This document shows positions 1 to 32,381 of a stretch of DNA of 32,381 nt, in pieces. The notes under the pieces were generated by a model, which saw only the letters and a list, made by a program, of their open reading frames with translations, searched no databases and was not told the origin of the DNA. A program made the position numbers and the translations under genes. The DNA is from Bacillota bacterium (lineage in GTDB: Bacteria > Bacillota > Dethiobacteria > DTU022 > UBA8154). The stretch is from NCBI GenBank assembly GCA_012520035.1, contig JAAYOY010000048.1, positions 1 to 32,381 on the forward strand, given 5' to 3'. Position 1 is the first letter of the stretch, and every line of letters begins with the position of its first letter.

Positions 1-50
1 AAGGAGGGTAGGACCCCGGTTTCCATTAATTTTAAAAAACCGGGTTCGCT
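1..50 (+). promoter_or_regulatory. rplQ translation-initiation region with hairpin between Shine-Dalgarno and start
   Basis: A strong Shine-Dalgarno (AAGGAGGG, 1-8) lies 42 nt before the rplQ ATG, too far for normal initiation. Between them CCCGGTTT (15-22) can pair with AAACCGGG (37-44), an 8-bp stem with a 14-nt loop. Folding leaves about 13 nt of unpaired spacer, which would bring the Shine-Dalgarno near the start. The bases just before the ATG give no better site. No U-tract follows, so it is not a standard terminator. The role is inferred from base pairing only. Confidence 0.4.
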
Positions 51-395
51 ATGAGTCATCGTAAATTCGGAAGAAAGACAGGCCCCAGAAAAGCCCTTTT
101 GCGCAATCTCGTTACATCCTTTTTCATCGCTGAACGTATTGAAACTACTGAAGCCAGGGCGAAAGAGATTAATCGCCTTGCCGAAAGGATGATAACCCTT
201 GCTAAAAAAGGAGACCTTCATGCTCGCAGGCAGGCACTGGCTTATATGTTAGATGAAAATGCCGTTACTAAATTGTTTGAAAAAATTGGGCCGCGCTATG
301 AAGGCAGAACCGGGGGCTATACACGGATTATTAAAAAAGGCTATCGCCGGGGAGACGCCGCTCCTGTGGTTGTTTTGGAGCTGGTAGGAAAATAA
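51..395 (+). CDS. rplQ: 50S ribosomal protein L17
   Basis: Structural protein of the large ribosomal subunit near the peptide exit tunnel. The 114-residue product has the normal length and the family's basic N-terminus (starts [11 protein letters not shown]). It also has the TTEARAKE-like segment and ends in the conserved VVVLELV stretch. In Firmicutes rplQ is the last gene of the spc/alpha ribosomal operon after rpoA, which should lie just left of the window. The ATG at 51 matches the family N-terminus, but its Shine-Dalgarno is displaced upstream (see 1-50). A 385-bp gap separates it from the ECF transporter genes, so the ribosomal operon may end here, though no clear terminator is seen. 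Confidence 0.97.
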
Positions 396-730
396 GCCGG
401 CCCCGGCGCCGTGCCCAGCTTAGGATTGTGCCGGCAAGTTTTATTACTCAGCCTGGCCCGGGGGACATTCCCCAGCAAGGGGTGTGTCACCCGACCTTGA
501 AAACGGCCTTCCCGGCGCAGAAATCCGCATCCATGGGTGGGGCCCAACTGCCGGCTATCTGTTGCGGGGGACTTCTTTGGCCTTCGCAATGCCGTGAACT
601 TGCAATAGCATTGCACTATAGCTAATAACGGCGTGAGTTGTTTTTGGGAACCGGGCAGTGAAAAAGCGGCCATCTTTTTTTCTCCATGGTCGCAGCCGGC
701 AGTTGACCGTCGCGTCAGGTTAGACCGTCT
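396..730 (+). other. Gene-free GC-rich interval after rplQ
   Basis: About 335 bp with no convincing gene: open frames on either strand lack ribosome binding sites and family features. It is more GC-rich than the flanking genes. It contains small inverted repeats, for example GGGG/CCCC arms at about 460-475 and TGCAAT/ATTGCA at 601-615, but none has a U-tract. I see no recognisable riboswitch. Its purpose is unknown. Confidence 0.4.
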
Positions 731-759
731 TTGGCAATGGTGGTAAATGTGAATAAATT
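731..759 (+). promoter_or_regulatory. Probable sigma-A promoter of the ECF transporter-truA operon
   Basis: TTGGCA (731-736), a 17-bp spacer, then TAAATT (754-759). The -35 matches consensus at 5 of 6 positions and the -10 at 4 of 6. Transcription would start near 766, only about 15 nt before the GTG start of the first ATPase gene. It would make this operon independent of the upstream ribosomal operon. Identified by inspection only. Confidence 0.45.
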
Positions 760-780
760 TGTTTTTTCGGGGGCGTTTCT

Positions 781-1611
781 GTGAGTAATATCCTGGAATT
801 AAAAAACGTTTCCTTTGATTATTTTTTGAATGGTGAAACTGCCCTCAGGGCCCTGGATGACATTTCCTTAACAATTAAAAAAGGTGAATATATTGCTTTA
901 ATAGGCTCCAACGGTTCGGGAAAATCAACCCTGGCACGGCTTTTAAATGCTATTTTAGTACCAACTTCAGGGGAGGTATGGGTTGATGGACTTCTTACAA
1001 GCAGGGAAGAGCACCGCTGGGAAATCCGCAGGAGAGTGGGGATGGTTTTTCAAAATCCCGATAATCAGATTGTGGCCACTACAGTAGAAGAGGATGTGGC
1101 CTTTGGCTTGGAAAACCTGGGCATCGACTCTTCACAGATTTCCCGGCGGGTCACCGAGGCCTTGGAAAGGGTTGGGCTTTCTTCTTTCAGGCATCATGCC
1201 CCGCACCTTCTTTCCGGCGGTCAGAAACAGAGACTCGCTATTGCAGGTATTATTGCCATGCGTCCACGCTGTCTGGTGCTTGATGAACCGACTGCAATGC
1301 TGGATCCCCGTGGCCGCCGTGAAGTACTGGATACTATTCAAAGAATGAATCGCCAGGAGGGAGTTACGGTGGTTCATATAACTCATTTTATGGAAGAAAC
1401 GCTGGAAGCCGACAGGATTGTTACTATGGACAGGGGAAAGATTGTTCAAAACGGTAAACCGGAGGAAATCTTTAACGGAGAAACGGATCTTTATCAGCTT
1501 GGGCTGGAAATCCCTGTTTTGCTCAGGCTAAACCGGATACTCCGTTCGGAAGGTCTTGATATACCTGCAAATATTCTAAATCTTAATGACCTGGTGAACA
1601 TTTTATGTTAG
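781..1611 (+). CDS. ecfA1: ECF transporter energy-coupling ATPase (EcfA1)
   Basis: Cytoplasmic ATPase of an energy-coupling-factor transporter, which powers uptake of vitamins or metal ions through interchangeable S components. The 276-residue protein shows Walker A GSNGSGKST (42-50), a Q-loop (VFQNPDNQ, about 89-96), the ABC signature LSGGQKQR (144-151), Walker B ending VLDEP (about 166-170) and the switch histidine in HITHF. The GTG start at 781 is preceded by only a weak G-rich site. Its last codons overlap the start of ecfA2 by 7 nt, indicating translational coupling. The order ecfA1-ecfA2-ecfT-truA next to ribosomal genes is typical of Firmicutes and indicates the shared (group II) module. 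No S component is present, so the substrate cannot be read here. Confidence 0.95.
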   Translation: MSNILELKNVSFDYFLNGETALRALDDISLTIKKGEYIALIGSNGSGKSTLARLLNAILVPTSGEVWVDGLLTSREEHRWEIRRRVGMVFQNPDNQIVATTVEEDVAFGLENLGIDSSQISRRVTEALERVGLSSFRHHAPHLLSGGQKQRLAIAGIIAMRPRCLVLDEPTAMLDPRGRREVLDTIQRMNRQEGVTVVHITHFMEETLEADRIVTMDRGKIVQNGKPEEIFNGETDLYQLGLEIPVLLRLNRILRSEGLDIPANILNLNDLVNILC

Positions 1612-2471
1612 AGGTAAAAAATCTTTCCCATGTCTACATGCCGGGTACCCCCTTTCAAGTAGAAGCATTAAAAGAAATATCCCTGAAAATAGAAAAAGGT
1701 GAATTTGTCGGTATCATTGGAGAAACAGGTTCCGGAAAATCCACGCTGGTGCAACATCTTAACGGTCTTCTCAGGCCAACTTCAGGAGATGTTTTACTGG
1801 ATGGCTGCAGCATCTGGTCCGGAAAGGTAAATATGCGCGCTATTCGCTCACGCGTTGCGCTGCTTTTTCAGTATCCGGAGCACCAGCTTTTTGAGGAAAC
1901 GGTATATAAAGATGTGGCTTTTGGACCGCGCAATCTGGGGCTTGATGAAAAAGAACTGCAGAAACGGGTTCGCTATGGGCTTGAACAGATGGAGCTGGAC
2001 TATGAAAGCTATAAGGATCGTTCCCCTTTTAGTCTTAGCGGAGGAGAAAAAAGAAGGGTTGCTATGGCAGGGATACTGGCCATGAAACCCGAGGTAATTA
2101 TTTTGGATGAGCCTACTGCAGGGTTGGATCCTGCCGGACGCCGGCAGCTGCTGGCACTGATCGAAAAACTGCACAGTGAAGAAAAACTTACTGTTATTAT
2201 GGTAACTCATAATATGGACGAAGTATCACGCCTAGCCAACAGGCTTTTTGTTTTTTCCGCGGGGCGGCTGGTACTACAGGGAGAACCGGCAGTCGTCTTT
2301 AACTCCCCGCAAAAGATTAAGGAAATAGGGCTGGAGCTTCCTGTTCTATCGGAGCTATTGCTAAAATTGAAGGATTCAGGGAAAAACATTCGCACCGACC
2401 TTTTTACTGTTGAGGAGGTGGGTAAAGAAATACTGGAGTACTTCAGGGGAGGCCGATCATGCAAAGTATAA
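1605..2471 (+). CDS. ecfA2: ECF transporter energy-coupling ATPase (EcfA2)
   Basis: Second ATPase of the ECF module, pairing with EcfA1 as a heterodimer beneath the membrane T subunit. The 288-residue protein has Walker A GETGSGKST (39-47), a Q-loop (LFQYPEHQ, about 87-94), the signature LSGGEKRR (144-151), Walker B (VIILDEP, 164-170) and the switch histidine in MVTHNMDE. The PEHQLFEETV segment after the Q-loop is typical of CbiO/EcfA proteins. It starts with ATG inside the end of ecfA1 and overlaps ecfT by 13 nt, so all three genes are probably co-translated. Paralogous to EcfA1; assignment as A2 rests on position and the E-type signature. Confidence 0.95.
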   Translation: MLEVKNLSHVYMPGTPFQVEALKEISLKIEKGEFVGIIGETGSGKSTLVQHLNGLLRPTSGDVLLDGCSIWSGKVNMRAIRSRVALLFQYPEHQLFEETVYKDVAFGPRNLGLDEKELQKRVRYGLEQMELDYESYKDRSPFSLSGGEKRRVAMAGILAMKPEVIILDEPTAGLDPAGRRQLLALIEKLHSEEKLTVIMVTHNMDEVSRLANRLFVFSAGRLVLQGEPAVVFNSPQKIKEIGLELPVLSELLLKLKDSGKNIRTDLFTVEEVGKEILEYFRGGRSCKV

Positions 2472-3253
2472 CCCTGGGTCACTACCTGCCGGGAGATTCA
2501 TTTCTACACAACCTTGACCCGAGAATTAAACTGCTATGCCTGCTGGTCCTTATTGTAACTCTTTTCCTGGTTAGAACTTTCTGGGGCTTTATGTTTTTCG
2601 GGGTATTTATTATTCTTATTTTCTCTGCTTCAAAGCTCCCCTGGCGGTATTTTCTGCGTGGGTTAAGGCCGGTTTTTTTTATCATCTTTTTCACACTTAT
2701 ACTCCATTTTCTTTTTACCGACGGGGGAAGGGTTTACTTGCGTTTGGGACCACTAACAGTAGAAGAAGCCGGTGTTTTTATGGGGACATTTATGACCTTG
2801 AGGCTGGTTTTACTGGTAATTACTACGCTGCTGATTACATTAACGACTTCGCCGATTTCCTTTGCGGACGGTATTGAATATATACTGCGGCCGTTTCGGC
2901 GGCTGGGTATACCCGGACATGAAATTGCTATGATGATGACGATCGCGTTAAGATTTATCCCCACGCTCATGGAGGAAAGCGATAAGATTCGCAAAGCACA
3001 GATGGCCCGCGGCGCGGATTTTGAAACAGGAAATATTTTTCGCCGTGCCCGAAACCTGGTTCCCTTACTGGTTCCGCTTTTTGTCAGCGCTTTTCGTCGT
3101 GCAGATGAACTGGCGATAGCCATGGAAGCCCGCTGTTATCGGGGTGGAGAAAACCGCACCAAAATGCGGGAGCTGCATACACGGCCGCGGGATTATTTAG
3201 GTTTATCTGTGTCTTTAGGGATGATGCTGGCAATTTTATTCAGCGGAGTGTGA
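2459..3253 (+). CDS. ecfT: ECF transporter transmembrane T component
   Basis: Membrane scaffold that links the two ATPases to exchangeable substrate-binding S subunits. The 264-residue protein has several hydrophobic segments (about 25-55, 70-88, 105-132 and the C-terminus). It also has the two cytoplasmic coupling-helix signatures: AQMARGAD (about 180-187) and MEARCYRGG (222-230). Its N-terminus carries the family's LDPRIKL motif. The start ATG lies within the end of ecfA2, preceded by an AGGGGAGG site. The gene overlaps truA by 4 nt. The absence of a neighbouring S gene fits a general-purpose module serving S components encoded elsewhere. Confidence 0.95.
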   Translation: MQSITLGHYLPGDSFLHNLDPRIKLLCLLVLIVTLFLVRTFWGFMFFGVFIILIFSASKLPWRYFLRGLRPVFFIIFFTLILHFLFTDGGRVYLRLGPLTVEEAGVFMGTFMTLRLVLLVITTLLITLTTSPISFADGIEYILRPFRRLGIPGHEIAMMMTIALRFIPTLMEESDKIRKAQMARGADFETGNIFRRARNLVPLLVPLFVSAFRRADELAIAMEARCYRGGENRTKMRELHTRPRDYLGLSVSLGMMLAILFSGV

Positions 3254-4023
3254 AATCGGGTGATTTTTTGGAGAACTATAAGATTGTTTTTTCCTATGAC
3301 GGGACTTCCTATCACGGATTTCAGGTGCAGGAAAATGCGCTGACTGTGCAGGAGGTACTGGAACGGGGCCTTGAAAAGATCTATGGTAAAAAAATCAGGG
3401 TGGAGGTTGCCGGGAGAACAGATGCCGGTGTGCACGCCAGAGGGCAGGTAGCCAATTTTTTTGCACCCGGTAATATTTCTTCCGAAGTACTTCCGCTGGC
3501 GCTAAATAGCGTTTTGCCCAGGGATATAGTTGTTATTGAGGCATCCAGGGTTGACCAAAAATTTCATGCCCGGCGTGATGCCTGTGCAAAAACTTACTCT
3601 TATACCATTAATAACGGCCGATTCCCGAATGTTTTTTTAAGACTTTATTCCTGGCATATTGCTGACCGGTTGTGCGTTGAAGATATGAAACTTGCTGCCT
3701 CGTTTCTTTTGGGAAAGCACGATTTTAAGGCTTTTCAGGCTTCCGGGAGCAGTGTCGAGACTACAGAGCGTGAGATTTTTTTTCTTGAGATAGAGCAACG
3801 GGGGTATCTTATTACCCTCTGGTTCAAGGGTGACGGTTTCCTCTACAAGATGGTGCGCAATATTACAGGTACCCTGATTGAGATAGGGTTAAAGAAAAGA
3901 AAGCCGGAGGATATGCAGAGCATATTGAGAAGCGGCAACCGGCAGAATGCCGGGAAAACCGCTCCGGCAAAAGGGCTTTGTTTGGAGAAAGTCTTTTATC
4001 ACCATACAGACACTTTATTATAA
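3250..4023 (+). CDS. truA: tRNA pseudouridine(38-40) synthase TruA
   Basis: Converts uridines 38, 39 and 40 in the anticodon arm of many tRNAs to pseudouridine. The 257-residue protein has the usual length, the N-terminal FSYDGTSYHGFQ motif, and the catalytic aspartate within AGRTDAGVHA (D58). It also has the later FLYKMVRNITGTLIEIG segment characteristic of the family. The GTG start overlaps the ecfT stop as GTGA, which implies coupling; the TTG at 3268 is an alternative start. Co-location with the ECF genes and L13/S9 is the standard Firmicutes arrangement. Nothing odd is seen. Confidence 0.95.
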   Translation: MKSGDFLENYKIVFSYDGTSYHGFQVQENALTVQEVLERGLEKIYGKKIRVEVAGRTDAGVHARGQVANFFAPGNISSEVLPLALNSVLPRDIVVIEASRVDQKFHARRDACAKTYSYTINNGRFPNVFLRLYSWHIADRLCVEDMKLAASFLLGKHDFKAFQASGSSVETTEREIFFLEIEQRGYLITLWFKGDGFLYKMVRNITGTLIEIGLKKRKPEDMQSILRSGNRQNAGKTAPAKGLCLEKVFYHHTDTLL

Positions 4024-4066
4024 TATAAGCGATAGCCCGACTGGCAGCCCCCTGGCTTTATATTTT
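4024..4066 (+). terminator. Possible weak terminator after truA
   Basis: TATAA plus AGCC (4024-4028, 4034-4037) can pair with GGCT plus TTATA (4054-4062), with an internal bulge, followed by TTTT. The stem is broken and the U-tract short. A strong promoter lies just downstream, so a transcript end here would be sensible, but this is a weak call. Confidence 0.28.
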
Positions 4067-4087
4067 CAGCTTCCCGGCGCAGCAGGG

Positions 4088-4116
4088 TTGACTACGGTTG
4101 ATTCTTATATTAAAAT
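4088..4116 (+). promoter_or_regulatory. Sigma-A promoter of the rplM-rpsI operon
   Basis: TTGACT (4088-4093), a 17-bp spacer, then TAAAAT (4111-4116). Both hexamers match consensus at 5 of 6 positions with ideal spacing. Transcription would begin near 4123, giving a leader of roughly 147 nt before the L13 ATG. This separates rplM-rpsI from the ECF-truA operon. Confidence 0.7.
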
Positions 4117-4122
4117 AAGCCT

Positions 4123-4269
4123 TGTGACATACAGGATGGGCAATATTCCTGTATTATCTTGATATTAACGATAAATACTATAAAGAAAATTAATAAATCA
4201 CAGGTGGAGAAAGGAGGTGTGCAGACCTGTACCGGTAAAAATCGGACTGAAACGGAACAGGCAAGAATT
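4123..4269 (+). promoter_or_regulatory. Structured leader of rplM (putative L13 autoregulatory leader)
   Basis: Two local hairpins are visible. ATACAGGA (4129-4136) pairs with TCCTGTAT (4147-4154) at the very 5' end. CCGGT (4232-4236) pairs with ATCGG (4241-4245), counting one G-U pair. A strong Shine-Dalgarno, AAGGAGGTG (4211-4219), sits about 50 nt before the L13 ATG, where no usable start codon follows it. Its AGGT (4215-4218) can pair with ACCT (4225-4228). Low-GC Gram-positives are known to carry an L13 leader through which rplM-rpsI is thought to be autoregulated. Homology to that family is inferred from position and would need a covariance-model search. Confidence 0.45.
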
Positions 4270-4722
4270 ATGCGCACTTTTATGGCAAAAGAAAAGGATA
4301 TAGATCGTAAGTGGTATATTATAGATGCTGCAGGCTTGCCCCTGGGAAGGCTGGCCAGTGAAGTAGCCAGGATATTAAGAGGCAAACATAAGGCTATTTA
4401 TACCCCTCATTTGGATGCAGGTGACTATGTCGTTGTTATAAATGCTTCAAAAGTAATCTTAACCGGCAAAAAGGCACAGCAAAAGTATTATTACAGGCAT
4501 TCAGGTTACCCGGGTGGGATTAAGAAAATACGTTATGATCATTTTCTTGCCAAAAATCCGGAATTGCTTTTTTATCTGGCGGTTAAAAGAATGCTTCCTA
4601 ACAATCGGTTGGGCAGGGCAATGCTGAAAAAGCTTAAAGTCTATCGTGGTGCCGATCATCAGCATCAGGCACAGCAACCCGCCGAGTGGGTATTTTTACC
4701 CAAGAGGGTGGCAGAGCGCTAG
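4270..4722 (+). CDS. rplM: 50S ribosomal protein L13
   Basis: Early-assembling protein of the large ribosomal subunit. From the ATG at 4270 the product is about 150 residues. It begins [20 protein letters not shown], which matches the normal L13 N-terminus, and has the conserved [17 protein letters not shown] and GDYVVVINA segments. The frame is open upstream to a TTG at 4159, but those 37 residues resemble nothing in L13 and lie in the structured leader, so I reject them. Only a weak site (GGAACAGG) lies directly before the chosen ATG; the strong one is 50 nt upstream. rpsI follows after 77 bp, the usual L13-S9 pair. Confidence 0.94.
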
Positions 4723-4799
4723 AATGCAAATAATTTTTCAGAGATAATCCAAGGCAGATCACTGGTAAGCTCATACTTATTTAAAGGGGGTGTAAAGGA

Positions 4800-5192
4800 T
4801 TGGCTCAGGTTCAATATTATGGAACCGGACGACGGAAAAAGTCCATTGCAAAGGTACGTTTGGTTCCCGGTGAGGGTAGGATTACGGTTAACAATAAGGA
4901 TCTTGATGCATATTTTGGAATGGATGTTTTAAAAGCAGAGGTTCGCCGCCCCCTGGAAAAGACGGGAACCATGCAAAAATTCGATGTTCTGGCCAAGGTG
5001 GAAGGCGGTGGTTTTACAGGGCAGGCCGGCGCCCTGAGGCATGGTATCGCCAGGGCCCTTTTGGAAGCAGATAGTGAATATCGTCCGGTTTTAAAAAGGG
5101 AAGGGTTCCTGACGAGGGATCCCAGGATGAAAGAGCGGAAAAAGTATGGCTTGAAAAAAGCGCGCCGCGCACCGCAATTCTCTAAACGTTAA
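4800..5192 (+). CDS. rpsI: 30S ribosomal protein S9
   Basis: Small-subunit protein whose C-terminal tail contacts P-site tRNA. The 130-residue product has the expected length, the N-terminal [16 protein letters not shown] motif, and the diagnostic basic C-terminus RRAPQFSKR. The start is a TTG at 4800, preceded at good distance by AAAGGGGGTG; family alignment requires this start. It is transcribed with rplM and followed within 35 bp by a strong intrinsic terminator, so the operon is rplM-rpsI only. In many related genomes cwlD follows rpsI directly; here cwlD is about 8 kb away. Confidence 0.96.
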
Positions 5193-5225
5193 GTAATTCC
5201 AAAACAGTTGCGCTTTAAGATATAC

Positions 5226-5266
5226 AAAGCTGACAGGTATTATGTCAGCTTTTTCGTTTTTTTTCA
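5226..5266 (+). terminator. Intrinsic terminator of rplM-rpsI
   Basis: A perfect 10-bp stem, AAAGCTGACA (5226-5235) with TGTCAGCTTT (5243-5252), has a 7-nt loop and is followed by a long T-rich tract to about 5265. This is a textbook Rho-independent terminator. Confidence 0.9.
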
Positions 5267-5328
5267 ATATATTTGAGAATATAGTTAGAGAACAAACTTC
5301 AAGGCAATTTTTCGGGAAATCTTGGCAG

Positions 5329-5357
5329 TTGTCAAATATCCTAAAGTTTATTATAAT
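5329..5357 (+). promoter_or_regulatory. Strong sigma-A promoter of the PcrB-like gene
   Basis: TTGTCA (5329-5334), a 17-bp spacer, then a perfect TATAAT (5352-5357). The start would be near 5364, about 36 nt before the ATG at 5400. Together with the terminator upstream it makes the next gene an independent unit. Confidence 0.75.
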
Positions 5358-5399
5358 AATAAAAGAGAGGATAGATAATAAAACCGGAGAAGGTTGATT

Positions 5400-6134
5400 A
5401 TGAGTGTAACCCAATATTTAAAAGAGAAGGTCAAAAGAGGTACCGTTCATATTACGATGATTGACCCGATGAAACAATCGCCGGAGGCGGCCGCCCGACT
5501 GGCTCTTACAGCCCAGGAGGTCGGAAGCGATCTTATCTTGATCGCAGGCTTAAGCGGTCTTTCCCAAAGGAATCTCCTTGAAACTTCCCGGTCTATTAAG
5601 GAAAAAATATCCATACCTCTGGTTTATTCTCCATCAGGTGCCGAGGCACTCTGTTTTTCTTTTGATGCCCTGTTTTTTAGCAGCCTTCTTAACTCCAAAA
5701 ATCCCAATTATTTATGCGGCGGGCAGGTGCAGGCTTCGATTATTTTAAAAAGAATGGAGTTGGAGACTATACCTGTAGGGTATGTTGCTGTGGAACCCGG
5801 TATGAAAGTAGGAGATAACGCCAGTATAGAGCTTGTTTCTCGGGATAATTACTGGCTGGCAGCGAGCTATGCTGTAGCCGCTGAACTTTTCGGTATGAAG
5901 TTTATATATTTCGATTCGGGATTAAGCGCTGCCCAGCCTATTCCTGCCGGTATGATTCGCTCGATTAAGAAAGAACTTACAATTCCGCTGATTATCGGCG
6001 GGGGAATCAGGACTGCGGTAGATGCACGCCGTGTGAGGCAAGCGGGTGCTGATATGGTTGTAACGGGTACAATTATTGAGAATGCCGGTTACCGGGAAAG
6101 GTTGCGTTCCATACTGAGCGCCTTGAAAGATTAA
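5400..6134 (+). CDS. pcrB: PcrB / geranylgeranylglyceryl-phosphate synthase family protein
   Basis: TIM-barrel prenyltransferase family that joins a polyprenyl diphosphate to sn-glycerol-1-phosphate. Archaeal members start ether-lipid synthesis; Bacillus PcrB uses heptaprenyl diphosphate. The 244-residue product has the N-terminal IDPMKQSPEAA motif (21-31), a central YVAVEPGMKVG, YFDSGLSA, and the C-terminal phosphate-binding IIGGGIRTAVDARR followed by GADMVVTG. I chose the ATG at 5400, which is 6-7 nt after GGAGAAGG; the upstream in-frame TTG at 5394 is too close to that site. It has its own promoter and is not next to pcrA, which lies 18 kb away. Prenyl chain length cannot be read from the sequence. 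Confidence 0.85.
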   Translation: MSVTQYLKEKVKRGTVHITMIDPMKQSPEAAARLALTAQEVGSDLILIAGLSGLSQRNLLETSRSIKEKISIPLVYSPSGAEALCFSFDALFFSSLLNSKNPNYLCGGQVQASIILKRMELETIPVGYVAVEPGMKVGDNASIELVSRDNYWLAASYAVAAELFGMKFIYFDSGLSAAQPIPAGMIRSIKKELTIPLIIGGGIRTAVDARRVRQAGADMVVTGTIIENAGYRERLRSILSALKD

Positions 6135-6242
6135 AACGTAAGGTTAAAGAAGATTAAGCAGGAAAAAATCTTCATCATAATGTGTTTGAAATTACCAGGT
6201 AATACACAGGATGAGATAGGAATTTTTTTGAATGCTAAAAGC

Positions 6243-6288
6243 AGCAATTTTTTCAGCCGTTCCTTTTATAATGGAACGGCTGATTGCT
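6243..6288. terminator. Long hairpin between convergent genes, possible bidirectional terminator
   Basis: CAGCCGTTCC (6254-6263) pairs perfectly with GGAACGGCTG (6273-6282). Outer arms AGCAAT (6243-6248) and ATTGCT (6283-6288) extend it after a 5-nt bulge. It lies between the rightward PcrB-like gene and the leftward transporter genes. Neither side has a clean U-tract, so termination is likely but not textbook. Confidence 0.5.
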
Positions 6289-6307
6289 ATTGTACGGTTA
6301 CAGTTAA

Positions 6308-6841
6308 TTACAAATAAAACATTGTTCCTGCCACTGCCCCTAATGCTATTAGCATCAGGGGATGGATCCGTGTAAAGATAAGCAGTGTCAGGGCCCCCCC
6401 GCCGATAAGAGCGCTTTTTATATCTACGATAGAGTTTACCCCGACCACGTAAGCGGCCAGCCCGATTAATGCAAGAACGGCCGGGTGAATACCGTGCAAG
6501 GCATGCTGAAGTTTTTTGCTCTGATAAAAAAGGGTAACCAGCCTGGCCGCCGGGATAACCAGTAGAAGCGAAGGAATTATTACCCCCAGTGTTGCTATAA
6601 TCGCTCCACCTACCCCTGCTATCTGATAACCCACAAAAGTGGCAGAATTAATTGCAACTGCTCCGGGAGTCATCTCGGCTACGGCAATAATATCCACAAA
6701 CTCTGTGGCGCTTAACCACTTGTGCAATTGGACTATTTCACGTTCCAGAAGGGCCAGCATGGAGTAGCCGCCACCAAATCCAAAAAGTCCAATTTTAAAA
6801 AAAGAAATGAATAGCTCGCTAAAAATATTGAGATTGATCAA
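6308..6841 (-). CDS. Chromate transporter family protein, second half-size subunit
   Basis: A single-domain CHR (ChrA-like) membrane protein of about 177 residues. Short CHR proteins occur as pairs of adjacent genes that together equal one full-length ChrA; family members export chromate or related oxyanions. The sequence shows FFKIGLFGFGGGYSMLALLE near the N-terminus, then AVAEMTPGAVAINSATFVGY, then several hydrophobic helices. I place the start at a TTG (6841), 8 nt after AAGGAG. This start overlaps the upstream partner's stop as TTGA, a coupling arrangement; an ATG at 6880 is in frame but has no matching site. Substrate is inferred from family only. Confidence 0.85.
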   Translation of the reverse strand: MINLNIFSELFISFFKIGLFGFGGGYSMLALLEREIVQLHKWLSATEFVDIIAVAEMTPGAVAINSATFVGYQIAGVGGAIIATLGVIIPSLLLVIPAARLVTLFYQSKKLQHALHGIHPAVLALIGLAAYVVGVNSIVDIKSALIGGGALTLLIFTRIHPLMLIALGAVAGTMFYL

Positions 6842-7431
6842 GGCGTCTGCTCCTTTTTGTTGTTGTTCTTTAAAGGCCATAAAATACCCGTAATTGCACT
6901 GACAACGATGACTGTTACCGGATGGAGCTTTAGAAAAATGAGCCCGCTTAAAAACAGCACAAATAGCAGCAGCGAGCGGTAGTCTTCAAATACCCGCTTG
7001 CCGAGAGTAAAAATTGTATAGACAATGAGTGCGGTTACAGCGGGTCTGATTCCCATGAAAGCTGCCTGCACCAGGTAATAATCCCTGTGCTGCCAGAGAT
7101 AGAGTGCAATAATCAAGATAATGGCAAATGAAGGCGCAGTCGTTCCAATAACGGAGACTATGCTTCCTTTGAGCCCACGCAGCCGGTACCCCGTTAATAT
7201 GGATATATTAATGATTACAGGTCCGGGAAGAGACTGGGCGAGAGCAAGGTTATCGAGAAAATCGCCATCTTCCATCCATTTTTTTTTGTCAATCATCTCT
7301 CTTTTAACAAAGGGAATCATTGCAAAACCCCCGCCAATTGTAAAGCATCCGATGAAAAAAAAGAGAAAAAACAAATCAATAAGAGATATTCTTTTTCCCC
7401 TTTTATGATTTTGTTGCTTTTTTTCCCCCAT
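6838..7431 (-). CDS. Chromate transporter family protein, first half-size subunit
   Basis: First gene of the leftward CHR pair, 197 residues. After a basic N-terminal tail it shows FFFIGCFTIGGGFAMIPFVKREM and then ALAQSLPGPVIINISILTGY. These correspond position by position to the partner's FGFGGG and MTPGAVAINSATFVGY segments, as expected for homologous halves. Several hydrophobic helices follow. The ATG at 7431 has no obvious ribosome binding site. Its stop overlaps the partner's TTG start, so the two subunits are probably made in equal amounts. The pair is divergent from the ATPase gene at 7670, with about 240 bp between. Whether it moves chromate or another anion is unknown. Confidence 0.85.
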   Translation of the reverse strand: MGEKKQQNHKRGKRISLIDLFFLFFFIGCFTIGGGFAMIPFVKREMIDKKKWMEDGDFLDNLALAQSLPGPVIINISILTGYRLRGLKGSIVSVIGTTAPSFAIILIIALYLWQHRDYYLVQAAFMGIRPAVTALIVYTIFTLGKRVFEDYRSLLLFVLFLSGLIFLKLHPVTVIVVSAITGILWPLKNNNKKEQTP

Positions 7432-7669
7432 GCAATATACACCACACTGTTTTTATCATTTTAAATTACACTACAGCCTGATTGTCATCCAAACAAACAT
7501 TTAGCCGAAGAAGTTCCCAAAAACCAAGCGTAATTTTATTAGCTGCCTGCCACACCCTCATGCTAATACAGGCTTGTAAATGTACTTTTACACATATTAT
7601 TCCGCCCGGCATAAAATAAATCAAAGTGAGTCTATCAATGCAGCGGAAAGATGTCAAGGGGAGGATCGC

Positions 7670-8764
7670 ATGGAAAAGAGAGTTAAGTTGCGCAGGTATT
7701 TTCCCGGAGCCAATTCTGCATATGGTTTTTATTCTTTTTTTGATCAGATTATTGGCCCGGAGGCCAGGAGAATTTTTATTATAAAAGGTGGACCCGGAGT
7801 CGGCAAGTCAACTTTTATGAGTAAATTGGGGAAAGAGATGCTGGATCTGGGGTATTTTGTTGAATACCACCATTGCGCGTCGGATAGTGAATCCTTAGAC
7901 GGTTTGGTAATACCGTCCCTGAGGGTGGCATTTTTAGATGGCACATCTCCCCATATAGTGGATCCGCAATACCCGGGGGCTGTTGACCAAATCATTCATC
8001 TGGGGGAATACTGGTCTACGGATGGGATCATGGAAAGCAAGGAAGCAATCGTTAAGCTCAGCGCGGAGATCAAAAGGACATTCAAAAATGTTTACAGGCA
8101 TTTATCCCCGGCAAGACTTTATCTGGAGGGGATGGAGAGTTTATACAGTATTGATGGGGCATTTGATCGGAGCTTGCTGGATCGCCTTTGCCTGGAGCTG
8201 CTGGAAGAGATCTTTACCGGGAAAACCGTCCCCAAAAAAGTCGGTAAGGTCAGGAGGCTTTTTGCCTCGGCTATTACCCCACAGGGCATGGTCAATTTCC
8301 TGGATACGCTGGTAAGCGGGTATTCAAATATTTATATCTTGCAGGGAGATTTCGGGGCAGGTATGAGCGAGGTTGTTGAACGGATCGTGGATACCGGAAA
8401 ATTGCGTGGATATTACATTGAAGCTTACCACTGCGGACTTAATCCCGCGAAGGTGGAACATCTGGTAATTCCAGAGCTGGGAGTAGCGGTAATCATGAGC
8501 AAGGAGCCCCATTATTACAACAACTCCGGGGCACGCCGTGTAATAGATACCAGGGAATTGGCAGCACCGTTTTCCCCGCAGCTGCAGGCTGAGAAAGAGG
8601 AGTTTTTCCTGAATTATCGCAGCGCCCTGAAGAGCGCTATCGGTTTCCTGGTAAAAGCCAAATCACTGCATGATGAGTTGGAGCACTATTACATACCGCA
8701 TATGAATTTTGAGGAGATTGATTGCATTCGACGTGAGATCATGCACAAAGTTCGAAATATGTAA
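7670..8764 (+). CDS. Two-P-loop ATPase (PRK06851-like), second P-loop degenerate
   Basis: A 364-residue soluble protein made of two related halves. The first has a complete Walker A, GGPGVGKST (40-48), then EYHHCASDSESLDGLVIP (65-82). The second has QGDFGAGMSE (225-234) where a Walker A should be, then EAYHCGLNPAKVEHLVIP (251-268). The lysine of the second P-loop is replaced by methionine, so that half may not hydrolyse nucleotide. I recognise the architecture as the PRK06851-type hypothetical ATPases; no function is established to my knowledge. The ATG at 7670 is preceded by AAGGGGAGG with 5-nt spacing, so the open frame back to 7580 is not used. It appears to be monocistronic. Confidence 0.75.
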   Translation: MEKRVKLRRYFPGANSAYGFYSFFDQIIGPEARRIFIIKGGPGVGKSTFMSKLGKEMLDLGYFVEYHHCASDSESLDGLVIPSLRVAFLDGTSPHIVDPQYPGAVDQIIHLGEYWSTDGIMESKEAIVKLSAEIKRTFKNVYRHLSPARLYLEGMESLYSIDGAFDRSLLDRLCLELLEEIFTGKTVPKKVGKVRRLFASAITPQGMVNFLDTLVSGYSNIYILQGDFGAGMSEVVERIVDTGKLRGYYIEAYHCGLNPAKVEHLVIPELGVAVIMSKEPHYYNNSGARRVIDTRELAAPFSPQLQAEKEEFFLNYRSALKSAIGFLVKAKSLHDELEHYYIPHMNFEEIDCIRREIMHKVRNM

Positions 8765-8923
8765 AAATCAGAAGATTATTAAGGAAAACATGATTATTTT
8801 CTATCCTCATTCCCCCCTGTGCTGTTCGACTTTTTTCTCAGATTCAGCTAAAGTTATGTTAACAATATTTTACTATTTTTATCTTCAAAAACCAAAAAAC
8901 AACAGGGGAGGATTATATCTTTT

Positions 8924-10735
8924 ATGTCTTTATTTCAATTAAGAAAAGATTTTTTACTGTTTTTTTCGCCGGGAAACCGTCCAGTATTTATTTCTTTTTT
9001 AGTTTTCTTGTTAATCCTGCCCCTTTTATTTAGCGGATGCCTGGCATACTCTCTGGATCAGAAGAGGCATGGCTCTCTCCCCGCTGTTCAAGCTGAAGGA
9101 GGGAACGGGGATAAAAACGGCGTTAATAATGATGAAGATATTAATCGCCAAGAAGAAGGACTGGCGGAACGGCTGGCGCAGGAGGAAGAAAAACGGCAGG
9201 CTTTAGAAGAGAGAAGGAAGCTGGAGGAAAAACGTAAAAAGGAACTGGGTTCCTTTTATGTTCCGCTGCCGCCCCTGGTACAGAAGGAGAACCCGCCGGT
9301 AAAAGCGCGTGGAATATATCTGACAGGGAATACGGTGGGGCATTCCCGCTATGGGGAATTGTTGAATATGATTGAAACTACGGAACTCAATGCGGTGGTT
9401 ATCGATGTAAAAAATGACCATGGTAAAATTACTTATGATACAGATATTGATATCGTCAGAGAGCTGGGGGCTCACCTTTCAGCACCGATTAAGGATTTGA
9501 AAGCAGTGCTGGATGAGCTTCACAGTAAAGGGATTTATCCCATTGCGCGTATCGTGGTTTTCAAAGACCCTTATCTGGCCGAATTAAAGCCGGAATGGTC
9601 AATACAGAGGAAATCGGGCGGTCTCTGGAGAGATCGCGATGGGGTAGCCTGGATAAACCCCTATGAAAAAAAGGTATGGGATTACAATATTGCTGTTGCC
9701 CGTGAGGTTGCCCTGCTGGGTTTTCGGGAAATACAATTCGATTATATTCGGTTTCCCGAAAATGCCCGCCTGCTCGACCTGGAGGCCTGTTATCCGGGGG
9801 AGGATATCCCCAAAGAAGAAGTAATCCGCGATTTCTTGATCTATGCTGCCGAACAAATGGCCGGATACAACGTCTACCTTGCTGCCGATGTTTTTGGAGT
9901 TACTGCCACTTCCTGGGGGGATAGTGACCGCATAGGCCAGGCATGGGAGGAGATGTCACCTTATGTTGATTATATCTGTCCCATGGTTTATCCAAGCCAT
10001 TATGGCCCGGGCTACTTTGGGCTATCCGTTCCGGATGCACATCCGGGCGAAACAGTGGGGCATGCCCTGACAGATGCTCTCAAGCGCAATGCTGCTCTAA
10101 AGAAGCCTGCCATTATTCGCCCGTGGCTGCAGGGCTTTACCGCTACTTCCTGGGTTAAAGGAGCTATTCCGTACGGTCCGGCAGAAATACGCATGCAGAT
10201 CGAGACAGCCCTGGAACTGGGTATTGATGAGTACCTGCTCTGGAATGCCGGTAATCGCTATCAACCCGCATCCTTTTTAACAACTGAGGAGGCGGACAAT
10301 CTTTCCATATCATTATCCCGTGCAAGAGCTGAAGCGGGGGAGGATGCCCTCGGCAGAACTCCTCAACAGGCCGTAGAGCATTTTCTTGAAGCGCTGCAGA
10401 AAAGGGACTGGAAGGAGGCATATGCGCTTCAGATTACGGATTATGAGCTGAACCACCTGAGTTACCCGAATTGGAAAGATCAATGGGTATTGAAACCTGT
10501 TTTTTATGAATTTGCCCCAACGGAAGTAAAGCCTGACCCTTCAAAGCCGGTATTTGTAGATTTTAGTGTACACCTGTCGGATAAGGATAACGAGTTCAAA
10601 CTGTTAAATGAAAGCTGGGAGGTAAGGATGGAAAACCGGCTCTGGAGGGTCAGGCCTTCAGCAGGGTTTTTGGAGCTGCTGATAAGTGACCGGGATAGCG
10701 GTGAAAGTGTCCCGGGTTTGGCTTCTTCTTCTTAA
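8924..10735 (+). CDS. Putative glycoside hydrolase-like lipoprotein (DUF4015 type)
   Basis: A 603-residue, probably surface-attached protein. The N-terminus has a hydrophobic helix (about 20-38) ending LLFSGC, a lipobox-like site with Cys39 as candidate lipid anchor. An acidic linker and a charged coiled-coil stretch (about 74-110) follow. The main domain (about 127-440) starts KARGIYLTGNTVG and contains VVIDVKNDHG, FREIQFDYIRFPE and YICPMVYPSHY, matching putative glycosyl-hydrolase TIM barrels of the DUF4015 kind. The C-terminal 130 residues, from TPQQAVEHFLEAL, look like an NTF2/SnoaL-type accessory domain. The ATG at 8924 follows AGGGGAGG by 12 nt. The polysaccharide substrate is unknown; a cell-wall or exopolysaccharide role is inferred. 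Confidence 0.78.
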   Translation: MSLFQLRKDFLLFFSPGNRPVFISFLVFLLILPLLFSGCLAYSLDQKRHGSLPAVQAEGGNGDKNGVNNDEDINRQEEGLAERLAQEEEKRQALEERRKLEEKRKKELGSFYVPLPPLVQKENPPVKARGIYLTGNTVGHSRYGELLNMIETTELNAVVIDVKNDHGKITYDTDIDIVRELGAHLSAPIKDLKAVLDELHSKGIYPIARIVVFKDPYLAELKPEWSIQRKSGGLWRDRDGVAWINPYEKKVWDYNIAVAREVALLGFREIQFDYIRFPENARLLDLEACYPGEDIPKEEVIRDFLIYAAEQMAGYNVYLAADVFGVTATSWGDSDRIGQAWEEMSPYVDYICPMVYPSHYGPGYFGLSVPDAHPGETVGHALTDALKRNAALKKPAIIRPWLQGFTATSWVKGAIPYGPAEIRMQIETALELGIDEYLLWNAGNRYQPASFLTTEEADNLSISLSRARAEAGEDALGRTPQQAVEHFLEALQKRDWKEAYALQITDYELNHLSYPNWKDQWVLKPVFYEFAPTEVKPDPSKPVFVDFSVHLSDKDNEFKLLNESWEVRMENRLWRVRPSAGFLELLISDRDSGESVPGLASSS

Positions 10736-10761
10736 ATATATTTCGTGGTGAGATGCCTGTT

Positions 10762-11325
10762 TTATTCCTCTTTGAGCACTGCGGAGCGAAAGTTTTCGAT
10801 AATTGCTCCGTATTCTTTTTGTAACTGTGCCGAGGTTTCTTTCCACTCTTTTGAGTTTCTGATGTTGAAATCTGCGATGGCGGAACCTCTGATTCCTTCC
10901 CTTTCCAACTTTTTGTGCAGTAATTTTGTGGTGTTCTCCTGCAGCCGGGAAAAATTTTCTTTCAGCTGCGCCATGTATTGATAAAATAATTTTTCCGCTT
11001 CTTTACAGGCATTTATCCTGGTGTCGTCTTCTATTAAATAGCTAATAGCCTGCAGGATTTTCGGAGTATTTTCGAAATTCATTTCTCCTGTTATCTGTTT
11101 GATAAACGAAGTAATTGCCGCTTTGCGGTACCTCTCCGGGTAACGCAGGATGCTTTCCTTGACTCCTTCTTGCTTAACCTTTCCCTGCAGAAATGAGTTT
11201 CCCAGGGTTGCGGCGGCCCGCACATATTTTTTCTGTTCTATTTCATCAAGTGTGTTCTTCCCATCTGTATTGAGTTTTTTTGCCTTTTCCAACGCTATTT
11301 CCAGCGCTGATTTCATTTTTCCCAA
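10762..11325 (-). CDS. Uncharacterised charged helical protein
   Basis: I do not recognise this 187-residue protein. It is highly charged, predicted mostly alpha-helical, and has no signal peptide or membrane segment. The segment from about 105 to the end (KEAEKLFYQYMAQLKENFSR onward) looks coiled-coil-prone. The ribosome binding site AAAGGAGGTGA is excellent and fits a TTG start at 11325 with 7-nt spacing; the in-frame ATG at 11316 is 16 nt away and less likely. The gene is convergent with the DUF4015 lipoprotein (26 bp apart, no terminator seen) and divergent from the MBL-fold gene at 11419. The good start signal and full-length frame argue that it is real. Confidence 0.65.
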   Translation of the reverse strand: MGKMKSALEIALEKAKKLNTDGKNTLDEIEQKKYVRAAATLGNSFLQGKVKQEGVKESILRYPERYRKAAITSFIKQITGEMNFENTPKILQAISYLIEDDTRINACKEAEKLFYQYMAQLKENFSRLQENTTKLLHKKLEREGIRGSAIADFNIRNSKEWKETSAQLQKEYGAIIENFRSAVLKEE

Positions 11326-11352
11326 GATCTCACCTCCTTTAAAAATATTTTA

Positions 11353-11361
11353 TGTTATAAT
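11353..11361 (+). promoter_or_regulatory. Extended -10 promoter element upstream of the MBL-fold gene
   Basis: TGT followed by a perfect TATAAT (11356-11361) forms an extended -10 element. No good -35 is visible 17 bp upstream, where the sequence is the ribosome binding site of the divergent gene. Transcription would start near 11368 and give a leader of about 50 nt. Confidence 0.4.
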
Positions 11362-11418
11362 ATGTAACATGAGTGCTAATTAAATCTAACTCTAAAGCTG
11401 ATAAGGAGGACTTTTTTT

Positions 11419-12105
11419 ATGCAACTGACAGAAAAAATATATTGCTATCCCTGGCGGGGGAGAGGCAACAATTGCAATACTTATGTTTACGCCGGGGAAA
11501 AGGTAGTTCTCATTGATCCCGGGCACATTCAAAACGAATTTAGAGAAAACTGCCTGGAGAATCTGTTGACGGCACTTCAGCAAGATGGTTTTAACATCGA
11601 TATGTTTGACCTGATTCTTTGTACCCATGGCCATGGCGATCATTGTGAAGCCGCTACAGCGATTAAGAAAAAAAAGCAGATAAATGTAGCCATGCATAAG
11701 GACGAAGAGAAACATATGGTGCAACTTGCCCGTCTTTTTGACAGGTTGACAGGGCAAAATACTGCCCTGCCCGAGATTGATATTTTCCTGCAGGAAGGGG
11801 AGCTGGAGCTCGGGCCGGAGGCAAAGGAAATAATTCAGGTTATACATACTCCCGGGCACTCTCCAGGTTCCTTAAGCTTTTATTTCCCCGGGGAAAAGGC
11901 TTTGATTACCGGAGATGCTGTTTTCAGCGGAAGCATCGGCAGGACGGATTTTCCTGACGGCAGCATGGAAGCCCTGGGCAATAGTATCCGCAAACTTTCA
12001 AGTATTGAGGATGTGGAATGGCTGCTGCCGGGACATATGCAAATAATCAAAGGCCGGGCAGCTATTGATAATAACTACAAGATGATTACACGGATGTTCT
12101 TTTAA
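11419..12105 (+). CDS. MBL-fold metallo-hydrolase (glyoxalase II-like)
   Basis: A 228-residue metallo-beta-lactamase-fold hydrolase. The metal-binding set is complete: THGHGDH (H70, H72, D74, H75), HTPGHSPGS (H147), ITGDAVF (D166) and LPGH (H206). The HTPGHSPGS and GSIGRTDFPDGS motifs place it among glyoxalase II-like thioesterase/sulfur-metabolism branches rather than beta-lactamases. The ATG at 11419 follows AAGGAGG at good spacing. A hairpin terminator follows about 75 bp downstream, so it is monocistronic. The actual substrate cannot be assigned from sequence. Confidence 0.85.
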   Translation: MQLTEKIYCYPWRGRGNNCNTYVYAGEKVVLIDPGHIQNEFRENCLENLLTALQQDGFNIDMFDLILCTHGHGDHCEAATAIKKKKQINVAMHKDEEKHMVQLARLFDRLTGQNTALPEIDIFLQEGELELGPEAKEIIQVIHTPGHSPGSLSFYFPGEKALITGDAVFSGSIGRTDFPDGSMEALGNSIRKLSSIEDVEWLLPGHMQIIKGRAAIDNNYKMITRMFF

Positions 12106-12178
12106 GCTCTTTCCCCATCAAATTATTTCGACGAAGGCGTCTAAAACCCTTTCTTTTGAGGTATAAAGAATATACTAT

Positions 12179-12225
12179 AAACCCCGGAACATATCATGAT
12201 ATGATAAGCTCCGGGGTTATTTTAT
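12179..12225. terminator. Terminator between the MBL-fold gene and hsp20
   Basis: AACCCCGG (12180-12187) pairs with CCGGGGTT (12211-12218), enclosing a near-palindromic CATATCATGATATG. The right arm is followed by ATTTTATGCTTTTT. Located between convergent genes, it could serve both directions. Confidence 0.65.
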
Positions 12226-12291
12226 GCTTTTTCCGGACCGTATTCCAAAAAGCAGGATCCTGCCAGCGCTTATTTCAGTGCAGTGCTTGTT

Positions 12292-12774
12292 TTAATGAGG
12301 AGGCCTTTTGACGTTAATCCTGAAGGTATCTTCCCTTTTTTCCTCTTTTTTGGGAAGCCTGATTTGGAGAATACCGTTTTCATAGTTGGCTTCGGCAGCT
12401 TCAGGCAGCACTTTTTTGGGCAGGGGGATGGTACTTTGAAAGCGCCCGAAACGCCTTTCTGTGAATTCGTCACCTGTGCGCTCTTCTTTATGCTGGGCTT
12501 TGATGGTAATATAGTTTTCGGCTGCGTCTATTTCCACATTCCTCGCTTCGATTTCCGGCATCTCCATAGATACGATAATGTTAGCCCCTTCTTCTTCAAC
12601 GCTGTGCCTGAAGGTAGCGAACATATTCCCATCCCTGAAAGGTGCTATAGTTTCTTCAAAAAGCCTGTTCATTTCACGGTGCATTCTTTCCAATTGGCCC
12701 CACAATCCGTAAGGAGATATCTCTCCTGCAGCCCTGCGGTTTATATTTTGGGGTAAGCGTTCATCTTCTCTCAT
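12292..12774 (-). CDS. Hsp20 / alpha-crystallin family small heat-shock protein
   Basis: An ATP-independent holdase that binds unfolding proteins in large oligomers. The 160-residue protein has a variable N-terminal region (to about 55) and an alpha-crystallin domain with IIVSMEMPEIEARNVEID and the consensus-type ending NGILQIRLPKK. The C-terminal tail holds an I-x-V motif (RINVKR) for oligomer contacts. The ATG at 12774 follows AAGGAGGC by about 6 nt. It is monocistronic. I looked for a CIRCE operator (HrcA) upstream and found none, so heat control, if any, is by another route. Confidence 0.93.
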   Translation of the reverse strand: MREDERLPQNINRRAAGEISPYGLWGQLERMHREMNRLFEETIAPFRDGNMFATFRHSVEEEGANIIVSMEMPEIEARNVEIDAAENYITIKAQHKEERTGDEFTERRFGRFQSTIPLPKKVLPEAAEANYENGILQIRLPKKEEKREDTFRINVKRPPH

Positions 12775-12980
12775 CGAGTTGCCTCCTTGTGTATCGGGTT
12801 ATTCTTTTTTGTACATACTTTGCTCTTTTTAATTTATCTATTTTTTTTGATTTTATTCGGTCGGGATACACGGTTTTTCCTGATTATCTCTTGCGGTATA
12901 AAAAACCGGAAGGAATTAGAGGCGCAAGGAAAGAATAAAAGCTATAAAGAGCAGCACTTTGTATAACAGGGGGGTGCCTT

Positions 12981-13499
12981 ATGCAGGAGGTTAGATATGT
13001 TTTAAAAAATGGGTTAATCGGTGTAGTATCCGATACGCATATTCCTGCCCGTGCTTCTTTTTTGCCTTCCCGCCTTATCGGCCTGCTGGAAGGCGTCGAC
13101 CTGATACTGCACGCCGGTGATATCGAAGAGGAAAGTGTCCTGGATGAACTCAGGGTCCTTGCCCCGGTTGAGGCTGTAGCGGGTAATATGGATCCGCTTT
13201 ATTTGAAAATGAAGCTGGGTGTTGAGAAGATTGTCCATCTGGGGGAAATATCGCTGGGCCTGGTGCATGGATCGGGAATTCCCCGGGGTGCAGCTGATCT
13301 GGTGCTGCAGAAATTTAATGGCTACCGGATTCATGGGCTGGTTTTTGGGCACAGTCATGTTCCTTTTCTTGAGCAACGTGGGGATGTTCTTCTCCTGAAT
13401 CCCGGTTCGGTGGGGGATCCCCGCCGGGGTAGTACGCCTTCCTGTGCTCTGCTCAATATTGAAGGCGGGAAACTGCAAGCGGAAATAATCCGCCTCTAG
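12981..13499 (+). CDS. YfcE/MJ0936-family metallophosphodiesterase
   Basis: A 172-residue calcineurin-like phosphoesterase of the YfcE/MJ0936 type, small bacterial phosphodiesterases of uncertain physiological substrate. All metal-site motifs are present: VVSDTH (D18, H20), HAGDIE (D47), AGNMD (N69), VHG (H96) and GHSH (H124, H126). LLNPGSVGDPR near the C-terminus is also diagnostic. The ATG at 12981 is preceded by AGGGGGGTG. A strong terminator follows, so it stands alone. A closely related function is unlikely to be distinguished by sequence alone. Confidence 0.88.
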   Translation: MQEVRYVLKNGLIGVVSDTHIPARASFLPSRLIGLLEGVDLILHAGDIEEESVLDELRVLAPVEAVAGNMDPLYLKMKLGVEKIVHLGEISLGLVHGSGIPRGAADLVLQKFNGYRIHGLVFGHSHVPFLEQRGDVLLLNPGSVGDPRRGSTPSCALLNIEGGKLQAEIIRL

Positions 13500-13540
13500 G
13501 CCAATGAATACAAAGGAAGCTGTGGTAATATAACTATTTA

Positions 13541-13572
13541 AAAAAACACGACCGGTCATCGTGTTTTTTTTA
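13541..13572 (+). terminator. Intrinsic terminator of the phosphodiesterase gene
   Basis: AAAAAACACGA (13541-13551) pairs with TCGTGTTTTTT (13559-13569) around a 7-nt loop and runs into further Ts. With A-runs and T-runs on both sides it could also work in reverse. Confidence 0.85.
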
Positions 13573-13620
13573 ATGTTTCACTTCTTGCTCGAGTATAAAT
13601 AGTTAGGAGGAGGGCTGGCG

Positions 13621-14337
13621 GTGATTAAATATATTATTTTTCGTGCGGTCAGGTTCCCCATTAAAAAATTGGCATACTGTTTTTTGTTTTCCGGTGCCGT
13701 GAGCATTCTACTTTGGTGCGGGAACCTTGATGGCAGGGTTTCCCCTGCCCAGGCGGTTCTTCCCCTTTCGGGCAGAATTATTTGCGTTGATCCCGGACAC
13801 GGTGGTTACGATCCGGGTACAATCAGAAATGGAATTCAGGAAAAAGATATTGTCCTTAAAATTGCCCTGTGCCTTCGGGATTATTTGCAGCAGGGCGGAG
13901 CCTGGGTTGTGCTGACGAGAGAGAAAGACCTGGATTTTCTGGAAATAACGGCCGGACCCAAAAAGAGGTTAGATATGAAAAACCGCTGTCAAATAATAGA
14001 AGAAGGGGGAGGCGAACTTTTAATTAGCATCCATGCTAATTGCATCTCCTCTTCGATCTGGCGTGGGGCGCAAGTTTTTTACAGAGAGGGCAGCGAGGAG
14101 GGGAAACTGCTGGCCTCGGCAATCCAGAATGAGCTGATCCGCATCCTTAAAAATACGGATCGGGAGGCTAAAAGCGGCGACTATTATATACTCAGGGAAA
14201 CTTCCATCCCCGGTGTTATCGTGGAAGCGGGCTTCCTTTCCAATCCGGAAGAGGCAGAGCTTTTAAACAGTCCGGAATACCAGAAAAAAATTGCCTGGGC
14301 AATATATTTGGGGATCATCAGTTACCTTTGCCAATGA
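13621..14337 (+). CDS. cwlD: N-acetylmuramoyl-L-alanine amidase CwlD
   Basis: Spore-cortex amidase that strips peptide side chains from muramic acid, the first step toward the muramic-delta-lactam recognised by germination enzymes. The 238-residue protein has a membrane/signal segment (about 17-34) and then a single Amidase_3 domain. Zinc and catalytic residues are visible: VDPGHGGYD (H60), IQEKDI (E74), LISIHANC (H138) and VIVEAGFLSN (E202). Its short single-domain form and the C-terminal IPGVIVEAGFLSNPEE fit CwlD rather than vegetative amidases. The GTG at 13621 follows AGGAGGAGGG. No spore sigma-factor promoter could be identified confidently. Its presence supports an endospore former. Confidence 0.88.
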   Translation: MIKYIIFRAVRFPIKKLAYCFLFSGAVSILLWCGNLDGRVSPAQAVLPLSGRIICVDPGHGGYDPGTIRNGIQEKDIVLKIALCLRDYLQQGGAWVVLTREKDLDFLEITAGPKKRLDMKNRCQIIEEGGGELLISIHANCISSSIWRGAQVFYREGSEEGKLLASAIQNELIRILKNTDREAKSGDYYILRETSIPGVIVEAGFLSNPEEAELLNSPEYQKKIAWAIYLGIISYLCQ

Positions 14338-14633
14338 TAGCAAAAGGGCAATATCTTTAGATTATCATTTATAATGTAGGATTTCCTTTTTCTTTGACGA
14401 ATATATACCACAGGTATTCTATGCTGTATGGCCAGGCAGGAACATAAAAGAAAAAGAAGACTGGAATACTGAAGATAGCGGTCGGCTAATGCGCTTTTCT
14501 GAGGTGGAACGTTGAGATATTGAGTATACAGGGCTACTGCGAAAAGAAGGGTTGATTTAAGAGGCGCAGTTCCTTTTACACTTGCAGCACTTTATTTTAA
14601 TGCTTATTTATTCAGTTTTTAGGGGGGGTCTCA
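14338..14633 (+). other. Leader interval before the AmmeMemoRadiSam cassette
   Basis: About 296 bp with no gene I can support. A weak sigma-A-like promoter is possible: TTGACG (14394-14399), 17 bp, TTCTAT (14417-14422). No terminator for cwlD was found, so read-through from cwlD into the cassette is possible. The remaining sequence shows no riboswitch I recognise, although its length would allow one. Confidence 0.35.
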
Positions 14634-15470
14634 TTGAGTGTATTAATCGCAGGCATCTGTCCACACCCGCCACTGATTATCCCGGAAATCGGCGGCAGGG
14701 AAATAGACAGGGTACGCAGTACAGCGAATGCTTTAGGAAGATTAAGCAAACAGGTTGCCGCCCTTTTTCCTGAAACGGTGATCTTTATTACGCCACATGG
14801 CCCCGTTTTCAGGGATGCCCCGGCCATCCTGGCCGATGAGGAACTGCAGGGGGATTTCAGGGATTTTGGGGTTCCCGGTGTCAGCTTCAGTGTTAAAAAT
14901 GATCTCCCACTCGTCAATGCCATTGCCGAAGAGAGCCGTAAAGTAAATATATCCGTAAATCTGCTCAGAAGAAATAATAACCGGATGCGGGGGGATATTA
15001 CTACCCTGGATCACGGTATAATGGTGCCCCTTTACTACCTGGAAAAGGCGGGTTTTGCGGCCGGCTGTGTCGCCATCACCTTTGCCATGCTCCCCTTTAA
15101 TGACCTTTTTCGTTTTGGGGAGGCAGTAAAAAAGGCGGTGGAGATTTCCGGACGCAGGGTTGCAGTGATTGCCAGCGGAGATCTATCCCACCGGCTAACC
15201 AGGGATGCTCCGGCAGGTTACAACCCTCTCGGGGGGGAATATGACCGGCAAATAGTAGAGAATATAAAGAATTACAGCGTAGAGAACCTGCTGAAAATGG
15301 ATGAAAGGCTGGTTTCAGTTGCGGGGGAGTGCGGCCTGCGTTCTATTTTAATTTTGCTGGGTATTCTCTCCGGAAACAAGATTAAACCGGAGGTTTTGTC
15401 CTACGAAGGGCCGTTTGGCGTCGGTTACTTAGTGGCTCTGTTAACACCCGTAAAGGAGGGGGAAGCTTAG
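14634..15470 (+). CDS. AmmeMemoRadiSam system protein B (LigB/Memo-like)
   Basis: A 278-residue member of the class III extradiol dioxygenase/Memo superfamily, first gene of a three-gene cassette. Candidate metal or active-site residues occur in the right order: CPHPPLI (H11), TPHGPVF (H55), LDHGI (D126, H127), ASGDLSH (D183, H186) and GECG (C223). The PHPPLIIPEIG start is the form usual in Firmicutes cassettes. The TTG start at 14634 follows AGGGGGGG and fits the family N-terminus; the next gene overlaps its stop by 1 nt. The reaction is not known. Known: this family co-occurs with AMMECR1 and a radical SAM protein. Inferred: the three act together. Confidence 0.85.
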   Translation: MSVLIAGICPHPPLIIPEIGGREIDRVRSTANALGRLSKQVAALFPETVIFITPHGPVFRDAPAILADEELQGDFRDFGVPGVSFSVKNDLPLVNAIAEESRKVNISVNLLRRNNNRMRGDITTLDHGIMVPLYYLEKAGFAAGCVAITFAMLPFNDLFRFGEAVKKAVEISGRRVAVIASGDLSHRLTRDAPAGYNPLGGEYDRQIVENIKNYSVENLLKMDERLVSVAGECGLRSILILLGILSGNKIKPEVLSYEGPFGVGYLVALLTPVKEGEA

Positions 15471-15988
15471 TGCCTCAAAAAAGAAGCATTTACACGGAGA
15501 TTGCCCGGGCAGCGCTGGAGAGCCGCGTTCGGGGGGAGAAACTTCCTTCTATTCCTCCGGATCTCACCCCGGATCTTCAAAAGCCGGGGGCTGCTTTTGT
15601 ATCCATCAAGAAAAGAGGTGAGCTCAGGGGTTGTATCGGAACGATAAGCCCAACGAAGAGGACGCTGGCAGGAGAGATCGCTGCCAATGCGGTCAGCGCC
15701 GGTTTAAGAGATCCGAGATTTCCGCCTGTTTCCGAGGATGAGCTCCCGGAGCTAACCTATTCTGTAGATGTTCTCTCCGAACCCGAAAAAGTGGCGGATA
15801 TTAACGAGCTTGACCCTAAACGTTTTGGTGTAATTGTGCGCCGCGGCGGGAGAACGGGCCTGTTGTTGCCGGACCTGGAAGGGGTTTCAACTGTAGAAGA
15901 GCAATTAGCTATTGCAAGACAGAAAGCGGGTATCTTTCCAGATGAGCCGTTAGAAATTTACCGCTTTGAAGTAAAACGTTATTACTGA
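15470..15988 (+). CDS. AMMECR1 domain protein (AmmeMemoRadiSam system protein A)
   Basis: A 172-residue stand-alone AMMECR1 domain. The signature LRGCIGTISP (about 50-60) is present, with downstream LRDPRFPPV and TYSVDVLSE segments and the ending IYRFEVKRY. The domain is conserved from archaea to humans; its biochemical role remains unclear. The GTG start at 15470 shares one base with the upstream stop and follows AAAGGAGG by 10 nt, so it is coupled to the LigB/Memo-like gene. The radical SAM partner starts 10 bp after its stop. The conserved cysteine in RGCIGT is intact. Confidence 0.92.
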   Translation: MPQKRSIYTEIARAALESRVRGEKLPSIPPDLTPDLQKPGAAFVSIKKRGELRGCIGTISPTKRTLAGEIAANAVSAGLRDPRFPPVSEDELPELTYSVDVLSEPEKVADINELDPKRFGVIVRRGGRTGLLLPDLEGVSTVEEQLAIARQKAGIFPDEPLEIYRFEVKRYY

Positions 15989-15998
15989 TTGGAGGAAC

Positions 15999-17042
15999 AT
16001 GAGTACGCAGAAGGGAAGTAGTATGCAAGAAGCTCGTTTTTATAACAGAGAAAAAGATTCTTTTATTTGCAGGCTTTGCCCCCAGGAATGCAATCTGAAG
16101 GAGGAGCAGGAAGGGATCTGCGGTGTCCGCAAGGTAGCAAACGGCAAGCTGGTAACGATGAATTACGGCCTTTGCGCTGCTCTATCTTTTGATCCCGTTG
16201 AAAAAAAGCCTCTTTACCATTTCTTCCCCGGGTATGATATTTTATCCCTGGGTTCTACCGGCTGCAACCTGAACTGCTCTTTTTGCCAGAACTGGACTCT
16301 GGCCAGGGGAGGGGTGCCCGGTGCGGGGGAGAAAATATCTGCTGAGAATCTCCTCGGCATCCTCGAGGTAAGGCCGGTCAGGGAACAGCTGGGTATAGCC
16401 TATACCTATAACGAGCCGACTGTGTGGTTTGAATTTGTACGCGATACGTCAGAGTTAATTGCTGAAAAGGGCTATAAAAATGTTCTGGTTACCAACGGTT
16501 TTATTAATGAGGAGCCCTTGAAGGAGCTTTTGCCATTTATTCATGGTATGAATATCGATGTTAAGGCTTTCAAGGATAGTTTTTACCGGCGTCACTGCCG
16601 GGGAAAGGGCATTAAACAGGTCCTTAAAACTGTTGAGCAAGCCCTTTTAGAGTGTCATGTTGAGCTTACCTACCTGATAGTAACATCCCTCAACGACAGC
16701 CCGGAGGAAATAGGAAGTTTTATTGACTGGGTGGCCGGCCTTGATAAAGAGATTCCTGTACACTTTAGCCGTTATTTTCCCAGTTACCGCATGGATCTGC
16801 CTCCTACCCCCCTGGAAACCATGTATGCTGCCTGGGAGAGGGCTTACGGGAAGCTCTCCTATGTCTACCTTGGCAACGTCGGCGATGATGAACGAAGCTC
16901 CACTTATTGTCCGGATTGCGGTGAGCTGCTTATCCGCCGGAATGGTTACAGCTTGAAAAATATTGGTTTGAAAAATAAGAGTTGTAAAAAATGTGGTCAT
17001 ACTATCAGGCTTACAGGGCATATTTATGGAGAGGAGCCTTGA
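15999..17042 (+). CDS. amrS: AmmeMemoRadiSam system radical SAM enzyme
   Basis: A 347-residue radical SAM protein related to pyruvate-formate-lyase activating enzymes. The 4Fe-4S/SAM motif is CNLNCSFC (C89, C93, C96). An N-terminal cysteine cluster (C24, C27, C31, C41) and a C-terminal zinc-ribbon-like set (C304, C307, C329, C332) suggest extra metal sites. VTNGFINEEPLKELL and MNIDVKAF are typical of the family. The ATG at 15999 has GGAGG only 3 nt away; the ATG at 16023, after AAGGGA, is a real alternative and also fits the family start. Third gene of the cassette, ending near a terminator. The chemical product is unknown; a modification needing all three proteins is inferred. Confidence 0.9.
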   Translation: MSTQKGSSMQEARFYNREKDSFICRLCPQECNLKEEQEGICGVRKVANGKLVTMNYGLCAALSFDPVEKKPLYHFFPGYDILSLGSTGCNLNCSFCQNWTLARGGVPGAGEKISAENLLGILEVRPVREQLGIAYTYNEPTVWFEFVRDTSELIAEKGYKNVLVTNGFINEEPLKELLPFIHGMNIDVKAFKDSFYRRHCRGKGIKQVLKTVEQALLECHVELTYLIVTSLNDSPEEIGSFIDWVAGLDKEIPVHFSRYFPSYRMDLPPTPLETMYAAWERAYGKLSYVYLGNVGDDERSSTYCPDCGELLIRRNGYSLKNIGLKNKSCKKCGHTIRLTGHIYGEEP

Positions 17043-17360
17043 TCCGGTTAAGGAAACTTCCGTTGCAGCGAATAGCGGGAGTTCAGTAGCAAAAGAGGTA
17101 ACCGCGCGCAGGATTTTATACTTCCGCCTGCAATTTCTGCAAATCAGGCGGTTTTTCTGCATTTTGGGAATACAAATGCACTGCGCGTAATTTTTTCGCA
17201 GCGGCAGGCTGCAGAAAGCATCAAATAAGCCGGCTTACTTACAAGAGAATTATTTGCCAGTTAACAAAGCTGAAAAAAAAGCACCTCCAAAAAGGAATTA
17301 GACTGCCGGAGGCAGAATTAAAAAATAAACGGCTGGGCAGCAGGGGGTTGGAAAATATAT
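17043..17360 (+). other. Intergenic interval before cdaA
   Basis: 318 bp without a supportable gene. It holds the terminator at 17124-17156. Beyond that it has an imperfect repeat region around 17180-17215 rich in GCAG/CTGC and an A-rich stretch at 17270-17330. I found no convincing promoter for cdaA; one must lie here if the terminator works. Confidence 0.35.
17124..17156 (+). terminator. Intrinsic terminator after the AmmeMemoRadiSam cassette
   Basis: CCGCCTG (17124-17130) pairs with CAGGCGG (17145-17151), 14-nt loop, followed directly by TTTTT. It separates the cassette from cdaA-cdaR-glmM. Confidence 0.8.
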
Positions 17361-18212
17361 ATGTGGGAAAAAATTTTAACCGGCATTATTCAGTTCCGCC
17401 CGGAATGGCGTGATGTTTTAGATATTGCCATAATAACGTACATTTTTTACCGCATTATCCTCCTTATCAAGGGTACCCGGGCAGAACAGCTGGTTAAAGG
17501 ACTTATTGTTCTTCTGATTTCCCTATTTTTCAGCAATCTGCTCGGATTGAGGACTGTAAACTGGCTGCTGCAGGGATTAATGACGATAAGCCTTGTTGCT
17601 ATTCCTATTATCTTCCAGCCGGAGCTGAGAAAAGCCCTGGAGCAGCTTGGCAGAGGCAAAATTTTTCAGAGATCCCTTTACGAACGGGAGGATGAGGATT
17701 TCCTGGAGGTGCTCGACGAACTCCTCAAAGCCATACCTGTTATGGTTAAGAAAAAAATTGGGGCCCTCATTGTCCTGGAACGGGAAACCGGTTTGAATGA
17801 CATAATTGAAACGGGCATACTCATCGATGGGGTTACTACGGCGGAGCTGTTGATCAATATTTTTATCCCCCGCAGTCCGTTGCATGACGGCGCTGTGATT
17901 ATCAGGGGCCGGAACATCGCTGCCGCAGGTTGCTTTCTTCCTTTTACGGAGAATCCCAATCTCAGCAAAGAGCTGGGAACCAGGCATCGTGCGGGGCTTG
18001 GAATTACCGAGGTGTCTGATGCGGTAGTAATTATTATCTCCGAAGAGACCGGTGTTATTTCCCTTGCCAACAATGGTAAATTGACGCGTTATCTTGATGA
18101 GAAGACCCTGCGCAGTACGCTGATGAACTTTTTTTCGGTTACGAAGAAAAAGAGAAGCATTTCTTCTATTTTCCCATGGAGGTTTAATATTGACGATGGG
18201 AACGATGAGTAA
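17361..18212 (+). CDS. cdaA: Diadenylate cyclase CdaA (c-di-AMP synthase)
   Basis: Membrane enzyme that condenses two ATP to cyclic di-AMP, the messenger controlling potassium, osmotic and cell-wall homeostasis in Firmicutes. The 283-residue protein has three N-terminal transmembrane helices (about 20-37, 43-60, 70-85) and a DAC domain (about 105-260). The catalytic motifs are SPLHDGAVI (D176, G177, A178) and GTRHRAGLG (from 206), and both are intact. The ATG at 17361 has a weak G-rich site upstream. Its 3' end overlaps the start of cdaR by 23 nt, so the regulator is translationally coupled. With cdaR and glmM it forms the conserved three-gene unit. Confidence 0.96.
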   Translation: MWEKILTGIIQFRPEWRDVLDIAIITYIFYRIILLIKGTRAEQLVKGLIVLLISLFFSNLLGLRTVNWLLQGLMTISLVAIPIIFQPELRKALEQLGRGKIFQRSLYEREDEDFLEVLDELLKAIPVMVKKKIGALIVLERETGLNDIIETGILIDGVTTAELLINIFIPRSPLHDGAVIIRGRNIAAAGCFLPFTENPNLSKELGTRHRAGLGITEVSDAVVIIISEETGVISLANNGKLTRYLDEKTLRSTLMNFFSVTKKKRSISSIFPWRFNIDDGNDE

Positions 18213-19125
18213 AATAATTGAGAGTAGAAACTTTGCTAAAATTATCTCCTTTTTCCTCGCCCTGCTTCTCTGGTTTTTTGTGTCCGGGGATAGCCAGGAG
18301 GCACTTGGCCTTGAAGCCCGCCGCTCTTTTGGCAATATCCCCCTTTCATATCGTAACCTGGGGGAGGACCTGGTAATAATAAACATGGATCATAGCATTA
18401 CCCTGTCGCTGCAGGGAGTCCCCCAGGCTTTTGACGGTTTAACCCCCGCGCACCTGGAGGCATATGTCGATCTGAGCGGGAAAAAGGAAGGCAGACACGA
18501 AATTCGTATTAATGCCGAAGCGCCACAAGGTTTGAGCGTTGTCAGTATTGAGCCGGCGAAGGCAACAATAATCCTGGAAAATTTGATCACGAAACAGATG
18601 AATGTGGAAGGCAGTCTGGAGGGAGAGCCTGCAGGAGGAAAAATTGTTGATGAGGTCAGCTTCTCTCCCGAGGAAGTATTCGTCAGGGGAACCCGCGATA
18701 AGGTTGATTCTGTCCACAGTGTTGTCTTTTCAATTTATGTGGGCGGTGCCGAAGGCACTATTAATGACAGTATCAAGCTTGTACCGGTGGATGACAAGCA
18801 AAAACCCGTCCAGGGGGTAGCAGTAGCTCCTGAAGAAGTTGAGGTTACGGTCAGCTTTAGCCTGCCTCAAAAGGATGTTCCTGTAGAGGTTATTTTCGTG
18901 GATAACGTGGAGGATAAAGTTGAGGTTGTCTCTTTTGAGCCTTCCATAGTAACTGTAGAAGGACCATGGTTTCTTTTAGAGGAGATCAACTCTTTGCAGA
19001 CGGAGGCGATTATTCTGGATGATTTAGAACTTCCCTCCACGATAGAGGTACCCCTGATATTTCCTGAAGGGGTAAGGCCGGTTCAGCACAAAACTGTAAC
19101 GGTTAGAATTTTCCCGATTGAGTAA
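18190..19125 (+). CDS. cdaR: YbbR-domain regulator of CdaA (CdaR)
   Basis: Membrane-anchored extracytoplasmic protein that modulates diadenylate cyclase activity. The 311-residue protein has one N-terminal transmembrane helix (about 15-33, ending LWFFVSGD) followed by about three beta-rich YbbR repeats. These are recognisable from recurring segments such as SPEEVFVRGTRDKVDSV, APEEVEVTV and EPSIVTVEGPW. I chose the TTG start at 18190 because GGAGG lies 7 nt before it; the ATG at 18196 is farther from that site. The gene begins inside cdaA and is followed by glmM after 30 bp. Family assignment is firm; the direction of regulation is not visible in sequence. Confidence 0.92.
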   Translation: MTMGTMSKIIESRNFAKIISFFLALLLWFFVSGDSQEALGLEARRSFGNIPLSYRNLGEDLVIINMDHSITLSLQGVPQAFDGLTPAHLEAYVDLSGKKEGRHEIRINAEAPQGLSVVSIEPAKATIILENLITKQMNVEGSLEGEPAGGKIVDEVSFSPEEVFVRGTRDKVDSVHSVVFSIYVGGAEGTINDSIKLVPVDDKQKPVQGVAVAPEEVEVTVSFSLPQKDVPVEVIFVDNVEDKVEVVSFEPSIVTVEGPWFLLEEINSLQTEAIILDDLELPSTIEVPLIFPEGVRPVQHKTVTVRIFPIE

Positions 19126-19155
19126 TCTTAAGCTATCAAAGGATTAGGTGAGCAG

Positions 19156-20508
19156 ATGAAAAAATTGTTTGGGACAGACGGGATCCGGGGAGTGGCCAAC
19201 TCGGAGTTGACTCCGGAGCTGGCGTTTAGAATGGGACGTATCGTTGCTTCCTTGCTGGGAAGCCGTAGCTGTACAGCGCAACCTTTCTTTTGGCTGGGCA
19301 GGGATACCAGGATTTCCGGAACCATGTTGGAAGGGGCTCTGGTGGCAGGCATTACCTCCACAGGTGTGCAGGTCCGCCTTTTGGGGGTTGTATCTACGCC
19401 GGCAGTAGCTTATTTAACTGTTGCTTTAAAAGCCGCCGGGGGGGTTATGATCTCTGCTTCCCACAATCCGGCAGGGGATAACGGTATAAAGTTTTTTGAT
19501 GCAAATGGTTATAAGCTGAGTTTAGAACTGGAAGCAAAGGCGGAAGAGCTTTTTTATAGGGATACGGACGATCTTCCCCGTCCGGGGGGCGAGGGAGTCG
19601 GCAGGGCGGTCAGGTCCGGGAAAGCTTTGCAGCATTACCTGACTTTCTTAAAAAAAGAAGCTCCCGGCTTAAAGGGGCTGAAAGTTATTCTGGATTGTGC
19701 CAATGGTTCGCTCTGGAAAATTGCCCCGCATATTTACAGGGAGTTGGGGGCGGATGTAATCTCTTTACATAGCAGCCCGAACGGGACGAATATTAATGTA
19801 AAATGTGGTTCAACAAACCCGGATTTGTTGCAGAAGGCTGTCCGTAAACACGGGGCCAACCTGGGCCTGGCTTTTGACGGTGACGGGGACCGCCTGATCG
19901 CCGTGGATGAAAAGGGGGAACTGGTAGATGGCGATGCTGTAATGGCTATCTGCGCCTCCTACCTGGTTGAGAAGGACATGCTTCCCGGGAGGAAAATCGT
20001 GGCTACGGTGATGAGCAACGGGGGCCTGGATATAGCCGGGGAAGAACACGGTTTTGAAGTTATTCGCACGCAGGTGGGAGACCGCTTTGTCCTGGAGGAG
20101 ATGCTCCGCAGCGGATGTGTTCTGGGAGGCGAACAGTCCGGGCATATCATCTTTGCCGGGCCGATGACTACCGGTGATGGGCTTTTTACATCGCTGCAGC
20201 TCTTAAAGGTCATGGTCGAGAAGGGTGAGCCCCTGTCCCGCCTTTCATCGATTATTCGCCCCCTGCCCCAGTTGCTGGTAAACTGCCGCATTAAAAATAA
20301 GGATGGCTGGGAAAACAATGAACGTATTGCAGAGTCAATTAAGCTGGCGCAAAAAAAATTGGGGAACAGGGGAAGGGTTTTGATCAGGCCTTCGGGAACC
20401 GAACCGCTGATCCGGATCATGGTAGAAGGGGAAAAAAGCACGCTTCTTCAGGAAATCTCCCGGAGCCTGGCAGCGGTTGTGGAGAAGGAATTGGGAATAT
20501 CCTCCTGA
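19156..20508 (+). CDS. glmM: Phosphoglucosamine mutase
   Basis: Cytoplasmic enzyme that interconverts glucosamine-6-phosphate and glucosamine-1-phosphate, feeding UDP-GlcNAc and peptidoglycan synthesis. The 450-residue product has the usual length and all motifs: N-terminal FGTDGIRGVAN, the phosphoserine loop MISASHNPAGDNGIKF (S102), the magnesium site AFDGDGDR, EQSGHI, and the phosphate-binding RPSGTEPLIRI. AGGTGAG precedes the ATG at 19156. It ends the cdaA-cdaR-glmM unit, in which GlmM is known in other Firmicutes to bind and inhibit CdaA. glmS, often found nearby, is not in the window. Confidence 0.97.
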   Translation: MKKLFGTDGIRGVANSELTPELAFRMGRIVASLLGSRSCTAQPFFWLGRDTRISGTMLEGALVAGITSTGVQVRLLGVVSTPAVAYLTVALKAAGGVMISASHNPAGDNGIKFFDANGYKLSLELEAKAEELFYRDTDDLPRPGGEGVGRAVRSGKALQHYLTFLKKEAPGLKGLKVILDCANGSLWKIAPHIYRELGADVISLHSSPNGTNINVKCGSTNPDLLQKAVRKHGANLGLAFDGDGDRLIAVDEKGELVDGDAVMAICASYLVEKDMLPGRKIVATVMSNGGLDIAGEEHGFEVIRTQVGDRFVLEEMLRSGCVLGGEQSGHIIFAGPMTTGDGLFTSLQLLKVMVEKGEPLSRLSSIIRPLPQLLVNCRIKNKDGWENNERIAESIKLAQKKLGNRGRVLIRPSGTEPLIRIMVEGEKSTLLQEISRSLAAVVEKELGISS

Positions 20509-20751
20509 AAAGCTCCTGCCCAGGAGTAATAGAAGACGGATAACAAAAATTAACGAAAAAGCAGCAGAGAATGAAAACAGGCTTTAAGGCTTGTAAAATA
20601 AAGGATGTAACGATTGCATCTTTCCGGAAGTATTTAATTTATTTGAAACAAGCGCCGATATACGAAACCTTATCTCCAGCAGATTTTGCATAATTACCCT
20701 TGTTTTGTAGAAAAATATGAAATGCAATAAATAACAGGAGGTAAGGGAAAA

Positions 20752-21213
20752 ATGGCCAATCAGTTGAGTCAGAAAGAAAAGTTGCTGTTGCAGGATCAGC
20801 TAAAACATGAGCAGGTTTGTATAGACAAATACAGATCATATGCTCAACAGGCTCAAGACCCCCAGCTAAAGCAATTGTTTAACGGCTATGCGCAGCAGGA
20901 ACAGCAGCATTACAATACGCTGGAACAAATTCTTCAAGGGCAAACTCCCTCCATGCAAGGACAACAGCAGCAACAGCAACAACAGGTGCCCGGTCAAAAT
21001 CTTCAGGGTTCCAATAATCCCAATGATGCCGGGCTTTGTAACGATATGCTGATGACGGAAAAATATGTCTCCGGAACTTACGACACGGCAATCTTTGAAT
21101 GTCAGCAAAACAGCGTTCGCCAGGCATTAAACCACATACAAAAGGAAGAACAGGAGCACGGGGAAGGGATATTTAACTATATGAAAAACAGCGGCATGTA
21201 CCAGCCGCAGTAA
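20752..21213 (+). CDS. CotF-like spore coat protein with polyglutamine linker
   Basis: A 153-residue ferritin-like helical protein of the spore coat F family. The C-terminal half, from LCNDMLMTEKYVSGTYDTAI through HIQKEEQEHGEGIFNYM, is the typical Coat F domain. The N-terminal half (EKLLLQDQLKHEQVCIDKYR, YAQQEQQHYNTL) forms another helix pair. A linker with eight consecutive glutamines (about 71-78), coded by mixed CAA/CAG codons, joins the two. The ATG at 20752 follows AGGAGGTAAGG. A strong terminator follows, so it is monocistronic. A spore-specific promoter is expected but not identified. Exact coat location is unknown. Confidence 0.85.
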   Translation: MANQLSQKEKLLLQDQLKHEQVCIDKYRSYAQQAQDPQLKQLFNGYAQQEQQHYNTLEQILQGQTPSMQGQQQQQQQQVPGQNLQGSNNPNDAGLCNDMLMTEKYVSGTYDTAIFECQQNSVRQALNHIQKEEQEHGEGIFNYMKNSGMYQPQ

Positions 21214-21226
21214 ACATCATTTCCAG

Positions 21227-21270
21227 AAAAAAAGCGCCCTTATCAATTCTTTGGCAAGGACGCTTTTTTT
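21227..21270 (+). terminator. Intrinsic terminator of the CotF-like gene
   Basis: AAAAAAAGCG (21227-21236) and CCTT pair with AAGG and CGCTTTTTTT (21261-21270), with one small internal mismatch and a loop of about 17 nt. A T-run ends the stem. Confidence 0.85.
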
Positions 21271-21300
21271 ATTTACAAAAACCGTTAAATATTAAATTTG

Positions 21301-21325
21301 ATGGAACTTGCAGGTTCCATTTTTT
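21301..21325 (+). terminator. Second hairpin with T-tract, tandem terminator or attenuator
   Basis: ATGGAAC (21301-21307) pairs perfectly with GTTCCAT (21314-21320), 6-nt loop, followed by a T-run to 21325. It lies 30 bp after the first terminator and before the candidate amidase promoter, so a back-up terminator is the simplest reading. Confidence 0.65.
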
Positions 21326-21358
21326 ATACCATATTTTGTCATTTCTTGGCGTATCTTT

Positions 21359-21387
21359 TTGGCAAGCTATACGTTATAAGGTAATAA
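21359..21387 (+). promoter_or_regulatory. Candidate promoter of the modular amidase gene
   Basis: TTGGCA (21359-21364), a 17-bp spacer, then TAATAA (21382-21387). The -35 is good and the -10 moderate. Other partial matches overlap, so the exact promoter is uncertain. Confidence 0.3.
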
Positions 21388-21430
21388 GAGGCATTTTGTG
21401 GTTATTTTACAAAAAGGAAGGTTATAAAAT

Positions 21431-23344
21431 ATGAAAGGCCGGTTTCCCTTATATTTTTTTATGTCATTAATTTTACTATTGCTCTGGACAGGCACAGTTC
21501 AGGTAGAGGCGGCAGAAACGATAAAGATTACTGTGGACGGCCAGGTCGCACAATCAGATGTATCTGCCTATATAGATGCAAATAACCGCACAATGGTTCC
21601 TGTTCGCTTTGTATCGGAGACGCTTGGGTTTTATGTGAGCTGGGAAAAGGAGAAAAAACTGGTCAGGGTTTCTCAGCCCGGTACAATAGTGGAGTTATAT
21701 ATTGATCAGCAGACAGCGTATGTTAACGGGGAGGAACAACGACTTGATACTGCGGCTGTTCTTAAAGGCGGTCGCACGATGGTTCCCTTGCGCTTTCTGG
21801 CCGAAACATTTGGTCTGGAGGTATTCTGGCGCAAGGAAGAGCGGACAGTAGTCATCGAGTCGCAGCCTCCCCCTCAACCGGAATTCGAAACTGAAACCGA
21901 AACTGAAACTGAAACAAAGAAACGCAGAGCTATCGTAAACGGTAATAATGTAAATATCCGTTCCGGGCCGGGAACGGATTATGACCGTCTGACACAGGTT
22001 TCAAAGGGCACATCGCTGATAGTACTGGCAGAGAGCGGCTCCTGGCTGCAGGTAGAGCTTCCGGGCGGTGACAGGGGCTGGATAGCCGGCTGGCTGGTGG
22101 ATTTTGTCGGTACATCAACCGGAGGTACAAAGCTGAGCGGGGAATATACAATGCCCGCTGATGCCGGACGCTCCGCACTGGTTATGAAGCCTTCGGTCAA
22201 TATTCGCTCCGGTCCCGGTTTGCAGCATCCGGTGATCTCCAGGGCCACCCTGGGGCAGCGGCTGGATATTTTGAGTGAAGAAGGCAGCTGGTATGCAGTG
22301 CGCCTTCCGGGCGGCGGCAGCGGCTGGATTGCCGGCTGGCTTGTAGCGGTGCGCTATGACGGTAATAAGGTGAAATCTGATTCAGACGGAAACCAAACGG
22401 GCAATTTAATCAGCCGCTGGAGTGCGGGGGAACCGCTGAGGCCAGGTGAGCTGCCCTTTATTACCGATTTAAAGGCCGAGCATTACGGCAGTAAAGTTGT
22501 CCTGGAGATAAGCGCCGATTCTCCGCTAAATATGCCTTCATCCTTCCAACTGAATAACCCCTCGCGGTTTGTTTTTGACTTTTCGGCCCGCACAGGGGAA
22601 GACGATCCGGCGCCTTCACTGGAGGTAAATCACGGAGCTGTAAGGGGGGTCCGGCTGGGTCAGCTGGATGAGCGGACTGTGCGGGTTGTCGCCGATCTTC
22701 AAACCCCGGCAACTTATGCCCTGGACCGCTCTTCAGACGGCAAAACAATAACCATTTATATCGATACCGCAGATCCCGCCCGGCAGGTTATTGTCATTGA
22801 CCCGGGTCACGGCACGCTTAGCGAGTGGGACAGTTATGATCCGGGAGCCATCGGCCCTTCGGGCCTGAGGGAATGGGATGTTAACCGCAGGATCTCCATG
22901 CTATTGGGCAATATTCTATTAAATGAGGGCTACACAGTCATCTATACCAACGAAACCAATACCGGGTTGTCGCTTGAGGAAAGGGCTCTTGTGGGAAGCC
23001 TTTCCGGTGCCGACCTGCTGGTTAGTATCCATGCCAATGCCTCAACCAACCCCTCGATGGGGGGTACAATGACTTTTTACCACCAAAATGCGCTTGCCCA
23101 TAAATCAATGGCGCTGGCGGGTTATATTCAGGCAGAGCTGATTAACCGTCTGCAAAGAGAAAATAAAGGTATCCGGGAGGCGAATTTCCTTGTTTTGCGG
23201 AGTTGCCCGATTCCAGCCGTGCTGGTTGAGGTAGCCTTTATCTCAAACCCGAAGGAAGAGATGCTTCTGGCCGATTCAGCATTTCAAAGGCGAGCGGCTG
23301 AGGCTATTGCTCTGGGAATTAAACGCTACCTGGAGGCTCGTTAG
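21431..23344 (+). CDS. Modular secreted N-acetylmuramoyl-L-alanine amidase
   Basis: A 637-residue exported peptidoglycan hydrolase. In order: signal peptide (1-27, cleavage near VEAAE); a copper-amine-oxidase-N-type domain in two similar halves (about 30-145, with TMVPVRFVSETLGF and TMVPLRFLAETFGL); an ET-repeat linker (153-162); two bacterial SH3 domains (about 166-226 and 249-308, each with VNIRSGPG and GWIAGWLV). An AMIN domain follows (about 343-447), then an Amidase_3 domain (about 453-637). Zinc and catalytic residues are intact: IDPGHG (H460), REWDVN (E481), VSIHAN (H534) and LVEVAFISN (E600). The ATG at 21431 follows AAGGAAGG. It likely cleaves wall peptides during growth, division or spore release; which one cannot be read. 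Confidence 0.92.
   Translation: MKGRFPLYFFMSLILLLLWTGTVQVEAAETIKITVDGQVAQSDVSAYIDANNRTMVPVRFVSETLGFYVSWEKEKKLVRVSQPGTIVELYIDQQTAYVNGEEQRLDTAAVLKGGRTMVPLRFLAETFGLEVFWRKEERTVVIESQPPPQPEFETETETETETKKRRAIVNGNNVNIRSGPGTDYDRLTQVSKGTSLIVLAESGSWLQVELPGGDRGWIAGWLVDFVGTSTGGTKLSGEYTMPADAGRSALVMKPSVNIRSGPGLQHPVISRATLGQRLDILSEEGSWYAVRLPGGGSGWIAGWLVAVRYDGNKVKSDSDGNQTGNLISRWSAGEPLRPGELPFITDLKAEHYGSKVVLEISADSPLNMPSSFQLNNPSRFVFDFSARTGEDDPAPSLEVNHGAVRGVRLGQLDERTVRVVADLQTPATYALDRSSDGKTITIYIDTADPARQVIVIDPGHGTLSEWDSYDPGAIGPSGLREWDVNRRISMLLGNILLNEGYTVIYTNETNTGLSLEERALVGSLSGADLLVSIHANASTNPSMGGTMTFYHQNALAHKSMALAGYIQAELINRLQRENKGIREANFLVLRSCPIPAVLVEVAFISNPKEEMLLADSAFQRRAAEAIALGIKRYLEAR
21887..21916 (+). repeat. Hexanucleotide tandem repeat inside the amidase gene
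   Basis: Five tandem units of GAAACN encode five Glu-Thr pairs in the linker between the N-terminal domain and the first SH3 domain. Gain or loss of a unit would keep the frame and change only linker length. Confidence 0.8.
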
Positions 23345-23915
23345 AGATTTTTGAGTTCATACAACCAACAACAGAACTTTTAGTAATTGATCCGGCGCCA
23401 TGGGGAGCAATGATAACCGTGGCGTTGTAAAAGGTTTCCAGTTGTTTTTTGAGTGGCATTTTTTCCAACACTATGCTTTTAAAATTATACTTGTTTAGAA
23501 TGCTCAAGAGCTCTTCTTCATTCTGCACCTTTCTAGAAGACTGCCGTTTGATGTAGATTCTTTTACCTTTGCTTTCCGGCGGTTTATTTTTATCTGACAA
23601 AAAAATTTTTCTAACATAATTAACAGACCATAAATTGGGGAGATTGACATATGAAGGCACGATTAATTCCTTTGCCTGGATGTGAAAACTCTCATAGGGG
23701 CGAATTATTTTTTCAGGGGTAATACCGCATGGCGCGAGCGTTTCCAGCTGAAATGGCAACGCACGGTGGTTAATGATGTATTTATCAATTGCTAAGCGAC
23801 TTTCTTGAAGAAGGTGAATCCTGGCCAGTACCTCGAGCATCCAATGATAATAGTTGTAGGCTGCCGGATGGTTTAGAACAGCCACCTTTTTGTTGGTTTT
23901 TGTTAAGGGCGGCAT
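23319..23915 (-). pseudogene. Glycosyltransferase family 61 relic, C-terminal fragment
   Basis: The 198-codon frame carries the recognisable part of a GT61 (DUF563-type) glycosyltransferase: NHPAAYNYYHWMLEVLARI near the start and TVIIAPHGAGS near the end. These families add sugars to surface polysaccharides or glycans. The usual continuation after HGAG (about 60-80 residues) is missing; the frame instead ends in an unrelated tail that overlaps the 3' end of the amidase gene by 26 bp. Its ATG is formed at the end of an A8 run and has no ribosome binding site. It is the -1 frame continuation of the fragment at 23903-24250. I read the locus as a decayed gene. Confidence 0.7.
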
Positions 23916-24250
23916 TTTTTTTGTTGAAATATAGAATGCTCTTTAGGCCATCTGGCCCATTCAACTGAAACATCCCAGAGAAGCTTATTATCCGGGGAAA
24001 TAACCGCTTTTTCTCCCCAGACGCGCCCGCAGGGTATTTTGACAACAAATGCTTTATTACTGCACTCCGGTTTTCCTGTTAATAATATTTTTTCCTCTTC
24101 TCTAAGAACCTTTGGTACAGGTATTGGCGGGTATATTTCGCATAATATTTGTGTTTTTGCTAACGGGGAACACTCGACCCAATCTAGCGTTGATTCATAA
24201 TAATCCTTAGGAGGAGATAAAGGCGAGTATAAATTAAAGGTTTGGTACAT
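23903..24250 (-). pseudogene. Glycosyltransferase family 61 relic, N-terminal fragment
   Basis: A 115-codon frame with the start region of a GT61-type protein, including CGRVWGEKAVISPDNKLLWDVS, a segment typical upstream of the NYYHW motif. The ATG at 24250 follows GGTGAG. The frame reads into a run of eight A residues (opposite 23915-23922) and stops four codons later. One extra A, or a -1 slip on A_AAA_AAA, joins it exactly to the downstream fragment as QQKK-MPPL. The joined product would be about 310 residues, still short at the C-terminus. Frameshift plus truncation favours a pseudogene; a sequencing error in the homopolymer is possible for the first defect. Confidence 0.65.
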
Positions 24251-24460
24251 ATTATCTCACCGTAAGTTTGTTCATTTTACAATGCAGGGTTAACATCAAT
24301 TTTGCAGTATAAATGTTACCTGCAGGGCGCACTTCCGTGCCGGTGTACATAGGAGTTGCTTTATTTTATTCGCTTAAACGTCAGGCGTTACAAATCCCAA
24401 AATAACAAATTCCGGAGAACAGGGCTGCCTTATTGTTTTTGGAAAACAGATTGTGCCGCA

Positions 24461-24489
24461 TTGTTTGGGCATCATTTTCCAGGTATAAT
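24461..24489 (+). promoter_or_regulatory. Strong sigma-A promoter of pcrA, with two further TATAAT boxes downstream
   Basis: TTGTTT (24461-24466), a 17-bp spacer, then a perfect TATAAT (24484-24489). Two more perfect TATAAT boxes follow at 24515-24520 and 24526-24531, the last as an extended -10 (TGT before it). A TTGCAG at 24494-24499 is 15 bp from the middle box. The last box would leave only about 18 nt before the start codon. Confidence 0.65.
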
Positions 24490-24555
24490 GATGTTGCAGG
24501 TAAGGACCTTCAGTTATAATTATGTTATAATGCATCCGAAGGAAGGATGATTTTA

Positions 24556-26736
24556 TTGGAAAATACTTCAATTCTAGATGGGCTGAACGATGCCCAGCGC
24601 GAAGCTGTGACCAGTACCGGGGGGCCGCTTTTAATTCTTGCCGGTGCCGGCTCGGGAAAGACAAGGGTACTAACCCACAGGATCGCTTACCTGTTGGAAG
24701 TTGAGAAGGTACTCCCCTGGCAGATACTTGCTATTACATTTACAAATAAAGCCGCTAATGAAATGAAGGAAAGATTGGTAAACCTTATCGGGCCTGTTGC
24801 CAATGATATGTGGGTCAGCACCTTCCATTCGGCCTGCGTGCGCATTTTACGGAGCCATGCAAACGAAGTGGGGTTCAACCGCAATTTTGTGATTTATGAC
24901 ACTGCTGACAGGGAAACAATGCTCAAGCAGTGCTTAAAAGAACTGGACCTGGATCCAAAACATTATTCTCCCAGGGCAATTGGGGCGACGATCAGTAATG
25001 CAAAAAATGAATTGAAAGATGCGCGGAGGTTTTCCAGCGAAGCTGACGATTATTACCAGAAGATAGTCGCGGGTGTTTATACATTATTTGAGGAAAAAAT
25101 GGCCGCAAACAATGCCTTTGATTTTGATGATCTATTGATGAAAACAGTTGAGCTTTTTCAAGCTAATGAAGCGGTTTTAGAGTTTTATCAAGACAAATTT
25201 TTATATATTTTGATTGATGAGTATCAGGATACAAATCATGCCCAGTACATCCTTGTCAACCTTCTGGCAAAAAAGCATAGAAACCTTTGTGTGGTGGGCG
25301 ATCCGGACCAGTCCATATACCGCTGGCGCGGGGCCGATATCAAGAATATTTTGAGCTTTGAAAGGGATTACCCGGAGGCAACCGTTATAAAATTAGAACA
25401 GAACTACCGCTCTACCGCCTGTATATTAACTGCTGCAAACGCGGTAATAAAAAATAATTCCGGCCGTAAAGAAAAGAACCTTTGGACTGATAAGCCCGGC
25501 GGGGATAAGATCTATCTGATAAAGGCGGAGGATGAACAGGATGAAGCTGCAAAGATAACAGCAGAAATTATTTCTTTAAAATCCTCAAGTAATATACCAT
25601 ACGGGGATATGGCTGTTCTGTACAGGGCACATGCCCAGTCGAGGGCGATTGAAGAGGAACTGGTTAGAAATAATATCAGCTACCAGATATTTGGTGGAAC
25701 TAAATTTTATGAAAGGAAAGAAATCAAAGATATACTGGCCTACCTCAAAGTTCTTGTTAACAAGGATGATGACTTGAGCCTTGCCCGCATCATCAATGTC
25801 CCCAAAAGAGGCATAGGTCCGACGAGCCAGGCAAAGATCGGGGAATTTATACTTCAAAGGGGAATGTCTTTGTATGATGCGCTCTCTATTATTCATGAAG
25901 TACCCGGCCTTTCAGGCAGGGCTTTAAACCAGTTGCAGGGATTTAAAAAATTGCTGGAACAATTTGAAGAGGAACTGGAGAATTCCTCCGTAAGGGATAT
26001 CACTTCGTATATTTTAAATGAGACTGGCTACCTGGAAGCCCTTCTTCGCGAGGGTACTGTAGAAGCCGAAACCAGGCGCGATAACTTAACAGAATTTCTC
26101 AATGTCACTGCGTTCTATGATCAGCGGAATCCTGATGGGTCGCTGGAGGATTTTCTGGCGGAAGTTTCCCTGGTTACAGATATTGATGACTTTGTTGAAG
26201 AGGAGGACAAGTTAGTCTTGATGACGCTGCATAGCGCAAAAGGCCTGGAGTTTCCGGTGGTGTTCATCATGGGGCTGGAGGAGGGGACTTTTCCCCATTT
26301 TCGTTCGCTTGACAGCGAGCATGAGATGGAGGAGGAGCGCAGGCTTTGCTATGTTGGCATGACCAGGGCAGAGGAAAAGCTGTACCTTTCTTATGCTAAG
26401 AAAAGGTTTATGCACGGTGAGACCCGTTACAAAATACCTTCACGTTTTTTAAGAGAGATCCCTGAGGAATTTCTCGATAACTCCAAAAATAAGGAAAAGG
26501 GGAAAACCGTGAGATATATTTTTGCGGATAAGCCTGACGGTGAAAAAACAGATCTCCATCGACCTGATCATGACTATAAGCTGGGTGACAGAGTATTCCA
26601 TAAAAAATGGGGCGAAGGCGTCGTTGTAGAAGTCAAGCCGGGTGATACTGTGATTAAAGTAGCTTTTCCCGGCCGGGGTATTAAAAGCCTGGACATTTTT
26701 TTTGCTCCCCTTACGGTAGTCTCCAAAAAGCAATAG
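24556..26736 (+). CDS. pcrA: ATP-dependent DNA helicase PcrA (UvrD/Rep family)
   Basis: Superfamily 1 3'-5' helicase acting in nucleotide-excision repair and replication-transcription conflict removal. The 726-residue product has all helicase motifs: LAGAGSGKT (motif I), LAITFTNKAA (Ia), DEYQDTNHAQY (II), GDPDQSIYRWRGAD (III), QNYRST (IV), VVLMTLHSAKGLEFPVVF-like (V) and YVGMTRAEEKLYLSYA (VI). The C-terminus has the PcrA-type Tudor-like RNA-polymerase-binding segment from YKLGDRVFHKKWGEGVV. I prefer the TTG at 24556 because GGAAGG is 9 nt upstream; the ATG at 24547 abuts that site. The common partners pcrB and ligA are not adjacent. A REP-like hairpin follows the stop. Confidence 0.95.
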   Translation: MENTSILDGLNDAQREAVTSTGGPLLILAGAGSGKTRVLTHRIAYLLEVEKVLPWQILAITFTNKAANEMKERLVNLIGPVANDMWVSTFHSACVRILRSHANEVGFNRNFVIYDTADRETMLKQCLKELDLDPKHYSPRAIGATISNAKNELKDARRFSSEADDYYQKIVAGVYTLFEEKMAANNAFDFDDLLMKTVELFQANEAVLEFYQDKFLYILIDEYQDTNHAQYILVNLLAKKHRNLCVVGDPDQSIYRWRGADIKNILSFERDYPEATVIKLEQNYRSTACILTAANAVIKNNSGRKEKNLWTDKPGGDKIYLIKAEDEQDEAAKITAEIISLKSSSNIPYGDMAVLYRAHAQSRAIEEELVRNNISYQIFGGTKFYERKEIKDILAYLKVLVNKDDDLSLARIINVPKRGIGPTSQAKIGEFILQRGMSLYDALSIIHEVPGLSGRALNQLQGFKKLLEQFEEELENSSVRDITSYILNETGYLEALLREGTVEAETRRDNLTEFLNVTAFYDQRNPDGSLEDFLAEVSLVTDIDDFVEEEDKLVLMTLHSAKGLEFPVVFIMGLEEGTFPHFRSLDSEHEMEEERRLCYVGMTRAEEKLYLSYAKKRFMHGETRYKIPSRFLREIPEEFLDNSKNKEKGKTVRYIFADKPDGEKTDLHRPDHDYKLGDRVFHKKWGEGVVVEVKPGDTVIKVAFPGRGIKSLDIFFAPLTVVSKKQ

Positions 26737-26745
26737 CGAGACGCG

Positions 26746-26764
26746 GGGACAGGTCCCTCGTCCC
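26746..26764. repeat. REP-like palindrome immediately after pcrA
   Basis: GGGACAGG (26746-26753) can pair with CCT-C-GTCCC (26756-26764) around a 2-nt loop, with one bulged C. The GGGGACAGGTCCCT-type motif is familiar from scattered short palindromes in Clostridia linked to IS200-like transposases. It starts 10 bp after the pcrA stop. Only one copy is in the window, so repeat status is from recognition. A wider inverted pair, TTTTGCTC (26767-26774) and GAGCAAAA (26814-26821), lies beside it. Confidence 0.45.
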
Positions 26765-26874
26765 ACTTTTGCTCATAGGTATTATTATATTGAATATGAT
26801 AGCGATAGCAAGGGAGCAAAAAAATTTCTGTACATAATTATATCCGTGTAAAATAGTAGAGGTGTACTCCATAA

Positions 26875-27615
26875 ATGAAACTAACAGTACTGGGATGTTA
26901 TGGGCCTTATCCGGCAGCCGGCGGGGCGTGCTCGGGATATCTGTTGGAGCATGAAGGTTTTGCTGTGTTGATCGACTGCGGCAATGGTGTGCTCAGCCGC
27001 ATGCAGGAATTTATCGAACTCAGCAAACTTAAGGCGGTCATTATATCACACCTGCACAGCGATCATTGTTCCGATCTTTTTATCCTGCGCTATGCCCTGC
27101 AGTTTAGTCGGGATAGAGGTCTTCTCAATTACCCCCTGCCTGTATTTGCCCCGGCAGAACCGCTGGAAGAATACATGCGCCTGCCTTATAAGGATGTTTA
27201 CGCCGTTAAAGCGCTTGCGGAAGGGCAAGAGTTACAGATAGGACCTTTTACTTTTGTTTTTTTAAAAACGAGACATACAGTTCCCTGTTATGCTGTGGGG
27301 GCTTTTCTTGCTGGGGATAAGAAATTAGCCTATTCAGCAGATACAGAATATATTCCTCCACTGTCCGATTTTGCCAGGGGGGCGGCTCTGTTTTTATGTG
27401 AGGCCAATTTCTTGGAGGAAGATTTGCAAAAAGGGGCCGCCAATCATTTAAGCGCTGCGCAAGCGGCTACCTTGGCCAGGGAGGCCGGGGTAGAGAAGCT
27501 GTTGCTTACGCACTTGCTTCCTTTCAGAAAACCACAGCTTTACCTCAACGAAGCTGAGCAAATTTTTAAAAGTGTAAGCGTCGCTCAGGAAGGGGCGGTT
27601 TATGATTTAGGCTAA
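26875..27615 (+). CDS. MBL-fold metallo-hydrolase (YhfI / RNase Z-like branch)
   Basis: A 246-residue metallo-beta-lactamase-fold protein of the YhfI-like, RNase Z-related branch. It starts MKLTVLGCYGPYPAAGGACS, the usual beginning of this group. Metal motifs are ISHLHSDHCSD (H59, H61, D63, H64), KTRHTVPCYAV, YSADTEY and LLLTHLLP. It lacks the long exosite arm of true tRNase Z, so tRNA processing is not implied; a hydrolase or phosphodiesterase of unknown substrate is likely. The ATG at 26875 follows GAGGTG by about 11 nt. It is monocistronic, ended by the terminator at 27632-27667. Confidence 0.85.
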   Translation: MKLTVLGCYGPYPAAGGACSGYLLEHEGFAVLIDCGNGVLSRMQEFIELSKLKAVIISHLHSDHCSDLFILRYALQFSRDRGLLNYPLPVFAPAEPLEEYMRLPYKDVYAVKALAEGQELQIGPFTFVFLKTRHTVPCYAVGAFLAGDKKLAYSADTEYIPPLSDFARGAALFLCEANFLEEDLQKGAANHLSAAQAATLAREAGVEKLLLTHLLPFRKPQLYLNEAEQIFKSVSVAQEGAVYDLG

Positions 27616-27631
27616 ACATCCACAACAAGGG

Positions 27632-27667
27632 AAAAAGGCTACTGGAGAATTTCCACTAGCCTTTTCC
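27632..27667. terminator. Bidirectional terminator between the MBL-fold gene and the TRAP operon
   Basis: AAAAGGCTA (27633-27641) pairs with TAGCCTTTT (27657-27665), with an inner TGGA/TCCA stem. A-rich and T-rich flanks on each side let it serve both the rightward gene and the leftward dctM, which ends about 175 bp away. Confidence 0.75.
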
Positions 27668-27840
27668 ATTCCTTTTCTATCCCTATTCTATCCCAACCCT
27701 ATTAACTTAACGGCAGTATCAAAGGGTTTCGGTCTTTATTTTCCTTTGAGTATTATTATTTGGCAACATCCCGTCAGGTTTTCCCGTCAGTTTGTTCCGT
27801 TTTTACCTGTCAGCATATCCGACAACTCTATATCCGCCAA

Positions 27841-29142
27841 TTATTGTGCCATCATGCCCGGCAAATAAGTGGAGATAGTAGGAAATGCGATAAGAATAAA
27901 AGTTGCCGCTACTAAGGCGAACCAAAAGGGTGTGACGCCTTTGAAAACCGCTTCTACGGGAGTTTCGGTGGCCGAAGCGGTAACCATACTCACCGGCCCC
28001 ACCGGCGGGGTTAAAAAACCGATATTACACAGCATTATAGTGATAACCCCAAACCATATCCCGTTATAACCGGCTTGAGTAACGAGAGGGTAAAATAAAT
28101 TGGTGAAAATAACAATAATGGCCATGGCATCCATAACAAACCCGGCTACAAAATAAATTAGAAAGACCAGGAAGATTAGCATTAAGGGGGATAAATTGAG
28201 GGCGACAATGTATTCCTTCATGATTAAAGGAATTCTGGTGGCCGTTAAAAAGTGGCCGTAAAGCGTCCCCCCGATAATAACTAAAAAAATCATCGCTGTA
28301 ACGTTGGCTGTCTCTTCCAGGGCGGAATTAAGCCCTTTTTTACTCAGCTGTCTGGTGATAAAGGCATAAAGCAAAGAGAGAAAGGCCCCTATCGCGCCTC
28401 CTTCGGTTGCCGTAAATACCCCCAGCCAGATTCCCCCCATGGAGATGATAAAGATGACCGGTACCGGCCAAATTGCTTTTAATGTCTGCATCTTTATATT
28501 GAAAGGTGCAGATTTGCCTGTAGGTGCCAGGCTGGGGTTTATTCTGACCTGCAGCCAGGCAGTAAAGGCTAACAGCACAGCGGTTACGATTCCGGGAAGG
28601 ATCCCCGCGATCAGCAATTTCCCGATAGATTCCTCCGTAAGGGCGCCATAAACGATCATGAGAGAACTGGGGGGGATTAATATGCCCAGTGTGCCGCCGG
28701 CCGCCACACAGCCGGCCGATAAAGTATCTTTATATTTGTGAAGGCGCATCTCAGGTACGGCTACTTTGCCGATTGTTGCCGCTGTGCCGATGTTGGAGCC
28801 GGAAACGGCGGCAAAAAAGGCGCAGGCCGTAATCGATGCGATAGCCAAGCCGCCGCGGACATGTCCAAGCCAGGCATTAAAAGCATCAAAAAGCCGGCGC
28901 GCTAACCCGGATGTTCCTAAAAATAGGCCCATTAGCAGGAACATGGGGATAACACTAAGCGTATAAACAGCAGCATTGTTAAAAGTATCCGTTCCCAGCT
29001 TAATAAGAGCAGCTTGTGGGTTGACAACAAGGGCATAACCGATAGTACCAACGACAACCATGACTATGGAAATGGGCATGTGCAGAAAAACCAGGATTAA
29101 AAGCACGACAAAGCTAAGAACTCCAATGAGAACTGTACTCAT
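27841..29142 (-). CDS. dctM: TRAP transporter large permease DctM
   Basis: Large membrane subunit of a tripartite ATP-independent periplasmic-type transporter, which uses an ion gradient to import organic acids or similar solutes delivered by DctP. The 433-residue protein is hydrophobic throughout, about 12 helices. It shows FAAVSGSNIGTAATIGKVAVPEM, GGTLGILIPPSSLMIVYG and, near the end, LTPPVGPVSMVTASATETPVEA, all family hallmarks. The ATG at 29142 follows AGGGGGG by about 7 nt and lies within the end of dctQ (29-nt overlap), so the two are coupled. Last gene of the leftward operon, followed by a terminator. Substrate cannot be assigned. Confidence 0.93.
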   Translation of the reverse strand: MSTVLIGVLSFVVLLILVFLHMPISIVMVVVGTIGYALVVNPQAALIKLGTDTFNNAAVYTLSVIPMFLLMGLFLGTSGLARRLFDAFNAWLGHVRGGLAIASITACAFFAAVSGSNIGTAATIGKVAVPEMRLHKYKDTLSAGCVAAGGTLGILIPPSSLMIVYGALTEESIGKLLIAGILPGIVTAVLLAFTAWLQVRINPSLAPTGKSAPFNIKMQTLKAIWPVPVIFIISMGGIWLGVFTATEGGAIGAFLSLLYAFITRQLSKKGLNSALEETANVTAMIFLVIIGGTLYGHFLTATRIPLIMKEYIVALNLSPLMLIFLVFLIYFVAGFVMDAMAIIVIFTNLFYPLVTQAGYNGIWFGVITIMLCNIGFLTPPVGPVSMVTASATETPVEAVFKGVTPFWFALVAATFILIAFPTISTYLPGMMAQ

Positions 29143-29638
29143 CTTCTACCCCCCTGCTAAAAAGCTTATATATTGCCTTGATCAGGTCCCAGAACAAAAC
29201 AAGAGTAAATAACGTAACCCCTAAAGCTGATACCAACACAAACGGGTAAATGGAAACACCCAACACCGAGGTTACCTGGCCGCTGGCGTAAAGGCGCCCT
29301 GTGTATACAAACATTTGCCAGGTTACGATGGCAAAGGTGACAAACGCTACTAAAAAATTAAAGGTTTCGATAATATTTTGCCACCCTTGCGGCAACCGTG
29401 AAACCAGAAGATTGATTGCAATATGCACTTTATTAATTTGGCTAAATCCCAGAGCGGTACATACAATCGCTCCCAGGCCAAAGCGTGTAAGCTCAAAAAC
29501 CCCGAGAATGGGACGGTTAAAGAAATAACGCCCTGCTACATCGGCAACAGTAATAAACATCATTAAGAGAATTAAATACATGGAAATCTTTAAGAAAGGA
29601 ACGTTTAGACCATTAATTAATTTCTTCATTAAAGGCAT
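29114..29638 (-). CDS. dctQ: TRAP transporter small permease DctQ
   Basis: Small membrane subunit that pairs with DctM. The 174-residue protein has four hydrophobic helices (about 13-33, 47-67, 88-110, 128-152). The RYFFNRPILGVFELTRF motif between the first two is typical of DctQ. The ATG at 29638 follows GAGGAG by 7 nt. Its 3' end overlaps dctM by 29 nt. The 121-bp gap from dctP carries a long hairpin (29671-29715), suggesting lower output of the membrane subunits than of the binding protein. Confidence 0.9.
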   Translation of the reverse strand: MPLMKKLINGLNVPFLKISMYLILLMMFITVADVAGRYFFNRPILGVFELTRFGLGAIVCTALGFSQINKVHIAINLLVSRLPQGWQNIIETFNFLVAFVTFAIVTWQMFVYTGRLYASGQVTSVLGVSIYPFVLVSALGVTLFTLVLFWDLIKAIYKLFSRGVEDEYSSHWSS

Positions 29639-29670
29639 TGTATTCTCCTCACTATTACTGTGTTTTTGCT

Positions 29671-29715
29671 ATAGCTTTCTCTCCCGTACACCGAATACCC
29701 GGGAGAGAAAGCTAT
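29671..29715 (-). promoter_or_regulatory. 16-bp perfect hairpin between dctP and dctQ
   Basis: On the + strand, positions 29671-29686 are the exact reverse complement of 29700-29715 (arm starts ATAGCTTTCTCTCCCG), with a 13-nt loop. The sequence after it in the direction of transcription is AGCAAAAACA, without a U-tract, so full termination is unlikely. Its place after the binding-protein gene fits an mRNA-stabilising or processing structure. Confidence 0.7.
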
Positions 29716-29759
29716 GCTTTGGACAGCTAGATTACAGCGTGTTGAGCCGTTTTATTCGA

Positions 29760-30842
29760 TTACTTGTATTTTTCCGCCAGCCTTTTTATCTCAGCATGTA
29801 CTTCCTTGGCTGGAATACCCTTTTCTTCCATTTCGGACAACATTTTTTCTTCTAGAGGTTCCAGTAAGGTGTGAATTTTTTGCATATCTTCCTCCGAAAA
29901 TTCGACTACCTGAAGGCCGTTTTCCGCCCATATTTTTCTATCTGCTTCTACACGACTGTCATATTGCTCGCCGATTTTCTGCGGGAGCTGGTCCATAATC
30001 TCCCTTATAGTCGCCTGGTCTTCAGGAGATATCTTGCCCCAGGAGCCTTTATTCATGGAGACAAAAAGCGGTGTAATGTAAAGTTCGAAAGAAACCCCAT
30101 GTTTTGCTACCTCGTGGAAGTTATGCTCTAAAATCGAGCACTGCGGTCCGAATGTACCGTCAACAACCCCACGCTGGATGGCATCGTAGACCTCCGCATA
30201 AGGCATGGAAACAGGAACGATTCCTAAAACTTCGCAGACCTGGTTTTGAATGATTCCCGGTGTGCGGAGCCTCAGGCCTTTGAGGTCTTCTATCGTGTTT
30301 ATAGGCTTGGCCGATACAATCATGGATGTATCAGTGGCTCCCACCCAGACGGGTATTACTTCGCCATATTCTTCCTGGAATGCAGCGTTGGTCTTTAAAA
30401 GTTCCGCGGCTGTCAGGCAGACCTGTTTTGAGGAAGAAAACATGAATGGAAATTCCAGGATACTGGTCAGCGGGAATCTGCCTGTGGTATACGATTGCAG
30501 TGTAAAGCCCATGTCAATCGTTCCTGTAACCACGGCATCATAGGTTTCGTCTCCTTTAACCAGAACCCCTCCGGGATGGAAATAGATCTTTACTCTTCCA
30601 TCTGTTTTTTCCTCTACCTCCTGGCAAAAGGGTTCCCATATCCCGGTATTAAGCGGATAAGCCGGGTGGTGCCATGTTGCAAAGTTCAATTCGACAGGTT
30701 GGACACTTTTGGCGGGAGTTTCTGTATCTCCGTTCGTTGAAGGAGCGGGCGTTGATGTTTTTGATCCACCACATCCGCAAACATAAATACTTCCCAAAAA
30801 AATAAAGATAAACAACAAGGCAAGTAATTTCATCTTTTTCAT
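29760..30842 (-). CDS. dctP: TRAP transporter substrate-binding lipoprotein DctP
   Basis: Extracytoplasmic solute receptor of the TRAP system. The 360-residue protein has a lipoprotein signal (hydrophobic 5-20) with lipobox VCGC and Cys24 as the anchor, then a Ser/Thr/Pro-rich linker (about 27-45). The binding domain has WHHPAYPLNTGIWEPF, TGTIDMGF, LKGLRLRTPG and PYAEVYDAIQRGVVDGTFGP. The arginine of LRLRTPG is the residue that normally pairs with a substrate carboxylate, suggesting an organic acid. The ATG at 30842 follows AAAGGAGG by 11 nt. It is the first full-size gene of the operon; a sigma-54 promoter lies about 330 nt upstream. Confidence 0.93.
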   Translation of the reverse strand: MKKMKLLALLFIFIFLGSIYVCGCGGSKTSTPAPSTNGDTETPAKSVQPVELNFATWHHPAYPLNTGIWEPFCQEVEEKTDGRVKIYFHPGGVLVKGDETYDAVVTGTIDMGFTLQSYTTGRFPLTSILEFPFMFSSSKQVCLTAAELLKTNAAFQEEYGEVIPVWVGATDTSMIVSAKPINTIEDLKGLRLRTPGIIQNQVCEVLGIVPVSMPYAEVYDAIQRGVVDGTFGPQCSILEHNFHEVAKHGVSFELYITPLFVSMNKGSWGKISPEDQATIREIMDQLPQKIGEQYDSRVEADRKIWAENGLQVVEFSEEDMQKIHTLLEPLEEKMLSEMEEKGIPAKEVHAEIKRLAEKYK

Positions 30843-30863
30843 TTAATTAATATCCTCCTTTTG

Positions 30864-30953
30864 TTAATAATCACCCGCGAAATAGTAGTCTAACGCAGCA
30901 ATCTCACAAAATCCTGGCAATGTCTGCATTTGTATCTGTATATAAGAATTCAT
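30864..30953 (-). CDS. Possible 29-codon leader ORF upstream of dctP
   Basis: ATG at 30953, preceded by AAGG at 5-nt spacing, opens 29 codons (starts MNSYIQIQMQ, ends YFAGDY). They stop with TAA at 30864, just 3 nt before the dctP ribosome binding site. The spacing would allow coupling to dctP or control of it. The peptide is not recognisable and has no signal. Evidence is position and ribosome binding site only; a chance frame is quite possible. Confidence 0.3.
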   Translation of the reverse strand: MNSYIQIQMQTLPGFCEIAALDYYFAGDY

Positions 30954-31041
30954 AAACACCTTAAAATAATTTGTATTGCCCTCCTCATTAATATTTGATT
31001 AAATAAAGTAACAGATAACAAATAAGCAACCAGTAAGCGAT

Positions 31042-31081
31042 CCTGCATCTTAAACACTGCTTCTACGACAACCTGCATCTT
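31042..31081. repeat. Pair of 10-bp direct repeats in the TRAP operon leader
   Basis: CCTGCATCTT occurs at 31042-31051 and again at 31072-31081, exactly 30 bp apart start to start (about three helical turns). A partial match (CTGCAT) is found near 30923. They lie between the sigma-54 promoter and dctP, so they are transcribed. Protein operator sites or RNA elements are both possible. Confidence 0.5.
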
Positions 31082-31178
31082 TTACAATATTCCCAGACTT
31101 TAAACGGTTCTTTATGATCACCACCTTCCCAAAAATAATAAAAGGGCAAATAATACTTCATATTCCTATATTCTAATA

Positions 31179-31194
31179 TGCAAATATTGTGCCA
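31179..31194 (-). promoter_or_regulatory. Sigma-54 (RpoN) promoter for the TRAP operon
   Basis: Read on the - strand, 31194 to 31179 is TGGCACAATATTTGCA. It matches the -24/-12 consensus TGGCACR-N4-TTGCW, with GG and GC exactly 12 bp apart and a T-stretch before the -12 box. It points toward dctP; transcription would start near 31168. An enhancer-binding activator is required for such promoters, but none is encoded in the window. No gene other than the TRAP operon lies downstream. Confidence 0.75.
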
Positions 31195-31494
31195 AAATTA
31201 TAATTAGTTTAGACCATTCAAAATAGGGTTAAAAGGTGCAGTTTAATTCACGAATTGCAATAGTAGGAAAATAAAAACAACAGTTACAAAGTGGAAAGAA
31301 ATTTATTCATTTTAGTCTAAAAGTAATACATATCTTTCATGAAATAGACACTTCGGAACAGATGTTGTGTTTGTTACAAGGTTATAAAAGCCCTGAATGA
31401 GCAATAGCAACTTTTTATAGTTAATAATAATCTGCGCTGTACAGGAAAATCAAAGTGTATAATAGATGGACGTTTTTATTCACATAAAGGATAT
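31195..31494. other. AT-rich gene-free interval, likely activator-binding region
   Basis: 300 bp with no supportable gene, upstream of the sigma-54 promoter and downstream of the DUF1786 gene. Enhancer sites for a sigma-54 activator would be expected here. I see only short candidates: AATTC-AC-GAATT around 31245-31256, AACA-GA-TGTT near 31358, and TTTAGAC/GTCTAAA arms at 31208-31214 and 31315-31321. None is convincing alone. No terminator for the DUF1786 gene was seen. Confidence 0.4.
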
Positions 31495-32381
31495 TTAACT
31501 CCTGTTTTTCGCCGCTTCGATCAACCCGAAGCATCCTGCCACCATCATGTTGCCGTGCGGATTGACCATGTGAAAGCCGAGTCCCTGTGCCAGAGAGCGC
31601 CTGGGGCCTGTAACTCCTACGAAGTTAAAATCGCTCTCCGGGGCATCCTGCGCGATATAGCAGCCGTGGCCTCCATCTGCAAATATTTCTTCGTGCGTAA
31701 GCTCTTTCCTGCGCAGCTTTTTGATCAGTGCGAACAGTTTTTGGGAATCCAGCAGCCGTGTATGGTGCTCGAATATACCGTAGATCCTTCGGCCTTTGAG
31801 CAGGGCAGCGAAGGTGTGCTGGTTGCCGATGTTTACCAGTACAACGCTTTCATCCAGCTTGCTCTGCACTAATTCATCTTCAAAAGAACCCAAAATTGCA
31901 GCGGAGCAAGTATCCATAACAAGAGCCTGGGGAACTGTTTTTTTAACGGCCCACATCCTTGTCAGATAATCCGGAGGGGTTAAATAGGCGAGGTTATAAA
32001 TCATTCCTCCACCCTGAATAAAACTTTTCCAGTGTTCAAAGCGAAAGTTGCGGTTGCTCATTCCGGGGGGAGCCTCGCCATGATCCTGTACGGCAATAGC
32101 CACCTCTTGCGGAAGATCGACGTGATAAAACTCCAAAACCTTTCCCAGGGTTTCTAAATCTACGTCTTTAGTATCCACAACCTCATAACCTTCCGGAGGG
32201 GAATTTTTTATCGCAATACCCAGATTTTTAACTCTTTCCAGATCGTCTTTTACCGTTTTGGCGGCCTCTTCCTCAGCGGTTACCGGAAGTCCTGCTTGTA
32301 AATGTTTTTTAATCGCTCTAACGCATCTGCCTCCGCCCATAATTGTGCCGGAAAGATGTAATCCCTTTTGAGCGGCGGTTA
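31495..32381 (-). CDS. DUF1786 family protein (actin-like ATPase fold), N-terminus beyond window
   Basis: The frame is open from the right window edge to the stop at 31495, about 294 codons. The ATG at 32340 is internal, because the 13 codons upstream (AAQKGLHLSGTI, then MGGG) read smoothly into it. The visible part has VAIAVQDHGEAPPGMSNRNFRFEHW, ALVMDTCSAAILG, VVLVNIGNQHTFAALL and a C-terminal FADGGHGCYI and MVNPHGNMMVAGCFGL. I recognise this as DUF1786, related to actin/HSP70-fold ATPases and sometimes annotated by neighbourhood as formate-lyase activation. No function is established. Same strand as the TRAP operon but 650 bp upstream and probably a separate unit. Confidence 0.75.
   Translation of the reverse strand, partial: TAAQKGLHLSGTIMGGGRCVRAIKKHLQAGLPVTAEEEAAKTVKDDLERVKNLGIAIKNSPPEGYEVVDTKDVDLETLGKVLEFYHVDLPQEVAIAVQDHGEAPPGMSNRNFRFEHWKSFIQGGGMIYNLAYLTPPDYLTRMWAVKKTVPQALVMDTCSAAILGSFEDELVQSKLDESVVLVNIGNQHTFAALLKGRRIYGIFEHHTRLLDSQKLFALIKKLRRKELTHEEIFADGGHGCYIAQDAPESDFNFVGVTGPRRSLAQGLGFHMVNPHGNMMVAGCFGLIEAAKNRS

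Follow-up and report, generated by a model that had tools for sequence, protein, structure and literature searches.

An AmmeMemoRadiSam cassette of a Dethiobacteria genome: a LigB-type metal-site protein, AMMECR1 and AmrS as parts of a candidate anaerobic radical modification system

Introduction

The AmmeMemoRadiSam cassette combines a metal-site protein (B), an AMMECR1-domain protein (A) and the radical SAM enzyme AmrS (S), which are named and curated at NCBI as TIGR04336, TIGR04335 and TIGR04337. Its gene context was reportedly analysed by Burroughs et al. in 2019, who are said to have suggested that it is linked to the modification of nucleotides or isoprenoids. In view of the curation and the published context analyses, a system that the original prediction had called under-described is better termed under-studied. 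Our literature search found no paper assigning a reaction to the cassette, as had been claimed. PMC7159879 cites the 2019 analysis for "Memo-Ammecr1 systems", and PMC7694686 also cites it.

Solved structures exist for relatives of B and of A. MEMO1 (Memo, PF01875; PDB-entries 3BCZ and 7KQ8) binds Fe(II)/Cu(I), the iron through H49, H81 and C244, and dioxygenases carry a glutamate at the position of the cysteine; with the substrates tried, MEMO1 had no dioxygenase activity (PMC11081632). AMMECR1 (PF01871) is represented by PH0010 (1VAJ), MM0484 (1ZQ7) and ST0229 (1WSC), whose entry titles assign no function. It is among the best marker proteins of anaerobes: 50.7% of anaerobic bacteria have it, against 3.4% of aerobic ones (PMC13386939). 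This is the one published clue to its distribution that our literature search turned up.

We analysed one cassette within a window of 32,381 nucleotides, contig JAAYOY010000048.1 (assembly GCA_012520035.1) of a Bacillota bacterium of the class Dethiobacteria. To the earlier work we add a proposed equivalence of LigB-type and Memo-type B proteins, an invariant cysteine, recurrent fusion and fission of B and A, and a predicted interaction of human MEMO1 with AMMECR1.

Results and discussion

Gene layout

Open reading frames and profile matches agree with the predicted trio of LigB-like, AMMECR1 and radical SAM genes. The three genes are adjacent, run in the same direction and pass all three AmmeMemoRadiSam cut-offs. 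The features are as follows.

14634..15470, + strand: B, LigB/PCAD-fold metal-site protein (AmmeMemoRadiSam protein B position), TTG start, 278 aa
14664..14666, + strand: codon of B His11, aligned with MEMO1 His49 (Fe ligand, PMC11081632); His in 98 of 99 sequences, one gap
15327..15332, + strand: B Glu232-Cys233, third metal-ligand position by alignment (Glu in dioxygenases, Cys244 in MEMO1)
15453..15472, + strand: Shine-Dalgarno sequence AAGGAGG (15453-15459) and TAGTG stop/start overlap at the B/A junction, read from the sequence
15470..15988, + strand: A, AMMECR1-domain protein, GTG start, 172 aa
15626..15643, + strand: invariant AMMECR1 motif R53-G-C-I-G-T58, conservation 0.99-1.00 over 128 sequences
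15991..15995, + strand: ribosome-binding site of S, GGAGG ahead of the ATG, read from the sequence
15999..17042, + strand: S, radical SAM enzyme AmrS (PFL-activase-like), ATG start, 347 aa
16068..16121, + strand: N-terminal Cys cluster of S, C24-x2-C27-x3-C31-x9-C41, in 129/129 sequences
16263..16286, + strand: radical SAM motif CxxxCxxC of S (C89, C93, C96), in 129/129 sequences
16908..16994, + strand: C-terminal zinc-ribbon-like cluster of S, C304/C307...C329/C332, in 115/129 sequences
17124..17156, + strand: terminator-like hairpin and T run 3' of S, from RNA folding

The coupling is as originally described: the stop codon of B and the start codon of A share 1 nt (TAGTG, 15468-15472), and 10 bp (15989-15998) separate A from S. 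The trio had also been described as bounded by a terminator. RNA folding does give a hairpin 3' of S (17124-17151, with TTTTT after it), but a consensus terminator scan did not report it and it is not conserved in a same-genus relative, so that a terminator at this position is moderately supported. A search for RNA elements gave no Rfam match, and a search of the upstream gap (14338-14633) for a conserved element found none. In the gap between S and cdaA, 58 bp of non-coding sequence (17267-17324) are 81% identical in the same-genus relative, whereas the remainder of the gap is not; this block is possibly a promoter or regulatory region of cdaA. An AAAAAGGAWTT block before cdaA was rejected as a conserved element, its frequency being near background genome-wide.

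Family assignment and conserved residues

B matches the LigB family PF02900 with 160 bits and passes TIGR04336 marginally (27.1 bits, cut-off 26, a margin of 1.1 bits). The Memo family PF01875 matched neither B nor any other protein of the source genome. The best NCBIfam match of B is HpaD_Fe, with 57.5 bits versus a cut-off of 316. A scores 161 bits against PF01871 and 143.6 bits against TIGR04335 (cut-off 99). S reaches 286.6 bits against TIGR04337 (cut-off 220) and is the one match to this model in the source genome; its nearest named relatives, both from metagenome-assembled genomes of Bacillota bacteria, are 82% (L162) and 69% (L163) identical. S stays below the cut-offs of the glycyl radical enzyme activases (PFLA 40 versus 232, YjjW 39 versus 250, NrdG2 40 versus 131 bits). 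No glycyl radical enzyme was found among the window genes scanned or in the conserved neighbour clusters.

Residue conservation was determined over 99 sequences for B, 128 for A and 129 AMMECR1-linked sequences for S. All family-invariant residues are kept in the window: in B His11, His55, Ser181, Asp183, Ser185, His186, Asp204, Cys233 and a GVGY motif; in A Leu52 to Thr58 (LRGCIGT), Asp81, Arg83, Phe84, Gln145 and Lys152; in S, besides the seven cysteines of the N-terminal cluster and the radical SAM motif, Tyr137, Glu139, Asp187, Lys189, Glu222, His255 and Asn293. Compared with the same-genus locus L062, B has a dN/dS of 0.118, A one of 0.111 and S one of 0.100, which indicates purifying selection on all three genes. 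By these sequence measures no gene looks inactive, and the copy appears to be functional, as had been predicted; it is an intact, ordinary AmmeMemoRadiSam member. Both extra Cys clusters that had been noted in S are present; only the N-terminal one, however, defines the family, since 14 of the 129 S proteins lack the C-terminal cluster, which is thus optional.

The predicted LigB/Memo-like nature of B holds for the fold and for the Memo-type residues, but B is not a Pfam Memo protein. A profile alignment with hhalign supports homology of the LigB-type B to Memo (probability 98.8%) and pairs Cys233 with the Memo cysteine. The homology is distant, with matching His/His/Asp/His/Cys positions; the Memo-type His/His/Cys set corresponds to His11, His55 and Cys233, which align and are conserved. 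Cys233 occurs in 99/99 sequences. The adjacent Glu232, which aligns with the glutamate ligand of the dioxygenases, occurs in 91/99 and is replaced by Gln in 7/99. Because the cysteine is invariant and its neighbour is not, we favour a predicted ligand set that is Memo-like rather than dioxygenase-like.

Predicted structures

For L079, in which B and A are naturally fused, AlphaFold gave a model with high confidence inside the individual domains (pLDDT 93.5); a pTM of 0.68 and a disordered linker (residues 275-284) mean that it gives no interface between the two. In a Foldseek search the B domain was nearest to TK2203 (5HEE, TMt 0.87) and to 2-aminophenol dioxygenases; MEMO1 was more distant (E = 2.8e-9, TMt about 0.51). 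The A domain was nearest to the archaeal AMMECR1 structures 1vaj, 1zq7 and 1wsc, so that A matches this family in sequence as well as in fold. In the fusion model the RGCIGT motif is predicted to lie on a β-strand (residues 330-336).

The model of S (pLDDT 94.2, pTM 0.93) has its best matches in the PFL-activating enzyme (3c8f/3cb8, TMt 0.78); NifB and HydE are also among its fold neighbours, at lower rank. S shares with the PFL-activating enzyme the fold and the arrangement of the CxxxCxxC motif and differs from it by the N-terminal Cys4 motif, the zinc-ribbon tail and its failure against the PFLA model.

Fusion and fission of B and A

The original prediction described three coupled genes. 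This is correct for the window, but most relatives have two: A lies in an open frame of fusion size in 104 of 116 phylum genomes, and such a frame contains both B and A at the loci that were read, of which 74 are fused and 29 split. Since B and A are one polypeptide in most relatives, the system is normally a pair of genes, the B-A fusion and S, and three separate genes are the rarer form. True Memo proteins are fused to AMMECR1 in Dehalococcoidia (L216, L225) and, judged by open-frame size only, in Bacteroidales, Zixibacteria and Omnitrophota. As both types of B are fused to the same AMMECR1, they share one slot beside A and S.

On the tree of S, fused and split layouts switched at least 10 times, and at least 6 of the switches are forced by well-supported branches; the split in the window is one of several recurrent fissions. 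We rejected an assembly frameshift as its cause, because the independently assembled same-genus locus L062 has the identical TAGTG junction. The split is therefore genuine, and it is old enough that both loci have it. Locus L109 differs little from the fused L110, and its split may be an assembly frameshift. Recurrent splitting with adjacency kept would fit selection for making interacting partners together and in balanced amounts.

Distribution and co-occurrence

In a survey of 149 genomes of the phylum, S and A were scored against their cut-offs; counts are given because kinship between genomes inflates any P value. S was above the cut-off in 113 genomes and A in 116, and 33 had neither. All 113 genomes with S also have A, adjacent to S in 110; the absence of co-occurrence, which had been named as evidence against the cassette, was thus not found. 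Among the three genomes with A only, G106 and G137 have an S that scores slightly under the threshold or is truncated where its contig stops, and G059 is without S. A sample of 30 genomes from other phyla, archaea included and picked for having AmrS, contained AMMECR1 in 27 and Memo above the cut-off in 24. Two loci without Memo, from a Synergistaceae member (L187) and a Dehalococcoidia member (L219), have a LigB-type B instead. Haloferax volcanii has AMMECR1, and neither TIGR04337 nor PF01875 gave a match there. The cassette is widespread, mainly in anaerobic microbes, and the claimed conservation across bacteria and archaea holds.

Two genomes depart from the common pattern. G059 (L270:1289-2704) retains LigB fused to AMMECR1, as well as a Memo encoded separately, with no AmrS match, and could reveal what the fusion does alone. 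In G171 (L271:5316-7411) the gene immediately before the B-A fusion encodes another radical SAM protein, PflA-like and shorter (245 aa), a possible replacement of AmrS. From these two cases it follows that S is not strictly required.

AmrS-like radical SAM genes were also observed without AMMECR1 or LigB, often as head-to-head pairs (L093:6125-8022, L095, L098); further loci of this kind are L002-L010, L012, L092, L094 and L096-L100. In the pairs examined, a twin-arginine, lipobox-like signal stands at the start of each protein and points to radical SAM proteins outside the cytoplasm. The first protein of the pair scores 353 bits against TIGR04337, more than the S of the cassette itself.

Proposed mechanism and alternatives

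Building on the families, invariant residues, fusion, co-occurrence and purifying selection described above, we propose, at about even odds, that the cassette is an anaerobic radical modification system in which B-A acts as a single unit served by S. S, which is PFL-activase-like, would cleave SAM and abstract a hydrogen atom from the substrate. B, with its LigB/Memo metal site, and A, with a pocket around Cys55, would form one functional unit, fused in the majority of relatives and coupled in translation in the window, that binds the substrate of S and performs a non-radical, metal- or thiol-dependent step. The Memo-like site of B (His11, His55 and the Glu232-Cys233 corner) would not serve O2-dependent ring cleavage in these anaerobes, and the system would be oxygen sensitive. 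We infer the joint action on one substrate, the order of the steps and the identity of the metal.

The cassette could alternatively be a maturase that assembles or inserts a metal cofactor, with B carrying iron, S building or modifying a ligand and A as the scaffold. The binding of Fe(II)/Cu(I) by the B-like MEMO1 (PMC11081632), the additional invariant Cys4 cluster of S and the presence of NifB and HydE among its fold neighbours agree with such a role. The likeness to NifB and HydE, however, ranks below that to the PFL-activating enzyme and is a generic radical SAM similarity. The check for a conserved target gene that had been suggested, carried out by clustering the open reading frames of 32 loci from close relatives, 60 from across the phylum and 76 from other phyla, yielded no conserved partner, be it a target peptide or a client metalloenzyme gene. 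We consider this alternative unlikely.

Still less probable is that S modifies AMMECR1: in the manner of a glycyl radical enzyme activase, it would install a radical on the invariant R-G-C-I-G segment of this protein, and radical chemistry by B-A would follow. The fold of S, the nearly one-to-one co-occurrence of A and S and an RGCIGT motif with two glycines and a cysteine that are almost invariant speak for it. Glycyl radical enzymes, however, use a C-terminal loop and not a β-strand, as predicted for this motif; none of them is among the 50 fold matches listed, and AMMECR1 occurs without AmrS in G059 and Haloferax.

We give equally little credence to B being an ordinary O2-dependent extradiol ring-cleaving dioxygenase in a cassette that degrades an aromatic compound. 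B does have the fold of the class III enzymes (LigB, 2-aminophenol 1,6-dioxygenase, HpaD), is structurally close to the 2-aminophenol and 3,4-DHPA dioxygenases, and aligns its His pair and Glu232 with their ligands; PF02900 and HpaD_Fe are its family matches. Against this, HpaD_Fe is far below its cut-off, the invariant residue is the cysteine beside a glutamate that can be Gln, B is fused or coupled to AMMECR1, a marker of anaerobes (PMC13386939), and MEMO1 was inactive as a dioxygenase on the substrates tried (PMC11081632).

Genomic surroundings

The cassette is flanked by cwlD and by a cdaA-cdaR-glmM operon, with truA-rplM-rpsI further upstream. cdaA lies within 3 kb downstream at 30 of the 32 loci from the order or class to which the window belongs and at just 7 of 60 elsewhere in the phylum, where arginine genes often take its place; cwlD lies within 3 kb upstream at 31 of these 60. 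Many relatives have a Na:alanine symporter between S and cdaA, and here the terminator-like hairpin separates the two. The clustering recovered this local synteny only (cwlD, cdaA-cdaR-glmM, arginine, ribosomal and symporter genes). A shared role of the cassette with cwlD, cdaA, cdaR and glmM in the metabolism of the cell wall or of c-di-AMP, for which this proximity speaks, is highly improbable: given the rarity of cdaA elsewhere, the intervening symporter and the arginine genes of other families, the linkage appears to reflect gene order that was inherited, not a common pathway, and inheritance suffices for a block that is the truA-rplM-rpsI-cwlD end of a ribosomal gene region.

Other genes of the window include a PcrB-family gene (polyprenylglyceryl phosphate synthase-like, 5394-6134), about 9 kb before the cassette; pcrB was rejected as an isoprenoid link, as it is near the cassette in 2 relatives only. 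An open reading frame of 157 aa (12283-12756) between beta-lactamase-fold and phosphoesterase genes had no Pfam or NCBIfam match. A spore-coat-F/ferritin-like protein (20752-21213) is weakly similar to encapsulin ferritin-like cargo. A DUF1786 protein (31495-32340, - strand, 298 bits) has no NCBIfam name and carries the Pfam label "putative pyruvate format-lyase activating enzyme".

Implications for the family

The copy in the window is an ordinary one of a conserved protein set that marks anaerobic life. Two metal-site families on one AMMECR1 domain, with one shared invariant cysteine, turn a vague "unknown function" into specific questions: does MEMO1 bind AMMECR1, is the metal bound by Cys233 (C244), and is AmrS active on a ligand bound to B-A? 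We tentatively suggest, at less than even odds, that LigB-type B and true Memo can stand in for each other as one half of an enzyme that has AMMECR1 as its other half. In humans, where the two are now separate proteins, MEMO1 would then still be in a complex with AMMECR1 and perform the B-A step, the radical SAM enzyme having been lost; the complex is predicted by a gene-fusion argument from the bacterial B-A proteins. Both human relatives of cassette members are linked to disease, cancer and developmental disease, and MEMO1 and AMMECR1 may be the separated halves of one ancestral machine.
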